NCBI GenBank assembly: GCA_021824175.1
Contig: JAKALP010000001.1
Location: forward strand, 310,001 to 374,000
DNA length: 64,000 nucleotides
Origin: Deltaproteobacteria bacterium
Lineage (GTDB): Bacteria > Desulfobacterota > Desulfobacteria > Desulfobacterales > Desulfosarcinaceae
Reading direction: 5' to 3'
Shown: positions 1-64,000 of the stretch, piece after piece
Numbering within the stretch: position 1 is the stretch's first letter
Layout: each line of letters starts with the position of its first letter
The notes under the pieces: generated by a model
Databases searched by the model: none
What the model was told of the DNA's origin: nothing
What the model saw: the letters and a program-made list of their open reading frames with translations, nothing else
Made by a program: the position numbers and the translations under genes

Positions 1-1365
1 GCCGGCTTGCCCAAGTCGCCCTCTCGCTATAACCCCCTGCGCTACCTTGAGCGCGCCAAAAGCCGTCAACGGGTGGTGATCCAGCGCATGTTGGCCGTGG
101 GCTATATCAATGCCGAGCAGGCCGCGGCCGCCGAAGCCGAGCCTCTGGCCTTCAACACCAAGAGTGGGGAAGTGCTTGAGGGCAGCTATTTTGTTGATTA
201 TGTGCTCAGAGGTTTGGAAGAACGCTACGGGGCCCAGGTGGTCTATCATGGCGGATTGAAAGTGACCACCACCATGGACCCTCAGCTGCAACGGTTTGCC
301 CAGACCGCCGTGACCCAGGGCGTGGCGGACCTGGAAAACATCATGAAGCGCCCCACCAGTCAGGATAATCCCAACGACAGCGAGCATCTCCAGGCGGCCC
401 TGGTGGCGGTACAGGTCAATTCCGGCGCTATTAAAGCCATGGTGGGCGGCACCGATTATACCCAAAGTCAGTTTAACCGGGCCGTGGAAAACAATCGCCA
501 GCCCGGTTCCGGCTTCAAGCCCTTTTTGTACTACACTGCATTGGATCAGAAGGGATTGTCGCCCGCCACGGTGATGATCGATCAGCCCACCAAAGTGCCA
601 GTGGAAGGCGCGCCGGATTGGCGCCCCATGAACTACCGCCGCGATTATCAAGGCCCGGTCATCATCAAGAAAGCGTTTACTGAATCCATCAACAGCATCG
701 CGGCCCAGTTGGTGGCCCAAATCGGTCCTGAGGCTGTCATCCGCACCGCGCGGTTGTGCGGCATCGAAAGCCCGTTGGCGCCGGTCTACTCCGTGGCGCT
801 GGGCACTTCGGGGGTCAGCCCCTTGGAGATGGCATCGGCGTTCAGTGTCTTTGCTGCGGGCGGTGTTCGCTACGAACCCTTTGCGGTCTGGCGCGTGGAA
901 GATGCGTTCGGCCAGGTGCTGGAAGAGCATATCGTCAGCGGCGCCAAAGTCTTGGATGGCCGCACGGCTTATCAAATCGTGGATATGATGGAAGGGGTGG
1001 TGGATTACGGTACCGGCGAAGTAATTCGCAAAATGGGTTTCAACAAACCCGCGGCCGGCAAGACCGGGACGACCAATGGCTATAAAGATGCTTGGTTTAC
1101 GGGCTTTACTCCCAATCTGAGCACCTCGGTGTGGGTCGGATATGATCATGAGACCGGGCTCAAGGACAGCAACGGCGCGGGCATTACCGGCGGCCGGGGC
1201 GCGGCCCCGATCTGGACTCGATTCATGAGCAAGGCCACCGAGGGTGAACCGCCACGGCCATTTCTGCAACCCCCCGGAGTTCGGTTTGAAACCGTGGATC
1301 CAACCACCGGCAAGACGCTCTTTTGGAGTACTTCGGAAGGGATGAGGGTGGTGGTGAAGGAGTGA
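1..1365 (+). CDS. mrcA: Penicillin-binding protein 1A, C-terminal part (5' end outside window)
   Basis: Bifunctional class A PBP that polymerises and cross-links peptidoglycan in the periplasm. The frame is open to base 1, and its first residues (AGLPKSPSRYNP) match the end of the glycosyltransferase domain of PBP1A proteins, so only the last part of that domain is here. The transpeptidase domain follows with its three motifs: SxxK as SGFK (serine codon near base 508), SxN as SIN (near 690) and KTG as KTGTT (near 1058). The protein ends with a short tail after DPTTGK, with no long C-terminal extension. The downstream SPOR-domain gene also points to cell-wall functions. The family is clear; the exact subtype (mrcA or ponA) is inferred from the motifs. 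Confidence 0.93.
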   Translation, partial: AGLPKSPSRYNPLRYLERAKSRQRVVIQRMLAVGYINAEQAAAAEAEPLAFNTKSGEVLEGSYFVDYVLRGLEERYGAQVVYHGGLKVTTTMDPQLQRFAQTAVTQGVADLENIMKRPTSQDNPNDSEHLQAALVAVQVNSGAIKAMVGGTDYTQSQFNRAVENNRQPGSGFKPFLYYTALDQKGLSPATVMIDQPTKVPVEGAPDWRPMNYRRDYQGPVIIKKAFTESINSIAAQLVAQIGPEAVIRTARLCGIESPLAPVYSVALGTSGVSPLEMASAFSVFAAGGVRYEPFAVWRVEDAFGQVLEEHIVSGAKVLDGRTAYQIVDMMEGVVDYGTGEVIRKMGFNKPAAGKTGTTNGYKDAWFTGFTPNLSTSVWVGYDHETGLKDSNGAGITGGRGAAPIWTRFMSKATEGEPPRPFLQPPGVRFETVDPTTGKTLFWSTSEGMRVVVKE

Positions 1366-1571
1366 GGGAAGTGTTGAAGGTCGAAGGTGGCCAGTAGTCT
1401 TTAGTAAAGAAGTAATTAGTAGTCAGAAGTCAGGAGTCAGAACAAGGTTGAAATGGTGCAGGGATTGGGAGGATTACTTCGCCTCTTTTTTCTTCTGGCT
1501 TCTGGAATCTGCACTTTGAACAGCGTCGCTGCGTATTCTCTTTATTGCTTTAAGTCTTCATGTAGCCCTTT
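1366..1571. other. Low-complexity intergenic spacer
   Basis: A 206-bp non-coding gap. It contains short, slipped direct repeats of the type agtagtc / agtcagaagtcaggagtcag around 1392-1441, then a T/C-rich stretch. No promoter, hairpin or RNA gene could be assigned with confidence. Similar GAAGGTCG-containing filler occurs near 11690. Confidence 0.5.
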
Positions 1572-3194
1572 ATGAACGCAATTCTACGACATTACTCCTT
1601 GCGCCTGTGGTCCACGGCTTTCGTGGGTGGATTGATTTGTCTGGTCGTGCTCCCCACCTGGCAGAGAGTCGCCGGAATCGATTGGGCCGGCTTGCCCGCG
1701 GTTATTATTCTGGCGGGCTGCTTTTTTCTTCTGGGATGGATCTTGAACCGGTTGGGCGTGGCCTTGATCCGACGGCAAGTAGCTGAAGCCGCGGTTTGGG
1801 AGCGGGCCGGGATGGTCAGCCAGGCCGAGGGGGCCTTCGAGCGGGTCAAGGCCCTCTTTGACGGGTTCTGGCTCAGCCCCAGGGCGCGGCGTCGAAGCGC
1901 GCCTTGGATTACCATGCGGATGGCCCGTTTCTACCTTACCCAATCCCGGCCGACTCCCGAGGGCCAAGCCATCATCATGGCCTATCTGCGATTGCACCCC
2001 ACGGATAAAGCCGTGGCTGCCGGCTGGCTTGAGAGCACCCTGCACCAGGATGAACATAGCCCCGAGGAACAAGAGTTGGCGGTGCGCATCGGCGAAGCCC
2101 TGCCAGAGCATATCCGGGTTCAACAGATGCTCATGCAGTTGTGCCTGATCCACCGACGCGCGGATTTCGAGGCCATTCAGATCTACCGCCGGCTGTGGCG
2201 CTCCGCGGCCGGGCTCTCCGATGAGATGAGCCGGGACCTGGCCCGCGTGCTTTTAAATGAAGCCTACATCGACGACTGGGCCCTGCAGGTATATTTAAAA
2301 GCTTATGCCTTGGGTGAATCCGGTTGTTTGGAAGGTATCGCCGCGGGCCTGCATCACCTCAAGCCCAATGTGGAGAATAGCATTCATCTGGAGATGGCGC
2401 GCCAGGCCATCTCAGGGCTGGATGAAGAGCGCCGCCTTGAGTTGCGGCGGCAATTTGTCCCGCCGCGTGAAATCGAGGAGCAGCCTGAACCCGTACAAAG
2501 CACCACACCTCTCGTGACCGCGCAGCATGTGCGGGCGGCCGGCCGCCTGATGGAAGCCGGAGGCGCCAAGGCAGCCGTGGGTATGAAAGTGGCGGGGCGC
2601 GGCTTGGCTTCCCTGGGAAGGGTTTGCTGGCAAGTCTTAAAAATTGGTTTGCGCCAGAGTGTGCTGGCCGCTAAAGCACTGTTTCAGACGCTGGCGTCTG
2701 TTTGGCAACACACCCCAAAAGTGCGCCAAGCCGCCACCGCGCTCTGGCAGGAAGCCGCCAACGGCTCCCGGGTTGCGACCAAACGTTGGCAGGAAAATCC
2801 CAAAGCGCGCCGCGCCGCCAGGGTGACTATGATCGCGGTGGCAAGCATATTGATAATTGCCGCTGCATGGCGCTGGATAGGGCCTTCCGGAAAATCCAAG
2901 CCCGCCAGCGCGCCCCCGGCCGCCCAAACTCAGCCCACGCCGGCCCCCACCAATGATGCCTTCACCATTCAAGTGGCGGCCTACCTCAAACCCGAGGATG
3001 CCCGGCGGTTCGTGGACCGGCTCAAACAGAACCACATCGATGCTTTCTGGGTCAAAGCGGTCAGCGCCAATCGCGCCTGGTATCAAGTCAAAGTTTCCCA
3101 TTTTGCCACCAAGGACGAAGCGGTCAAGTACGGTGAAACCCTCAAAGCCAAAGGCTTGATCGACGATTTTTACGTGGCCAACTATTCCCGCTGA
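1572..3194 (+). CDS. SPOR-domain membrane protein with helical-repeat middle region
   Basis: A 540-residue protein, not recognised as a named family over its full length. It has two predicted N-terminal membrane segments (about residues 14-32 and 41-60), then a long soluble alpha-helical part with TPR-like spacing (about 75-300), a third membrane segment near 414-436, an Ala/Pro-rich linker and a C-terminal SPOR domain (about 461-540, starting DAFTIQVAAYL). SPOR domains bind glycan strands stripped of peptide stems and often target proteins to division sites. Such topology would put the SPOR domain in the periplasm and the helical region in the cytoplasm, which is inference. It lies just downstream of PBP1A, so a role in wall synthesis or division is plausible. 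Confidence 0.75.
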   Translation: MNAILRHYSLRLWSTAFVGGLICLVVLPTWQRVAGIDWAGLPAVIILAGCFFLLGWILNRLGVALIRRQVAEAAVWERAGMVSQAEGAFERVKALFDGFWLSPRARRRSAPWITMRMARFYLTQSRPTPEGQAIIMAYLRLHPTDKAVAAGWLESTLHQDEHSPEEQELAVRIGEALPEHIRVQQMLMQLCLIHRRADFEAIQIYRRLWRSAAGLSDEMSRDLARVLLNEAYIDDWALQVYLKAYALGESGCLEGIAAGLHHLKPNVENSIHLEMARQAISGLDEERRLELRRQFVPPREIEEQPEPVQSTTPLVTAQHVRAAGRLMEAGGAKAAVGMKVAGRGLASLGRVCWQVLKIGLRQSVLAAKALFQTLASVWQHTPKVRQAATALWQEAANGSRVATKRWQENPKARRAARVTMIAVASILIIAAAWRWIGPSGKSKPASAPPAAQTQPTPAPTNDAFTIQVAAYLKPEDARRFVDRLKQNHIDAFWVKAVSANRAWYQVKVSHFATKDEAVKYGETLKAKGLIDDFYVANYSR

Positions 3195-3240
3195 GAATGC
3201 CCGCTACGGTTGAGAAGTAAATCGGGATGTGATGGATTGT

Positions 3241-3272
3241 CTTTGCCCCTGAAGAAGTCGCATCGGGCAAAG
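3241..3272. terminator. Possible bidirectional hairpin between convergent genes
   Basis: Inverted repeat CTTTGCCC ... GGGCAAAG with a 16-base loop, placed between the convergent SPOR gene and the tsaC-like gene. There is no clear T tract, so terminator function is only suggested by position. Confidence 0.35.
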
Positions 3273-3310
3273 GCAGGGGAGGGGATGTAATTGTCGGGCC
3301 GTTGTTTCTA

Positions 3311-3979
3311 TCAAGAGGGTGTACCACCTTCCCGATAGAGTTGAAATAGATCCATGATCTCCTGAGCCGGAACCGCGCCCTGCCGCAAAATGACCGGCGC
3401 TTCCATGCTCACGTCCACAATGGTGGAACCGACACCCCCGGTTAACGGTCCCGCATCTATCATCAAATCCACGGCCGCTTTCAGCGATTCGTCCAGCAAT
3501 GCGATGTCCGCGCACCCCCCAGCGCCGGCCAGATTGGCACTGGTACCAGTAATTGGCGAGCCCAGCGTTTTAACCAACGCAGCCGCCACGGGATGGGCGA
3601 CTCGCCGCACGCCGATTTTGCCGGTGCCGCTGGTCAACTCCAAAGGCAACTCCAGTCGGGCTTGAACCACAAAGGTGACCCGTCCGGGCCAAAGGCGTTC
3701 CATCAGGAAATTGGCCATGGGGGTGACTGCGCTGGCCACCTGGGTCAGCATTTGGGGTTGATCGATGAGCACCAGGATGGGTTTGCCGCGGTCGCGGCCT
3801 TTGATCTGGACGATGCGTTCAATGGCTTGGGGGTTGAAGGCATCGGCCCCCAAGCCATACAGGCCCGCTGTGGGGAAAACCACCACGCCGCCGTTGCGAA
3901 CCACATCCACGGCGATCTCAATGGCCCGCGGATCGGGAGCAATGGGGTTGACGCAAATTTGATTAGCGGTACTCTTCAA
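3311..3979 (-). CDS. tsaC: Sua5/YciO/YrdC family protein (threonylcarbamoyl-AMP synthase)
   Basis: About 222 residues. Members make threonylcarbamoyl-AMP from threonine, bicarbonate and ATP, the first step of the t6A37 modification of ANN-decoding tRNAs. Family signatures are visible: VVFPTAGLYGLGADAFN near the N-terminus, KGRDRGKPILVLI, and the GTSANLAG motif near the middle. The start is uncertain. The only in-frame ATG (4030) lies 68 bp inside purDE. A TTG at 3979 with GGAAAG upstream gives a shorter overlap and is used here. It is likely cotranscribed with the purDE gene immediately upstream. The YciO subfamily, of unclear function, cannot be excluded. Confidence 0.85.
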   Translation of the reverse strand: MKSTANQICVNPIAPDPRAIEIAVDVVRNGGVVVFPTAGLYGLGADAFNPQAIERIVQIKGRDRGKPILVLIDQPQMLTQVASAVTPMANFLMERLWPGRVTFVVQARLELPLELTSGTGKIGVRRVAHPVAAALVKTLGSPITGTSANLAGAGGCADIALLDESLKAAVDLMIDAGPLTGGVGSTIVDVSMEAPVILRQGAVPAQEIMDLFQLYREGGTPS

Positions 3980-5735
3980 GGCTTTTGGCTTTCCGTTCCA
4001 CTTCCACGGCCATCTCTTGTTTGTAGGCATCCAGCATTTTTGCCAGCTCCGGGTTGGCCAAGGCCAGAATCTGAGCAGCCAGGATGCCCGCGTTTTTGGC
4101 GCCAGGTTTACCGATGGCCACCGTGGCCACGGGTATTCCGGGGGGCATCTGTACCGTGGACAACAGGGCGTCTATCCCCTGCAAACTGGACGAGTCGATG
4201 GGCACACCGATGACCGGCAACGTGGTTTGGGCCGCCATGGCGCCGGCCAGATGGGCCGCGTGTCCGGCCGCGGCAATGATCACCTGGATGCCGCGCTCCT
4301 TAGCCGTGGATGCGAAACGCGCAGCCCGCTCGGGGGTGCGATGGGCCGACGCCACGGTCATTTCAAAAGGAATGCCGAATTTTTTCAACATGGCCACGGC
4401 GCCTTCCATCACCGGCAGGTCCGAGTCGCTACCCATGACAATGCCGACCTGGGGTTTGACCTGGAAGCGCCGCAGTGCTTTTTGGCCGATATCCTTGCGA
4501 TAGTGTACATCCTGCCAGCTGATTTTGTCCACGGCCTGGTAGGCTTTATCAATGGCCTGGGCCACGGTTTCGCCCAGGGCGGTGGCCCCCAGCACGCGCC
4601 CGCCGCTGGTGGTGACGGCCCCTTCCTTGCTGCCGGTGCCGGCATGGAAGACCATTACATCTTTCAGCCGGGCGGCTTTGTCCAAGCCGGCAATGGGCAT
4701 GCCCTTATTATATTTTTCGGGATAACCGCCGGCGGCCATGACCACGCAAACCGCGGCGCGCGGGTCGATCTCCAGACGGCACTGATCCAGGCGGCCGTCG
4801 ATGATCGCTTCCATGACGGGCACGATATCGCTTTTCAGACGCATCAACAGGGGCTGGGCTTCGGGATCGCCAAAACGGCCGTTGAACTCCAGCACCTTGA
4901 TTTTATCCCGCTCAATCATCAAGCCGGCGTAGAGCACGCCCTTGTAAGTACGGCCCTCGGCTGCCATGCCGCGGACCGTGGGCAACATGACCTCTTTCAT
5001 GATTTTGTCGTGGATAAATTTATCCACCACCGGCGCAGGGGAATAGGCCCCCATGCCGCCGGTATTGGGACCTTGATCATTGTCGAACACGGCTTTGTGA
5101 TCCTGGGAGGTGGGCAGGGGCAGCACTGTTTTGCCGTCGGTAAAAGCCAAAAACGAGGCTTCTTCACCTTTGAGGCACTCTTCGATCACCACCTGGCTGC
5201 CCGCCTCGCCAAAGGCCTTGTTCACCAGCATTTGCTTAACAGCCGCCACAGCCTTGGCCGTGGTGTCGCACACCACGACCCCTTTGCCGGCCGCCAGTCC
5301 ATCGGCTTTGACCACAATGGGCGCGCCCATCTTTTTGATGTAGGCTTCGGCTGGTTTGAGACTGCTGAAGGTGGCGCCTTTGGCTGTGGGCACGCCATAT
5401 TTATTCATGATTTGCTTGGCGAAGGATTTGCTGCTCTCAATGGCCGCGGCCTTCTGGCTGGCGCCGAAAATGCGCAATCCTTCTTTTTCAAAGCGGTCCG
5501 TGATGCCCATGGAAAGTGGGGCTTCCGGTCCCACCACGGTAAGATCGATTTTTTTCTGCCGCGCGAAGGTCAGCAGTTGATCCACATCTTCGGCGCTGAT
5601 GGGCACACACTCGGCCAATTCGGCGATACCGGCGTTGCCAGGGGCACAGTAGATTTTTTTTACCAAAGGGCTCTGTTTGATTTTCCAGACCAAGGCATGC
5701 TCGCGGCCGCCGCCGCCGATTACTAATATGTTCAT
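3963..5735 (-). CDS. purD: PurD-PurE fusion: phosphoribosylamine-glycine ligase / N5-CAIR mutase
   Basis: A 590-residue two-domain purine biosynthesis enzyme. Residues 1 to about 425 are PurD (GARS), an ATP-grasp ligase joining glycine to phosphoribosylamine; visible signatures are MNILVIGGGGREHALVWKI, NTGGMGAYSP and FNGRFGDPEAQ. After a very short linker, residues from about 431 are class I PurE, with the signatures GIVMGSDSDLP, ASAHRTPERA and AAAGHAAHLAGA. PurE converts N5-carboxyaminoimidazole ribonucleotide to CAIR. No stop or frameshift separates the halves, so the fusion looks real and not a sequencing error. The two reactions are not consecutive in the pathway, so simple channelling is not an obvious rationale. 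The gene overlaps the tsaC-like gene downstream. Confidence 0.95.
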   Translation of the reverse strand: MNILVIGGGGREHALVWKIKQSPLVKKIYCAPGNAGIAELAECVPISAEDVDQLLTFARQKKIDLTVVGPEAPLSMGITDRFEKEGLRIFGASQKAAAIESSKSFAKQIMNKYGVPTAKGATFSSLKPAEAYIKKMGAPIVVKADGLAAGKGVVVCDTTAKAVAAVKQMLVNKAFGEAGSQVVIEECLKGEEASFLAFTDGKTVLPLPTSQDHKAVFDNDQGPNTGGMGAYSPAPVVDKFIHDKIMKEVMLPTVRGMAAEGRTYKGVLYAGLMIERDKIKVLEFNGRFGDPEAQPLLMRLKSDIVPVMEAIIDGRLDQCRLEIDPRAAVCVVMAAGGYPEKYNKGMPIAGLDKAARLKDVMVFHAGTGSKEGAVTTSGGRVLGATALGETVAQAIDKAYQAVDKISWQDVHYRKDIGQKALRRFQVKPQVGIVMGSDSDLPVMEGAVAMLKKFGIPFEMTVASAHRTPERAARFASTAKERGIQVIIAAAGHAAHLAGAMAAQTTLPVIGVPIDSSSLQGIDALLSTVQMPPGIPVATVAIGKPGAKNAGILAAQILALANPELAKMLDAYKQEMAVEVERKAKSLEEYR

Positions 5736-5877
5736 CCGTTCCTCCGTGGATATTGGTTGATGGTTGATTCGTTGATTGGTTGATTAGTTAAAGTTGTTGG
5801 GTTCATGTGGGTTGACGTTACGTATAACGTTCGTAGAGTGCATGACCACCCCATTCAGCCAGCAGTACATCAACCAA
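5736..5877. repeat. Palindrome-rich spacer with 13-bp inverted repeat
   Basis: The 142-bp gap between purDE and the ATP-grasp gene holds tandem-like GGTTGATT units (5752-5786). The arm TTGATTGGTTGAT (within 5770-5784) is repeated in inverse orientation at about 5867-5881, running into the stop codon of the ATP-grasp gene. Between the arms lies a 16-bp perfect dyad, ACGTTA-CGTA-TAACGT (5815-5830). It resembles a small non-autonomous palindromic element, but no target-site duplication is evident. Confidence 0.45.
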
Positions 5878-6624
5878 TCAATCATTCCCAGCCATGCGAT
5901 CTAAATGTGCTGCCTTCAGGTGATCCAGTTCCGGCTTTGAAATCCGGGCACCGGCCGTGCCACCGTTGAGATTGATCTCCGACAAATAGGTGTCGCCTGA
6001 CTCGGTTACTATCAGGTCAATATGGGCATAGGGCATCTGGGCCCGAGCCATTACCGCAAGGCACAGCTCTCGTTGCGCGTCGGTCAGGTCATGGGGGCGG
6101 CTGCTCCCGCCGGCCGCCAGGTTCATGCGGAAGCTGTCGGGGTTATGGCGGGCGTAAGCCTCGCAATAGTCACCGACCAGAATGGCGCGCACATCGGCCG
6201 CAACCGCCACAAACGGCTGCAGCACAAAGGGATAGTGCGCCTCCGACAGGCTCAGGCAGTTATACATGGCTTCCAGGTCGTTCCAGCGCCGAACCCCATG
6301 ACCGCAATGCAAATGCTCCTCTTTGGTGATTGCGGTGTTAATATCATTGCGGCGGTAATCGCCAATGGCATCCAACAGCTCCTTGCGTCGGCTGATCACC
6401 TGGGTGTGGGGTAACATCCATGATTTGAGAACAAAAGCTTGGGCGCTCTTGGAGGAGGCCACCAGTTGGGAGGTGATCGAAGGCAAAAGTCGCACCCCCC
6501 GGGCAGTCAAATCGATCCACATGGTGTTTCTGAGTTGTGATGCGGGAATTCGGCCGATGAAAAGATCACCCGGACCAAGGGTATGGTAGTCCTGCAATAG
6601 CTGGTTGAAGCGGGTAATAATCAT
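5878..6624 (-). CDS. ATP-grasp domain protein of unknown substrate, paired with ddl
   Basis: A 248-residue protein resembling the RimK-type ATP-grasp fold in its C-terminal half: a basic/ATP-contact region (FVLQPFVAVAADVRAILVGD) is followed by the metal-binding end DLIVTESGDTYLSEINLNGG, where the acidic residue and Asn of the E-x-N pattern lie. ATP-grasp enzymes ligate a carboxylate to an amine via an acyl phosphate. The start codon directly abuts the ddl stop codon (no intervening base), so translation is probably coupled and the proteins cofunction. The substrate is not recognised. A peptidoglycan-precursor or D-amino-acid ligase is possible from context but not shown. The C-terminus runs into an inverted-repeat spacer. 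Confidence 0.75.
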   Translation of the reverse strand: MIITRFNQLLQDYHTLGPGDLFIGRIPASQLRNTMWIDLTARGVRLLPSITSQLVASSKSAQAFVLKSWMLPHTQVISRRKELLDAIGDYRRNDINTAITKEEHLHCGHGVRRWNDLEAMYNCLSLSEAHYPFVLQPFVAVAADVRAILVGDYCEAYARHNPDSFRMNLAAGGSSRPHDLTDAQRELCLAVMARAQMPYAHIDLIVTESGDTYLSEINLNGGTAGARISKPELDHLKAAHLDRMAGND

Positions 6625-7563
6625 TTATCTATTGCGATGGGCCTGGATGCCGAGTTCAATCAACCGATCAAGCAGCTGGCCAAAGGAGATACCGGCGGCT
6701 TGGGCGGCCTGGGGGAACAAGCTGGTGGCTGTCATACCAGGGATCGTATTGGTTTCCAACACGAAAATCTCATCACCGCGCACGATCATGTCCGAGCGGC
6801 TGTAGCCTTTGCAATAGAGCGCCTGATGGGCCTGGCAAGCATACTTTTGGGCTTTGGCTGTCAAAGCGGAACTGATACGGGCCGGGCAAATCTCCTGGGT
6901 GGCCCCGGCGGTATACTTGGCTTCGTAGTCAAAAAATTCGTAATGCTGATCAGGAACAATTTCGATCAGGGGCAGGGCTTGCAGATCATCATTGCCCAAC
7001 ACGCTGGCGGTAATTTCAAGGCCCTTGATATAGGCTTCCGCTAAAACGGTCCCATCCAGGGCAAATGCTTTTTCAAATGCTTTGGGTAGATCGGCCGAGG
7101 TGCGCACGATGGTCATGCCGATGCTCGATCCGCCCGTGGTCGGCTTGATTACAATGGGCAGGCCCAGGCGGGCCGCCAATTGGTCTGGGTCAGGCTGATC
7201 GGTGCGCTTAAGAACCATATAGGCCGGCGATGGGATGGCGCAATGTTCGTAGAGTTGTTTGGCGGCCAGTTTGTTCATGGACAAGGCGCTGCCCAGCACG
7301 CCGGCGCCCTGGTAGGGGATATCGAGCAGTTCCAGCAGGCCTTGCACCGTACCGTCCTCGCCATAAGGGCCATGCAATAAAATGAGGGCCGCGTCGATTT
7401 GCGCAGCTTCCGCCACCAGTTTGGGGATATCGGTTTTGGTGTCGTAGCGCCGCACCTCGTATTTGTTCTTATCCAGGGCTTGATACACCTGCTCGCCGCT
7501 TTTCAGCGACACCGCCCGCTCGGAAGAGATGCCGCCGAGCAGCAAGGCAATGGTCTTTTTCAT
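6625..7563 (-). CDS. ddl: D-alanine--D-alanine ligase
   Basis: A 312-residue cytoplasmic ATP-grasp enzyme that makes the D-Ala-D-Ala end of the peptidoglycan stem peptide. Seen in order: GGISSERAVSLKSG at the N-terminus (with the conserved substrate-binding Glu), HGPYGEDGTVQGLL, the KPTTGGSSIGM loop that closes on ATP, and the C-terminal ETNTIPGMTATSL metal-binding and substrate motif. Length matches the short Ddl type. It is the first gene of a two-gene unit with the ATP-grasp gene at 5878-6624. The start ATG fits the family N-terminus MKKTIALLLGG. Confidence 0.96.
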   Translation of the reverse strand: MKKTIALLLGGISSERAVSLKSGEQVYQALDKNKYEVRRYDTKTDIPKLVAEAAQIDAALILLHGPYGEDGTVQGLLELLDIPYQGAGVLGSALSMNKLAAKQLYEHCAIPSPAYMVLKRTDQPDPDQLAARLGLPIVIKPTTGGSSIGMTIVRTSADLPKAFEKAFALDGTVLAEAYIKGLEITASVLGNDDLQALPLIEIVPDQHYEFFDYEAKYTAGATQEICPARISSALTAKAQKYACQAHQALYCKGYSRSDMIVRGDEIFVLETNTIPGMTATSLFPQAAQAAGISFGQLLDRLIELGIQAHRNR

Positions 7564-7660
7564 AGATTTCTATTCCTTCTCTATAATCCGCCAATAGTTT
7601 ACTGATGTAGTGATTTCGCGCTCAGGGTGCTTGGTATCGTGAATAACGCGCGGTGAGAGC

Positions 7661-8185
7661 TTAATGACTCAACGTTGTGGACCTGCCATGATCAAACCCT
7701 AAAAGTTTAGCTTTGGCTGCGGCAAACTCTTCAGGTGTAATCAGGTTCTTCTCCAGTAACCTGGCCAGGTTTTCAATCTCTTTGATGCGCGCCACGTCCG
7801 GATCTTCCAATAGCAAGTTTTGCTGGGGGGCACTGACTTCGAGCACCTTGTGCTCGGGATTGACCGTGGGGGCCCCCAACTTAAGCGACGCCATGCCGCC
7901 CATAAAGCTGATCTCCACCGAGCGGCCCTGGAACATGGGCGTTTGCATGGCCTCCCGAAGGGATCGGCCTTCTTTGCGCAGACGGCGGAAGAAGAGATAG
8001 GCGGAAAAAGCGATTAGCAACATGCCGCCCAGAAAGATCCACAGGAAGTTCTGGGCCAAGCCTCCAAAAAAGATCACCACCAGTCCCAATGCGGCGGCCA
8101 ACAATATGTGCATGATCAGGACGAAATAGGCCAGGGCAATGCTTTTAAAGAGCCCTTCCTTATTTTTGTTTTCCTTGAATAGCAT
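7661..8185 (-). CDS. Small two-TM membrane protein with SHOCT-like C-terminus
   Basis: A 174-residue protein of unknown function. Two hydrophobic helices (about residues 13-43 and 44-66) are followed by a basic stretch and a central region predicted to form beta structure. The last ~45 residues (RIKEIENLARLLEKNLITPEEFAAAKAKLL) look like a SHOCT domain, a short helical module common at the C-terminus of bacterial membrane and signalling proteins. No catalytic motif is visible. It lies 24 bp downstream of the DUF1992 gene and may be cotranscribed with it. Confidence 0.7.
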   Translation of the reverse strand: MLFKENKNKEGLFKSIALAYFVLIMHILLAAALGLVVIFFGGLAQNFLWIFLGGMLLIAFSAYLFFRRLRKEGRSLREAMQTPMFQGRSVEISFMGGMASLKLGAPTVNPEHKVLEVSAPQQNLLLEDPDVARIKEIENLARLLEKNLITPEEFAAAKAKLLGFDHGRSTTLSH

Positions 8186-8208
8186 GAACGTTTATCCGAT
8201 GAGCGGCG

Positions 8209-8607
8209 CTATTTGGTGGTTTTGGGACCGTCTTGTCGGCCCGCCAGCCGGTCGCTCACATCGGCCAGGTAACGTTGCGGGATATCGAACTGGCAGTTGC
8301 CTCCCCTGGCGGCATTCAATTTCATGATCAAAAGGTTGAGCTTCTTAATCGTCTTGTATCTTTCGGTGGTATCCGGCATGGCGGTGAGAAGTTCTTCCGT
8401 GCGCAGGATCTCCTTTTTCATTTCTATTTCAGGAGGAAGGCAGTCGCCATTGCGCAGGATTTTATAAGCCAGTCGTAAATCCTCGGGAATGTGTTGATCT
8501 TCTTCCAGATGCAGCGGCTGGCCGGCCCCCGGCAGATTCTTGAACTGGCCTTCTTCTTGGGCTTTGCGAATGCGTTCTTCTACGATTTTTTCAAAACCAG
8601 TGATCAC
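8209..8607 (-). CDS. DUF1992 (DnaJ subfamily C member 28-like) protein
   Basis: A 132-residue soluble protein. The N-terminal pattern FEKIVEERIRKAQEEGQF, followed by LPGAGQPL and a LAYKILRNGD block, is characteristic of DUF1992, the conserved domain also found in eukaryotic DNAJC28. Its biochemical role is not known. The start ATG at 8607 follows an AGGAGGT Shine-Dalgarno. It precedes the small SHOCT-like membrane protein gene on the same strand. Confidence 0.85.
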   Translation of the reverse strand: MITGFEKIVEERIRKAQEEGQFKNLPGAGQPLHLEEDQHIPEDLRLAYKILRNGDCLPPEIEMKKEILRTEELLTAMPDTTERYKTIKKLNLLIMKLNAARGGNCQFDIPQRYLADVSDRLAGRQDGPKTTK

Positions 8608-8724
8608 CCGACCTCCTGTGGGCCCGTTAGGAGAACCTCATTACCCCCTGTGGCTCCCAAAGTGGTCTTTATAATACATCGGTTTCCGCCTTTTCAAGGT
8701 TAAACGGCCTCAAGCCTGTTTGGC

Positions 8725-9603
8725 TCAAGTCCCTGTCACGCCTGGATCTGTATTAAAAAACGCTTGAATCAATTTGGCGGTTTCCCTTGGCTTTTCCATG
8801 GGAACCAGATGCCCGGCACCTTGGACCTCGGTGTAACGGCCCTTGGGAATGAGACTGGCCACGCGTTTCAAATCGATCCAGGGTCTGTTCTCGCTGACCT
8901 GGCCTTCCACCACCAAGGTAGGGCAAGTGATTCTAGGCAATACCGGCCATGGGTCATACTGGGAGCCACCGATGAAGAGCGCGGCCTCCTGGTCGGGAGA
9001 GCAGACCAGTCGGACGCCTTGGCTGTCGAGCACTTCAAGGCCATGCTCGACGTACAGGGCAAGAATCTGCTTGTCCCAGGTCTGGAAAAAGGATTTGGAT
9101 TCAAAATCCTGTCGTGCCTCCTGGTGATCGCGCCAAAGATTGCGGCGCTTGATGGCCTTGGATGCCAAGGGGTGTTGCGCGACGGTCATCGTGAATCGAT
9201 AGAAACCATCGGGTAAAAAAATGGGTTCGATCAAGACCATTTTGACGGCGGGCAGGCCGCACACGGTATGGGCCAAAGTGGCCACGGCCCCTCCCATGGA
9301 GTGGCCCACAAACCGAATGTTCGTAAGGTTCAGCCCATCACAAAGCTGCTTTAAATCTTCGGCCAGTTGGAGCCAGCCCAAACCGCCCTGGTGCGGGTCA
9401 GCTTGGCGGTGAGCGTATAAAGCCGGTACGATCACCCGGTGGCGCTCGGCAAGTGTTGTGGCAATGGGATGCCACAGCCATGGCAAAAAACCCGTGGCAT
9501 GCAGCAGCACCACGGTGGAAGAGCCGTGGCCATAGTCCAGATAGCTCATTTCCGTGGAACCAATGGATTGGCGTTTGGGTTGTGGTATCGTTTCAGTCAT
9601 CAT
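8725..9603 (-). CDS. Alpha/beta-fold hydrolase
   Basis: A 292-residue soluble hydrolase with no signal peptide. The oxyanion-hole region is VVLLHATGF (about residues 31-39), the nucleophile elbow is GHSMGG with Ser near residue 102, and the general base is the His of GAGHLVPMEKP near the C-terminus. An acid lies in or near the CPTLVVEGQ segment. These features fit esterase, lyase or haloperoxidase-type members; the substrate cannot be read from sequence. Two consecutive ATG codons begin the gene, so the start may be 3 bp later. It stands upstream of the DUF1992 gene with a 117-bp gap. Confidence 0.88.
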   Translation of the reverse strand: MMTETIPQPKRQSIGSTEMSYLDYGHGSSTVVLLHATGFLPWLWHPIATTLAERHRVIVPALYAHRQADPHQGGLGWLQLAEDLKQLCDGLNLTNIRFVGHSMGGAVATLAHTVCGLPAVKMVLIEPIFLPDGFYRFTMTVAQHPLASKAIKRRNLWRDHQEARQDFESKSFFQTWDKQILALYVEHGLEVLDSQGVRLVCSPDQEAALFIGGSQYDPWPVLPRITCPTLVVEGQVSENRPWIDLKRVASLIPKGRYTEVQGAGHLVPMEKPRETAKLIQAFFNTDPGVTGT

Positions 9604-9673
9604 CGTGGTTTTAACTCTTTGGTCTTAGATTGCGGTCCTGGTCGCAGCCACCCGCCTTGTATGAAATGGGGGG

Positions 9674-10414
9674 TCATTTTTTGTATTCCAATGCTTTTCT
9701 TGACTCCAACAGCTCACGGAGCTCCCGCAACTCATCATTGTCCGGTTCAAGGGCCTGGACCGCATCCAGATGGGCCGCTGCATCTTTCCACCGGCTTTGA
9801 TCTATCAATAGCCGCGCCAAAGCTAAGTGGCACCCGGTGTGCTGGGGATCAATTGTCAAACACCGCTGCCAGCTCTTTTCGGCTTCGGTGAAACGGCCGG
9901 AGGCCTGATCCACGAAACCCAATCCAAAATAATTTTCCGGGTTTCTGGGGTTTATGGTAGTCGCCTTCTCAAAAGCGCTCCGGGCGCCCTGCATGTCCCC
10001 CAAATCGGCTTTGGCCATGCCCATATTAAAATAAAGAAGATCATCGCCAATGTCGCCGCACTGGATCGACTTTTCGTAATATGCAACCTCCTTGGCATGT
10101 TCCCCCATTTGGCCCCAGATATATCCCAAGTGGTATAATGCCAGGCAATCCCCCGGCTTTTGGGCCAATAGGCGTTCGTGTTCAGCCAAGGCTTTTGGCC
10201 AGTCCCCACGTTTGACCGCCTCGTCTATGGCGGAATCGCATGATCTCTGCTCAGGCAAATGCTTAACTGGCTGGGATGCACAGCCCATGACCATCGGCAA
10301 CACCGTTAAAATCAATAAAGAAATAGCGCGCGGCCAGGCAAACCCTTGACCTTTGCGAGGTGCTGTTTTATTTAAAGGGCCTGGGGCAATACCATCAACG
10401 GTTTTGAGCATCAT
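9674..10414 (-). CDS. TPR-repeat lipoprotein
   Basis: About 246 residues from the ATG at 10414. A hydrophobic stretch (ISLLILTVLPMVMGC) ends in a plausible lipobox Cys, so the mature protein is predicted to be lipid-anchored. Four to five tetratricopeptide-like repeats follow, with typical phrases such as LGYIWGQMGEHAKEVAYYEK and NPENYFGLGFVDQASGRFTEAEK. TPRs mediate protein-protein contacts, and no enzyme motif is present. The frame remains open to 10555, but that extension has unusual composition (rich in Cys, Arg and Trp) and lies before the signal, so the internal start is preferred. Confidence 0.75.
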   Translation of the reverse strand: MMLKTVDGIAPGPLNKTAPRKGQGFAWPRAISLLILTVLPMVMGCASQPVKHLPEQRSCDSAIDEAVKRGDWPKALAEHERLLAQKPGDCLALYHLGYIWGQMGEHAKEVAYYEKSIQCGDIGDDLLYFNMGMAKADLGDMQGARSAFEKATTINPRNPENYFGLGFVDQASGRFTEAEKSWQRCLTIDPQHTGCHLALARLLIDQSRWKDAAAHLDAVQALEPDNDELRELRELLESRKALEYKK

Positions 10415-10886
10415 CGGATTCCAATTTCTCTGGCAGCGGGAGCCAATCCAGCGTGGAAAGCTATTTGCAGCCGTACACGCGGGCAATGCGGACTTAAGCA
10501 TCACGTATTGTTGAAAATAGTGCATGGCGTCCAGCAGGGTCAACAAGGAAATCAATGAACAGGTCTAACGCGCTGCTTTCAGATGGGTTCAATACCTTTG
10601 AAATGAACTTCTGTGGCTGGCAAGCAACAAGTACTGTGGCTAATTTGCTCTTTTTCCCCTTCCTTTCAATCTGACATGGGTTTCGGTAATACCGCTCGAT
10701 TCAAAGCATCAGAGTTGATATTATAATTATTCTAATATGTTTTATAACATTAATCATGGAGCCAACCATAAACGTCAGAGTGAATTGATCCGAGGCATGC
10801 ATATTGCTCTATGCAAAAGCGGCTGAGAAGCCGGCTGGTCAAACCAGATCTCATCGGCTGGTTCAAAACGATTAGGAGGAACGGCC
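10415..10886. other. Intergenic region with AT-rich promoter-like stretch and repeats
   Basis: A divergent gap between the TPR lipoprotein and the DUF3108 gene. It has an AT-rich segment (about 10710-10758) likely to hold promoter elements. Close to the DUF3108 start are two direct repeats of CGGCTGGT-CAAA type (10832-10844 and 10855-10869) and a small hairpin CTGGT-caa-ACCAG (10834-10846). No known riboswitch could be matched. Confidence 0.4.
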
Positions 10887-11666
10887 ATGAAAGATAGAGC
10901 GTCTATATTCAGCTTTGTTGCCATCGGTTTTTTTCTCCTGTTGGCCTCCAATATTACGCCTCTGTGGGCCAGTCCCAAAGAGGTGCCATTTGTTCCTGGT
11001 GAAAAACTTGAATATCAACTGCGCTGGGAAAACGTCCCCGCCGGTTCGGCATGGTTGGAAGTATTGCCCGTGAAAAACATCAACGGCCAACAAGCCTATC
11101 ATTTCGTCATGGTGGCTGAGTCCAATGCTTTTGTGGATATTTTCTACAAAGTCAGGGATCGCATCGATGCCTTTGCTGATATGGACATGAGCCGTTCGGT
11201 GCTTTACTCCAAGAAACAGCGCGAAGGCAGTCATGAAAAGGACGAGGTCATCGAGTTCGATTGGGATAATGGGCACGCTTCCTATTCCAACTATGGCGAG
11301 AAAAAAGATCCCATTGCCTTGATGGCGGGCAGTTTCGATCCATTGTCCGCATTTTATTTCTCCCGCACTATGACTTTCGATGTCGGCCACCAGTTAGAAC
11401 GCCCCATCACCGATGGCCAGAAAAACGTCATCGGCCGACTCAAAGTGGTGGGCCGTGAAACCATCGAATTGCTCAACGGCAAAACTTACGACACCTATCT
11501 GATCGAACCGGAAATGAATCATGTGGGCGGCGTCTTCAAAGAGAGTGAAGGGGCCAAGATTCAGCTTTGGGTCACGGCCGATGAAAAACGCATACCGGTG
11601 CGCATCCAAAGCAAGGTTGCGGTTGGCCACTTCATCGGCGAATTGGTTTCCGCCAACGGGATTTGA
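10887..11666 (+). CDS. Secreted DUF3108 protein
   Basis: A 259-residue protein with a hydrophobic signal (about residues 7-28, ending LWASPKE) and a DUF3108 beta-rich body: VPGEKLEYQLRWENVPAGSAWLEV is the standard opening, and FDPLSAFYFSR and RKIPVRI-like segments follow. DUF3108 proteins are periplasmic or outer-membrane associated and of unknown function. An AGGAGG Shine-Dalgarno 7 bp before the ATG fixes the start. It appears monocistronic. Confidence 0.88.
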   Translation: MKDRASIFSFVAIGFFLLLASNITPLWASPKEVPFVPGEKLEYQLRWENVPAGSAWLEVLPVKNINGQQAYHFVMVAESNAFVDIFYKVRDRIDAFADMDMSRSVLYSKKQREGSHEKDEVIEFDWDNGHASYSNYGEKKDPIALMAGSFDPLSAFYFSRTMTFDVGHQLERPITDGQKNVIGRLKVVGRETIELLNGKTYDTYLIEPEMNHVGGVFKESEGAKIQLWVTADEKRIPVRIQSKVAVGHFIGELVSANGI

Positions 11667-11816
11667 TAAGAAATCAACCGACTAAAGGCTGAAGGTCGCC
11701 AAGTCACTATTGATTGAAGTGTTAGTAGGGGAACAGATGGAACTATAGGTTGGCGCCTAATTGAAAATACCCCTGCAGTGCTTCAGCAAGGCCCTTCAGC
11801 CTTCAGTAGATAGTGT

Positions 11817-11948
11817 CTAAACGAAAGCCCCCTGTTTTTCCAAATTCCGCGCCGGGGCAAAATATTAATCCTCGAAATACTATTTGTATTGATGGGGTTT
11901 ATATTTTGCTTCGGCCTTGAACTGGGAAAAACGGGGGTTTTCGTTTAG
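11817..11948. repeat. MITE-like long imperfect palindrome
   Basis: A 132-bp element with near-matching ends CTAAACGAAA...CCCCC. The left half, read forward, aligns with the reverse complement of the right half nearly throughout: CTAAACGAAAgCCCCC against CTAAACGAAAaCCCCC, then GTTTTTCC, then GGCAAAATAT against AGCAAAATAT. A short AATAC...GTATT hairpin sits at the centre. The right terminus provides the tesB stop codon. No transposase is present, so it would be non-autonomous. No clear target duplication was found. Confidence 0.65.
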
Positions 11949-12823
11949 GCGCGGTGATAGCGGATCAACCCTTCCTGGGCCACCGTGGCCACCAGCACCC
12001 CATCCCGGGTAAAGATGCGCCCGAAGCTTAATCCCCTGGCCTTGCAGGCGTTGGGGCTCTGCATGGCATAGAGCAGCCAATCATCCATGCGAAAGTCTCG
12101 ATGAAACCACATGGCGTGATCCAGGCTGGCCACCTGCATTTCCGGCTCCCAGAAGGTGTGGCCGTGAGGGTGCAGCGAGGTGGCCATCAGGTTGAAATCC
12201 GAGGCATAGGCCAGCATGTAGCGGTGGATGGCGCGATCATCGGGCAACGGCCCGGTGGCGCGCAGCCAGACATTGCGATGGGTAGGCATTTTGCGGGGGG
12301 CAAAGGGGTCGATAGGCGTGACATGACGGATCTCGATGGGGCGATCACAGAGGATCTGCTCACGGATTTTAGCCGGGACTTTTCCGGCCCAATTGCGGGC
12401 ATGGTCGGTTTCCGAGATGAAATTCTCCGGACCGGGGACTTCGGGCATCGGGTCCTGGTGATCAAATCCCGGCTCATCGATCTGAAACGAAGCGGACATG
12501 GAAAAGACCGCCTGTCCCTTTTGCAAGGCCACAACCCTGCGCGTGGTAAAGCTCTGGCCGTCCCGGATGCGGTCCACGGTATAAACAATGGGCTGGTTGG
12601 CGTCGCCCGGGCGCATGAAATAAGCGTGAATGCTATGGACCGGCCGGGAATCGGGCACCGTATAGGAGGCCGCCGACAACGCCTGCCCCAGCACCTGTCC
12701 GCCAAAAACGTTGCCGAATCCCAGGTTCTGGCTTTGGCCGCGGAAGATATTTTCTTCGATTTTTTCCAACCGCAAGAGCGTGAGCAACTCTTCCAATACA
12801 TTGATTGTGCTGCAGGTTGTCAT
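11945..12823 (-). CDS. tesB: Acyl-CoA thioesterase II
   Basis: About 292 residues, a double hot-dog thioesterase that hydrolyses acyl-CoA to free fatty acid and CoA. Recognisable segments are FRGQSQNLGFGNVFGGQVLGQAL near the N-terminus, HSIHAYFMRPGD, and the C-terminal ASLDHAMWFHRDFRMDDW with the conserved Asp, then SFGRIFTRDGVLVATVAQEG. The chosen ATG (12823) has an AGAGGTGG ribosome-binding site and fits the family; an open extension to 12880 has no support. The last codons are RYHRA, and the stop TAA is contributed by the end of the palindromic element at 11817-11948. Confidence 0.93.
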   Translation of the reverse strand: MTTCSTINVLEELLTLLRLEKIEENIFRGQSQNLGFGNVFGGQVLGQALSAASYTVPDSRPVHSIHAYFMRPGDANQPIVYTVDRIRDGQSFTTRRVVALQKGQAVFSMSASFQIDEPGFDHQDPMPEVPGPENFISETDHARNWAGKVPAKIREQILCDRPIEIRHVTPIDPFAPRKMPTHRNVWLRATGPLPDDRAIHRYMLAYASDFNLMATSLHPHGHTFWEPEMQVASLDHAMWFHRDFRMDDWLLYAMQSPNACKARGLSFGRIFTRDGVLVATVAQEGLIRYHRA

Positions 12824-12888
12824 AACCACCTCTATCCGTTGGTTTGGAACCGGAGGCAATATTGGCCTTTTATGCTGCAAGATATCTT

Positions 12889-12919
12889 AAAAAAGATTTT
12901 GGGCCAAAAGACTTTTTTT
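12889..12919 (-). terminator. Rho-independent terminator after the UGA-containing gene
   Basis: AAAAAAG...TTTTGG-GC-CAAAA...CTTTTTTT forms a hairpin with T tracts on both strands. It lies downstream of the candidate selenoprotein gene and upstream of tesB, so it probably ends the former transcript. Confidence 0.55.
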
Positions 12920-13005
12920 GATGGCTTGCAGTTACAATTGTGTTGCTCACCATTTTAAGGCCAACTTTATACATTGCAACTCGCCAGTCGCCGCCGCCGT
13001 GACCT

Positions 13006-13317
13006 TCATTGGCCGACCGGCGGGCTGGACGATTCCGTACGGATATAGGTGCCGGCCTGCTTCAGCCAGACTTCCATTTGTTCTACTGTCACCAGTGAGG
13101 GATCATAGACCACGCGGTTGACTTCACTGAAGCGCAGCCAACCTTTGGTGATCGAAATAATGCCGGGCCGCCCATCCAAGGCAGCATGCCCGACATCATA
13201 TCAGGAGACGACAAAAGTTACTTCCGCGCCTATCGGTCTTGCGTCTGCGGCGGCTCCATTGACAAGGGCCAAGGCCGCGCACAGCAACATAACGAAGATC
13301 ATCCAATTTCTATTCAT
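13006..13317 (-). CDS. Candidate selenoprotein: secreted HMA/MerP-like protein with in-frame UGA (Sec39)
   Basis: The frame starts at an ATG with a GAGGTGA ribosome-binding site and meets TGA at 13203-13201 (codon 39), but continues in the same frame for 64 coherent codons to a TGA at 13006. If UGA is read as selenocysteine the product is 103 residues: a signal peptide (about 1-24, ending NGAAADA), then a ferredoxin-like HMA pattern: EVTFVVS-U-YDVGHAALDGRPGI, ITKGWLRF, VNRVVYDPSLVTVEQMEVWL, KQAGTYI. The UGA aligns with the second Cys of the HMA CxxC, seven residues before the ALxxxPGI helix end. A stem-loop right after the UGA (13196-13160) fits a bacterial SECIS. A nonsense-mutated pseudogene is the main alternative. 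It lies downstream of a DM13 gene. Confidence 0.7.
13160..13196 (-). promoter_or_regulatory. SECIS-like stem-loop following in-frame UGA
   Basis: On the transcript, 4 bases after the UGA, AUGUCGGG pairs with CCCGGCAU (8 bp with one G-U pair). A 4-base bulge leads to an inner stem CUGCC/GGCGG capped by the 7-base loop UUGGAUG, about 21 bases after the UGA. The distance and the two-stem shape match bacterial SelB-binding SECIS elements. Confidence 0.6.
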
Positions 13318-13363
13318 AATTTCACCTCTACATCGGGAAGTGAGCTCCATGGTCAGGATGCAC

Positions 13364-13406
13364 CCCATGTCATACCCAGGCATGCGGGTATGACATGGGC
13401 TTTTTT
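13364..13406. repeat. REP-like perfect palindrome between DM13 and selenoprotein genes
   Basis: Perfect 14-bp arms, CCCATGTCATACCC (13364-13377) and GGGTATGACATGGG (13386-13399), with an 8-base loop, then T6 on the plus strand. Both neighbours are on the minus strand, so it is not a canonical terminator for them. Its form resembles dispersed GTCATACCCGC-type palindromes. Confidence 0.6.
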
Positions 13407-13436
13407 GAGGGGGGCCTCGTGCGCTCACGCACAATC

Positions 13437-13964
13437 TTACATCTTGTGGTCCAGTTTGGCGCGTCCGATCTCAACTTTGAATTTCTTACAATAGATAATG
13501 ACGCTGTCGTAGTCTTCGGGGTTGGTCATAGCCGGCAGGGCGAAGTAAACGGTCCCAGTGAATTGCTTCAGGACGCCCAGATCGATGCCTTGGGTGCGGT
13601 CGCCATGTTTGGCCAGATAAACATGACCATCGGGCACCTTCTCCACGTCGATGTCGGTGAGCACTAACTGCTCCTTGCCCATCTCTTTGGTGAAAGAAAC
13701 CTTGCCGGCGGCCATGTGTCCTTCTGACCCGGCCAACATGACCGCCATGGGTGCGGCCGGTGTTGTTTCCATCATCTTCTCGTTTTTCATTATCTTATCT
13801 TTGGTCATTTCCTCTTTCATTTCTCCGCCTTGCATCTCCGGGGAGGCCATCTTTGTATCCTGCATCTTTCCCTCTTTCATATCCGCAATGCCGGCACTCG
13901 AAAGTAAAGTTGCGTTTAGCAACAAAGCCATTGTCGCCAGGTAAACCAAATTCGTCATCTTCAT
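13437..13964 (-). CDS. Secreted DM13-domain protein
   Basis: A 175-residue protein with a signal peptide (about 1-27), a Met/Lys/Glu-rich low-complexity segment (about 29-67) and a C-terminal DM13 domain (about 80-175). The domain shows the expected order LVLTDIDVEKVPDGHVYL, IDLGVLKQFTGTVYFALP and SVIIYCKKFKVEIGRAKL, with the conserved Cys that has been proposed to take part in redox or electron transfer. The Met-rich stretch could bind soft metals such as copper, which is inference. An AAGAAGG ribosome-binding site precedes the ATG. The two-component genes lie upstream and the candidate selenoprotein gene downstream on the same strand, hinting at a redox- or metal-responsive unit. Confidence 0.85.
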   Translation of the reverse strand: MKMTNLVYLATMALLLNATLLSSAGIADMKEGKMQDTKMASPEMQGGEMKEEMTKDKIMKNEKMMETTPAAPMAVMLAGSEGHMAAGKVSFTKEMGKEQLVLTDIDVEKVPDGHVYLAKHGDRTQGIDLGVLKQFTGTVYFALPAMTNPEDYDSVIIYCKKFKVEIGRAKLDHKM

Positions 13965-14138
13965 TTTACTACCTTCTTTAAAAGTTTTTTCAGCAAATCA
14001 TTGTTGGACGCCGCTCACCTGCAATCCTGACCGCGGCATCGTTTGGACTGATATTAGTTACAACAGTTAAGGAAGGAGTAATGGATTTGTAAAGAAATGG
14101 TAAAGATTGAGCTCGGAGAATGGGTGGGGGACTCAGGC

Positions 14139-15218
14139 CTAAGCCACTGATGGCAGAGGTAAGGCAAACCAGACACACGTTTCACCGGGTTTGCTTTCAG
14201 CCCCGACCCGGCCGCCGTGGGCCTCGATGAGTTCTTTGACGATGGAGAGCCCGATGCCGGCGCCGCCGGCGTTGCGGGAACGGGAAGGATCGGCGCGATA
14301 GAAGCGTTCGAAGATATAGGGCAGATGCTCCGGCGCGATGCCGGGGCCGCTGTTAGTAAAACGCGCTGTAACGGCGCTGTCTCCGCGTTCAATGGCGATT
14401 TCGAACCAGCCTTGTGGGGAAGTATACTTCCAGGCATTTTCGATGAGATTGCGCAGGGCTTGCAGCAGTTTGTCCGGATCGGCCGCCACCTGATCGGCTT
14501 CCGGGTTGAAGCGGGTTTTGACAGTAATTTGCTTGGCGTCCAGATGAGATTGATAGAGAGGCAGCATTTGTCGGATCAAAGCTTGAAGTGAAACGGGCTC
14601 CTTCTTGAGATAGGCCCGGGCCGCCTCCGCTTTGGCCAATTGGTGTAAATCTTCCACCAGGTGGACCAAGCGAAGTACTTCTTGTTGCAGCATATGGAAT
14701 GTCTCCTTGGTCGGCGGCACCACCTCGTCGCTCAAGCCTTCCAGGTACCCGCGCAAATTGGTCAGGGGCGTGCGCAACTCGTGGGCCACGTCGGAGACCA
14801 TGCTTTTGCGCAACCGCTCCAGCCGTTCCAAGCTGTCGGCCATGCGGTTAAAGGCCACACCCAGGCGGCCGACCTCATCCGAGGAGGTGATCACCACCCG
14901 TTCCCCAAAATTGCCGGCTGCTACCTGGCGGGTGATAGTGGCCATTTGAGAAAGCGGGCGCAGCACCCGACGCGTGAGCAAATAGCTGAGCAGCAGCGCC
15001 AGGGCCAATCCGGCCAAGGTGGCCCACAATAAATAGCGGTGGACGGCGGTGAGAAACATTTGGTGGGTTTCGGTGGGAGAGATATCGTACTTGGTCATCA
15101 AGGTCATGAAGTAATCGGCGGCCAGTTGATTGATGGCCAGCCACACCATCAGCACAATGACGGCAATGACCGGTACCACATTGATCAGCAGCAATTTCCA
15201 GAGCAGGCGTTGTTTCAT
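14139..15218 (-). CDS. Two-component sensor histidine kinase (BaeS-like)
   Basis: A 359-residue membrane kinase. Two transmembrane helices (about 9-31 and 61-83) flank a very short periplasmic segment of about 30 residues. HAMP follows (about 84-135), then the H box SDVAHELRTPLTNLRGYL with the phosphorylated His, the N box NLIENAWKYT, and the G boxes SGPGIAPEHLPYIFERFYR and GGAGIGLSIVKELIEAHGG. The short periplasmic loop suggests sensing within or at the membrane, sometimes through a partner. The start overlaps the response-regulator stop by 4 bp, so the pair is cotranscribed. Confidence 0.93.
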   Translation of the reverse strand: MKQRLLWKLLLINVVPVIAVIVLMVWLAINQLAADYFMTLMTKYDISPTETHQMFLTAVHRYLLWATLAGLALALLLSYLLTRRVLRPLSQMATITRQVAAGNFGERVVITSSDEVGRLGVAFNRMADSLERLERLRKSMVSDVAHELRTPLTNLRGYLEGLSDEVVPPTKETFHMLQQEVLRLVHLVEDLHQLAKAEAARAYLKKEPVSLQALIRQMLPLYQSHLDAKQITVKTRFNPEADQVAADPDKLLQALRNLIENAWKYTSPQGWFEIAIERGDSAVTARFTNSGPGIAPEHLPYIFERFYRADPSRSRNAGGAGIGLSIVKELIEAHGGRVGAESKPGETCVWFALPLPSVA

Positions 15219-15922
15219 GATTCGGTTTTCTCCGCCAGACGATACCCAAACCCCCTGACAGTCAGGATATATTTCGGCCTGGCGGGATCGGCTTCAATCT
15301 TTTGTCTAAGCTTGCCGATGTGCACATCGATGACGCGGTCCACTACGATTTCGCCATGGTCGTAGAACTCATGCAAAAGCACTTCACGCGAGAAGACGCG
15401 CCCCGGCGAACGCATTAAGGCGCGCAGCAGTTTGTACTCCGATACGGTCAGTGTGACCGCATGGCCGCCCACCGTAACGGTATGCTTCTCCAGATCCATC
15501 TCGATTTCGCCATGGGACAGCCGTTGCATATCCTGCTTGGGCGTGGGCCTGGCCCGTCGCAGGATGGCCTTGACCCGTTCCACCAGCTCCCGGGGGCTGA
15601 AGGGCTTGACCACATAATCATCGGCGCCCAGGGTTAGCCCCAGCACACGGTCAATCTCTTCTTCTCGCGCCGTGAGCATCAGGATGGGCACATCGGAGCG
15701 GTTGCGCAACTGTTTGCAGATCTCCCAACCATCCACCTTGGGCAGCATGACATCCAGGATAACCAATAGTGGAGGTGTTTGTTGGGCGCGTTTCAACGCT
15801 TCCCGGCCGTCATGGGCCATGACGGTAGAAAAACCTTCGCGCTGCAGATAAGTGGCCACCAAGGAAGCGGTGTTGGGGTCATCTTCCACGATCAGAATGG
15901 GGTCGGTGTATTGTGCGCGCAT
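15215..15922 (-). CDS. OmpR-family response regulator
   Basis: A 235-residue regulator: receiver domain (about 8-122) with acidic pocket EDD, phosphoacceptor in [15 protein letters not shown], Thr in LMLTARE and Lys in [13 protein letters not shown], then a winged-helix DNA-binding domain (about 137-231) with [19 protein letters not shown] and [12 protein letters not shown]. It is the upstream partner of the BaeS-like kinase. Possible targets include the DM13 and candidate selenoprotein genes downstream, but no operator was identified. Confidence 0.94.
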
Positions 15923-16026
15923 GGCATTCTCCGCGGTTGCGAGGCTGGCATGATGAGACTCTTTGAAAGCGTTTCAGGCCTGTTAATCAGTTTAGGTTAC
16001 CGGATAAGAAAACCAGGATGCAATAT

Positions 16027-16062
16027 CAAAAAAAGACCGGGCAGGAGATCGGTCCTGCCCGG
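16027..16062 (-). terminator. Rho-independent terminator of the superoxide dismutase gene
   Basis: Perfect 10-bp stem CCGGGCAGGA/TCCTGCCCGG (16037-16062) with a 6-base loop. On the minus strand it is followed by a T-rich tract (13 bases including T7), placed 39 bp beyond the sod stop. Confidence 0.9.
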
Positions 16063-16100
16063 ATTTCAATTCTACATCGCATTTGAGGGAAGTTTTGGGT

Positions 16101-16706
<606 letters not shown>

Positions 16707-16901
16707 GGTGTGCCTCCATATATCTCTGAGCCGGGTCCATTGGCCGCCGGACATATTCTTCTAATGCGATGTACGGCGGCCGAAGGCCGGAGCTTGTTTA
16801 TAAAACCGGTTGGTTTTTAAGTTGTCCATCGAGGTTGACTGAAACCGCTGCAACCGGGGTTCACTATCTGTTGGGTAAGCTTTTAACGACTATCGGGTTT
16901 G

Positions 16902-17714
16902 TCAAGTTGATTGGATGCCATGGCGCAAGGCCAGTTTGTGGAACATGCGTGTAATCCCGGTACCCAGGGCGTAGAGGCCTTGGATGCCGAGGTTCTGCTC
17001 GGCCGTGGCGTCGAAGAAGATATTGAGGCTGGATTCCATACCCTCATCGGGTTCCCAGTAGCAAATCAACAGGGGCACCAGGGGCAAGGGATAGAGAGCC
17101 ACCGCGACATCCGATTGATAGTGGTTCTGGATTCGCTGGCCATTGAAGATCTCCACCAGATCCTTGAACAGATCGGTGTAGGTGTCGGCCAGTTTTTTGA
17201 GAGGCTTTTCGCATTGATGGTTGAAGAAGTGCTGCCAATCCTTGCCATTGGGCAGCTCGCGCATGGGGACCCATCGGCCTGAAACCGGAGCGCCCTTGCA
17301 ATGCAGGATATAGCTGAGAATCGGAATGGTCACCCACGGGTTGGCGTGCAGATCGGTTATTAACGTCCCGGCGCCATCCACGCTGAATTCCTTTCCCATG
17401 ACTTTCAGGGTCAGTTTGTGACCATCATATTGGCCGCCAATTCTGGCTGCCGCGGCCGCAAGATCTGTGGCCCGCAATTGCTCTTTGAGCATTCGGACCA
17501 CGGCCTCCATGTCTTGCTCGGGATTATTATACTTTTTTGTTTGCGGTTCATAGCGCCCAGCGGCCTCCGGCCCGATCATCGGGCAGAGGGCCAACGGTTT
17601 TTCACCCTTAAAGACCGACGCCGCAAAGGCCATGCAGGTTTTTTCATTGCATTGGCCGCAATTGGTTTTGGGAAGTAAATTCAATATTTCGATGACGTTT
17701 TTTAGTTGAGCCAT
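16902..17714 (-). CDS. Fe-S cluster protein with DUF3786 domain
   Basis: A 270-residue protein. The N-terminus carries the four-Cys pattern NCGQCNEKTCMAFA...LCP (about residues 18-44), typical of the small [4Fe-4S] domain found in corrinoid/Fe-S proteins and RnfB-like modules. The rest (about 85-260) is DUF3786, with NPWVTIPILSYILHCKGAP and PLLICYWEPDEG. DUF3786 proteins occur mainly in anaerobes, and their role is not known. Only 17 bp separate the gene from the multiheme cytochrome upstream, so it may serve the same redox chain. Confidence 0.85.
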   Translation of the reverse strand: MAQLKNVIEILNLLPKTNCGQCNEKTCMAFAASVFKGEKPLALCPMIGPEAAGRYEPQTKKYNNPEQDMEAVVRMLKEQLRATDLAAAAARIGGQYDGHKLTLKVMGKEFSVDGAGTLITDLHANPWVTIPILSYILHCKGAPVSGRWVPMRELPNGKDWQHFFNHQCEKPLKKLADTYTDLFKDLVEIFNGQRIQNHYQSDVAVALYPLPLVPLLICYWEPDEGMESSLNIFFDATAEQNLGIQGLYALGTGITRMFHKLALRHGIQST

Positions 17715-17731
17715 GTCTGACCTCTAAAATG

Positions 17732-19897
17732 CTATTCCATACTTTTCCCTGGGATGGAGAGTCTGACCGCCGGGTTGCCCTTCTTCTTCAACTCGTTGGC
17801 CATCCCTTCGATATGGGCGAAACGGTGTTTCAATTCATAAAAGCCGTGCCACCAGGCATAGTCCGGCGCCATCATGGCCGTGCCCATACGCGCCCGCCGG
17901 CCTTCGTGGTGCCAGAATTCATAGTATTGCCATTCGATCTCTTCATCAAAGTACTTCTCCTTGGAGACCAGTCCGGCGGTATAAAGCTGGTCCATCATGC
18001 TTTTGGCCGGCGTGAAGTATTGCTGATTATAGTTTTCGATCACCTGGTCCAGGTTGTTGAAGTGGTCCTGGGTCCAGGTCTCTGAATGGCATTGCCGGCA
18101 CGCGGCCATCATCTTTTGGCGCTCCAGGCGCCAGTCGGTGTTGGCCGGAAAAGGTTTGAATTGATCGGGCCGGATGGTGATAGGCGCTTGCAACTCCCAG
18201 GAAAGCCGCTCGGTGACATCGTGGGAAGAAGGATATTGGCCGGTGATCGCGGACATGTGACACGCCGCGCAGGTAGGCGCTCTGAAGTCTACGCCCGCGC
18301 GCCACTGGTGGTTGTCCGGATCAAACCGCCATTGGGCGCCTTCGGTGCGGTAAATCGCGCCGTGTTTGGATTCGTTGTAGATTTCAAATTGGGGATGATC
18401 GGGCCCCAAATGGCATTGGCCGCATGCTTCCGGTTTGCGAGCCTCGGCCAGGGAAAACCGATGGCGGGTATGACAACTGGTGCAACTGCCCTTGCTGCCA
18501 TCGGGATTGATGCGGCCCACGCCCACGTTGGGCCAGGTGCCGGAGATGGGCGTTCCATTTTCTACTTCTACTTTCGAACCGTGGCAGGCATAGCATCCCG
18601 TGGTCTTCTCGATGGCGTTATTCATGCCGTCATTGAGCCATAGATCGATCTTCCACATGATTTCAAAGGTGTTGGCATGTTTGCTGCGCGCATACTGCTC
18701 GGCTTGCTTGGGGTGGCATCCCTGGCAATTTTTTGGGGAGACCACCACCGCAATGGGTTTGGCGTAGTATTTCAAATGCGATACCAACACATTCTGCCCG
18801 TCCGTGGCATGATGACATTTATCGCAGTGGACATCGGCTTTGGCGTGCGCGCTGTTTCGCCAATCCTCGAAAATGCCGGGTGTTTTGGATTTGTGGCACT
18901 CGATGCAGGTTTGCCCGGCAATGGCATCCGGCCGCTTTTCCGGCACCAGCCGCAGCGGAAAATCCCAGCGCCAGATACTGATGCACCCCAGGATGAGAAA
19001 AATCAGGGCAAGGTTGGTATAGGCCATGACAATGAATGCTTTGCGCGCCGCTGGTATTTTGGAGGACCGTGGGGCTTCGGCCTGCGGTCGCCCTACCGCG
19101 CGAATTCGTTCAAACACTTCCGGGCCGTGAGGAGCGCCCTTGAGGGCTTCAGTCAGATCCGTGCCGGCCTGATGTTTGCCGAAATGGCGTCCGTTTTTCC
19201 ACTTTGGGCTTTGGCTGGCATCATAAATCATTTGATCGTGCACAAAGTAGGCGGGGCGTCCATCGGCGCCGTCAAAGCGTTGCAGGCTGCTTAGGGTGAC
19301 CGGTTGATCCCCGGCCGGAGGAGCACCTTCCGCTTTCATGTGGCGATGCACCACTGTAATGGCGACCAGACCAATGCAGATCATCAATGCGAACAGGATG
19401 ATCTTGATAAAAAGCATGAGCCCGAAGGTGTTATCAAAGAATTGGCCCCAGCGATCCAGGCGCACCCACGTCAGATAGATTCCGGTCAAGGTTAAGGCCA
19501 GCATGCAGGAGAGGCCCAGGATGCGCTCGGCTTTGGGAATGCCGCCCGTCAAACGCGTGGGACGGATGAATATATGGATGTAAAAAATGGCGCCAAAAAA
19601 GATTACCGCCGCCAGCAGATGAAGATAGCCGATGATAAAGCGAAGGGTCTTATACCCCGGCTGTTGCAACCGTTCGGCCTTGGCCAGCACTGCTTCGGAT
19701 ATGGGATATTGGTAGCCGTTGCGGATGTAAGCGATTCCCATCGTCTTGAGCTGGCCCCCCGTGCTTTCCTGGTGACAGAAAATACACCCTTGGCCAGTGC
19801 GACGGGCGTACTCTTCTTTAGCCCAAGCCGGGGAGGCCGTGAAATAACCAAAGATTAATACGAGGGCCAATAACAATTTTATGAATTTTAGCTTCAT
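17732..19897 (-). CDS. Composite membrane multiheme cytochrome: CopD-like, cyt b5-like and octaheme HAO-like domains
   Basis: A 721-residue protein. In order: signal peptide (about 1-26), one CIFCH heme site (38-42), a three-helix membrane bundle resembling CopD-type proteins (about 85-185), a cytochrome b5-like domain (about 205-270; LQRFDGADGRPAYFVHD, then GRHFGKHQAGTDLTEAL with candidate His ligands), another membrane helix near 290-312, and a C-terminal domain with eight CxxCH sites (CIECH, CDKCH, CQGCH, CYACH, CTSCH, CGQCH, CAACH, CRQCH). The last domain has the octaheme hydroxylamine-oxidoreductase-like hallmark GVGRINPDGSKGSC and CHLGPDHPQFEIY. This implies nine c-type hemes. Electron exchange between the membrane and a periplasmic N-oxide or S-oxide site is inferred. 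The DUF3786 gene follows. Confidence 0.9.
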   Translation of the reverse strand: MKLKFIKLLLALVLIFGYFTASPAWAKEEYARRTGQGCIFCHQESTGGQLKTMGIAYIRNGYQYPISEAVLAKAERLQQPGYKTLRFIIGYLHLLAAVIFFGAIFYIHIFIRPTRLTGGIPKAERILGLSCMLALTLTGIYLTWVRLDRWGQFFDNTFGLMLFIKIILFALMICIGLVAITVVHRHMKAEGAPPAGDQPVTLSSLQRFDGADGRPAYFVHDQMIYDASQSPKWKNGRHFGKHQAGTDLTEALKGAPHGPEVFERIRAVGRPQAEAPRSSKIPAARKAFIVMAYTNLALIFLILGCISIWRWDFPLRLVPEKRPDAIAGQTCIECHKSKTPGIFEDWRNSAHAKADVHCDKCHHATDGQNVLVSHLKYYAKPIAVVVSPKNCQGCHPKQAEQYARSKHANTFEIMWKIDLWLNDGMNNAIEKTTGCYACHGSKVEVENGTPISGTWPNVGVGRINPDGSKGSCTSCHTRHRFSLAEARKPEACGQCHLGPDHPQFEIYNESKHGAIYRTEGAQWRFDPDNHQWRAGVDFRAPTCAACHMSAITGQYPSSHDVTERLSWELQAPITIRPDQFKPFPANTDWRLERQKMMAACRQCHSETWTQDHFNNLDQVIENYNQQYFTPAKSMMDQLYTAGLVSKEKYFDEEIEWQYYEFWHHEGRRARMGTAMMAPDYAWWHGFYELKHRFAHIEGMANELKKKGNPAVRLSIPGKSME

Positions 19898-20244
19898 CCT
19901 ACGGTCGCTTTCCTTGAATTCGATGGATGTCCATCCGGTGTCACTTGCTCTATATCACCATCGTTGTTTCTCGCCAATAAATCGAACAGGGGTGCAGGGC
20001 TGTATACGTCGGTGTCTACTTAATGCGCCAACCGGCCGTGGGGAGGATTTTGTAACAAGCTGAAAATACATCTTTTTTTATGCGAGGCGATCACGGCGAT
20101 ATGACCGACCGGCCTTCAAGTCCGTAACGATTCGTTATTATGCGAAATATGAAGAAGGCACGTGAATTGCAAAATTTTTCGGGATATCGAAGTTGATCCA
20201 ATCCAAAGTCATTGCGCTAAGGCGCCAAGCAGGAGGATCTTCAC
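19898..20244. other. Divergent intergenic region
   Basis: A 347-bp gap between the divergent cytochrome gene and the PH-like protein gene, so both promoters should lie here. It holds a 13-bp dyad TAACG-att-CGTTA (20125-20137), which could be an operator, and otherwise shows nothing assignable. Confidence 0.4.
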
Positions 20245-21159
20245 ATGGCCATTGCCAACCCGGATAAAGGGAAAATCATCAAAGCCGCCAACATCTTCGG
20301 GCAACCGCTGAGCATCTTTGGGGTGCCGGTGGATCGCGAGGCGATCTTTTCCAACCACAAAGGTGTTTACAATAAGAGAGTGGAAAAGCGGCAGCGTGGT
20401 TTGATCGTAAAAAGCACTTTCATCAAGGTCTTCCTCAAACACGACGAAAAGATTCGTTGCCTGACCACCGGTTATTCGCCGGTGAGTTTGATGGAGCAGG
20501 TGGTTACGGGTCCTTTTTTTCTTTGCTTCAAACGTGCGCTTTTGATTTTTACCGATCGAAGGATTTTGCATGTCCCGACCCGCTTCAGCCGCCAGCCACG
20601 GGCGGCGGTTTCCCAAATCGCCTATGATGATTGCGCCCGATTATCCATTAAAGGCAACGCATTGCTGGTGCAGTATAAAAACGGCCGCCAGGAGATTTTT
20701 CCTTATTTAGGACGCAAAGAACGCAAAAAAATCCGCACGTTGATCAGCGCCATCGCCCTTTCCCCCAAGGATGCCGGCCAACTGCAAGGCAGGGTTCATT
20801 TGTGCCCAAGTTGTACGCATGTCCTGCCGGCCCGTACCGGCATTTGCCCGACCTGTAAGCTGCCCTTTAAAACAGCATTCAAAACGAAATTGCGGGCCTT
20901 TCTGCTGCCTGGCGGCGGCTATTTTTATGCCCATTATCCAGCGGTAGGAAGCATTATCGCCATTGCCGAACTGATGTTGATCTCGGTCTTCACTTACAAA
21001 ATGCTGGGATGGCATCATGGCGCGGGTGTTACTATTTCCAGCTTGGCGGCCATGGCGGTCGGGTTCATTCTAGTAAAGCTGATCAGCGCTTTCCATTCCG
21101 CCATGATGGTCGATGAGTGCGTACCAGAAGAAAAGGACTATGCGGTGCGCAAAATCTGA
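20245..21159 (+). CDS. Membrane protein with PH-like domain and zinc ribbon
   Basis: A 304-residue protein of unknown function. The N-terminal part (about 60-165) resembles a bacterial pleckstrin-homology-like domain (EKIRCLTTGYSP, LIFTDRRILHVPT, IPYDD-like strand). A two-CxxC zinc ribbon follows (CPSC...CPTC, about 191-208), then a Gly-rich turn and two hydrophobic helices (about 226-283). Such architecture suggests a membrane-tethered sensor or scaffold. The start is fixed by an AGGAGG site 8 bp upstream. A strong terminator follows, and it appears monocistronic. Confidence 0.7.
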   Translation: MAIANPDKGKIIKAANIFGQPLSIFGVPVDREAIFSNHKGVYNKRVEKRQRGLIVKSTFIKVFLKHDEKIRCLTTGYSPVSLMEQVVTGPFFLCFKRALLIFTDRRILHVPTRFSRQPRAAVSQIAYDDCARLSIKGNALLVQYKNGRQEIFPYLGRKERKKIRTLISAIALSPKDAGQLQGRVHLCPSCTHVLPARTGICPTCKLPFKTAFKTKLRAFLLPGGGYFYAHYPAVGSIIAIAELMLISVFTYKMLGWHHGAGVTISSLAAMAVGFILVKLISAFHSAMMVDECVPEEKDYAVRKI

Positions 21160-21216
21160 TGCGCTTGGGTAGATTTTTCAAGTAACCATCCATATGTCTT
21201 ATCCGCTGTTTTCAAT

Positions 21217-21243
21217 AAAAGGGCTGCGGTTGCAGCCCTTTTT
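21217..21243 (+). terminator. Rho-independent terminator
   Basis: AAAAGGGCTGC-ggtt-GCAGCCCTTTTT: 8-bp GC-rich stem with flanking A and T tracts, 58 bp after the PH-like protein gene. Confidence 0.92.
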
Positions 21244-21277
21244 CATTGGTATCCGTATCGTTATGCTCCTCCAACAT

Positions 21278-21330
21278 TGCATTTTCCTTCAGCTTTAGGT
21301 AGATCATCTATCTACGCACCCGAAAATGCA
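21278..21330. repeat. Nested inverted repeats upstream of sensor kinase gene
   Basis: Outer arms TGCATTTTC (21278-21286) and GAAAATGCA (21322-21330) enclose inner arms GTAGAT (21299-21304) and ATCTAC (21310-21315). The dyad lies 128 bp before the kinase start. It could be an operator or a structured leader. Confidence 0.4.
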
Positions 21331-21457
21331 TCAAGCTGGGCAGTTGGCCGCGCTCCTCGCGAGATTGGCAATAAGGTGCCAGGCATTTCCGCACCCTTAA
21401 GGATGGACTGGATCCTGAGCATACCTCGAACATGATATTAAAGCGGGAAAAGTTGAC

Positions 21458-23965
21458 ATGAGGATATTACCCCATTTGATTCGATTATTATCTCTTGGCC
21501 GCATCAAGAGAGCCTTTTTTGTTTTGATGGTGTTGCTCACCTTGGGGGGGGCGGTACATGGCTTGGCCAACCAGGATCTGCCCCAAAATATCAAAATTAT
21601 CCAAGTGGGCGGCAATAATGATTTTGCCCCCTATGAGTTCATAGATGCCAAAGGCCGTGCCAGTGGGTACACGGTGGAGCTGATGCAGGCGGTGTTGCGC
21701 CAGGTGGGGCTGGAGGCGGAAATCACACTGGGCCCGTGGCAAGAAATGCTTAAAAAGCTTGAGGATCGACAGATCGATGCCTTAACGGGTTTGCTCTATT
21801 CCGAGGAGCGGGGGCAACGATTCGATTTCAGCGTGCCGCATACCATTATCTCTTATGCCATTTTCGTGCGAAAAGGTGCGCCATACAATTCCATCGAAGC
21901 GCTCAAGAACAAAGAGGCCGTCGTAGTGCAGGATGTCTATGCCCATGAATGGCTCAAATCGAACCAGTTCACATCCAACGTAATTATGGTGCAAACACCT
22001 GGGGAGGTGCTGCGGCAGTTGAGTAGCGGCCAACATGATTTCGCGGTTCTGCCGCAGCTGCATGGGCTGGAATTAATGCGCCGGATGAAACTCTCCAACC
22101 TCGAAACCATCGGGCCGCCCGTGCTGTCTCAGAAATTTTGTTTTGCCGTGGCCGCGGGGCATGCGGATTTGCTGGCCAAATTAAATGAGGGGCTGATGTT
22201 GCTGCAAAAAAGCGGCGACTATGATCGGCTGTTCCTGAAGTGGTTTTCGCTCTATGAACAGAAGACACGCTACTGGCGGGTTGGATCACGTATCGGATTA
22301 GTGCTGCTGGCGCTCATGTTGCTGGTGATCGCCTGGAACTTGACCCTTAAAAAGGCCGTGGCCCGCAAAACCATAGCCGTGCAAAAGAGCCGTACCCTCT
22401 TGAGTCAGATCGTGGAGGGAATGCCCATGCCCACCTTTGTGGTGGACCGTGCCAATCACCTTACCCACTGGAACAAGGCCTGCGAGGTACTCACAGGGGC
22501 CTCGGCCTCCCAGGTGCTGGGAACTGCGGGGCATAATCAATTTTTTTATGCGGAAAAGCGGCTGCCGATCAGTCAATTGGTTTTAGAAGAAAGCGCGGGC
22601 AGTACTCTATTCACTTGCACTGCTTCCAGGCTGGTTGAAGGGGCTTGTGAATTGGAGTTTCATTTTCAAAGGGAGGGGCGACCGAGCAAATGGCTTTACG
22701 GGACCGCCGCCACGCTGCGGACTCCCGAGGGTGAGGTCATTGGCGCCATCGAATCGTGGCAGGACTTAACCGAGTACAAACGCATGGAGGCGCAGCTGAT
22801 TCAATCCCAGAAGATGGAAGCCATCGGGACCTTGGCCGGCGGCATTTCACACGATTTCAGCAACATGCTGACCGCCATCATGGCCAACACCGAGCTCGCC
22901 CGGCGGGCATCCAAATCCAACAGTCAGGCCATGGATGCGCTGCAGAAGGTGCTGGATGTGTGCGATCATGCCAAGCGTCTGATCCGTCGGATATTGATAT
23001 TTAGTCGCCAAAGCGAAGTCGAAATCAAACCAGCACGCATCGATGCCCTGGTGAATGAGGCCATCGATCTGATCCGGGCCACGTTGCCGTCAGCCATGAA
23101 GGTTGAGCGTGATATTCAGAGTCAGGCACTAGTTAGCGTGGATGCCACCCAGTTACACCAGGTGCTGATGAACCTGTGCGCCAATGCGGCCCATGCCATG
23201 GGCGGCCGGCGCGGAACATTGACCATTAGGCTGGCGTCGTTGAATCTGGAGAGTGAGCCGTTGCCCGAGGAGCTGTCTCCAGAGCGTGGGCCTTACGTTA
23301 AAATCTCCGTGAGCGATACGGGGCATGGTATTCCAGAAGAAATTATTAATCGGATTTTTGATCCTTTCTTTACAACCAAAAAGCGCGGTGAGGGCACGGG
23401 CATGGGCTTGTCGGTCTCCCATGGCATTATTAAGCGCTTCGGCGGCGCCATCACGGTGGCTTCCCGCGTGGGGCATGGGGCGACCTTCAACATCTTCTTG
23501 CCGGCGATCCAAAGCGATGCGGAGTTGGTGCCCTTTGCCATTGAGCAGATGCCCAAAGGCAAGGAACATCTGCTCGTCGTTGGCCATAATGCTGCACCGC
23601 TGACTGAAACTTTGCCTAAGCTGGAACGGTTGGGGTATCGTGTGACAGTTCGCAAGAATGCCCAAGAAGCGATTGAGTTGCTGCAAGCTCAGACCGAAGA
23701 GATCAATCTGATTATTGCCGCTGGCCCGCCCGCGGAATATATGCCGACCGATGAGCTGCGGGCCATTAAGAAGGTAGGCCCTGCGATCCCCATTATCCTG
23801 GCGGCCGGTTACGGCGTGGATCTTGAACAATCCCTGGCCTATCAGATCGGGGTGGAAGCCGTAATCCGCGAGCCCATCATCGTCGGTGAGCTGGCCGGGC
23901 TTTTGCGCAAGCTGTTAGGACAAGAGGAGAAGGAAGCATTAATAGGGGCTTACAACTCCAAGTAG
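21458..23965 (+). CDS. Hybrid sensor histidine kinase with periplasmic SBP_bac_3 domain and degenerate receiver
   Basis: An 835-residue kinase. A signal/membrane anchor (about 18-38) precedes a periplasmic solute-binding (family 3) domain (about 45-265; DFAPYEFIDAKGRASGYTVELM, LTGLLYSEERGQRFDFS), a membrane helix (about 274-296), a PAS domain (about 305-430), HisKA with H box GGISHDFSNMLTAI (about 458-470) and HATPase_c (N box NLCANAAHAM; DTGHGIPEEIINRIFDPFFTT; GMGLSVSHGI). The last ~115 residues have receiver-like length and secondary structure but lack the acidic pocket (LLVVGHN instead of VDDE) and the phosphoacceptor (LIIAAGPP). Ligand sensing of an amino acid or similar small molecule is inferred. 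No cognate regulator is adjacent. Confidence 0.92.
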   Translation: MRILPHLIRLLSLGRIKRAFFVLMVLLTLGGAVHGLANQDLPQNIKIIQVGGNNDFAPYEFIDAKGRASGYTVELMQAVLRQVGLEAEITLGPWQEMLKKLEDRQIDALTGLLYSEERGQRFDFSVPHTIISYAIFVRKGAPYNSIEALKNKEAVVVQDVYAHEWLKSNQFTSNVIMVQTPGEVLRQLSSGQHDFAVLPQLHGLELMRRMKLSNLETIGPPVLSQKFCFAVAAGHADLLAKLNEGLMLLQKSGDYDRLFLKWFSLYEQKTRYWRVGSRIGLVLLALMLLVIAWNLTLKKAVARKTIAVQKSRTLLSQIVEGMPMPTFVVDRANHLTHWNKACEVLTGASASQVLGTAGHNQFFYAEKRLPISQLVLEESAGSTLFTCTASRLVEGACELEFHFQREGRPSKWLYGTAATLRTPEGEVIGAIESWQDLTEYKRMEAQLIQSQKMEAIGTLAGGISHDFSNMLTAIMANTELARRASKSNSQAMDALQKVLDVCDHAKRLIRRILIFSRQSEVEIKPARIDALVNEAIDLIRATLPSAMKVERDIQSQALVSVDATQLHQVLMNLCANAAHAMGGRRGTLTIRLASLNLESEPLPEELSPERGPYVKISVSDTGHGIPEEIINRIFDPFFTTKKRGEGTGMGLSVSHGIIKRFGGAITVASRVGHGATFNIFLPAIQSDAELVPFAIEQMPKGKEHLLVVGHNAAPLTETLPKLERLGYRVTVRKNAQEAIELLQAQTEEINLIIAAGPPAEYMPTDELRAIKKVGPAIPIILAAGYGVDLEQSLAYQIGVEAVIREPIIVGELAGLLRKLLGQEEKEALIGAYNSK

Positions 23966-24041
23966 GTCGGTGCCATAAGGTGAAATACTACTCTTCACCG
24001 CTTTCCGACACGTTCATTTGATGATTATTTCAACCTTCGAT

Positions 24042-24764
24042 CTACTTCTGCTCCCCGGAAAAATCGCCTGGCAACACATTGGTGGGGAACTTGTTGAACA
24101 CTTCACGCACGCCGTACTCCGCCAGCTCATTGGCGCTCAGCCACTTCAATCCCATCTTCAAGTTCTTTTTGGCGTTCAGCACATTGTCAAAGAGCGCTTG
24201 CTGGGTTTCGTCGAAAAGACCGCGCCATAAGACCCGTCCGGTGGCTGCCTCCACCAGATAGATGGCAAAGGCAACCGATGCCGGACTGTCGGGCATACCG
24301 TTCACTGTACCTCGATCGCGGTAGCGCCAGACAGTACCGATCATCACCGCATCCACATTCAAGATTTTTCCCAAGCGTTCGGCCATGAGACGGGGAGTAT
24401 CCACTTCTTTGTTCAGCTTAAGCTCGTCTTCGGCCTTTTGCACATCACTGCGTTGGATCACTTGTTGGCCGAAACGGCCCCGTAGCTGGTCGTCCGCCAG
24501 ACGGGTGAGGGTTCTGCCGGCATGCGGCAGGATGTCGGGATCATCGATGCAGATTTGGACTAAGGGGCAGCTCAAGGTCATGTCCTCGGCCTGGTCCAAT
24601 TGGGGCTGCCGTTTGCCCACTAGAAATGAGGCCACCGCTGCCCGTTTGAAGGTGACTCTGATGGTGGATGGAGCAGTTTCGGAGTTTTGAGCCTTGGCAG
24701 GGGCAACGGCGAGAAAGCAAAAGAGCAAGCAGGCCAGGTTTCGGAATCTATGGAGCTTCGGCAT
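24042..24764 (-). CDS. Exported protein of LpoB/CsgG-like lipoprotein type
   Basis: About 240 residues from the ATG at 24764 (AAGGA site 8 bp upstream). A signal sequence ends LAVAPAKA; there is no lipobox Cys at its end, so signal peptidase I cleavage is expected. The body has the pattern KRAAVASFLVGK, LADDQLRGRFGQQVIQ, LGKILNVDAVMIGTVWRYRDR and ATGRVLWRGLFDETQQAL, which resembles a family of predicted lipoproteins in deltaproteobacteria with a LpoB/CsgG-like alpha-beta fold. Function is not known. It faces the sensor kinase gene convergently. Confidence 0.7.
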   Translation of the reverse strand: MPKLHRFRNLACLLFCFLAVAPAKAQNSETAPSTIRVTFKRAAVASFLVGKRQPQLDQAEDMTLSCPLVQICIDDPDILPHAGRTLTRLADDQLRGRFGQQVIQRSDVQKAEDELKLNKEVDTPRLMAERLGKILNVDAVMIGTVWRYRDRGTVNGMPDSPASVAFAIYLVEAATGRVLWRGLFDETQQALFDNVLNAKKNLKMGLKWLSANELAEYGVREVFNKFPTNVLPGDFSGEQK

Positions 24765-25137
24765 GATGAGGTCCTTTGGATATAATGTTATTAGAACGTA
24801 TGGATAAAATCCTACCATAAGTGTAGTAGTACGAACCCCGCGGCCATTTCAAGAGTTCTTCATCGCCCACTTTCCCATTTCGCGCAATGGTCGGACCGGT
24901 CCTTTAGTGATCGCCTGGAACCGTTTTATTGTAAAATTTGATTTCCCCGTGCTATGGGATCATATCTCTTCTCTCTCATCTTGCCCTTTGTTTCCAGCGA
25001 GAGTTGATATCCCGAGGAGCTCTTTTGGATTTTGCGGCTGCGGTTTTGTTCCCCTTGGCTTCACAAACCATGCTTGCGCCTTCGCAATCAAGGGTCTGCC
25101 ATGGAATGATTGCCGGTGGCTTAATAAAAAAGGATGG
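24765..25137. other. Divergent intergenic region
   Basis: A 373-bp gap between the exported protein gene and the Crp/Fnr gene. The frame of the Crp gene is open from 24907, but its upstream part has no regulator-like sequence and is judged non-coding. Nothing else was recognised. Confidence 0.4.
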
Positions 25138-25779
25138 ATGCTCGTGTTAGAACAGGTGGAGCTATTTAACAACATTGGGGCCGAGGCGATTGGGCTACTC
25201 GAATCCATCGCCCGGAGACGGACCTTTGCCAAGGGTGCGGTGGTTATCGCTGAGGGTGAAGGGTCGGATAGCCTTTACGTGCTAATCAGCGGCAAGGCCG
25301 TGGCATTGCGCAGCGATACTTCCGGCCGGCAGGTGGTGGTCAATCGTTTCGGCCCGTGGGATTATTTCGGTGAGATGAGTTTTTTTGACCGTAGCGCGCG
25401 ATGTGCGACAGTGATGACCAAAGAGCACTGCGAAATGCTGACGATCGCTCGCAGCGATTTTTTGGGATTTGTGGAACATCATCCGGAGATCCTTTGGAAT
25501 GTGATCAATGCACTGCTATCCAAGATTCGCAAAGCCACCGAGCAGATCGAATCTTTGGCTTTTCTGGATGTCTATGGCCGTCTGGCGCGCTTTTTGGTGG
25601 AGAACCAGGATCAGGATGGAGTTGTCAGGGAAAAGTTCACCCAGCAGGAATTGGCTGAAATGGTCGGCTCTTCGCGGGAAACGGTGTCACGCATCATCAA
25701 TGAGTTAGCTGTTGGCGGCTACATCCGAAAGCAACAAGGCCACATCGTCCTCCAAGGCAGACTGCCCTACAAATTCTGA
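25138..25779 (+). CDS. Crp/Fnr-family transcription regulator
   Basis: About 213 residues from the ATG at 25138. Residues ~20-130 form a cyclic-nucleotide-binding-type beta roll (GAVVIAEGEGSDSLYVLISGKAVAL, FGPWDYFGEMSFFDRSARCATV), followed by the long dimer helix and a helix-turn-helix (about 168-205) with TQQELAEMVGSSRETVSRIINEL. The FGEMSFFDxSARxATV segment resembles the cAMP-binding cassette of CRP, so a nucleotide ligand is plausible. No four-Cys cluster of the Fnr type is present. The ribosome-binding site AGGA is only three bases from the ATG, and a GTG at 25144 could also serve. Confidence 0.88.
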   Translation: MLVLEQVELFNNIGAEAIGLLESIARRRTFAKGAVVIAEGEGSDSLYVLISGKAVALRSDTSGRQVVVNRFGPWDYFGEMSFFDRSARCATVMTKEHCEMLTIARSDFLGFVEHHPEILWNVINALLSKIRKATEQIESLAFLDVYGRLARFLVENQDQDGVVREKFTQQELAEMVGSSRETVSRIINELAVGGYIRKQQGHIVLQGRLPYKF

Positions 25780-25882
25780 CTTGTGCAGGTGCACAATACC
25801 CTGCCTTCACTTTTATTCCTAAAGTTAAAAATTCAACGGTCGATATAGAGTCAGGGATATTTTCCATCAGAGGCAGGTGCGT

Positions 25883-27073
25883 ATGGATATGTTCACTCAG
25901 GTCACGGCCGAAACCTTCTTTGATTCGTTTTCGAATCAGAGCAGTCAGATGACCGCTGTCGCGAATCAGGCGCTGAGCAGCGGCATCCAAAAATATATGG
26001 ATAAGGATTACAAGGGCGCGGCCGCGGAATTTAAAAGGTCTTTTGGTCTCGATCCCTATTCAGATTATGCGGTAGATGCAGTTAAATACCAGGTGATGGC
26101 CTATCAGAAATTGGGACAACCCGATCAAGCCATCAATGCATATAAGCAGCTGCTGCAGGTTCAACCCGACCGGGATGACGCCCAAACCGCCCTGGGCAAT
26201 CTTTATTTCAGCCAGGGCCGGACTGGTGATGCGATCAAGGCTTATGAAGCGGCGGTTCGAATCTATGATGATACCACCAACCGCTTCTCTCTGGGGCAAG
26301 GATACTTGAAAGCCGGCCGTTATGATGACGCCGTCAATCAATTCCAAAAAGTTATCAAAATGGATCAAAGCAGTCCCAATGGTTATTTCGGGTTGGGGCA
26401 GGCATTAACCGCTAAAAAGAAATATACCGAAGCCATAGGGCAGTTCGAGCGTGCAATTCAGAAAAAAAAGGATTTTTATGATGCCTATGCGGAAATGGGG
26501 TTTACTTACGCAGATGCCGGTGACGTCGATAAAGCCAATGAGATGAAGGATCTTCTCGAACACAAGAACCAATCCTTGGCCCTAGTATTGGGAGCTTATA
26601 TCGACAGGAAAACGCCCCCCAAGATATTAAGTATTACGGCGGACAGCACTTTTGCCTATTTCATGCCGGCCAAGACCGAGGTGTCTGCCCTAAGCAGCTA
26701 TTTGGCCAATGCTGGCACCAACCAGACCTTTACGATGCAATTCCAATTCAACAAATCCATGGATCGGGAATCCATTGAAAATCCGACCAACTGGACCATT
26801 AAACGTTCAACGACCAATGGCCCGGGCACGGACTATAATAACGGGATGGCGCTGCCGGCCACCGAAGCCCGCATCAGCCCCACCCCCTCCGACATTTATT
26901 GGGATGCGGAGAATTTAACCGCCACGGTGCGTTTTACCATCAGCCAAAATGCCTCAGCGGACGCCACCATCGATCCCTCCCATATTGAGTTCACCTTCAA
27001 AGGCACCGACTCCGACGGCAATACCATGCACCCCAAATATGATCAGTATATGGGGTTTTCGGGAAGTTTCTGA
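25883..27073 (+). CDS. TPR protein with Ig-like C-terminal domain
   Basis: About 396 residues with no signal peptide. Residues ~25-230 contain five tetratricopeptide repeats (for example DAQTALGNLYFSQGRTGDAIKAYEAAV and NGYFGLGQALTAKKKYTEAIGQFERAI). Residues ~250-396 look like a bacterial Ig-like/SbsA-type domain: TFTMQFQFNKSMDRESIENPTNWTI, then strand-like segments ending in HIEFTFKGTDSDGN. Such domains often occur on exported surface proteins, so the absence of a signal suggests another export path or a cytoplasmic role. An upstream GTG at 25877 is an alternative start. Function not known. Confidence 0.75.
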   Translation: MDMFTQVTAETFFDSFSNQSSQMTAVANQALSSGIQKYMDKDYKGAAAEFKRSFGLDPYSDYAVDAVKYQVMAYQKLGQPDQAINAYKQLLQVQPDRDDAQTALGNLYFSQGRTGDAIKAYEAAVRIYDDTTNRFSLGQGYLKAGRYDDAVNQFQKVIKMDQSSPNGYFGLGQALTAKKKYTEAIGQFERAIQKKKDFYDAYAEMGFTYADAGDVDKANEMKDLLEHKNQSLALVLGAYIDRKTPPKILSITADSTFAYFMPAKTEVSALSSYLANAGTNQTFTMQFQFNKSMDRESIENPTNWTIKRSTTNGPGTDYNNGMALPATEARISPTPSDIYWDAENLTATVRFTISQNASADATIDPSHIEFTFKGTDSDGNTMHPKYDQYMGFSGSF

Positions 27074-27139
27074 TTCTGTTAATTGTTTTGCGGCCATCCA
27101 AGTAATCCTACAGCCACATAGGCCGACGGCCTTTCCTCA

Positions 27140-27166
27140 TTGACATAAACCCAGCTTGTCGATAAT
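27140..27166 (+). promoter_or_regulatory. Putative sigma-70 promoter of the polysaccharide locus
   Basis: TTGACA (27140-27145) and GATAAT (27161-27166), spacer 15 bp (short), upstream of gmd. A set of small hairpins, GCCC-ttc-GGGC (27186-27196) and GGGT...CCTGA-tct-TCAGG...CCC (27200-27229), follows in the leader. Confidence 0.45.
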
Positions 27167-27292
27167 TGTCCCGAATAAGCAAACGGCCCTTCGGGCAATG
27201 GGTCTGACCTGATCTTCAGGAAGGTACCCGGAACGCCTGATTCCCAAAACGTGGGGCCTCAGAACGACGTCGAAAAGAGTTGGAGCAAATCG

Positions 27293-28267
27293 GTGGCCAA
27301 CAAGAGTGCTTTAATCATCGGAATTTCAGGACAAGATGGTGCCTATCTTGCCAGGCTGCTGTTGGGCAAGGGGTATATCGTCATAGGCACCTCCAGAGAC
27401 GCCTTGGTGGCCACGTTTGCCAATCTCAAACGGCTCGGCATCCGCGATCAGGTCAAGGTTGAATCGATGTCGCTCAATGATTTTCGCAGTGTGCTCCAGA
27501 CATTGAAAAAGTATTGCCCTGACGAAGTTTACAACCTCGCCGGCCAAAGTTCAGTGGGCCTTTCATTTGAACAGCCTGTGGAGACCTTTGAAAGTGTAAG
27601 TGTGGCAGCCCTGAATTTGCTTGAAGCCATTCGATTTTTAGGACTGAAAACAAGGCTGTATAATGCGGGATCGAGTGAGTGTTTTGGAAATACCAATGGA
27701 GAACCGGCCAGCGAAACTAGCCCCTTACACCCCAGAAGCCCTTACGCCGTGGCCAAGGCAGCGGCTTTTTGGCAGGTCGCTAATTATCGGGAAGCCTACA
27801 ATATGTATGCCTGTTCAGGGATATTGTTTAATCATGAATCACCTTTGCGCCCCGGCCGATTTGTAACCCAGAAGATCGTTCAAACTGCCTGCCGTATATA
27901 TCGCGGCAGCGGGGAAAAGTTGAATCTTGGCAATACTTCCATTCAACGCGATTGGGGCTGGGCCCCTGAGTTTGTGGAAGCCATGTGGCTCATGTTGCAG
28001 CAGAATGATCCACAGGATTACGTCGTGGCCTCAGGAAAAACCTTCTCGCTGCAGGATTTAGTCAATGAAACCTTCTCGCTGCTCAATTTAAATCCGGACC
28101 GGTATGTCAAACACACGCCGGAGCTTCTCAGGCCCACTGAAATCAGCACTTCAGTGGCCGATACACGCAAAGCCGAATCGAATCTGGGATGGAAAGCCAA
28201 ATACGTCATGCGGGATGTCATCCGGATGATGGTGGAAGCTGAGCTGAATCCGGCAGCGCCTATATGA
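27293..28267 (+). CDS. gmd: GDP-mannose 4,6-dehydratase
   Basis: About 324 residues from a GTG with a GGAG site 7 bp upstream. It is an extended short-chain dehydrogenase converting GDP-D-mannose to GDP-4-keto-6-deoxymannose, the precursor of GDP-rhamnose, fucose and related sugars. The NAD(P)-binding motif GISGQDGAYLA, NLAGQSSVGLSFEQP, the catalytic Ser/Thr-Glu region GSSECFGNTNGEP and the YxxxK motif SPYAVAKAAAFW are all present, as is GILFNHESPLRP, which is typical of GMD. The downstream reductase or epimerase is not seen in the window. It begins the polysaccharide locus and overlaps the next gene by ATGA. Confidence 0.92.
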   Translation: MANKSALIIGISGQDGAYLARLLLGKGYIVIGTSRDALVATFANLKRLGIRDQVKVESMSLNDFRSVLQTLKKYCPDEVYNLAGQSSVGLSFEQPVETFESVSVAALNLLEAIRFLGLKTRLYNAGSSECFGNTNGEPASETSPLHPRSPYAVAKAAAFWQVANYREAYNMYACSGILFNHESPLRPGRFVTQKIVQTACRIYRGSGEKLNLGNTSIQRDWGWAPEFVEAMWLMLQQNDPQDYVVASGKTFSLQDLVNETFSLLNLNPDRYVKHTPELLRPTEISTSVADTRKAESNLGWKAKYVMRDVIRMMVEAELNPAAPI

Positions 28268-29781
28268 ACACTATCCAGGATATTCGCGGCGAGCACTTGA
28301 TTTGGAGAGGATTGAACCAAGTTCTCACCGTGATCCGAATTCATGGGGCAAAAATAGCCAAGCATAAATTATTTGCATATATATGTCTTGCAGCGGTTAT
28401 CGGAGTGGCTGTCTCGAATCGGGTCTTTCTGCAATATGAGTTTCCCATCCCGTGGAATGATGAAACTGCATTTATCGCGCAGAGTATTAGCCTTGCAGAC
28501 AACGGAAGTTTCTATACCTACGGCTTAAATGCTAACCGGGACTTGATGTGGATGCCTCCCGGATACATGATCTTGTTGGCGGCCGCCTTTAAAATATTTG
28601 GCTACGGCTATGATCTGAGCCGATGGATTTCGGTCTTTCTCTATATTGGCTCGGTGCTGCTCTGCTTTGCCGCGATTCAGAGTCAGCTGACAGGATGGCA
28701 TAAGACATTTGCGTGCATTGTATTTGCTTTTGTTTTTATCACCCCTTACGTTTTGGTTATTTCGAATATCGCTCGAATGGAAGCATTATATATGTTTTTG
28801 TTCTTGCTGGCGATGCACCTCACATTAAATCAGAAATATGGGCACGGACTATCAGTCGTTCTGGTTGCTGCGTTGGTTCATTTTAACGCGATTTATTTTT
28901 TATTCCCATTTCTGTTCTATCTGTTTTGGTTGGTGGTTAAGAGGAGAGCCTTTGTTATTGCACCATCAGAGATCGTTTCCCTTTTCGTCGCTGGTTTGCT
29001 CCTTCTGCTCTATTTGAATTACATATCGATGGATTTTCAAGGGTTTCTGTCTGATATGGCTTTTCAGTTCAGCTATAAGGACAGTTTCGGTCCAGCTTTT
29101 GGCGGCCGGAAAGGGATTGCGTCTATTCTATTTTTAACTTGCATCATTGCGGCCATGGGGATCAAAAAGAAAGAATTCTCTTCTGGCATGATCATATCTC
29201 TCTTTGGCGTTTCTTTTTTGATGCTGGGGATCAACGGCAGAGGGCATATGTGGTATGAATTCAGCTTTTCAATCAGCGTTATGCTTTTTTCGATAGCGTC
29301 TTTGATCAGCATTGAGCATTCCGATATCCATATCGCACAGTATATTGGCGGGGGGGTATTTATTGCATCAATACTTGCTTTAATGCACTTCGGTCATACC
29401 TGCAGCCCCCTTCAGGAAATTTCTCCCCATTTAAGCACCTTTAAAAAGCATTTTCTTCAACCGGATGAAATCAAGCGAGTGAATCGCTTTTTAGAACAAT
29501 TGCCGGCTGGGACAAAGGTCACTTTTGGTTATACAGGGGTCGAACCTCTTTTTTTCTCTGCTTTCCGAAAATCAGGAGCCGTTTGGACAGCCAACTTTAA
29601 CAGCATGACTCAGCCTTTTCCGCTCAGGGAGGTGGATTATATAATCATCTGCGATAGCTCCATGTATCCTCAGTATCTACTCAACTATGATTTTGACGGA
29701 TATAAAAGGCGAGGAGAGAATTCGGGATGTCAAATTACCGCGGCCAAACAAGATCCCGGATCGAAAGTGCTGGAACATTAA
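28264..29781 (+). CDS. ArnT/PMT-like membrane glycosyltransferase (GT-C fold)
   Basis: A 505-residue integral membrane protein with roughly ten hydrophobic helices. The first periplasmic loop carries the acidic pair PWNDETAF (Asp/Glu near residues 62-64), the catalytic signature of GT39/GT83 enzymes that use polyprenyl-phosphate sugars as donors. The last ~120 residues form a soluble periplasmic part. The start overlaps the gmd stop (ATGA), indicating translational coupling. A role in adding a sugar branch to the exported glycan or lipid is inferred; the donor cannot be identified. Confidence 0.8.
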   Translation: MNTIQDIRGEHLIWRGLNQVLTVIRIHGAKIAKHKLFAYICLAAVIGVAVSNRVFLQYEFPIPWNDETAFIAQSISLADNGSFYTYGLNANRDLMWMPPGYMILLAAAFKIFGYGYDLSRWISVFLYIGSVLLCFAAIQSQLTGWHKTFACIVFAFVFITPYVLVISNIARMEALYMFLFLLAMHLTLNQKYGHGLSVVLVAALVHFNAIYFLFPFLFYLFWLVVKRRAFVIAPSEIVSLFVAGLLLLLYLNYISMDFQGFLSDMAFQFSYKDSFGPAFGGRKGIASILFLTCIIAAMGIKKKEFSSGMIISLFGVSFLMLGINGRGHMWYEFSFSISVMLFSIASLISIEHSDIHIAQYIGGGVFIASILALMHFGHTCSPLQEISPHLSTFKKHFLQPDEIKRVNRFLEQLPAGTKVTFGYTGVEPLFFSAFRKSGAVWTANFNSMTQPFPLREVDYIIICDSSMYPQYLLNYDFDGYKRRGENSGCQITAAKQDPGSKVLEH

Positions 29782-29905
29782 GGGTAATGTGCCGTATTGC
29801 ACCGATGAGAAAAGCTGAAGGTATCCGCTCTGAAACAGTATTCGTTTGTCACAATTAGAACCATACTCTGGCTGGATAAATTGTGTCATTTTTAATGGGT
29901 TGCCC

Positions 29906-31606
29906 ATGAACTTCATAGTATATACACCGATCAAAGAGGATGAGCTTCGTGGTAGCATGGGTATGCCTGAATACAGCTACTATTTTGTACTTAAAGGTTT
30001 TCTCCCAGTGCTCAGAAGCATAGGTAGGGTATATACTGTTAGCAATCCAGAGCGGGAAGTTGATGAATTATACGATGATCGCAAGAAATGCGGCGAAGAT
30101 TGCCTCTATATTTCTTTCACACCGCCCAGTAAAGCACTGGTTGGTCTGAGATGCCCAACTGTATGCGTTTTTGCCTGGGAATTTGATCGCATCCCAGACG
30201 AAGTATGGGATGATAACCCCAAAAATGATTGGACCCATGTTTTATCGAGCCATGGTCGTGCAATTACGCTTTCCAAACATACCGCACAGGCAGTTAAAAA
30301 TGCATTAGGTGAATGGTTTGATGTCGCAGCAATTCCAGTGCCCGTTTGGGATCACTTCGAGCTTTATAGAAAGCGGATATTAATTGAAAATCCTATCACC
30401 CATATAGATATTATTTTCGATGGAAATATCGTTGACAGTAAAAACTACCGAATCACGCCGGAATCCTTTGAGATATTGAACTCGAAGGATTTTTTTCATC
30501 TCCAAAATTGGATGGGAGAAAAACTCCGTGCCGGATTCTCCGAAACAGACGAATACAGCGCCTATCTCGGTGGTTTCTATAAGCCTGAAAATTGGGGCAC
30601 TTGGTCACGGATCGATAGTCCATGGATTTTGCTTCCATTTAGGCTGACGGGCAAGGTTCATCTAAGCCTTACAGTGCACGGATATGGCCATAATATTAAC
30701 AGAAAGATTGGCGTATCCATTGGCGGTGTGCAGAAGAGAATCCGTCTGTTAAGTGTTCCTGTGAAACATCATTTGCTTTTTGATTTGACCAAAACGGATA
30801 ACATTATCCAATTTTCCGATTTGGATCTTACTCCCTGGGAAGGCGCCAGAGATCCAAGATCGTTGGGGATAGGACTGCAATCGATTGAGCTTTGGGGCGA
30901 TCCGGTGAGACATCCAAAAGATAACTCTGGCATTGAGAAAATTAATAAGAAGAAAATTGCTATAGACGGTGTTGTCTATACATCGGTATTTTCGCCCGCC
31001 GACGGTCGCAAGAATTGGAAAGATATTGTAACAGCCTTTTGTTACGCTTTCCAGGATGTCCCTGATGCTACATTGGTTCTGAAAATGAGCCATCATGCGC
31101 TTTCGTCCTTCTTAGGAAAGCTTCATTTTCTACTGCAGCAGATGTACCCTTTCAAATGCCGGATTCTTGCATTACACGGATATCTGGACACCCCAGAGTA
31201 TGAATCCTTGATTTCCGTTACGAAATATTACGTCAACGCTTCCCGCTGCGAGGGCCTGTGTCTGCCTCTAATGGAGTTCATGGCGTGCTGCAAGCCCGCT
31301 ATTTCACCATACCATACCGCAATGGCGGACTACGTGGATCCTTCGTTTGCATTCATTGTGAATGCCAATCTGGAACCTTGCATGTACCCTCACGAAACAC
31401 GGGATATTTATAGGACTCGACGGTACCGTATCGACTGGAAATCATTGGTGGATGCCTACCGCCACAGTTATGATGTCTTTAAAAATAATCCTGATTCATA
31501 TAAAAGGATGTGCCATTCGGCATCGTCAGGAATTGAAAAGTTTTCTTCGATCAAGCGGGTAAAAGAACAATTCATGGACTTCATTGGGAAGGATAATGCC
31601 AATTAA
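29906..31606 (+). CDS. GT4-like glycosyltransferase with inserted DUF7024-like beta domain
   Basis: About 566 residues from the ATG at 29906, chosen because the paralog downstream starts in the same way (MNFIVYTP / MIIIVYAS). The N-terminal half is a GT-B-like domain (FVLKGFLPVLRSI, SFTPPSKAL, CVFAWEFDRIP). Residues ~205-335 are an insertion with the layout of a DUF7024-type beta sandwich (GGFYKPENWGTWSRIDSPW, LTVHGYGHN, RSLGIGLQSIEL). The GT4 C-terminal domain follows with SPADGRKNW and SRCEGLCLPLMEFMACCKP, whose acidic residue contacts the nucleotide donor. It belongs to the glycan locus; the sugar is not known. Confidence 0.82.
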   Translation: MNFIVYTPIKEDELRGSMGMPEYSYYFVLKGFLPVLRSIGRVYTVSNPEREVDELYDDRKKCGEDCLYISFTPPSKALVGLRCPTVCVFAWEFDRIPDEVWDDNPKNDWTHVLSSHGRAITLSKHTAQAVKNALGEWFDVAAIPVPVWDHFELYRKRILIENPITHIDIIFDGNIVDSKNYRITPESFEILNSKDFFHLQNWMGEKLRAGFSETDEYSAYLGGFYKPENWGTWSRIDSPWILLPFRLTGKVHLSLTVHGYGHNINRKIGVSIGGVQKRIRLLSVPVKHHLLFDLTKTDNIIQFSDLDLTPWEGARDPRSLGIGLQSIELWGDPVRHPKDNSGIEKINKKKIAIDGVVYTSVFSPADGRKNWKDIVTAFCYAFQDVPDATLVLKMSHHALSSFLGKLHFLLQQMYPFKCRILALHGYLDTPEYESLISVTKYYVNASRCEGLCLPLMEFMACCKPAISPYHTAMADYVDPSFAFIVNANLEPCMYPHETRDIYRTRRYRIDWKSLVDAYRHSYDVFKNNPDSYKRMCHSASSGIEKFSSIKRVKEQFMDFIGKDNAN

Positions 31607-31655
31607 ACATCGGTTTAAATTTGTTCAATAGTTGGCACCTAAGTAGAATATAGAT

Positions 31656-33104
31656 ATGATTATCATTGTATATGCGTCTCAAACCAGCAAGAGCATAAAA
31701 GCCAACATCGGGATCGCGGACTATAGTTACTATTTTGTATTAGAAAAATTCAAGCCGCTGCTAACCGAATTTGCTCATGTAATTGAGATTGAAACCCCGG
31801 AATTCGAAGTCGATAAGATTTATGAGGAGTGCCGATCTCGCGGCGAGCCTTGCTTTTTTCTTTCGTTTACACCGCCTTTTAAGGCCCTCACAACGCTAAA
31901 GTGCTTGACTGTATGTGTCTTCGCCTGGGAATATACCAGTATTCCGACCGATATATGGGGGCACGATTCCCGAAATGACTGGAGAAGTGTTTTCAATGCA
32001 CATGGTTGTGCTATTACTCACTCCAGCTTTGCAGTTAAAACTGTAAAAAAGGAGATGGGGGACCAATTTCCCGTGTGGTCTTTGCCTGCCCCTGTCTGGG
32101 ATGAATATAAGATATTTCATAGTTCCGTAGCATCCGAGCCATCTGCAAAGAGATTGAACCTTTCCTTTTATGGATCGTTTGTTGACTTGAAAGCATGTAT
32201 GACCTCTTCTCAGCAAGATGAAGACGCACGGGGGGCTATTATAGAAAAATCTTCTGAATACAGCGAACAAAAGATTACTTTAGCGCTGAGCGGAATTATT
32301 TACACGGCTGTCTTTAATCCCAGCGACGGTCGAAAGAATTGGATTGATCTGGTCACCGGATTTATTTGGGCATTAAGGGAGTATGAAGATGTGACACTGG
32401 TGTTGAAACTGGCCTACTATGATTTTAAAACGATTCGGGAAATGATCGTCGAAGAAATTCTGAGATCAACACCCTTTAAATGTCGAATAGTGGCCTTACA
32501 TGGTTACCTGGCAGCCGATGAATATGCACATCTCATTTGTGCTTCCGCATATATCGTAAATACCTCCCACGGAGAAGGACAATGCCTGCCTCTGATGGAA
32601 TTCATGTCTGCCGGAAAGCCTGCCATCGCACCCCGGCACTCGGCCATGGAAGACTATGTTGATGATCAAAATGCATTCATAATAGAATCAAGCGAGGAAT
32701 GGATCCACTGGCCGCATGATCCCCGTTCCGCCATGAGGACGTTAAGGTATAGAATAAACTGGGAGTCTCTATTTCGCGTCATTCTGGCGAGTTATGAAGT
32801 TGCTAAAAACGACCCGGGCCGTTACAGCAAAATGTCAGAATGTGCCATGCGATCGTTGGAAAATTACTGCTCGATGGCGGTACTGAGGAAGAGAATTAGG
32901 ACCATTTTGCCGACTTATGAAGTATATAATCCAAATCGTTGTGCTGTCGCCAAGCACATCAGTCGTTCGGAAAGTTTTGCAAAACGCATTGGAACTTTGA
33001 TTTCAGGGGCGGCTAGAGTATGGATACCTCGATTTTTTATCATCTATTATCGGTTGAAATCAAAGCTAAGATTTAGCGCGTTTTCATCGAAATTGGCCAA
33101 ATGA
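31656..33104 (+). CDS. GT4-like glycosyltransferase (paralog lacking the insertion)
   Basis: A 482-residue paralog of the preceding gene: YSYYFVLEKFKPLL, FLSFTPPFKALTTLKC, CVFAWEYTSIPTDIW, NPSDGRKNW and HGEGQCLPLMEFMSAGKP all align. Between the two GT-B halves there is only a ~45-residue linker where the upstream paralog has its beta domain. It has a ~75-residue Lys/Arg-rich C-terminal extension, which may sit on the membrane. The two genes probably arose by duplication and then gained or lost the insert. The substrate is unknown. Confidence 0.85.
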   Translation: MIIIVYASQTSKSIKANIGIADYSYYFVLEKFKPLLTEFAHVIEIETPEFEVDKIYEECRSRGEPCFFLSFTPPFKALTTLKCLTVCVFAWEYTSIPTDIWGHDSRNDWRSVFNAHGCAITHSSFAVKTVKKEMGDQFPVWSLPAPVWDEYKIFHSSVASEPSAKRLNLSFYGSFVDLKACMTSSQQDEDARGAIIEKSSEYSEQKITLALSGIIYTAVFNPSDGRKNWIDLVTGFIWALREYEDVTLVLKLAYYDFKTIREMIVEEILRSTPFKCRIVALHGYLAADEYAHLICASAYIVNTSHGEGQCLPLMEFMSAGKPAIAPRHSAMEDYVDDQNAFIIESSEEWIHWPHDPRSAMRTLRYRINWESLFRVILASYEVAKNDPGRYSKMSECAMRSLENYCSMAVLRKRIRTILPTYEVYNPNRCAVAKHISRSESFAKRIGTLISGAARVWIPRFFIIYYRLKSKLRFSAFSSKLAK

Positions 33105-33138
33105 ATTTTGGATTCAAAAAAAAGTTAACAACCTATTA

Positions 33139-33969
33139 ATGCGCACTGCAATGATTAATGCCTTAAGAAAAATCGCCGCCCTTGCCGGCTTTAAAACCAA
33201 CACCGAGCCTGCAATCGAAACGCCTGACAATGACGCCACGCTGCATGACGCCGTCCTGAGCGGTTGGTTTAAACATGAGACTGGAGAGCTCTTCACTGGA
33301 TTTAAAATATCATCGGGCGATATCGTTTTGGATGTGGGATGTGGCGATGCTCCTTTTGTGGCTTTTTGCGCTCTGCAGGGGGCTAAGGTGATTTTCGCCG
33401 ACATTGATCGGGAAAAGATTTCTGCAGGGTACAAGCGGTTGAAAAACGGTCCGGACATGGCCCTTTACCCAATAGTTAGCAATGTGAATCCATTGCCTTT
33501 AAACGATGGTACAGCTTCCAAAATAATTGCCATGGAGGTGCTGGAGCATGTAGAGGATCCGGCCTCTTTTTTATCTGAACTCGTGAGAGTTGGAAGGCCA
33601 GGGGCTCAATATCTTATCACTGTGCCAGATCCGTCGATCGAAAAGATACAACAGCAATTGGCGCCTGAGAGTTATTTCCAGAAGCCGAATCACCTCAGGA
33701 TATTTGGCAGAACAGATTTCGAGAAGCACATTGTGAGCGCAGGCTTAACAATAGAGGATCGAGCATATTACGGCTTCTTCTGGTCAATTTGGTGGTGCTT
33801 TTTTTGGGCTTGTGAGCAAGACCACGGAGATCCCTGGCACCCTATCCTGGAAAATTGGAGGAAGACTTGGGGGTTACTGCTGAAGACAAAGCAGGGGCCT
33901 AAAATTAAGCAGGCGCTAGACAACTTTATGCCGAAAAGTCAGGCCATTATTGCCCGAAAACCCCAATAA
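33139..33969 (+). CDS. Class I SAM-dependent methyltransferase
   Basis: A 276-residue protein with a Methyltransf_11 core: motif I VLDVGCGDAPFVAF (about residues 66-79), the acidic residue after strand 2 in VIFADIDREK, and motif IV IIAMEVLEHVEDPASFLSEL. The N-terminal ~45 residues are variable. Within this locus it most likely methylates a sugar or a glycan terminus; a non-reducing-end methyl cap is a known signal in ABC-exported O antigens, which is only a suggestion here. The gene begins at ATG 33139, with ATG 33151 as an alternative. Confidence 0.85.
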   Translation: MRTAMINALRKIAALAGFKTNTEPAIETPDNDATLHDAVLSGWFKHETGELFTGFKISSGDIVLDVGCGDAPFVAFCALQGAKVIFADIDREKISAGYKRLKNGPDMALYPIVSNVNPLPLNDGTASKIIAMEVLEHVEDPASFLSELVRVGRPGAQYLITVPDPSIEKIQQQLAPESYFQKPNHLRIFGRTDFEKHIVSAGLTIEDRAYYGFFWSIWWCFFWACEQDHGDPWHPILENWRKTWGLLLKTKQGPKIKQALDNFMPKSQAIIARKPQ

Positions 33970-34044
33970 AGGTTGTTTCGTCAATCTATTTGCCATGATT
34001 GCTTTAAAGGATCGTAGGTTGAATCCTGAAATTTGGAGCCTTGC

Positions 34045-34842
34045 ATGAGCCTCCAGTTAGTCAAACAGCTGTGGTATTATCGCGGTTTTATTTTCGGAAG
34101 CGTCAAACGTGAATTTCAATCAAGATACCGGAATTCTTTGTTTGGCAGTCTGTGGACCGTCTTGAATCCTTTAGCTTCCATTTCCATATATCTCATCATC
34201 TTTTCACGCCTAATGAATTCCAGGTTGCCTGGAACAACCGACAGCATGGCGTACGGTATTTATTTGTGCTCCGGCATTCTCACCTGGGGCTTATTTTCTG
34301 ACATCATCAATCGTTGCTTGAATGTGTTTGTCGATAATGCGAACTTAATTAAAAAACTGAGCTTCCCTCGAATTTGTCTGCCCATTATTATTGTTATCAG
34401 TGCAGGCTTGACTTTTATAATCGCTTTCGGATTGTTTCTGATCTTTCTTTTATTGGCAGGAAAGTTTCCTGCAAGGCAAATCTGGGCCTTGCCGGTCATT
34501 TTATTGATTCAGATGTCTTTCTCGGTTGGATTGGGTATTATATTGGGGATTGCCAATGTTTTCTTCAGAGATGTGAGTCAGTTTATCGGGATTTTTTTGC
34601 AGCTCTGGTTTTGGTTTACGCCCATTGTTTATCCGATAACGATTTTGCCTGCCTTTATCCAAAAGCTGGTGATGGTAAATCCCATGACGCATATTATGGC
34701 TGCTTACCAGACTATTTTGGTAAACGGCAGCCGTCCACAATGGATCAACCTCATATGGGTCGCAATTTTCGTTATTCTTTTGTGCTTTGTCGGCGTTAGA
34801 ATGTATCAGCAACGATGCGGCGAAATAGTTGACGAACTCTAA
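34045..34842 (+). CDS. wzm: Polysaccharide ABC exporter permease (Wzm-like)
   Basis: About 265 residues from the ATG at 34045 (GGAG site 8 bp before). ABC-2 type membrane subunit with a cytoplasmic interfacial N-terminus (VKREFQSRYRNSLFGSLWTVLNP, a signature of the family) and six predicted membrane helices. It would move undecaprenyl-linked glycan across the inner membrane with the Wzt ATPase encoded next. The stop overlaps the Wzt start (TAATG), indicating tight coupling. Confidence 0.92.
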   Translation: MSLQLVKQLWYYRGFIFGSVKREFQSRYRNSLFGSLWTVLNPLASISIYLIIFSRLMNSRLPGTTDSMAYGIYLCSGILTWGLFSDIINRCLNVFVDNANLIKKLSFPRICLPIIIVISAGLTFIIAFGLFLIFLLLAGKFPARQIWALPVILLIQMSFSVGLGIILGIANVFFRDVSQFIGIFLQLWFWFTPIVYPITILPAFIQKLVMVNPMTHIMAAYQTILVNGSRPQWINLIWVAIFVILLCFVGVRMYQQRCGEIVDEL

Positions 34843-36095
34843 TGATGACATTACGCGTTAACAATTTGGGCAAAGCTTATAGGCATTATTATGGCCGTTG
34901 GTCGCGGCTTTTGGAATGGTGCCTGCCGTCCGCTAAAGTCCGCTATCACCTGCACTGGGCCTTGCAGGGTATAGCTTTTGATGTTCTTCCGGGCGAAGCC
35001 ATAGGAATCGCGGGAATGAATGGCGCCGGTAAAAGCACGTTGCTTAAAATCATCGCGGGAACAACGAAACCGACTACAGGAAATGTCGAAATAAGCGGCC
35101 GTGTGGCAGCACTGCTTGAGCTCGGCATGGGATTCCATCCCGAGTTTACTGGAAGAGAGAATGCCATCATGGCGGGTCAGCTCCTGAGTTATTCAGTTGA
35201 TGAAATCAAAGAATTCTTACCGGAAATTGAAGCATTTGCGGAAATTGGGGAAGCCATTGATCAACCTGTCCGTACCTACTCCAGCGGTATGCATATGCGC
35301 CTCGCCTTCGCGGTCGCCACAGCTCGCCGTCCAGATCTTCTCATCATTGATGAAGCACTGTCCGTCGGCGACTCCTATTTTCAGCACAAAAGCTTCAGTC
35401 GAATACGCGGCTTCAGAGAATCCGGCACCACTCTGCTCCTGGTTTCGCATGATAGAACCGCCATCCAATCGATTTGTGACCGTGTTGTCCTTTTGCACGA
35501 AGGGAAAGTGATAAAAATTGGATCGCCGGAAGAGACCATGGATTTTTACCACGCCTTGTTGTCCACGCGCGATGCCAGTATGATCAGACAGGAAAAATCG
35601 GCATATGGAAAAGCCGTTACGATTTCCGGCGGTAGTGAGTTATCCGTGGCAGATATCAACCTGTTTGACCTGCGTGGGCGGGCAATCGATACGGTGGAGA
35701 CGGGAGAACCAATTACTCTGGAAATTAAAATCCTTGTCAACAAACCGGTATCAGAAGTTGTGCTCGGTTTTATGATTAAAGATCGATTCGGGCAGATCAT
35801 TTACGGTATCAACAGTTATCGGCTTGGCCATGCAATTAGGGATCTTTTCCCTGGAAACCTGTTGATCGGCCGCTTCCAATTTGAAATGAATCTCGGTAAA
35901 GGAAATTATTCAATTTCCACTGCGCTCTCCAAAAATGAATCCCACTTGTCCAACAATTATGAATGGCGTGATGGCGGATTTGTCTTTTCAGTCCTGAATA
36001 CTAAAAAGCCTGATTTCGTCGGTTATGCCTCCTTGGATGCCGAATTAAAAATCCAGGTCGTCCCTTCCACCGATCCACTACCTGAGATTGATTAG
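34842..36095 (+). CDS. wzt: Polysaccharide ABC exporter ATPase with C-terminal domain (Wzt-like)
   Basis: A 417-residue ATP-binding subunit. The nucleotide-binding domain has Walker A GMNGAGKSTLL (about 58-68), the signature YSSGMHMRLAFA (about 145-156), Walker B LLIIDEALSVGD (about 166-177) and the switch His in LLLVSHD. Residues ~260-405 are a beta-rich domain of the Wzt C-terminal type (ISGGSELSVADINLFDLRGR, GEPITLEIKI), which in studied systems recognises a modified glycan end. Two successive ATGs could start the gene. It works with the Wzm protein encoded just upstream. The presence of the C-domain and a methyltransferase fits a cap-recognition type of O-antigen export, which is inferred. 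Confidence 0.94.
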   Translation: MMTLRVNNLGKAYRHYYGRWSRLLEWCLPSAKVRYHLHWALQGIAFDVLPGEAIGIAGMNGAGKSTLLKIIAGTTKPTTGNVEISGRVAALLELGMGFHPEFTGRENAIMAGQLLSYSVDEIKEFLPEIEAFAEIGEAIDQPVRTYSSGMHMRLAFAVATARRPDLLIIDEALSVGDSYFQHKSFSRIRGFRESGTTLLLVSHDRTAIQSICDRVVLLHEGKVIKIGSPEETMDFYHALLSTRDASMIRQEKSAYGKAVTISGGSELSVADINLFDLRGRAIDTVETGEPITLEIKILVNKPVSEVVLGFMIKDRFGQIIYGINSYRLGHAIRDLFPGNLLIGRFQFEMNLGKGNYSISTALSKNESHLSNNYEWRDGGFVFSVLNTKKPDFVGYASLDAELKIQVVPSTDPLPEID

Positions 36096-36105
36096 ATCGG
36101 TGACT

Positions 36106-37488
36106 ATGAAAATTTTTGTTGAATGCACCAACCTTTATGAACAACCGATTCATCAATCCGGTATTCCTCGCGTGGTGCGCAATATCGTTGGCAGCCTGAG
36201 CAAGATCGGGGACCTTGCTGACGCCATGCCTGTAATTATAAGAAAAGACAAAGTCTACGAAATAAAAAAAATGCCCGTGATCAAGGGCGGCCATTATTTC
36301 TTCAGCCTGCTACAAACGAGATTTATACAAATCAAAAACAGGTCTTATTGGTTCCGTCTGCGCCTAAATCACTATTGGCCATTTCGGAAATCCGTTCGTT
36401 TAAGACGAGCGCTGTTTTTCTTTTCAAGAATGGTTGATGGGTTTTTGGGGCTACCGGTCACTTTGGCCTTTGGCATCCGCCGACTATTTGATCCTGAACC
36501 CCACCTTGTTGAGTTGGCGGCCGAGTCCGGCGATGTCCTAATATTGCTCGACGCCACTTGGATCGCGGATCTTTATCAAACGATTGAAAAGCTTAAATCC
36601 AAAGGAGTTATTATCGTTGCGGTGGTCTATGACCTTATACCTTTAACTCATCCACAATTTTTCAAAGAGCGTTTGGTTGATCTATTTAACAACTGGCTGG
36701 TTTGGGTGATACAAACCGCGGATGGCTTTATGGCCATTTCAAAAACGATCCTTTATCAGCTGGAACACACAGTCGTAAAATCGGTTCAAAAAAATTCATT
36801 GAGTCAGCAATGGTACGATTATTTCTACTTGGGCACGGAACTCGATTTGGCCAAAAAATTCGGGTCCATAGAGTCCAATGTCAAAGCCCCTTTCCATGAA
36901 GGATTTCCAGTCTATTTGGTGGTCAGCACTATCGAACCGCGTAAGAACCATCATTATCTTCTGGATGCATTTGAGCTATTATGGAACGCGGGTTTTAACT
37001 TGATCTTGCTGATAGCGGGAAAGGTCGGTTGGAAATGCGAAGGTATCATGAAGCGGATTCAAAATCATTCAGAAATCAACCGCCGGTTATTTATGTTCAA
37101 TAATTTGGATGATACAGAACTCGAGTACTGTTATCATAATTCCCGCTGTCTTTTATCGCCTTCATATCTTGAGGGGTTTGGATTGCCCATTGTGGAAGCC
37201 ATGCAGCGCGGCTTACCTGTGATGGGAAGCGATATCTCCGTTTTTCACGAGGTTGGGGGAGATTTCATGGCATATTTCGATCCTAAAAAACCAGAAACGC
37301 TCGCGGCTCTTGTTCGGCGTTTCGAAGAGAGCAATAAATTCCCAGCATTGAAAGAATTGTCACAATGGTCATGGTTGACTTGGGAGGATTCTGCAAGACA
37401 GCTTGTAAGCAAAGTATTGTCTCGGGTTCAGTTGCTGCGCGTTGAGCCTGAAGCTATTCCGGATTTCAATATGACCAAGGTGAAATAG
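36106..37488 (+). CDS. GT4-like glycosyltransferase, copy 1 of a pair
   Basis: About 460 residues starting MKIFVECTNLY (ATG 36106; alternative upstream starts overlap wzt). The C-terminal half has a GT4 donor-binding domain: VVSTIEPRKNHHYLLDAFE, LIAGKVGWKC and SPSYLEGFGLPIVEAMQRGLPV, with the Glu of the EGFG motif. The N-terminal half begins with a GT-B-like strand and GIPRVVRN, then a basic, weakly hydrophobic stretch (about 90-140) that may touch the membrane. The protein is closely related to the next gene's product; a tandem duplication is likely. Donor and acceptor are unknown. Confidence 0.88.
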   Translation: MKIFVECTNLYEQPIHQSGIPRVVRNIVGSLSKIGDLADAMPVIIRKDKVYEIKKMPVIKGGHYFFSLLQTRFIQIKNRSYWFRLRLNHYWPFRKSVRLRRALFFFSRMVDGFLGLPVTLAFGIRRLFDPEPHLVELAAESGDVLILLDATWIADLYQTIEKLKSKGVIIVAVVYDLIPLTHPQFFKERLVDLFNNWLVWVIQTADGFMAISKTILYQLEHTVVKSVQKNSLSQQWYDYFYLGTELDLAKKFGSIESNVKAPFHEGFPVYLVVSTIEPRKNHHYLLDAFELLWNAGFNLILLIAGKVGWKCEGIMKRIQNHSEINRRLFMFNNLDDTELEYCYHNSRCLLSPSYLEGFGLPIVEAMQRGLPVMGSDISVFHEVGGDFMAYFDPKKPETLAALVRRFEESNKFPALKELSQWSWLTWEDSARQLVSKVLSRVQLLRVEPEAIPDFNMTKVK

Positions 37489-37584
37489 GCATGCGATGCC
37501 GTCAGTATGGCTCATGGGGTGGCCATTCACATCAATATTCAGCATTTTGTATTGAATTTAACTTCTAAAAGGTGATGACAAACG

Positions 37585-38958
37585 ATGACATTCCTTGTTG
37601 AATGTACCTATGTGTTTGACCATCCTAAAGATAATTCCGGCATCCAGCGAGTGGTGCGCAATATCGTTTTGAGTTTGGGAAATGTCCGCAAAGGTGCGGT
37701 TGGATCAATTCCCGTGGTTCTGAAGAGATCTCGGGTATATAAAGTGCTGCGTCTAAAGCCGACTAACGCGGACATATTTTTAGGCCGCCTTCTTCATAAA
37801 CTGCTGCGAATTAAGCACCGATATTGGTCCCTTCAACTCCGCGGTCAAGAGCTATGGCTTTTTTCCATTTCTACTCTACTGAGATCTATATTTGACGCCG
37901 TGGTGGCGTTTTTCGGTTTCTTTATTGACCTGCCGGTTCGGGGTTTGTCCTATTTGTGTCATATTCGTGAAGAAAGCTATCGCATAGTGGAATACAAAAT
38001 AAATCCAGGGGATGTCTTAATCCTTCTGGACTCTTCCTGGCATTCGGATCTTTTTGAGCAAGTGGAAGAACTGAAAAGAAGAGGCGTCATTATCGTCTCC
38101 GTGATTTATGACCTTATTCCGCTGACGCACCCACATTTTTGCGATGAGGGTTTGGTGACCGCATTCATTAATTGGTTCGCTTGGGTGACAAAGATAGCAG
38201 ATGGCTTTATCGCCATTTCCAAGGCAATAAGGGACGAGGTTAAAGTGAATGTTGAGCGTTCAATTCAAACACAAGGTCCGGTCCCAAAATGGTACGATTA
38301 TTTTTACTTGGGATCAGATCTTGATCTCTCGGAAAAATGTCGACTCGGCCGCCCCCGTACTAAGAGCCCATTCGAAGAAGGGGTGCCGGTTTATCTCATG
38401 GTAAGCACAATCGAGCCAAGAAAAAATCATGCTTACTTACTGGACGCTTTTGATTTGCTGTGGGAATTCGGGATTAGAATTAATCTGCTGTTGATCGGGA
38501 AAATCGGATGGAAATGCCAGGAGCTAATGAAGCGGATTATCGATCATCCGGAGTACAACCAACGTCTCTATTTCTTAAATAGAGCCACCGATACAGAGTT
38601 GGAATACTGCTACAGCAATTCGCGCTGCGTGCTTTTATCTTCATTTGTTGAAGGCTTCGGGCTGCCATTGGTTGAAGCGATGCAGCGCGGTATTCCCGTC
38701 ATGGCCAGTGATATCCCTGTCTTCCATGAAGTCGGAGGAGATTATGTCGCATATTTCGACCTCTCTGAACCACGCTCCTTGGCTAACCTGGTTCTTCAAT
38801 TTGAAAAAAGCGGTCAATTCCCTGCGTCCCAACAAATAACCAATTGGTCCTGGCTAACCTGGCAGGATTCGGCCCAGCAGTTTTTAGACAAAATCGCGGA
38901 GCATGTCGCAAACCACAGGGGCCATGAAAGAGAAGCCCAGATCTTCCAGGCACCATGA
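37585..38958 (+). CDS. GT4-like glycosyltransferase, copy 2 of a pair
   Basis: A 457-residue paralog of the preceding gene: MTFLVECTYVF, SGIQRVVRNIV, VIYDLIPLTHPHF, SKAIRDEV, WYDYFYLGSDLDL, STIEPRKNHAYLLDAFD and SSFVEGFGLPLVEAMQRG align with copy 1 in order. A GGTGATG ribosome-binding region precedes the ATG. It is the last protein gene of the polysaccharide locus before the tRNA-Leu gene. The two copies may add successive residues of the same kind to a repeat unit. Confidence 0.88.
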   Translation: MTFLVECTYVFDHPKDNSGIQRVVRNIVLSLGNVRKGAVGSIPVVLKRSRVYKVLRLKPTNADIFLGRLLHKLLRIKHRYWSLQLRGQELWLFSISTLLRSIFDAVVAFFGFFIDLPVRGLSYLCHIREESYRIVEYKINPGDVLILLDSSWHSDLFEQVEELKRRGVIIVSVIYDLIPLTHPHFCDEGLVTAFINWFAWVTKIADGFIAISKAIRDEVKVNVERSIQTQGPVPKWYDYFYLGSDLDLSEKCRLGRPRTKSPFEEGVPVYLMVSTIEPRKNHAYLLDAFDLLWEFGIRINLLLIGKIGWKCQELMKRIIDHPEYNQRLYFLNRATDTELEYCYSNSRCVLLSSFVEGFGLPLVEAMQRGIPVMASDIPVFHEVGGDYVAYFDLSEPRSLANLVLQFEKSGQFPASQQITNWSWLTWQDSAQQFLDKIAEHVANHRGHEREAQIFQAP

Positions 38959-38984
38959 TTCGAAATTAACCCAGGATAAGAATG

Positions 38985-39013
38985 TTGACAATCAAGACTG
39001 CATTGAATATATA
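38985..39013 (+). promoter_or_regulatory. Sigma-70 promoter of tRNA-Leu
   Basis: TTGACA (38985-38990), 17-bp spacer, TATATA (39008-39013). The predicted start is near 39020, 12 bp before the mature tRNA 5' end. Confidence 0.85.
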
Positions 39014-39031
39014 AACGCGTCCATAATCCAC

Positions 39032-39118
39032 GCCGGAGTGGTGAAATTGGTAAACGCAGCGGACTCAAAATCCGCCGGGCGCAAGCCCTTGTCGGTTCGA
39101 TTCCGACCTCCGGCACCA
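39032..39118 (+). tRNA. tRNA-Leu (CAA)
   Basis: An 87-nt type II tRNA with an encoded 3' CCA. Acceptor GCCGGAG pairs with CTCCGGC. The anticodon loop is CTCAAAA with anticodon CAA, inside a GCGGA/TCCGC-type stem. The long variable arm GGGCGCAAGCCCTT is characteristic of leucine tRNA, and GGTTCGATTCC is the T loop. Confidence 0.96.
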
Positions 39119-39126
39119 AGAGATTA

Positions 39127-39160
39127 TAAAAGGGGAGCCTTTTGGGGCGCCCCTTTTTAT
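39127..39160 (+). terminator. Rho-independent terminator after tRNA-Leu
   Basis: AAAAGGGG ... CCCCTTTTT inverted repeat with a T tract, 9 bp after the tRNA. Confidence 0.8.
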
Positions 39161-39392
39161 TATGCATTTAGAGGAGTAAAGCTTAGTGCTTTGGGGGCAT
39201 AAATTCGATGACGTAACATCTTGCCCGATATTATCTATCCACAGAGTTACAAAGACACCACGGGACAAAGATTTTTAAATAACTTCGTAGTGAAACAATA
39301 CACATCGTAATTTTGCCAGTGTGTACTTAGTTCCTTAAAAAGAGAAGCGGCTTGGCTGGAATTGCCAAACCGCTCATCAAATGCTTCTTTTT

Positions 39393-39469
<77 letters not shown>

Positions 39470-39488
39470 ACACAGGCCACCGTGAGTA

Positions 39489-39511
39489 TCATTATGCCCC
39501 CTGAGTGTCAA
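39489..39511 (-). promoter_or_regulatory. Possible promoter of tRNA-Pro
   Basis: TTGACA on the minus strand (39511-39506), with a weaker GATACT -10-like box after 15-17 bp. The position, about 20 bp before the tRNA, is right for a stable-RNA promoter. Confidence 0.45.
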
Positions 39512-39663
39512 GGGACGATGTGTGCCGTCTAAAAATATATCCGGTCCTTTGGTTGGGATTCTTTATATCACCATGGTCATCAATGATCGCATAAAGTCAT
39601 GTAGTGCCAGCTTGCTATAGCAAATATAACTATGCACAGATAGGCCATATCGGAGAGGGGGAA

Positions 39664-39987
39664 TCATTGATTATTTAAGGAGACTGAATTTGCCATGCCG
39701 AGGGTTATAATTGCTTCGGCTTTGATTTTCAGGCTCTGGGCATGGCTGGGTAATTTTTGCCAGATGCGATAACATATTTTTTCAAATATCAGGGCCACAT
39801 TTGGGGATTGGCTGTCCAGGACCGCCTTGCGGTTGATAGCCCATTGCCTGATATCCATCAGTAGGGTCTCTTCTGCCGTTTTGCGATCCGGAAAAAGCAG
39901 ATTACCGATTCTATGCATATCCTTTTCAATCATAGTTGCCAGCATCTCTAGTTCGATGCCATCTAATTTTTTTAATTCTTTATACAT
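39664..39987 (-). CDS. Small conserved-looking protein of unknown function
   Basis: A 107-residue soluble, helical protein (MYKELKKLDGIELEMLATMIEKD at the N-terminus; IRQWAINRKAVLDSQ in the middle). The ATG at 39987 is preceded by a strong AAGGAGGAAGCC ribosome-binding site, which supports it as a real gene; the open extension upstream to 40056 is unlikely. No family was recognised. It is flanked by non-coding DNA on both sides. Confidence 0.65.
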   Translation of the reverse strand: MYKELKKLDGIELEMLATMIEKDMHRIGNLLFPDRKTAEETLLMDIRQWAINRKAVLDSQSPNVALIFEKICYRIWQKLPSHAQSLKIKAEAIITLGMANSVSLNNQ

Positions 39988-40431
39988 GGCTTCCTCCTTT
40001 TTGAAGGATAGGTCGTTGTGCGATCGAATCAGGATGAAATTTGTTTTAATTGGCATGCTGTATCCTCTTTAACGCAACCGTATTTTCTAACAGGCAGGTG
40101 GCCATGTATGTAACACTCGTCACATTTTTGGGGGTAACCTTCGATTGTGGTATTTGTTTTGGGCAATCGTGGAAACGCAAAGCATATCAGAGTGCAAATT
40201 TTGAAACTCGGTATAGGATGCATTTGGCGGGTAAGTGCGGACAAGCTGGAATTACAACAAGTCTTTTTTTTGGCACCGCAATTGCTTTGAAAATAGGCTT
40301 ATTCGCAGATCGCTGGTCGTTTTTTACCAAATACTTTTAGATGTGTTGCCTTCGGGAAATGCAACAATTGATCGATTGAATTAATTAGCTAATAATATCA
40401 ATAAGTTAATTAAAAGAGGAGGATGAAGCGT

Positions 40432-40854
40432 ATGAAACAAGTATCGAGAGAGGTCTTGGCAGTATTGTTTGTTTTGCTGTTCATGGTTGGATGTTCAAAA
40501 AATAGCAGTACCGAGCAGCAAGCCTCGGCACCTAAGGCTCAGCCTGCGGTTATGGAGCAGGCCCAGCCGGCTCAGAACCAGCCGCAGACCGCAGAACAGC
40601 CACAGCAACAGGCCGCCACAGTCACGGATCAGGCTCCCGCTCCGGCCGCACCTGTTGCACAAACTGCGGAGATCCGCGGCACTGTAGTGAAGACTGAAGA
40701 AGGGGTTGCGCTCTTCAGCGATTCGGGCAACTTTTTGGTTAACGGACAACAGCTCGATGAGTTGGTTGGTAAGAATGTAAGGGTTACAGCCACTATGGCG
40801 GAGGGTGCTGATAAGCCGACGATTACGGTGCTTTCCGTCTCAGTTATCGAATAG
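40432..40854 (+). CDS. Pro/Gln/Ala-rich lipoprotein
   Basis: A 140-residue predicted lipoprotein. The signal VLAVLFVLLFMVGCSK has a lipobox with Cys near residue 21. A linker rich in Ala, Gln and Pro (about 30-80) leads to a small beta domain (AEIRGTVVKTEEGVALFSDSGN ... VGKNVRVTATMAEG) that resembles an OB-like barrel. The ATG at 40432 lies 9 bp from GAGGAGG; the ATG at 40423 directly abuts that site and is less likely. A strong terminator follows, so it is monocistronic. Function is not known. Confidence 0.82.
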   Translation: MKQVSREVLAVLFVLLFMVGCSKNSSTEQQASAPKAQPAVMEQAQPAQNQPQTAEQPQQQAATVTDQAPAPAAPVAQTAEIRGTVVKTEEGVALFSDSGNFLVNGQQLDELVGKNVRVTATMAEGADKPTITVLSVSVIE

Positions 40855-40927
40855 TTTATCTCCCATCTTATTCAAGCCCTGTCGATTACAGTCCGCGTGG
40901 GTGTAATCTAAAAGGGAGCCCCCGTTA

Positions 40928-40957
40928 GGCAGCCAGTGTGTTGGCTGCCTTTTTTTA
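40928..40957 (+). terminator. Rho-independent terminator
   Basis: GGCAGCCA-gtgtgt-TGGCTGCC followed by T7, 74 bp after the lipoprotein stop. Confidence 0.93.
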
Positions 40958-41070
40958 TCTAAAAGTGGAAAAGGTTCTCCGTTGGCTGTTGCTTCTTTGA
41001 GACTAAGTCCATTGACCTTATGGCTGCCATCGCGTAATCATTGGAAATGTCAGGAGGATACGCGAAAGCA

Positions 41071-42450
41071 ATGCATGAGGCCATTAAAAAAATCTCCCAA
41101 GAGTTGCTGCTGGCTTTATTAAACAATCCCTATGAAAGTTTAATTCTGATCGATGCTGAGGGGATAGTGCGCTTTGTGAGTGAGTTCAACACTACTATCT
41201 CTAAGAGAGTAATTTTGGACGCTGTTGGGCGGCACATTTCAGAGGTTAATCCAGGTTCGGAGTTGCTGCGGACCATCCAAACCGGCAGAGCCGAAATCGG
41301 GCGTCCTTTGGTGCTCGATGATCAGGAGCGCATTATAGCCCGAATTCCATTAACAAATGACGGACGGATCGTGGGAGCGGTGGGGAAACTTTTGCTTTCA
41401 AGTCCGCAAAAAGTCAAGGCTCTGTACCAGCGCATCGAGAACCTTGAAACACAGTTGGAATACTACAAATCAGAATTCGAGCAGCTATGGGGGGCTCGAT
41501 ACAATTTTGATCATATCGTTGGCCGCACCCAGGTGCTCAGAGACGCCATCGCGTCAGCTCGTAAAGCATCCCTGAACGATTCCCCCGTAATCCTTTATGG
41601 TGAGTCAGGCACGGGTAAGGAGATGTTTGCCCACGCCATTCATGAAGCTAGCCGACGTCGCGGCAAGAATTTTATTCGCATTAATTGCGCTGCCATTCCG
41701 ACCGATCTCATCGAGGCGGAGCTGTTTGGATATGAGCCCGGTGCGTTTACTGGGGCGCGACGTCAGGGGGGCGCAGGCAAAATCGAATTGGCCCATAACG
41801 GAACCCTTTTTTTGGATGAGATCGCTGAAATGCCGCTTCGCATGCAGGTTAAATTATTGCGGGTGTTACAGGACAAGGTGGTAGAGCGTATTGGTGGGGG
41901 CAAGCCCCGGCAAATCAATTTTCGGATCATTAGTGCCACCAATCAGGATTTAGAGGGGATGATCCGTAAAGGGACTTTCCGTCTCGATCTGTTTTATCGT
42001 CTGAATGTTGTAACCATATCCCTTCCGGCTTTGCGAATAATCGCCGATGATATCCCATTGCTATTTGAAACGATGCTTGTGGAATTAGCCAACAAGCAAC
42101 GTGTTCCCCTTAAGAAGGTCGAAGAAGAGGCCCTCGAGGCGCTCAAGGCTTATGCCTGGCCCGGTAACGTCCGTGAACTTCGAAATGTTGCTGAACAAGT
42201 TATGTTTGCTGCTGATGGAGAACAGGTGGAAGTAGGTGATTTACCCCCCAAAGTAAGATCCGGTATTGCTCCCATGGCGTTGGCCGGTTCGAATAATCGG
42301 CTGCTGAAGCAATCGGTCGAATCAGCTGAGCGCCAAGCCATAGAACAGGCCCTCCGACAGGCTGGTCAAAATAAGGCCAAGGCATCAAAGTTACTTGGTA
42401 TTCATCGTACAGGGCTTTATCAAAAAATGCGCCGATACGGTATGCTGTAG
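41071..42450 (+). CDS. Sigma-54-dependent enhancer-binding protein with PAS domain
   Basis: About 459 residues. A PAS-like sensor domain (about 12-115; ILIDAEGIVRFVSE), a coiled linker, the AAA+ domain (Walker A GESGTGKE; GAFTGA loop intact in YEPGAFTGARRQG; Walker B LFLDEIAEM; arginine finger region FRLDLFYRL) and a Fis-type HTH at the C-terminus (KASKLLGIHRTGLYQKMRRY). It remodels sigma-54 polymerase at promoters with upstream enhancers. The likely target is the adjacent acyl-CoA dehydrogenase gene, whose leader has a -24/-12 promoter and three dyads; the first dyad overlaps this gene's stop. Start uncertain: ATGs at 41047 and 41071 surround an AGGAGG motif. Confidence 0.95.
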   Translation: MHEAIKKISQELLLALLNNPYESLILIDAEGIVRFVSEFNTTISKRVILDAVGRHISEVNPGSELLRTIQTGRAEIGRPLVLDDQERIIARIPLTNDGRIVGAVGKLLLSSPQKVKALYQRIENLETQLEYYKSEFEQLWGARYNFDHIVGRTQVLRDAIASARKASLNDSPVILYGESGTGKEMFAHAIHEASRRRGKNFIRINCAAIPTDLIEAELFGYEPGAFTGARRQGGAGKIELAHNGTLFLDEIAEMPLRMQVKLLRVLQDKVVERIGGGKPRQINFRIISATNQDLEGMIRKGTFRLDLFYRLNVVTISLPALRIIADDIPLLFETMLVELANKQRVPLKKVEEEALEALKAYAWPGNVRELRNVAEQVMFAADGEQVEVGDLPPKVRSGIAPMALAGSNNRLLKQSVESAERQAIEQALRQAGQNKAKASKLLGIHRTGLYQKMRRYGML

Positions 42451-42463
42451 AATATTTTCTGCA
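42446..42463. promoter_or_regulatory. Putative enhancer dyad 1
   Basis: TGTAGA-ATATTT-TCTGCA, one mismatch from the dyad TGTAGA-N6-TCTACA. It overlaps the stop codon of the sigma-54 activator gene and is directly adjacent to dyad 2. Confidence 0.65.
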
Positions 42464-42481
42464 TGTCGAAATATTTCTACA
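42464..42481. promoter_or_regulatory. Putative enhancer dyad 2
   Basis: TGTCGA-AATATT-TCTACA, one mismatch from the TGTAGA-N6-TCTACA dyad. It directly follows dyad 1. Confidence 0.65.
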
Positions 42482-42530
42482 GAAAAATAACATCAATGAT
42501 ATTGGTTAGATATTATTTTGCCACGATTGG

Positions 42531-42548
42531 TGTAGATGATTTTCTACA
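42531..42548. promoter_or_regulatory. Putative enhancer dyad 3
   Basis: TGTAGA-TGATTT-TCTACA, the perfect form of the dyad, extended to GTGTAGA...TCTACAC. It lies 88 bp upstream of the -24 box. Confidence 0.7.
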
Positions 42549-42635
42549 CTATTTTGCCGTTATTGGCTGCCTATTATTGGCCATTCCTCTTTAATATTAT
42601 AATATATTCAAATAGTTAATGATATAGAACAGATC

Positions 42636-42651
42636 TGGCAGCTATATTGCT
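42636..42651 (+). promoter_or_regulatory. Sigma-54 (-24/-12) promoter
   Basis: TGGCAGCTATATTGCT matches TGGCACG-N4-TTGCW with exact GG-N10-GC spacing. It lies 82 bp before the acyl-CoA dehydrogenase ATG and downstream of the three activator dyads. Confidence 0.85.
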
Positions 42652-42732
42652 TATGGCTACATGAAGCCACCTAAAACACCGATCTTAAGGTGAATCAAAT
42701 ACTTGTCTTACAGAGGGCGAAGGAGTCAAACC

Positions 42733-44514
42733 ATGGGACATTTTAAGGTCAGCCAGAAAGACATAATGTTTATTCTAAAGGAACAGCTCAACTATGGCCG
42801 TCTATGTGAGTTGCCTCGCTACCATGAGCACAATGAAAAGGTGCTCGATCTGTTGGTAAAAGAGGCCATTGGATTTGCTAAAGGGGTGGTCGATCCGCTT
42901 AATGAAATCGGAGAAACCATTGGGCTGAGGTTTGAAAAGAACCAGGTTTTATGCCCGCCTGAATTTAAGACAGCTTTCAAGAAATACGGTCAGGATGGAT
43001 ATACAGCTGCGGCGCGCGATTTGGAATATGGCGGCCAGGGGTTCCCAGGTATGCTGCGCATTGTGATTAACGACATTATGTACGGTGCCTGTCAATCCTT
43101 CAATATGGCGCCCAGTCTCACCCATGGCGCGGCTCACTTGGTGGAAAGCTTCGGCACCAAAGAGCTGGCGGAAACTTATGTGCCCAAGATGTTCGACGGT
43201 ACTTGGGCCGGTACAATGTGTCTGACGGAACCCAATGCCGGTTCCAACCTAGCGGCCTTGGAAACCATGGCATATCCTGAGGGTGATCATTATAAAATCA
43301 AAGGTAACAAGATCTTTATCTCCTGGGGCGAGCACGATTTGGCGGATAACATTATTCATCTGGTACTGGCCCGGATAGAAGGCGAACCTGAGGGGGTCAA
43401 AGGGATCTCTCTTTTCGTTGTTCCGAAAGTGCGTGTCAATGCTGATGGTTCTCTTGGGGAAGCTAACGATGTGATCTGCACAGGAATTGAAGAAAAATTG
43501 GGGTTGCACGCTTCAGCCACGGCTGCATTGACCTTCGGGGCTAAAGATGGCTGTATCGGCTATCTTTGCGGGCAGAAAAACATGGGGCTGGCGCATATGT
43601 TTCAGATGATGAACGCAGCCCGCATCAATACTGGTGTAAGCGGCATGGCCATGGCCAGCGCGGCATACTTGAATGCCCTGGCATACACAAAAGAACGGGT
43701 TCAGGGAAAGGATGTGGCCGGGCGCCATTCTGGAGACGTCACCATCATCACCCATCCGGATGTGCGTCGTATGCTGCTGTGGATGAAAGCAGCTATAGAC
43801 GGCATGCGCTCCATGATTTACACGGGCGCCTTCTGGGCCGATTTGGGCAATGATCTGCCAACAAGCGATAAGAAACAGCACTACACTGATCTAACTGATC
43901 TGATGACGCCCATCATCAAGGCCTACTGCTCCGATCTCGGCTTCCGGGTCTGCGAGACCGCTATGCAGTGCCTGGGCGGATATGGCTATTGCAAGGACTA
44001 TCCCATAGAGCAGTATTTACGCGACTCCAAGATAATGTCCCTATACGAGGGGACCAACGGCATTCAGTCGATCGATCTCATGGGTCGTAAAATTACTATG
44101 CGTGATGGTGCTTGCCTGAAGGCCTTTAAAGCAGAAATGGAGTCATTTTGCCAAACCCATCGTGAACACTCCGAGTTGGGTGACCGTGTCCGCGCCTTAT
44201 ACGGAGTATTCCAGCGCCTGGTGGAGATGGCCGAAGAGATGCGCCAACGAATGAAAAAAGATCCACTGCAGTGGGCGTCGTATACTTATCCGGCGTTAAT
44301 CGCGTTTGGCGAAGTAGTCATGTGTTGGCGATTGCTGGATATGGCTATTATCGCGGCGGAAGCGCTGAAAAAGAAATCTTCTGAATTTTATCATGGGAAA
44401 GTACTTCAGGCCACCTTCTTTGTAGATACCACTTTGCCCCATACGATGGCCACCATCGAGACCTCTCTGAGGCCGGGCCGGGAGATAGTAGAAATTCCAG
44501 ATGGAGCATTTTAG
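42733..44514 (+). CDS. Acyl-CoA dehydrogenase, long (DmdC-like) type
   Basis: A 593-residue flavoprotein that would oxidise an acyl-CoA to the enoyl-CoA. Recognised regions: CLTEPNAGSNL and FISWGEHDLADN (FAD and substrate contacts), the long C-terminal helical extension (about 470-593) typical of the ~600-residue ACAD subfamily, and the active-site segment SLYEGTNGIQSIDLMGRK with the catalytic Glu. The ATG at 42733 follows an AAGGAG site. Transcription is probably sigma-54 dependent from the promoter at 42636. The substrate is unknown; long-ACAD relatives include DmdC (3-methylthiopropionyl-CoA dehydrogenase). No electron-transfer flavoprotein genes adjoin it. Confidence 0.93.
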   Translation: MGHFKVSQKDIMFILKEQLNYGRLCELPRYHEHNEKVLDLLVKEAIGFAKGVVDPLNEIGETIGLRFEKNQVLCPPEFKTAFKKYGQDGYTAAARDLEYGGQGFPGMLRIVINDIMYGACQSFNMAPSLTHGAAHLVESFGTKELAETYVPKMFDGTWAGTMCLTEPNAGSNLAALETMAYPEGDHYKIKGNKIFISWGEHDLADNIIHLVLARIEGEPEGVKGISLFVVPKVRVNADGSLGEANDVICTGIEEKLGLHASATAALTFGAKDGCIGYLCGQKNMGLAHMFQMMNAARINTGVSGMAMASAAYLNALAYTKERVQGKDVAGRHSGDVTIITHPDVRRMLLWMKAAIDGMRSMIYTGAFWADLGNDLPTSDKKQHYTDLTDLMTPIIKAYCSDLGFRVCETAMQCLGGYGYCKDYPIEQYLRDSKIMSLYEGTNGIQSIDLMGRKITMRDGACLKAFKAEMESFCQTHREHSELGDRVRALYGVFQRLVEMAEEMRQRMKKDPLQWASYTYPALIAFGEVVMCWRLLDMAIIAAEALKKKSSEFYHGKVLQATFFVDTTLPHTMATIETSLRPGREIVEIPDGAF

Positions 44515-44920
44515 TATCTGTAATTTGAGCCATCGATCTGGTGGTTTTTGATCCAGCATGCGCGCAGCCCTGCCGTGGAAGCTTGTTTATTGTGCTTACG
44601 ACATGGCTGCCGCTTGTTTTTTAAGATAACGCAGACGATTTGTAATTACTTTTTAATGATCATTGGAGAGTGCGTGAACAAAGAATCTATATCAATTACA
44701 GGCTATCACAATAATGATCAGATTAGATGGAGAGGTGGAATAAGAAAATGAATTGCAAATAGACAAGTGCAATTTCGAGAATCGAATTCCTTCCAATGCA
44801 AGATATGTAGAGGGCTCATTCCCTGAATAAAAAAGGCCTTGCGCGAGTCAAGCTTCCCAATTATTAATTTCTTAGTGATCTGAAATGGAACTACGATTGC
44901 CGCCAAAATGAGGAAGCACG
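44515..44920. other. Intergenic region, nothing recognised
   Basis: 406 bp between the acyl-CoA dehydrogenase and LD-carboxypeptidase genes. Short open frames here have no ribosome-binding sites or coding character. No hairpin terminator or promoter stands out. Confidence 0.4.
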
Positions 44921-45835
44921 GTGCTCAAAATAGTCCAAACTTCTGCTATTAAGCCGCCACGCCTTAAACCTGGCGCTACCATCGGTATTGTTGCGCCGGC
45001 TAGCCCATTTAACACAGAATTTTTTGAACAGGGCGTAACGGTTTTGGAAACCATGGGCTACCATGTGCGTCTGGCCGATGGCCTATTTGCTGCCCAAGGC
45101 TACTTGGCGGGACCTGATACCCAACGGGCGACCCAGATACATGCCATGTTCCAAGATGATTCGGTGGATGCGGTCATGTGTGCGCGTGGCGGATTTGGCT
45201 GCACCCATCTTCTACCTTTATTGGATTTTGAGCTCATCCGGCTCAATCCCAAACCTTTCATCGGCTTCAGCGATATTACTATCTTACATCAGGCATTTTT
45301 TCTTAGAACCGGTTTGGTTACTTTTCATGGTCCTTTGGTATGCACGCTTCGAAATAGTGATGAGGTCAGTCGTGACAGTTGGCAGCAGGCCTTGACGCAC
45401 GATCAGCCACTCTGTTTTCAGACCCAGGCCAGTCAATCTATTCGTTCAGGCAGGGCAGAAGGCATGCTGGTGGGCGGGAATTTGTCAAACTTATGCCATT
45501 TGGTGGGGACCCCATTCTCAGTCAATTACCGTGACTGCATTCTGTTTATCGAAGATACAGGCGAAGCCCTCTACCGTATTGATCGTATGTTAACACAAAT
45601 GTGGATGGCCGGTTGCCTTGATGGCGTGGTTGGAGTCGTGCTCGGGAATTTTGAAAATTGCGGCTCTGAAGAAGGCCTTCGAGATTTGATCGGCGCGCAA
45701 TTTAAAAACATTCCAATTGCTGCTGGACTGATGGCCGGGCATGGGGAGCCCAATTTAACACTGCCCTTAGGGCTTCCGGCACTATTGGATGCCAATGCCG
45801 GACGGTTGACCCTTCTAGAATGCGCTACTGCTTAA
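44921..45835 (+). CDS. ldcA: LD-carboxypeptidase (peptidase S66)
   Basis: A 304-residue cytoplasmic serine peptidase that removes the terminal D-Ala from muramoyl tetrapeptides during peptidoglycan recycling. S66 landmarks are seen: RLKPGATIGIVAPASPF at the N-terminus, MCARGGFGCTHLLPLLD, the nucleophile in KPFIGFSDITIL, the Glu in LFIEDTGEALYRIDRML and the His in GLMAGHGEPNLTLPLG. The start is GTG 44921 with a GAGG site. Only 4 bp separate it from the next gene, a serine hydrolase; the two likely form one unit. The relative MccF (microcin immunity) cannot be excluded, but recycling is the simpler call. Confidence 0.9.
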   Translation: MLKIVQTSAIKPPRLKPGATIGIVAPASPFNTEFFEQGVTVLETMGYHVRLADGLFAAQGYLAGPDTQRATQIHAMFQDDSVDAVMCARGGFGCTHLLPLLDFELIRLNPKPFIGFSDITILHQAFFLRTGLVTFHGPLVCTLRNSDEVSRDSWQQALTHDQPLCFQTQASQSIRSGRAEGMLVGGNLSNLCHLVGTPFSVNYRDCILFIEDTGEALYRIDRMLTQMWMAGCLDGVVGVVLGNFENCGSEEGLRDLIGAQFKNIPIAAGLMAGHGEPNLTLPLGLPALLDANAGRLTLLECATA

Positions 45836-45839
45836 TAGC

Positions 45840-46955
45840 ATGACCACTCATTTAAATACTGTGAGCACGGGTATGAGCCGCGATTTCAGCCATGCGGATA
45901 GACTCATGCGCGAAGGTGTGCATCGAGGCATCTTTCCCGGCGCTGTGCTGCTGGTGGCAATGGAGGGAGCAGTTGTATTTCAGCGGCCTTATGGCCTTGC
46001 CGATCTCTTCTCGGGCCGTATCATGAGCTTGGACACCTGTTTTGATTTGGCTTCGCTGACCAAACCTTTGGCCACGACTCTTGTAGTGATGTATTTGGTC
46101 CAACAGGGCAGATTGGAACTGGATCGTCCGGCCTGTTTTTACTGGCCACCGTTAGGTTCGATGGATAAAGATCAGATCACCCTGCGGCACCTATTAAGTC
46201 ACCGTTCAGGGTTGCCTGCCTGGCGGCCTTATTACCTGAGGCTAAGAGACATTGCGCCCGATCAGCGGATATCAAAGTTGCAGCACGAAGTGATTTCAGA
46301 ACCCCTATGTTCCCCGCCTGGAAAAAGGGCGGAATATAGCGATATTGGGTTCATGATCCTGCAATGGGTGGCCCAAGCGGTGACAGGTCAGCCCCTGGAT
46401 CTTCTCTTCCAGTCGCTAATCCTTGAACCATTGAAGGTAAAAGATATCTTCTACAGCAATCCTGCCCGTAAATCATTTGATCGACTCTATGCCGCTACAG
46501 AGTTTTGTCCCTTGCGCGGACGTCTTCTGATGGGTGAAGTCCATGATGATAATGCCCATGTGATGGGCGGTGTGGCTGGGCACGCTGGCTTATTTGGCAC
46601 TGTTGGCGCGGTGTGGGAGCTATTGCAGGGACTATCGAATGCGGATCAAGGCAGAAGCATTCACCGCCTTTTTGATCAGCGCATCATTCAGCAGTTCTTT
46701 CAGCCCCAGTCTCAGAGTACCTGGGCTCTGGGGTTCGACACTCCTTCACCGACAAACTCCAGTGCTGGGAAGTATTTCAGGCCGGATGGTGTGGGGCACT
46801 TGGGATATACAGGCACTTCATTTTGGATGGCACGAAGCCGTAATATTGTGATAGTTTTGTTGACCAATCGGGTCCATCCGACCCGTTACAATTTTGGGAT
46901 CAAGGAGTTTCGTCCACAATTGCATAATGCCATTATGCAGAATTTCGCCAGATGA
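45840..46955 (+). CDS. Serine hydrolase of the beta-lactamase/class C family
   Basis: A 371-residue protein without an obvious signal peptide. The SxxK motif is SLTK (in FDLASLTKPLATTL, about residue 72), the YxN/YSD-type motif is AEYSDIGFMIL, and a GTSFWM segment near the C-terminus stands in for the third motif (K/H-T/S-G). These are features of class C beta-lactamases, esterases and D,D-peptidases acting via an acyl-serine. Paired with the LD-carboxypeptidase gene, a role in wall recycling or D-amino peptide cleavage is plausible but not proven. Confidence 0.85.
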   Translation: MTTHLNTVSTGMSRDFSHADRLMREGVHRGIFPGAVLLVAMEGAVVFQRPYGLADLFSGRIMSLDTCFDLASLTKPLATTLVVMYLVQQGRLELDRPACFYWPPLGSMDKDQITLRHLLSHRSGLPAWRPYYLRLRDIAPDQRISKLQHEVISEPLCSPPGKRAEYSDIGFMILQWVAQAVTGQPLDLLFQSLILEPLKVKDIFYSNPARKSFDRLYAATEFCPLRGRLLMGEVHDDNAHVMGGVAGHAGLFGTVGAVWELLQGLSNADQGRSIHRLFDQRIIQQFFQPQSQSTWALGFDTPSPTNSSAGKYFRPDGVGHLGYTGTSFWMARSRNIVIVLLTNRVHPTRYNFGIKEFRPQLHNAIMQNFAR

Positions 46956-47214
46956 ATTTGCTGATCGGGTGAGTTGGCGACAATTACGGTCTCGGTTATT
47001 CTGAATCGCTATCTTTGAGAGGAATGTCTTCGCAACATGTTGTCCATTACCAATTTCTCACGCAATTTCCATAATTTACTCTTGAAAATGGCCCATATTT
47101 CTGGTACCCACAAGATAGCCTCCAAAAAGAGGTCCAAGTCATGTCACCCTTGGCAATTCGTTCCACCAGGAGGCGGCGCTTAAAAAGCGATGAGGCCAAT
47201 CACTTAGAAAATAG

Positions 47215-48270
<1,056 letters not shown>

Positions 48271-48274
48271 CTCG

Positions 48275-49102
48275 ATGTTCACCAAGCAGATGGCGTTGAT
48301 CATTGTACTGATCGTGCTGATCACCCTTAGCATTTTGCTATTGCAGCTCAGCAGTCGCCAACCTTATCCCACCCACGGCCAAGGGCGCTGGGCCATCGCG
48401 GTTGTCGCCCCATTTCAAAACATGATTAGCAGCGCCAGCCGAAGCCTTCGAGATATTTGGGAACACTATTTTTATCTGATCAATGTGGCGAATGAAAATG
48501 AAGCGCTGCGCTATAAGGCCCAACACATCCCCGCCTTGGAACACAGCTACGAAGAGTTACGTCAGGCCAATGACCGATTGCGTAAACTGTTATCCCTAAG
48601 TGAAAACTTGGCCAAGCCTTCCATTGCCGCTCAAGTTGTGGGTAAAGACCCTTCCCCATGGTTTCAAACCGTCTTAGTCGATAAGGGGCGTGAAGATGGG
48701 GTGGAGATCGGTCACCCAGTTATCCACCCTTTGGGTATCGTGGGGATAGTTGTTGAAGTCACAGGGCACTATGCCAAGGTGATGCTGATCACTGACCCCA
48801 ACAGCGCGGTGGATGCCCTGGTTCAAAAAAGCCGGGCGCGAGGCATTATCAAAGGGGGAACTTCTGGCTATTGTGTGTTGAATTATGTGATGCGCAAATA
48901 CGATATTAATGTTGGCGATACGATCATTTCTTCAGGTATGGATGGAGTGTTTCCAAAAGGAATGCCCATCGGGCAGGTGGCAGGAGTAGAAAAGAGGGAA
49001 GCGGGCATTTTTCAAGAAGTGACGGTTGCCCCCTATGTTGATTTTGAGCGTCTGGAAGAGGTTCTTATCGTACCCATTCACAAATCCCCCAATCCATCAT
49101 GA
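48275..49102 (+). CDS. mreC: Rod shape-determining protein MreC
   Basis: A 275-residue bitopic inner-membrane protein: an N-terminal helix (about 8-24), a periplasmic coiled coil (about 60-100, NENEALRYKAQ ... YEELRQANDRLRKLL) and two beta-barrel domains with VGKDPSPWFQTVLVDKG and GDTIISSGMDGVFPKGMPIG. MreC links MreB filaments to RodA/PBP2. It overlaps mreD by 4 bp and lies in the order mreB-mreC-mreD. Confidence 0.95.
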   Translation: MFTKQMALIIVLIVLITLSILLLQLSSRQPYPTHGQGRWAIAVVAPFQNMISSASRSLRDIWEHYFYLINVANENEALRYKAQHIPALEHSYEELRQANDRLRKLLSLSENLAKPSIAAQVVGKDPSPWFQTVLVDKGREDGVEIGHPVIHPLGIVGIVVEVTGHYAKVMLITDPNSAVDALVQKSRARGIIKGGTSGYCVLNYVMRKYDINVGDTIISSGMDGVFPKGMPIGQVAGVEKREAGIFQEVTVAPYVDFERLEEVLIVPIHKSPNPS

Positions 49103-49611
49103 CCGTATTATTCTATATAATGGTATCTTTATGCCTGGTGTTGGTCAAAACCACCTTGATTCCAGGTGTCTCCTTGTTTGAGAAATTCTATGATTTATTG
49201 GTTCCCATCATAATTTATCTGAGCTTCTATCGTCGCAAGATAGAAGGCATCCCCATTGTTCTGTTTTTTGGCTTCATCATGGACAGCTTGTGCGGCGGAC
49301 CCATGGGGCTCTATCTTTTTATATACATTTGGCTTTATATGGCCATGCGTTGGATTGCCCAGTATGTTCATACCGGCAGCTTTGTGTTGCTTACCCTAGC
49401 CGTGGCCATCGGGGTTGTATTCGAAATCGGAATCCTGCTTGGTTATATGGTTTTTCTGGCGGTTAATGCCAGTATCCCAGTTGATACACTTCAGACTGTA
49501 GTAATGCAGATCATGTGGGCACTTATTACCGGCCCATTGATCTTGGTCATAATAGGATGGGCCCAAAAGCAATTGGATTCGTGGCGGTTGCGGATCTTTG
49601 CCGACCTGTGA
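49099..49611 (+). CDS. mreD: Rod shape-determining protein MreD
   Basis: A 170-residue integral membrane protein with about five helices and the family segment DSLCGGPMGLYLFIYIW. It partners MreC in the elongasome. It overlaps mreC (ATGA) and is followed by a 190-bp gap before mrdA. Confidence 0.92.
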   Translation: MTVLFYIMVSLCLVLVKTTLIPGVSLFEKFYDLLVPIIIYLSFYRRKIEGIPIVLFFGFIMDSLCGGPMGLYLFIYIWLYMAMRWIAQYVHTGSFVLLTLAVAIGVVFEIGILLGYMVFLAVNASIPVDTLQTVVMQIMWALITGPLILVIIGWAQKQLDSWRLRIFADL

Positions 49612-49801
49612 GCCGCGCAGTCATCACAAACCGTTGCAAAAAAGGACTTTGGGCAACAAAGACATTTTTGAATTGGCCTGTAATTGGTCCATTTTGCCCA
49701 TCGACTTGATCCAATGATGGGGATAACTGGGCCACCCCTAACACTATTATTTAAGCGGATCGATAAATCAACAGTTCGACTAGCCAGCCAACCAAAACGA
49801 A

Positions 49802-51715
49802 ATGCGAACATACCTACATAGCGTCGACAGTGATTGGTTTAATCAGCGGTTAGTCGGCGTGTTCGTTACCGTTCTGGCCATCTTCATCTTGCTAGCGGTT
49901 CGCCTGATCTATTTGCAGGTGATTCAGGGCAAAGAGCTTCGGCGGTTATCTGAAATCAACAGCATTCGTTTACAGGATATCGATGCACCCCGGGGGATTA
50001 TCTCCGATCGCAACGGCCATATTTTGGTGGATAACCGGCCTGCCTTTAACCTCTACATCATTTTGAAAGATGCCAAGCCCCTGGATCACACTTTAACGAA
50101 ATTGGCCGGTTTGCTGGCTGAGCCGGTCGAAGCATTAAGAACGACGATTCAAAGCAGCCGTAAAAAAGGAGCCTATGCACCGATTCTTCTCAAGGAAGAT
50201 ATCTCCCGTGACACTTTGGCGGCGGTTGAAGTGCACAAGTTTGAGCTGCCCGGTGTACAGGTGCATGTCACCTCGCGTAGGCACTACCTTTATGAAGGCC
50301 ATGCGGCCCATGTCCTCGGCTACCTGGGGGAGATTAGCTCCGATGAACTGCAATGTCCGCCGTTCGAAGATTGCAAAGGTGGTGACTACGTAGGGAAATT
50401 CGGCATTGAAAAAGCATTTGAGACTGCTTTGCGCGGCAAACGCGGCGGTCAGCAGGTGGAAGTTAATGCCCGAGGGCAGGTTGTGCGTGTTTTGGAGACC
50501 GTGGATGCACAACGGGGGCAGGATATTGTCTTGACGATAGACCAAAGCCTTCAGAGCAGAGCCGAGGAGTTGCTGGCAGGTCAAGCCGGTTCGGCGGTTG
50601 CCATTGATCCGCAAAGCGGGCAAGTCTTAGTGATGGCCAGCAGCCCAGCCTTTAACGCGAATAACTTTGTGAAGGGACTTAGCCGCGATCAATGGAATGA
50701 ACTGATCAGCAATCCATTGCGCCCCTTAGAGAACAAAGCCATTCAGGCGGAATACCCTCCGGCCTCCACCTATAAAATTGTCACCACCATCGCTGGCCTG
50801 GAAGAAGGCGCCATTGATGCCCAGAGCTCTTATTTTTGCCCTGGATATCTCTCTTATGGCAATCGTGCCTATCGGTGCTGGAAAAAAGGTGGTCATGGCG
50901 AGGTACATGTAGTGCGCGCCTTAACCGAGTCGTGCGACGTTTTTTACTATCAAGTGGGGATAGCAGTTGGAGTGGATGGCTTGGCAAAGTATGCAAAGGC
51001 ATTAGGGTTAGGGGCGCCAACAGGAATTAGTTTGGATCGAGAATCCAAAGGGTTAATACCGACTTCGGAGTGGAAACTTAGACGGTTCGGCGTGCCTTGG
51101 CAAGGGGGCGAAACGCTCTCTGTCGCCATTGGACAAGGCTTCAATTTAGTGACTCCGCTGCAAATGGCGGTTTTGGCGGCCGCCGTTGGTAGCGGCGGCG
51201 TCCGGTACAAGCCATACCTCGTTCAATCCGCACGCTCAGCAGACGGTCAAGTGGTGTTCGAACAGAAGCCCGAAGTTGTTGCGAATACTCATTTTAGACC
51301 TGAAACTTTAGCACTGACCTACAAAGGAATGTGGGGGGTGGTCAATGATCCCAGGGGCACGGCCTATTTAATGCGAATTAAGGATGTGCCGTTTTCCGGG
51401 AAAACTGGCACTGCCCAAGTGGTCAGCCGTCCCAAGGACGGTGAAGTGGTCGATCCACAAAGCCTGCCCAAAGACCATGCCTGGTTCGTCGCTTTTGCCC
51501 CTTCGGTCAATCCCACCATAGCGGTGGCGGTGATGATTGAACATGGCGAACATGGTTCGTCCGCTGCCGCCCCAGTGGCCCGGGAGATCATCCGGTTGCA
51601 TTTACATTTGCCCGAAGATAACACCACCAAAATCATTGATCAAAAGACCCGGGAACGAATTGGGGGACTTACAGAGCCAGCGGCTCCTCCAACCGAAGCC
51701 GGTGAGGAGGAATAA
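49802..51715 (+). CDS. mrdA: Penicillin-binding protein 2 (class B transpeptidase)
   Basis: A 637-residue monofunctional transpeptidase of rod elongation. One N-terminal membrane helix (about 17-40) leads to the dimerisation/pedestal domain (DAPRGIISDRNGHILVDN; GYLGEISSDEL), then the catalytic domain with SxxK as STYK in YPPASTYKIV, SxN as SCD in TESCDVFYYQ and KTG in FSGKTGTAQV. A Cys-rich pair (YFCPGYL ... YRCWKKGG) is the zinc/disulfide feature of PBP2 enzymes. It works with RodA, encoded 80 bp downstream. Confidence 0.96.
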   Translation: MRTYLHSVDSDWFNQRLVGVFVTVLAIFILLAVRLIYLQVIQGKELRRLSEINSIRLQDIDAPRGIISDRNGHILVDNRPAFNLYIILKDAKPLDHTLTKLAGLLAEPVEALRTTIQSSRKKGAYAPILLKEDISRDTLAAVEVHKFELPGVQVHVTSRRHYLYEGHAAHVLGYLGEISSDELQCPPFEDCKGGDYVGKFGIEKAFETALRGKRGGQQVEVNARGQVVRVLETVDAQRGQDIVLTIDQSLQSRAEELLAGQAGSAVAIDPQSGQVLVMASSPAFNANNFVKGLSRDQWNELISNPLRPLENKAIQAEYPPASTYKIVTTIAGLEEGAIDAQSSYFCPGYLSYGNRAYRCWKKGGHGEVHVVRALTESCDVFYYQVGIAVGVDGLAKYAKALGLGAPTGISLDRESKGLIPTSEWKLRRFGVPWQGGETLSVAIGQGFNLVTPLQMAVLAAAVGSGGVRYKPYLVQSARSADGQVVFEQKPEVVANTHFRPETLALTYKGMWGVVNDPRGTAYLMRIKDVPFSGKTGTAQVVSRPKDGEVVDPQSLPKDHAWFVAFAPSVNPTIAVAVMIEHGEHGSSAAAPVAREIIRLHLHLPEDNTTKIIDQKTRERIGGLTEPAAPPTEAGEEE

Positions 51716-51795
51716 TATTGGATGAAAACGAACTCTAACCCGGCTCCATTTCGAACCTTAGACCTACTTGTAAACCAACTTGACAGAGGTGGCCC

Positions 51796-52902
51796 ATGAT
51801 CGATCGACGCCTAGTTGAATATTTTGATTGGTGGATGCTATCCCTGACAGTAATTATCGCTGGAATTGGCTTGGTCGTGGTTTATAGTGCCGTCACTGCT
51901 AGTGCCGATAGCCATTTGGCGGGGTTGTTCAGCCGACAGCTGATATGGTACGCGGCGGGTATGGTGCTTATGATTGCTTCTTTCGTTGTAAATTACAAAG
52001 TTTTCGAACGATGGGGGCATCTGGTCTACCTATTCAGTATTCTTCTTTTGGTAGCCGTTATCTTTTTCGGAAAATACGTAGGGGGCTCCAAGCGCTGGCT
52101 GGTGCTGGGGCCATTCTCTGTTCAGCCTTCAGAAATGGTCAAACTTGCCGTTATTATTATGCTGGCAAAATACTACTCCCGTATTGTACGTACTGAAGGG
52201 ATTCGTTTGCGGGAAATGATTGCACCGGTGGTCATCACCATTATACCCTTCGGCCTGATTGTGAGACAACCCGACTTGGGCACAGCAGGGCTCGTCGCTT
52301 TGATTGCAGCCTCCATGACCCTCTACATTAAGATCGAACGACGCACACTGATTGGGCTGTTTACAACGGGCGCTTTAAGTATACCGGCGGTTTGGGTGTT
52401 CCTCAAAGGGTATCAGAAACAACGCATTCTAACCTTCTTAAATCCAGAGCGAGACCCATTGGGCGCAGGATACCACATTATTCAATCCAAGATCGCTATT
52501 GGGTCCGGTATGATCACCGGCAAGGGATTCCTCAAAGGCAGTCAAAATACACTGGAATTTTTACCGGAGCAGCACACCGATTTTATTTTTTCCGTATTGG
52601 CCGAGGAATGGGGATTTGTAGGCACTATTTTTACGCTGATGGTATTCCTGCTGATTGTGATCTGGGGGCTCCAGATCGCCCAGCGTAGCCGCGATCCTTT
52701 CGGGACCATCCTGGCAGTTGGAATTACCTCCATGATCGGTTTGCAAGTAGCCATCAATATTGGCATGGTAATGGGTTTGATGCCAGTGGTGGGCGTGACC
52801 CTGCCTTTTATTAGTTACGGTGGTTCCTCGGTCATCACCATGATGATTGGTGTGGGGTTGCTGCTCAACGTAAGTATGCGGCGGTTTATGTTCGAGAAAT
52901 AA
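51796..52902 (+). CDS. rodA: Peptidoglycan glycosyltransferase RodA (SEDS family)
   Basis: A 368-residue polytopic membrane protein with about ten helices that polymerises lipid II into glycan strands. SEDS signatures: LGPFSVQPSEMVKLAVIIM, QPDLGTAGLV with the functional Asp, and GVTLPFISYGGSSVITMMIG at the C-terminus. A GGTGG-type site precedes the ATG. It is the glycosyltransferase partner of PBP2. The bactofilin gene follows after 49 bp. Confidence 0.96.
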   Translation: MIDRRLVEYFDWWMLSLTVIIAGIGLVVVYSAVTASADSHLAGLFSRQLIWYAAGMVLMIASFVVNYKVFERWGHLVYLFSILLLVAVIFFGKYVGGSKRWLVLGPFSVQPSEMVKLAVIIMLAKYYSRIVRTEGIRLREMIAPVVITIIPFGLIVRQPDLGTAGLVALIAASMTLYIKIERRTLIGLFTTGALSIPAVWVFLKGYQKQRILTFLNPERDPLGAGYHIIQSKIAIGSGMITGKGFLKGSQNTLEFLPEQHTDFIFSVLAEEWGFVGTIFTLMVFLLIVIWGLQIAQRSRDPFGTILAVGITSMIGLQVAINIGMVMGLMPVVGVTLPFISYGGSSVITMMIGVGLLLNVSMRRFMFEK

Positions 52903-52951
52903 AGACGCAAAAATGAGATTTCTAACCCCATTTAAGCTATTAGGAGGATAT

Positions 52952-53377
52952 ATGCTAGGAAAAGAAAAGAGATCGGCCTCCAGCGATTCAACAACGATTT
53001 CCACCCTTTTAGGCCGTGATACCGTCATTGAAGGAACTTTGGCATTCAAAGAAACCATTCGCATCGATGGTCGTATCAGCGGTAAACTCATCAGTAGCGA
53101 TGGGACTGTGATTGTCGGGGAAAATGCATCCTTAGAGGCCGACATTCAAGTTGCCGTAGCCGTAATCCGGGGTAAGATCAATGGCCGAGTTGAGGCCTCA
53201 CAGCGCGTTGAAATCTATGCGCCGGCTCAAGTTAACGGAGATATTTGTGCTCCCAGTATAGCCATCGACTCAGGGGTGGTGTTTAATGGGAATTGTAAGA
53301 TGCAAGCACAACCGCCCAAAAACGTAAAAACCACCAAACCCGACACCAAAGATGTATCGGCAACGCCCAAACAATAG
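52952..53377 (+). CDS. Bactofilin
   Basis: A 141-residue cytoskeletal protein. The start is the ATG at 52952 with a perfect AGGAGG site; the open extension to 52913 is not needed. A short disordered N-terminus precedes the bactofilin core (about 15-120), a right-handed beta helix made of repeats such as TVIEGTLAFKETIRIDGRISG and VIVGENASLEADIQ. A basic/Thr-rich tail follows. Bactofilins polymerise without nucleotide and localise wall enzymes. Its place after mreBCD-mrdA-rodA supports a morphogenetic role. Confidence 0.92.
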   Translation: MLGKEKRSASSDSTTISTLLGRDTVIEGTLAFKETIRIDGRISGKLISSDGTVIVGENASLEADIQVAVAVIRGKINGRVEASQRVEIYAPAQVNGDICAPSIAIDSGVVFNGNCKMQAQPPKNVKTTKPDTKDVSATPKQ

Positions 53378-53398
53378 AAAGAAAATTTTAAAAAACCT

Positions 53399-53428
53399 TT
53401 GACATTCTTAATCGCCAGATGCTATACA
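53399..53428 (+). promoter_or_regulatory. Sigma-70 promoter of the ATP synthase operon
   Basis: TTGACA (53399-53404), 18-bp spacer, TATACA (53423-53428). It lies 88 bp before the b' subunit gene. Confidence 0.8.
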
Positions 53429-53515
53429 GCCCCCTTGCTCATACCTGTGGCGCAAGCGAATTATTTAGTTATTTCAGAGTAATAGATCGTAATCAGCTGA
53501 GCGTGGAGGCCATCT

Positions 53516-53944
53516 ATGGTGAGTATCAGTTTTCCGATTTTGGCGATTCAAATTGCCAATTTCCTTGTCCTCATCTTCCTTCTTAATATTCTCTTATATA
53601 AACCCATCCGCGGCATTCTGCGACAGCGTAAAGAAAAACTACAGGCGCTGGAAGGCAATATTTCTTCTACGACCAACCAGGCCGAAGAGAAGAATAAGGC
53701 CTATAGTGAAGGGCTGAAAAATGCCCGTATTAAAGGCCAAACAATGAAGGAATCTCTCGTCAAGACGGCCACCGACGAAGAACAAACCATTGTGGCCAAG
53801 ATCAACAGCAAGGCCAAAGAGGATCTGGATGCGGTTCGGACGCAAATTGCCAAAGATACAGACACGGTGCGGGCGGAATTGGGAAAGCAAGTCGAAGTGT
53901 TTGCCTCTGCCATTACTAATAAGATTTTAGGGAGGGCCGCTTAA
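53516..53944 (+). CDS. atpG': ATP synthase F0 subunit b'
   Basis: A 142-residue peripheral-stalk subunit: one N-terminal membrane helix (about 5-27, FPILAIQIANFLVLIFLLNILL), then a continuous charged coiled coil. It dimerises with the b subunit encoded next, holding the stator. The split b'/b arrangement is known from cyanobacteria and deltaproteobacteria. It is first in the operon and its stop abuts the b gene. Confidence 0.9.
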   Translation: MVSISFPILAIQIANFLVLIFLLNILLYKPIRGILRQRKEKLQALEGNISSTTNQAEEKNKAYSEGLKNARIKGQTMKESLVKTATDEEQTIVAKINSKAKEDLDAVRTQIAKDTDTVRAELGKQVEVFASAITNKILGRAA

Positions 53945-54556
53945 ATGAGAGTTGGTCAATATCGGGGTAAGCGGTTGATAGGTATCGCCACCGCAGTAGT
54001 GGGGGTGACGGTTATCTTGATGACAGCAGGTACCTTTGCGTGGGCCAGCGGCGGTGAAGGTCACGGCGGAGGTCATGCGGTTGGATGGCAAGCCACTGAT
54101 TGGTATCGGGTTATGAACTTCGCAGTGTTGGCCATTGCGCTTTTCATTGTCCTGCGTAAACCTGCCTCGCAGGCGCTTAACAGCCGCATTAAAGGGATTG
54201 CCCAAGAATTGGAAACGCTGGAAGCCAAAAAGGCAGAGGTTGAAAAGCAGTTGGCCGATTACAATGCCCGTCTGGCCCGACTGGATGAAGAAGCGGAAAA
54301 GATCATCGCCGGCTACATTCGTCAAGGTGAGGAGGCCAAAGCGCGCATCTTGAAAGAAGCAGAAGCAGCAGCCGAGAAGCTCAAGGAGCATGCTCAAAAG
54401 AATATTGCCCATCAATTTGAGCAAGCTAAAATTACTTTGCAACAACAGGTTGTAGAGAAGGCACTGGCACGAGCGGAGCAACTCATTAAAGAAAAGATTT
54501 CTGCTGAGGATCAACACCGGTTGGTGGGTGAATATCTAGATAAGGTGGTGGCATAG
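53945..54556 (+). CDS. atpF: ATP synthase F0 subunit b
   Basis: A 203-residue peripheral-stalk subunit. Two hydrophobic stretches are seen: the first (about 11-33) ends TFAWASGGEGHGGG and looks like a cleavable signal or an extra helix; the second (about 57-74, VMNFAVLAIALFIVL) is the classical b helix. Coiled coil from about 85 to the end. The unusual N-terminal extension with a His/Gly-rich linker is common in deltaproteobacterial b subunits. Starts right after the b' stop and overlaps atpH by one base. Confidence 0.93.
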   Translation: MRVGQYRGKRLIGIATAVVGVTVILMTAGTFAWASGGEGHGGGHAVGWQATDWYRVMNFAVLAIALFIVLRKPASQALNSRIKGIAQELETLEAKKAEVEKQLADYNARLARLDEEAEKIIAGYIRQGEEAKARILKEAEAAAEKLKEHAQKNIAHQFEQAKITLQQQVVEKALARAEQLIKEKISAEDQHRLVGEYLDKVVA

Positions 54557-55107
54557 TGAAGAATCTGGCAATAGCACGGCGATATGCCAAGGCACTATTA
54601 CTTATCGGTAAAGAGGACGGGCACACCGAAGAATATCGTGAGGAGCTTAATGGTTTTGCCCAATTAATGGAGCAACAAAAAACATTGGCGGATACCATCG
54701 CAAATCCGCTCTACCAGGTCGCAGAGCGCAAGATCATTCTACGCAAAGTGCTTGATAAGCTAAATCTTTCCAAAGCTATGTCATCATTCATTATGTTCTT
54801 GTTTGAAAAGGGACGTATCAGCTTTGTCGGCAGCATCAACGAGTTCTACCAAGCACTGGCTGACGAGCTCAAAGGTATGGCCCGCGCCAGCCTGACCACC
54901 GCCAGTGATTTGACCGCCGAAACCATCGAGAAGATCCGTTCGGCCCTGTCCAAGAGAACGGGTAAGGATGTGGTTCTACAGGTTGAAATAGACCCGAGCC
55001 TCATCGGCGGCATCGTTACCCGCATTGGGGATCTTGTCTTGGATGGAAGCATTAAAACACAATTACTCAATATGAGGGAATCTTTAAAAAGGGGTGAGCG
55101 TGCATAA
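54556..55107 (+). CDS. atpH: ATP synthase F1 subunit delta
   Basis: A 183-residue stator subunit (OSCP homologue) linking F1 to the b/b' stalk. [20 protein letters not shown] at the N-terminus and the C-terminal [25 protein letters not shown] are diagnostic. A GTG start at 54556 overlaps the atpF stop, and its stop overlaps the atpA start (TAATG). Confidence 0.96.
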
Positions 55108-56624
55108 TGGAACTTAGAGCCGAAGAAATCAGTCAAATTATCAAAGAGCAGATTACTGATTACGACAAGAAGATCGAACTGAGTGAAACCGGCGTGGTTC
55201 TGTCCGTCGGTGACGGCATCGCCCGAGTCTATGGCTTGGAAAAAGTAATGGCCATGGAGCTGGTTGAGTTCCCAGGCGCTATTCTGGGATTGGTGCTCAA
55301 CTTAGAAGAGGACAATGTGGGTGTGGCTATCATGGGCGAAGACATCCACATCAAAGAAGGCGATATTGTCAAACGTACCGGTAAAATCGCCCAGGTGCCG
55401 GTAGGTGAGCCAGTTCTGGGTCGCGTGGTGGATGCAATGGGAGCCCCAATAGACGGCAAGGGGCCCATTGACGCCAAAGAGTTCCGCCGGGTTGAAATGG
55501 TAGCGCCCGGTGTTATCGCACGCAAGAGTGTCCATGAGCCTTGCTATACTGGTTTAAAGGCCGTCGATGCCATGACTCCAGTCGGCCGTGGTCAACGCGA
55601 ATTGATCATCGGCGACCGTCAGATCGGCAAGACTGCTACCGCCATCGATGCCATTTTGGCCCAGAAGAATACGGATGTTTACTGTATCTACGTGGCTTGC
55701 GGCCAGAAGAAATCCACAGTAGCACAGGTTCATGCCATTTTGGAAAAGCACGGTGCCATGGAATACACCACCATCGTGTCGGCTTGCGCCAGCGATCCCG
55801 CCACCCTGCAATTTATTGCGCCTTACTCCGGGTGCGCTATGGGCGAGTACTTCCGTGATAAGGGGCAGCATGCGTTGATCATTTATGATGACCTCTCCAA
55901 GCAGGCGGCCGCCTATCGTCAGGTATCTCTGCTGTTGCGCCGTCCGCCCGGACGCGAGGCTTTCCCCGGCGATATTTTTTACAACCACTCCCGTTTGCTT
56001 GAGCGCGCCTCCAAACTCAGCGATAAGCTGGGCGCCGGATCACTGACCGCTCTGCCGATTATTGAAACCCAAGCTGGCGACGTTTCTGCCTATATTCCCA
56101 CCAACGTTATCTCCATCACCGACGGTCAGATCTACCTGGAGCCCAGCTTGTTCTTTGCCGGCGTTCGTCCAGCCATTAACGTCGGTCTGTCAGTTTCCCG
56201 CGTTGGTGGTGCAGCTCAGGTTAAAGCCATGAAACAGGTCGCCGGTACCCTGCGCCTGGATATGGCCCAGTACCGTGAATTGGAAGCATTTGCGGCCTTT
56301 GGCAGCGATTTGGATGCCGCCACCCAAAAGCAATTGACCCGCGGTCAGCGCCTGGTGGAAGTACTCAAGCAGCCCCAATACCAGCCATTGACCATGGAAA
56401 AGCAGGTGACGATTCTTTTTGCCGCCACACGTGGTTTCCTTGACAAATATCCGGTTAGTGTCGTTGCTAAGTATGAGGCGGGTCTGTACCCCTTCATTGA
56501 AGAGCGTTTCCCCAAAGTATTCGAAGGTCTGCGAGAGAAGAAAGCCATCGACAATGACCTGGAAAAACTAATTCGTGATGCGCTGACAGCTTACGATGAA
56601 GAGTTCAAGGATACCATCAAGTAG
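55107..56624 (+). CDS. atpA: ATP synthase F1 subunit alpha
   Basis: A 505-residue non-catalytic nucleotide-binding subunit of F1. P loop GDRQIGKTA, the Arg finger region near [10 protein letters not shown], and the N-terminal beta barrel with [23 protein letters not shown]. Length is normal. The coding strand continues the operon, overlapping atpH by one base. Confidence 0.98.
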
Positions 56625-56680
56625 CCTTATCCTGAGCGAACGTGGTGAGACGACCTAACAAATGATAAGGGCTTAACGCT

Positions 56681-57571
56681 ATGGCAGCATTAAAAGAAGT
56701 TAAACTTAAAATCGCCGCCGTTAAAAAAACCAAGCAAATCACCAAAGCGATGAATATGGTGGCTGCATCTCGGTTGCGCGGTGCTCAAGTCCGAATGGAG
56801 GGCTTCCGTCCGTACGCGGCAAAGTTCGAAGAGGTTCTGGGAAGCTTGTCCCAGAAGGCTGGCGATCAGGCTAACCCCCTGCTGGTTCCCCGTGATGAGA
56901 TTAAACACAGTCATATCATCGTCATTACCTCCGATCGAGGGCTCTGCGGTGGTTTTAATGCCAATATTATCAAAAGGGCTGATTCGTTAGCTAAGGAGAG
57001 AATGGCTAAAGGAAGAAAAGTCTCCTTTTCATCCTTCGGGAAAAGAGGCTTAGATTGGATGCGACGTGAGAAACTAGACGTTGTATCTCGCAACAATGGC
57101 ATTGTCGGCAGCAGCTTTGGGTTCAGTGTTGCGGCTAACGCGGGCCGTAAGATGGTCAGTGCTTTTTTAAGCCATGAGTATGATGAGGTGATAGTGGTCT
57201 ACTCGGAATTCGTTAGCATGGCGAAGCAAGTTCCCATGAGCAAACAATTGCTACCCATACCACCCATTGCCAAGCAAGATCAGGCCGCAGATGAGGATGC
57301 CCCCTATCAGGCCGAGCATATTTGTGAGCCTACACCTGCCGCACTGTTAGGTGAACTTTTGCCCAAAAACGTGGATGTCCAAATCCACAGGGCCTTGCTC
57401 GAGACATCTACTAGTGAACATGCCGCCCGAATGTTGGCCATGGATAATGCCACAAAAGCCTGTAAGGACATGATCGGGAACCTGACATTGGCCTACAATA
57501 AGGCTCGTCAGGCTGCCATTACCGCAGAATTGATGGATATCGTGGGCGGCGCCGAAGCCCTCAAAGGTTAA
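56681..57571 (+). CDS. atpG: ATP synthase F1 subunit gamma
   Basis: A 296-residue central rotor subunit. The N-terminal helix has IAAVKKTKQITKAMNMVAASRL, followed by ITSDRGLCGGFNANI and the C-terminal helix with MDNATKACKDMIGNLTLAYNKARQAAITAEL, all diagnostic. A 56-bp gap separates it from atpA. Confidence 0.97.
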   Translation: MAALKEVKLKIAAVKKTKQITKAMNMVAASRLRGAQVRMEGFRPYAAKFEEVLGSLSQKAGDQANPLLVPRDEIKHSHIIVITSDRGLCGGFNANIIKRADSLAKERMAKGRKVSFSSFGKRGLDWMRREKLDVVSRNNGIVGSSFGFSVAANAGRKMVSAFLSHEYDEVIVVYSEFVSMAKQVPMSKQLLPIPPIAKQDQAADEDAPYQAEHICEPTPAALLGELLPKNVDVQIHRALLETSTSEHAARMLAMDNATKACKDMIGNLTLAYNKARQAAITAELMDIVGGAEALKG

Positions 57572-57584
57572 TACGAATAACTGA

Positions 57585-59030
<1,446 letters not shown>

Positions 59031-59050
59031 CGCGCAGGTAAGAGGATACC

Positions 59051-59467
59051 ATGGCTGAAAACATTAAATTGGAAATCGTGACTCCGGAAAAAGCCGTTGT
59101 TAGCGAAGAGGCCCAGATTGTGATGGCCCCCGGAACCTTAGGCGAATTTGGCGTTTTGTCCGGACACACACCTTTTATGACCAGCCTAAAAATTGGTGCG
59201 GTGCGTTACGTGGACAAAGAGGGGCGGGAGCGATTTGTATTTGTCAGCGGCGGTTTTGCTGAAGCCCTTCCAGACCGAGTAACTATTTTGGCTGAATCGG
59301 CGGAACGTCGGCGAGATATCGATGTCGGTCGCGCCAAAGCCGCGATGCAAAGGGCTGAAGACCGGCTACGTAAAGAGAAAGATGAAAATATTGATTTTAC
59401 TCGTGCCCGGGCCGCGCTTGCCAGAGCCACCTATCGAATTCGGTTGGCTGAAATGCCTAGAATTTGA
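59051..59467 (+). CDS. atpC: ATP synthase F1 subunit epsilon
   Basis: A 138-residue rotor and inhibitory subunit: N-terminal beta sandwich (LEIVTPEKAVVSEEAQIVMAPGTLGEFGVLSGHTPF) and C-terminal helical pair. Last gene of the operon, 20 bp after atpD and before a strong terminator. The a and c subunit genes are not in the window. Confidence 0.96.
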   Translation: MAENIKLEIVTPEKAVVSEEAQIVMAPGTLGEFGVLSGHTPFMTSLKIGAVRYVDKEGRERFVFVSGGFAEALPDRVTILAESAERRRDIDVGRAKAAMQRAEDRLRKEKDENIDFTRARAALARATYRIRLAEMPRI

Positions 59468-59488
59468 TCTTGCCAAAGATATTAGATT

Positions 59489-59523
59489 AAAAAAGGGTGA
59501 CCGCTGGCGGTCACCCTTTTTTA
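59489..59523 (+). terminator. Rho-independent terminator of the ATP synthase operon
   Basis: GGGTGACCG-ctgg-CGGTCACCC perfect 9-bp stem (59495-59516) with flanking A6 and T6. Confidence 0.96.
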
Positions 59524-59580
59524 ATGCCCATATCTAATGGTATAGAACAATAAGAATGAATCGCAGAAAGCTGGAGAACT

Positions 59581-60336
59581 ATGACATCCAATATAGGTAT
59601 CGTTATTTTGGCTGCTGGTTTGGGCACCCGGATGAAGTCGGATAAAGCCAAGGTACTCCATGAGATTTGCGGCAGACCCATGATTGAGTATGTCGTGCTG
59701 ACCGCCAATCATGTTGCTGGCCCTAATGTGGTGGTGGTTATTGGGCATCAAGCCGATCTTGTTAAAAAAGCTGTAATGAGCAAAGGAGAAGCCATTTTTG
59801 CATACCAGGGCCAGCAGTTAGGCACTGGCCATGCTGTCATGTGCGCCATGCCTCATATCCCAAATACGGTTGAGCAGGTGGTGATTCTGTGTGGAGACGT
59901 TCCACTGATTCGAGCCGCTACCATCGATCATCTGATTGCCAATCACAACGCCCATGGGCGTGATCTTTCATTATTAGCCGTGCAGGTAGAGCAACCCAAA
60001 GGATATGGCCGAGTCATTCTTGACCCTACTGGCCAGCTAATTGCTATCGTGGAAGAAAAGGACGCGGATGCTGCTCAAAAAGAGATAAATGTCATTAATT
60101 CAGGGATATATGTAGTAAATAAAGCTTTCCTTGAATGGGCTTTGCCCCAGCTTCGTGCCGATAATGCTCAGAAGGAGTTTTATCTCACGGACATTATCAA
60201 ACATGGCCATTCAGGCGGACGCACAATTGGGGTGGTCAAAGGGGGCGGCAGTGCCGAAATTATTGGGGTTAACAGCCGCGACGATCTACAAAATGCTGAA
60301 AATCTAATGAAACTAATGGGCTTTGAAAAATCTTGA
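59581..60336 (+). CDS. UDP-GlcNAc pyrophosphorylase-type nucleotidyltransferase (GlmU N-domain only)
   Basis: A 251-residue protein with the GlmU nucleotidyltransferase signature: ILAAGLGTRMKSDKAKVLHEI, YQGQQLGTGHAV, LCGDVPLIR and VNSRDDLQNAENLM. The protein stops right after the linker helix: there is no left-handed beta-helix acetyltransferase domain, which full GlmU (~455 residues) has. It may supply UTP-dependent GlcNAc-1-P uridylyltransfer while acetylation occurs elsewhere, or it may use another sugar phosphate. The start ATG fits the family. It sits between the atp terminator and the zapB-like gene. Confidence 0.9.
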   Translation: MTSNIGIVILAAGLGTRMKSDKAKVLHEICGRPMIEYVVLTANHVAGPNVVVVIGHQADLVKKAVMSKGEAIFAYQGQQLGTGHAVMCAMPHIPNTVEQVVILCGDVPLIRAATIDHLIANHNAHGRDLSLLAVQVEQPKGYGRVILDPTGQLIAIVEEKDADAAQKEINVINSGIYVVNKAFLEWALPQLRADNAQKEFYLTDIIKHGHSGGRTIGVVKGGGSAEIIGVNSRDDLQNAENLMKLMGFEKS

Positions 60337-60385
60337 CTTGGCATAATGCAAACGCTTATAGTACTTTCACATGCGAGGTGTGACG

Positions 60386-60625
60386 TTGGATCAAGAACAT
60401 GTATTGCAGCAGTTTGAATTTTTGGAAAAAAAGATAGAGAGATTGATTCAAACTTGTGAGCAACGGGAGGCAGAAATTTCGGAGCTTAAGCGCGAAAAGA
60501 ACAATTTGGCTTCCCAGCTCCAAGAGAAAGAGGCTATTGAAAAACAGGCCAATGAGATTAAGGCCTTGGTTCGTGCAAAAATAGACAGTCTGGTGGGCAG
60601 ACTTTCACAGTTCACAGAAGAGTGA
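60386..60625 (+). CDS. ZapB-like coiled-coil protein
   Basis: A 79-residue, highly charged coiled coil (EFLEKKIERLIQ ... EISELKREKNNLASQL) ending SLVGRLSQF. Size, coiled coil and its place immediately before zapA suggest a ZapB-type division factor. The start is uncertain: TTG 60386 has a GAGGTG site 5 bp upstream, and ATG 60371 gives a slightly longer form. Confidence 0.7.
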   Translation: MDQEHVLQQFEFLEKKIERLIQTCEQREAEISELKREKNNLASQLQEKEAIEKQANEIKALVRAKIDSLVGRLSQFTEE

Positions 60626-60670
60626 AGCCATAGTCGATAGCAGCAGTTAAATTAGGGGAATCAAGCTTCG

Positions 60671-60964
60671 GTGGATCAAGTAATCAATATCGAGATTTTA
60701 GGGCAGCTATTCACCTTCAAGACGGATTCAGATGAGTCTGATGCAGGAGAAGTTGCCAAATATGTGGTCAAATCGGTTGATCAAGCAAAAAAGCAATGTG
60801 CCCAAAAAGCGGTGGCCACTGACAAATGGGCCATATTGGTGCTGGCAGCTTTAAATATTGCCAATGATTATGTTGAGTTGCAAAAAAAACACCAGAGCTT
60901 ATTACAAGTGATCAATCAGAAATCGACCCAATTGTTACAAACACTTGAGTCCCAATTTGCTTAA
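60671..60964 (+). CDS. zapA: Cell division protein ZapA
   Basis: A 97-residue protein that bundles FtsZ filaments at the division site. The N-terminal beta-strand motif VINIEILGQLFTFKTD and the helical segment KWAILVLAALNIANDYVEL are typical of ZapA; the C-terminal part is coiled coil. A GTG start fits the family. Located upstream of a probable 6S RNA, an arrangement seen in many proteobacteria. Confidence 0.88.
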   Translation: MDQVINIEILGQLFTFKTDSDESDAGEVAKYVVKSVDQAKKQCAQKAVATDKWAILVLAALNIANDYVELQKKHQSLLQVINQKSTQLLQTLESQFA

Positions 60965-61094
60965 ACCACACGAACGAAAGCGATTTCTATCGGAATTCCC
61001 CATGCTCAATGGTTTTATCAGGATCAGGCAGGAGTTCCAAAACTCTTCTGTAAGCGTGGAGATCAAACGTTTGTGTGAATAACCTAAGATAGGG

Positions 61095-61280
61095 TGGTTA
61101 CCCCTACCCTGCGCGTGATTGGAAGATGTGCTTTGACCCAACACCTTTTTAAACGGGAGCCAAGTCTGGCTTTGGTGTGCAAGTTCTGCTCGGACAGAAA
61201 AGCCTAAAGAAGTCGCATGGCGCCCACTTGCCTTTTTGGATCAAAGGCCAGCCAACACGGCATCGTGGTGGGGGTACCCC
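61095..61280 (+). ncRNA. ssrS: Probable 6S RNA
   Basis: About 186 nt downstream of zapA. The closing stem pairs ACCCCTACC (61100-61108) with GGTGGGGGT (61267-61275). The apical arm has CACC...AGCCA-agtc-TGGCT...GGTG (about 61142-61178). The segment GCTCGGACAGAAAAGCC (61188-61204) strongly resembles the conserved TCCGTCCGAGAAGCC part of the E. coli 6S bubble. Synteny after zapA agrees. Ends are approximate. 6S RNA sequesters sigma-70 polymerase in stationary phase. Confidence 0.6.
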
Positions 61281-61556
61281 CAATCTGGGGTGATCAAAGT
61301 CAGCAAAGCAATTCCCTTCGCAACGTTTGATTGCACCCTCCAGAGAATATCATCAGGTCCAGCTTTCATCCTTAATTGCTTCGACCCTTGTTTAGCAATG
61401 CTGCATGCGGCCTGTCTTCGCGGCCGGAAGCGCAACGCGCTCATATGATCCACAAAGTCACGGCGCACGAAGCAAAAATAGTTTCACCAACGGAATGATG
61501 TAATTAAATGTTGTTATTCCGTTTTTACAATAAACGCAGATAGCCATGGAGGCGCG
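61281..61556. other. Intergenic region, nothing recognised
   Basis: 276 bp between the probable 6S RNA and rny. Short open frames on both strands have no ribosome-binding sites. A 5-formyl-THF cyclo-ligase gene, which often follows zapA and 6S RNA, is absent here. Confidence 0.4.
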
Positions 61557-63119
61557 ATGAATGGATTTACAATCGGCCTGACAATCGTTGGGTTTTGCAT
61601 CGGATTTGGAATTGCATTTTGGGTCAAGATACTTCTTGACCGCCAAAAAGCGGATGCCGCTCGAACCGAAGCTGCCCGTATTGTGCAGGAGGGCAAAAAC
61701 AGAGCCGAAGCACTGATCAAGGAGAGTAATATTGAGGCCAAGGATCGGCTTTTGAAGATGAAGGCCGAATTTGACAATGAGACCAAAGAGACCAGAGCTG
61801 AGCTCAAAAAACAAGAACGGCGCTTAATCCAAAAAGAGGAAAATGTCGATCGTAAAATCGAGAGCGTTGAGCGCAAGGAAAAAGACCTTACACGGTTAGA
61901 AAAGGATATTGAAAAGCGCGTCGAGCAAATTACCAAGCAAGAGCAAGAATACAGCGGTCTCATAGCTGAGCAGAAGACCCAACTGGAAAAGATATCGGGC
62001 CTGACCGCAGAGCAAGCCAAGGAACTGCTCATGCGCGCCATGGAAAATGAAGCCCGTTTTGAAGGGGGTAAACTAATTAAACGGATTGAGAGCGAGGCTA
62101 AGGAAGAAGCTGACAAAAAAGCTAAAAAAATATTAGCTACTGCTATTCAGCGCTACGCAGCTGATTATGTAGCTGAGCGCACCGTGACTGTAGTGCAGCT
62201 ACCGAGTGATGAGATGAAAGGACGGATCATCGGCCGTGAGGGGCGCAACATCCGAGCTCTTGAGGCTGCAACAGGTATTGATCTGATCATCGACGATACT
62301 CCCGAAGCTGTAATCCTTTCAGGTTTTAATCCCATTCGCAGGGAAGTGGCACGTCAATCCTTGATGCGCTTGATCGCGGATGGGCGAATTCATCCAGCTC
62401 GGATCGAAGATGTGGTCAAAAAGGTTACCGAAGAGGTTGACGCTGTAATTAAGGAGGCTGGCGAACAGGCCGCATTCGATCTGGGCGTTCATGGCATAAA
62501 CAATGAATTGATCAAGTATATCGGTCAATTGAAATACCGGACCAGTTATTCTCAAAACGTATTGCAGCATTCGGTCGAAGTTGGATTCCTCTGCGGTATT
62601 ATGGCTGCCGAGCTCGGGCTAAAAGAGAAGCTTGCCCGTCGCATGGGGTTATTGCATGATATTGGTAAGGGCATTGATCATGAGGTCGAGGGGCCCCATG
62701 CCTTGATTGGCTCAAGGCTGGCAAAGAAATTCGGGGAATCTCCACTGGTTGTGAACGCCATCGCTTCTCACCATGAGGATGTGCCTCCTACCTCGGTTTA
62801 CGACATTTTGGTGCAAGCTGCGGATGGCCTCTCCGGTGCACGCCCGGGTGCACGTAAGGAATTGCTGGAAAACTATATCAAGCGTTTAGAAGATCTTGAA
62901 GGAATTGCTACATCCTTTAAAGGAGTGGAAAGCGCATACGCCATTCAGGCCGGCCGTGAGCTTCGGGTAATCGTTGAAAGCAGTAAGATCAACGACGAAG
63001 AGTCTATTTTGATCAGCCGCGATATTGTGAAAAAGATCGAAGAAACCCTCACATTCCCTGGACAAATTAAAGTTACCGTGATCCGAGAGACCAGGGCTGT
63101 TGAGTATGCCAATAAATAG
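61557..63119 (+). CDS. rny: Ribonuclease Y
   Basis: A 520-residue membrane-anchored endoribonuclease of mRNA decay: an N-terminal membrane helix (about 4-23), a long coiled coil (about 35-180), a KH domain ([19 protein letters not shown]) and an HD domain ([30 protein letters not shown]). An AGGCGCG site precedes the ATG. RNase Y is common in Firmicutes and in deltaproteobacteria. tyrS lies downstream. Confidence 0.97.
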
Positions 63120-63328
63120 GCGACGAGGTCAGGTGGCGCTTTGTTGAGCGGGATATGCAGTATTATTATTCTTCAATTGCTTTAAAGGGATTAAGCAAAG
63201 AAATACAGGTGGAAAAGGATTTAATTAGGTACAGGCCAATGAGCTCTGCCTTGTTTCAACCAATTAATAGATTCCCCCCATTTTGTTTGTGGGTCAATTA
63301 ACGAAGCGATCAAAACGGAGTGAACCGG
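63120..63328. other. Intergenic spacer before tyrS
   Basis: 209 bp; no T-box-like tRNA-binding leader or hairpin terminator was evident. A GGAG site lies 10 bp before the tyrS ATG. Confidence 0.4.
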
Positions 63329-64000
63329 ATGCCCAGCGTAATAGATACATTAAAGGAAAGGGGCTTCATCGAACAGATGACCCATGACCAAGAGTTGGTG
63401 GCCTATATCCAATCCGAGAAAGTAACGTGTTATATTGGATTCGATCCAACCGCATCCAGTCTGCATGTAGGAAGTCTAGTTCCCATAATGGCATTGGCTC
63501 AAATGCAGCGCCATGGTCATCGTCCTATCGCCTTGGTTGGAGGTGGTACCGGTCTTGTCGGAGATCCCAGCGGGAAGACTGAAATGCGTCAGATGTTGAC
63601 CATCGAACAGGTCAACCACAATGCGGAAAGCATAAAAAAACAGTTGTCCCGTTTTATCGATTTTTCTGATGCTAAAGCATTGCTCTTAAACAATGCTGAA
63701 TGGTTGACGACTTTGGCTTACATCCCATTTTTAAGGGATATCGGGCGTCATTTTTCGGTGAATCGAATGATAAAAGCCGAAAGTTGCCGCACTCGGCTAG
63801 AGTCCGAAGATGGGTTAAGCTTTATTGAGTTTAACTATATGGTATTGCAAGCCTACGACTTCTTAGAATTGTTCAAGGCCTACGGATGTGGAGTGCAGAT
63901 GGGGGGAAGTGATCAGTGGGGCAATATCGTAGCGGGTATTGATTTAATCCGCCGCATAACCGGTGGTTCAGCTTACGGAATCACCTTTCCGCTGATTACT
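63329..64000 (+). CDS. tyrS: Tyrosyl-tRNA synthetase, N-terminal part (3' end outside window)
   Basis: Open through the window end: 224 codons are seen. Class I catalytic domain: YIGFDPTASSLHVGSLVPIMAL with the HIGH-like HVGS motif, GDPSGKTEMR, the tyrosine-binding region near YMVLQAYDF and GGSDQWGNIVAGIDL. The KMSKS motif and the S4 domain lie beyond the window. The enzyme charges tRNA-Tyr. Confidence 0.97.
   Translation, partial: MPSVIDTLKERGFIEQMTHDQELVAYIQSEKVTCYIGFDPTASSLHVGSLVPIMALAQMQRHGHRPIALVGGGTGLVGDPSGKTEMRQMLTIEQVNHNAESIKKQLSRFIDFSDAKALLLNNAEWLTTLAYIPFLRDIGRHFSVNRMIKAESCRTRLESEDGLSFIEFNYMVLQAYDFLELFKAYGCGVQMGGSDQWGNIVAGIDLIRRITGGSAYGITFPLIT

Follow-up and report, generated by a model that had tools for sequence, protein, structure and literature searches.

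The UGA-interrupted gene and its surroundings

The window (the whole stretch of DNA analysed, 64,000 nucleotides from a Desulfosarcinaceae genome) holds a short minus-strand gene with an in-frame UGA, last in the order regulator, kinase, DM13 protein, candidate selenoprotein. The features are as follows.

13006..13317, minus strand: candidate selenoprotein gene, 103 codons and a stop, selenocysteine (Sec) at codon 39; from the reading frame and homologs
13201..13203, minus strand: in-frame UGA, codon 39; TGA at this column in 49 of 52 distinct loci
13160..13196, minus strand: SECIS-like two-step hairpin, columns 8–44 of alignment A3; from folding, pairing statistics and SECIS rules
13167..13185, minus strand: apical stem-loop with loop UGGAU at 13174–13178; strongest RNAalifold support
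13322..13329, minus strand: ribosome-binding site AGAGGTGA, by reading
13240..13317, minus strand: putative signal peptide, residues 1–26; by eye, with an ADA cleavage site
13437..13964, minus strand: protein with a DM13 domain (PF10517, E 1.5e-12), a Met-rich stretch and, by eye, a signal peptide; upstream, same direction
14139..15218, minus strand: HAMP sensor histidine kinase; same cluster near 24 of 52 loci, either strand
15215..15922, minus strand: OmpR-type response regulator; same cluster near 22 of 52 loci, either strand

The frame opens with the ATG at 13317, four bases downstream of the ribosome-binding site, passes through the TGA at 13203–13201 and runs for 64 more codons to a normal stop at 13008–13006, as the original prediction had read it. 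An N-terminal signal peptide is plausible, both by eye and from a helix at residues 4–20 in the AlphaFold model, and the protein is probably secreted. The only Cys besides the codon-39 column lies inside the putative signal peptide.

Conservation of the UGA codon across homologs

A search with the full protein against 40 genomes, its own included, found a homolog in 7 further genomes, at 39–47% identity, and in all of these the frame contains one TGA and no more. A scan of the named genome contigs gave no relative with the single protein and 18 loci with an alignment of eight rows, with titles mostly naming Desulfobacterota and one SAR324; the viral contigs searched held no relative. Searches of the phylum (395 genomes) and the order (389 genomes), which overlap in genomes such as the window's own, gave matches at E up to 1e-5 in 16 and 45 genomes. 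Below 1e-15, nine of the ten rows from the phylum carry one TGA and the tenth none; 44 of the 45 rows from the order carry one TGA and the other a TGA and a TAA.

Sequences were read at 58 loci (the window, 17 named loci and 40 fetched regions), which reduce to 52 distinct loci after removal of 6 duplicates. Outside this set stand the order-search rows of G642, G483 (two), G731 (TGA and TAA), G710, G581 (two), G680 (TAG), G624 and G562 and the second copies in G552, G534, G542 and G510, together with the phylum-search rows of G439, G320, G360, G143, G114 and G358. Five genomes (G490, G510, G534, G542 and G552) hold two family copies at E below 1e-15; both copies were read for G490 only, and this genome contributes 2 of the 49 TGA loci.

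The original prediction looked to homologs for Sec or Cys at the UGA column, and to an unrelated residue there as the sign against it. The codon is TGA in 49 of the 52 distinct loci and TGT (Cys) in two (L023 and L032), leaving a single locus, L150, with AGC (Ser). L150 is a weaker match with no in-frame stop, and its Ser form may have lost function. In the stretch that begins eight residues ahead of the column and takes in the rest of the match, a single Sec or Cys is present at 51 loci, and neither at the locus with Ser. Around it, F35, V37, Sec39, Y40, D41, V42, G43, L47, G52 and a Glu at position 65 are invariant or nearly so; the Glu is kept in all 52 loci, in three of them after a four-residue insertion. 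By their taxonomic labels the carriers span several families. A tree built on few columns, of which we use only this one grouping, places the window with L024 (Sec), L023 (Cys) and L032 (Cys, on a long branch) with support of 98/94, so Sec and Cys interchange within the window's own small branch.

That the TGA reflects a chance frame, a pseudogene or a sequencing error has nothing in its favour apart from the TGA itself and is vanishingly improbable: the same codon recurs in 49 of 52 loci from many families, two homologs have Cys at the column, and the frame is open and conserved on both sides. The homologs rule out a pseudogene or a sequencing error.

A SECIS-like hairpin follows the UGA

The two-step hairpin described in the original prediction, with an apical loop about 21 nt after the TGA, is present, and its loop starts 22 nt after the UGA. 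In the window it folds at −26.9 kcal/mol (z = −4.0), a stability reached by none of 200 shuffles. The bSECIS rules, as worded in the available text of PMC13188914, ask for a loop of 3–9 nt, a stem of 4–16 bp, a G in the first two loop positions, a spacing of 16–37 nt and an energy of at most −7.5 kcal/mol. Coded here for an ungapped stem and the energy of that stem alone, they are passed by the window (5-nt loop, 7 bp, spacing 22, −10.9 kcal/mol), by 37 of the 49 UGA genes, by a mean of 9.8% of synonymous shuffles and by none of the three non-UGA homologs. Among the failures, eight keep the stem-loop in too weak a form (L033, L034, L039, L143, L146, L161, L164 and L173), and in four it is not seen (L026, L159, L166 and L172). 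The proposed check with SECIS models was borne out by the coded rules and not by Rfam, a search of which with the window stretch at E up to 10 gave no SECIS and no other match.

Codon choice and base pairing point the same way. The sequence GCC-CTG-GAR-GGG after the UGA is common to most UGA genes, with GGG at codon 49 in 44 of 49. The codon for Gly49, itself within the hairpin, is GGG in 16 of 17 UGA genes, compared with 18 of the 120 other Gly codons of these genes (p = 1e-10). Laid over these 17 genes, the two-step hairpin has 84.5% of its cells paired, against 31–46% when slid along the alignment; its proportion of paired cells was reached by 1 of 500 shuffles, and its further pair types and covariation score by none. 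Pairs changed on both sides number only three, a count reached by 52 of the 500. RNAalifold supports the apical stem and draws the lower stem differently and short; we are less certain of this lower stem, of which pair 14–38 is unpaired in 11 of the 17 genes, than of the apical stem. For an average gene, 12% of the synonymous shuffles equal the real hairpin in folding, so the signal is clear across the set and less so for any one gene.

Selenocysteine machinery and a second UCA-anticodon tRNA

All four components named in the original prediction (selA, selB, selC and selD) are present in the window's genome: SelA (620 bits), SelB (379 bits) and SelD score over their cut-offs, alongside a canonical tRNA-Sec of 73 bits. 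SelD is found twice over cut-off (G000:C22:180507 and C51:42445), each time with an in-frame TGA. Across the 19 genomes searched, tRNA-Sec exceeds the Rfam cut-off in 14 of the 17 with the UGA form (all except G026, G048 and G051); of the two with the Cys form, G050 has a tRNA-Sec and none was seen in G045. The window's genome also encodes an exported-looking MsrA selenoprotein with the motif GUFWG (G000 contig C49:27152-27577; L071:2952-3545), and MsrA matches with one in-frame TGA occur in 14 of 30 family genomes, one of them a fragment.

A second tRNA with a UCA anticodon, scoring 52 bits as tRNA-Sec, lies on contig C22 of the window's genome (G000 contig C22:173696-173781; L002, L070:4807-9262). 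It comes after what looks by eye like a Cys-type formate dehydrogenase. Behind it are a second SelB, matched at 295 bits across the first 380 residues, a CysRS-like gene that scores 456 bits, and a double-cubane reductase. The set resembles the selC*/selB*/cysS* system, with its selC* tRNA-Cys, that the available text of PMC7609411 describes in Desulfobacterales, although the first pair of the tRNA is G–C here and A1:U72 in the selC* tRNA-Cys described there.

These two systems offer two readings of codon 39. If the noncanonical tRNA, second SelB and CysRS-like gene acted on it, the UGA would be read as Cys and the mature protein here would be a Cys protein. The likeness to the described set (PMC7609411, as far as its available text goes) speaks for this, but no genome among the 19 searched, apart from the window's own, showed a second UCA tRNA, by a typing that covered only matches that became loci and that a GCA-type tRNA would escape; canonical tRNA-Sec and SelB are present in that genome too, and 14 of the 17 UGA-form genomes have tRNA-Sec over cut-off. 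We regard decoding as Cys as improbable. Because the UGA interrupts a single conserved protein, with a conserved SECIS-like hairpin behind it, and occurs in a genome that encodes Sec machinery, it is very probably read as Sec, and the window protein is almost certainly a selenoprotein. The original prediction of a hidden, secreted selenoprotein with an HMA-like fold is supported by codon conservation, Sec/Cys replacement, the hairpin and the machinery.

A predicted ferredoxin-like domain between HMA and MsrA

AlphaFold, run with 19 family members, predicts a ferredoxin-like beta-alpha-beta-beta-alpha-beta core with mean pLDDT of 96–98 for residues 31–90 and 82 for residues 91–100. HMA domains rank first in structure comparison (MerP 1osd, Z 9.7, rmsd 1.9, 66 aligned), in keeping with the HMA-like domain that had been proposed. 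Foldseek gave no match at E ≤ 0.001; among its weaker matches HMA domains come first, with MsrA behind them (2j89 at rank 45, rmsd 1.8). Sec39 is separated by 13 residues from a conserved Gly, the spacing between the second Cys of CxxC and Gly in MerP; this agrees with the predicted placement of the TGA at the second Cys. In the matched region of the 52 loci, CxxC itself is absent, with Sec or Cys at its second position only and, at the first, Tyr in 37, Val in 4, Phe in 4, His in 3, other residues in 4 and Cys in none.

Profile comparisons extend the likeness to MsrA. With hhalign, the family aligns to MsrA with a probability of 96.7 (E 3.5e-10, 61 columns) and its Sec column falls on the catalytic Cys, whereas the alignment to HMA (probability 93.6, E 2e-7, 43 columns) leaves the Sec column out; MsrA against HMA gives 51. 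These scores are not a calibrated contest, because the MsrA profile was made from neighbouring MsrAB genes and one Sec-MsrA and the HMA profile from P-type ATPases. Direct BLASTP against MsrA gave nothing significant, so the MsrA link rests on the profile comparison and on gene neighbourhood. Other models lean towards HMA: a PDB profile search places ATP7B (1.3e-4) and MerP (0.006) above MsrA (0.14), and in NCBIfam the MerP model weakly matches 5 of 8 members (best E 3.4e-4) and the CopZ model 6 (best E 9e-4). In Pfam, HMA (PF00403) leaves the window protein unmatched and reaches 2 of 8 members (best E 0.11), and PMSR (PF01625) likewise gives no significant match (2 of 8, best E 0.087). By the alignment, Glu65 is presumably the counterpart of the catalytic Glu of MsrA; a Glu at that place is also common in HMA domains.

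Methionine sulfoxide reductases and two-component genes nearby

An MsrA or MsrAB cluster lies near 20 of the 52 loci on either strand, and the neighbouring MsrAB look exported by eye. Within four genes upstream or three downstream, and on the same strand only, MsrA(B) occurs at 19 of the 52 loci, the kinase at 20, the regulator at 19, and signalling together with MsrA at 12. Thirty loci have at least one of kinase, regulator, MsrA, molybdopterin oxidoreductase or spondin-domain protein on the same strand; 22 have none, a few of these through contig ends. These are raw counts that ignore kinship and are inflated by relatedness. As a yardstick, 30 family genomes contain 46 msrA matches, about 1.5 each with fragments included; the window's genome has two MsrA genes, both on contigs other than the window's. 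MsrAB is also downstream at L024, where masking kept it out of the count, and on L040, the contig that carries the remainder of the L023 gene, two regulator/kinase-cluster ORFs lie just upstream.

The molybdopterin oxidoreductase is directly upstream at 6 loci; 5 of the 6 were scanned and match SorA, SoxC and MsrP models under the cut-offs, and the four given to Pfam pass PF00174. Metal genes are rare by a search with the HMA profile and one P-type ATPase motif: the profile is matched by 1 of 520 neighbouring ORFs, and DKTGT occurs in 2 of 520. At L170, the gene directly downstream of the selenoprotein gene encodes a YHS-domain member of NF041384, a (seleno)protein family (L170:7253-7540, 88.6 bits against a cut-off of 70), and MsrAB comes next.

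In the window, the kinase and regulator best match models such as BaeS and MtrA/CreB/BaeR, below their cut-offs, which suggests an envelope-stress-like two-component pair. The DM13 protein, encoded where relatives often have MsrAB, has a long Met-, Lys- and Glu-rich stretch before its domain and is a possible oxidant or metal sponge. BLASTP clustering found no ORF similar to this DM13 protein at the other 51 loci. Between the DM13 and selenoprotein genes is a 14-pair inverted repeat at 13364–13399 with a T-run on the plus strand, the core pattern of which occurs once in the window.

A single selenol with a proposed role in envelope repair

The predicted mature protein consists of one ferredoxin-like domain; it lacks a second Cys, and its Sec stands where helix 1 begins. 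A lone selenol of low pKa at a helix start could be a strong nucleophile acting alone, and Sec39 could form a one-selenol redox centre in the periplasm. Because a protein with no second Cys can make neither an internal bond nor a metal site of the common two-Cys type, it is more likely that the one selenol goes through a redox cycle with an external partner, and the Msr neighbours suggest a partner or substrate in envelope methionine sulfoxide repair. In the mechanism that we propose, the selenoprotein would be controlled by an OmpR-type two-component system and work alongside MsrAB or related secreted enzymes; the selenol may itself reduce oxidised sulfur (a sulfoxide or sulfenic acid) or may relay electrons to reductases, and would be regenerated by an envelope thiol system. 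We favour such a role in methionine sulfoxide or oxidant repair, as relay or mini-reductase, over metal binding, with reasonable rather than high confidence. Against it count the 22 of 52 loci with none of the five same-strand neighbours; the window locus itself, which has the DM13 gene and not msrAB; the terminator-like hairpin between DM13 and the gene, though its T-run is on the other strand; and the first rank of HMA in structure comparison, with single-model matches that favour MerP and CopZ over MsrA.

The first of the two branches of this mechanism would make the protein a minimal sulfoxide reductase, a cut-down MsrA for a small or specific sulfoxide with Sec39 and Glu65 as catalytic pair. 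The Sec column on the MsrA catalytic Cys, the Glu kept throughout the family, the msr neighbours and the precedent of the genome's own secreted-looking GUFWG enzyme argue for it; the missing Phe-Trp of the MsrA pocket and missing C-terminal part, the frequency of Glu at that place in HMA domains and the poor Pfam PMSR matches argue against, and we hold this version to be possible but doubtful. We give a similarly tentative standing to the most specific form of the relay branch, in which the domain would work specifically for the secreted MsrAB of strict anaerobes, as electron carrier or co-reductase, and would give the repair of envelope methionine a branch based on selenium and independent of thioredoxin. 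A title in the reference list of PMC13188914, according to which a selenoprotein glutaredoxin reduces a selenoprotein MsrA, gives a precedent for a selenol donor to Msr.

The original prediction left the choice between a selenol that binds a soft metal and one that does redox chemistry. As a periplasmic chaperone or scavenger of HMA fold, the protein would bind Hg, Cu or Ag through its single selenolate, perhaps as a dimer or with a partner ligand. The HMA domains as best structural matches, the weak MerP and CopZ matches, the PDB profile ranking and the HMA profile match are all consistent with this, and even the Msr neighbours are compatible: in E. coli, by the available text of PMC9302797, copper induces MsrPQ through CusSR and MsrPQ repairs the copper chaperone CusF, so Msr genes and metal handling can coexist. 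Yet the first CxxC ligand is missing, no locus has a second Cys in the matched mature domain, the HMA profile alignment omits the Sec column, and few metal genes are nearby. We consider metal binding rather unlikely; binding after the manner of HMA and MerP is not supported, Pfam HMA also failing to match the window protein. Redox chemistry, to which the Msr neighbours point, is the half of the original alternative that fared better.

Comparison with known selenoprotein families

The family would add an unlisted and widely spread selenoprotein to those catalogued, one whose gene a standard caller would cut off after residue 38. Because Cys forms are rare (2 of 52 loci), predictors that lean on Cys homologs may miss it; the deep-Sep authors, in the available text of PMC12013277, state this reliance as a limitation of their own method. 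If the reading of the neighbourhood is true, the family would link selenium with the repair of envelope methionine among sulfate reducers and related bacteria, an unlisted part of the anaerobes' defence against oxidation that Msr adjacency suggests.

The small exported family appears to be absent from the catalogues checked, namely NCBIfam and the table of PMC13188914. No NCBIfam model (June 2026) scores above cut-off for the window protein. Among the 8 of the 52 loci scanned (for the other 7, E-values only), 15 families matched below the cut-off or without cut-off information, the best being NF041383 (2e-10) and NF041115 (1.4e-9). The 2026 table of PMC13188914 lists 119 families, none of which fits by name, domain or motif as far as its descriptions set them apart. 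The nine deep-Sep families include three hypothetical proteins, by the available text of PMC12013277; their models (NF049953, NF041197 and NF049942) are not among the 15. A search of open-access texts for a selenoprotein with a heavy metal-associated domain returned no paper, though an earlier mention elsewhere is possible.

The closest listed families differ in motif and extent. NF041383, the VPGUxxT thioredoxin-like (seleno)protein type 2 (OS_HP5), is the best NCBIfam match and reaches all 8 members; 72 residues of the window protein cover positions 131–202 of 287, three relatives fall within 134–204, and the window protein scores 31.9 bits against a cut-off of 275. The VPGU motif listed for that family (PMC13188914, table) is absent here, and the protein is too short for the rest of the model. 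NF041115, an HMA-like UxxU metal-binding (seleno)protein, matches 7 of the 8 members, the window protein being the exception, and has a cut-off of 95 bits. According to the table of PMC13188914 it has two Sec in UxxU, whereas all 49 UGA members have one Sec in the matched part, with the first ligand absent and no UxxU. No NF041383 or NF041115 member over cut-off was found in 30 genomes searched. The putative mercuric transport selenoprotein of the same table (C/SxxU) likewise has Sec at the second position of a CxxC-type motif, but is listed there as a PF02411 transporter, whereas here the Sec is in a soluble exported domain with no PF02411 match.

Beyond the listed selenoproteins, the nearest relatives are two folds. 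HMA domains (PF00403), MerP and CopZ have the same predicted fold and their second Cys where Sec is, but their CxxC is absent here. MsrA selenoproteins (PF01625) share, by profile alignment, both the core and the position of Sec within it, but the GCFWG active site is replaced by xUYDVG, with Tyr-Asp in place of the Phe-Trp after the catalytic Cys, and the C-terminal half of MsrA is absent. From the predicted model and the profile alignment, we read the three as one fold class in which Sec would occupy the position of both the HMA second Cys and the MsrA catalytic Cys, and this common position makes a possible relationship of the HMA and MsrA folds testable.
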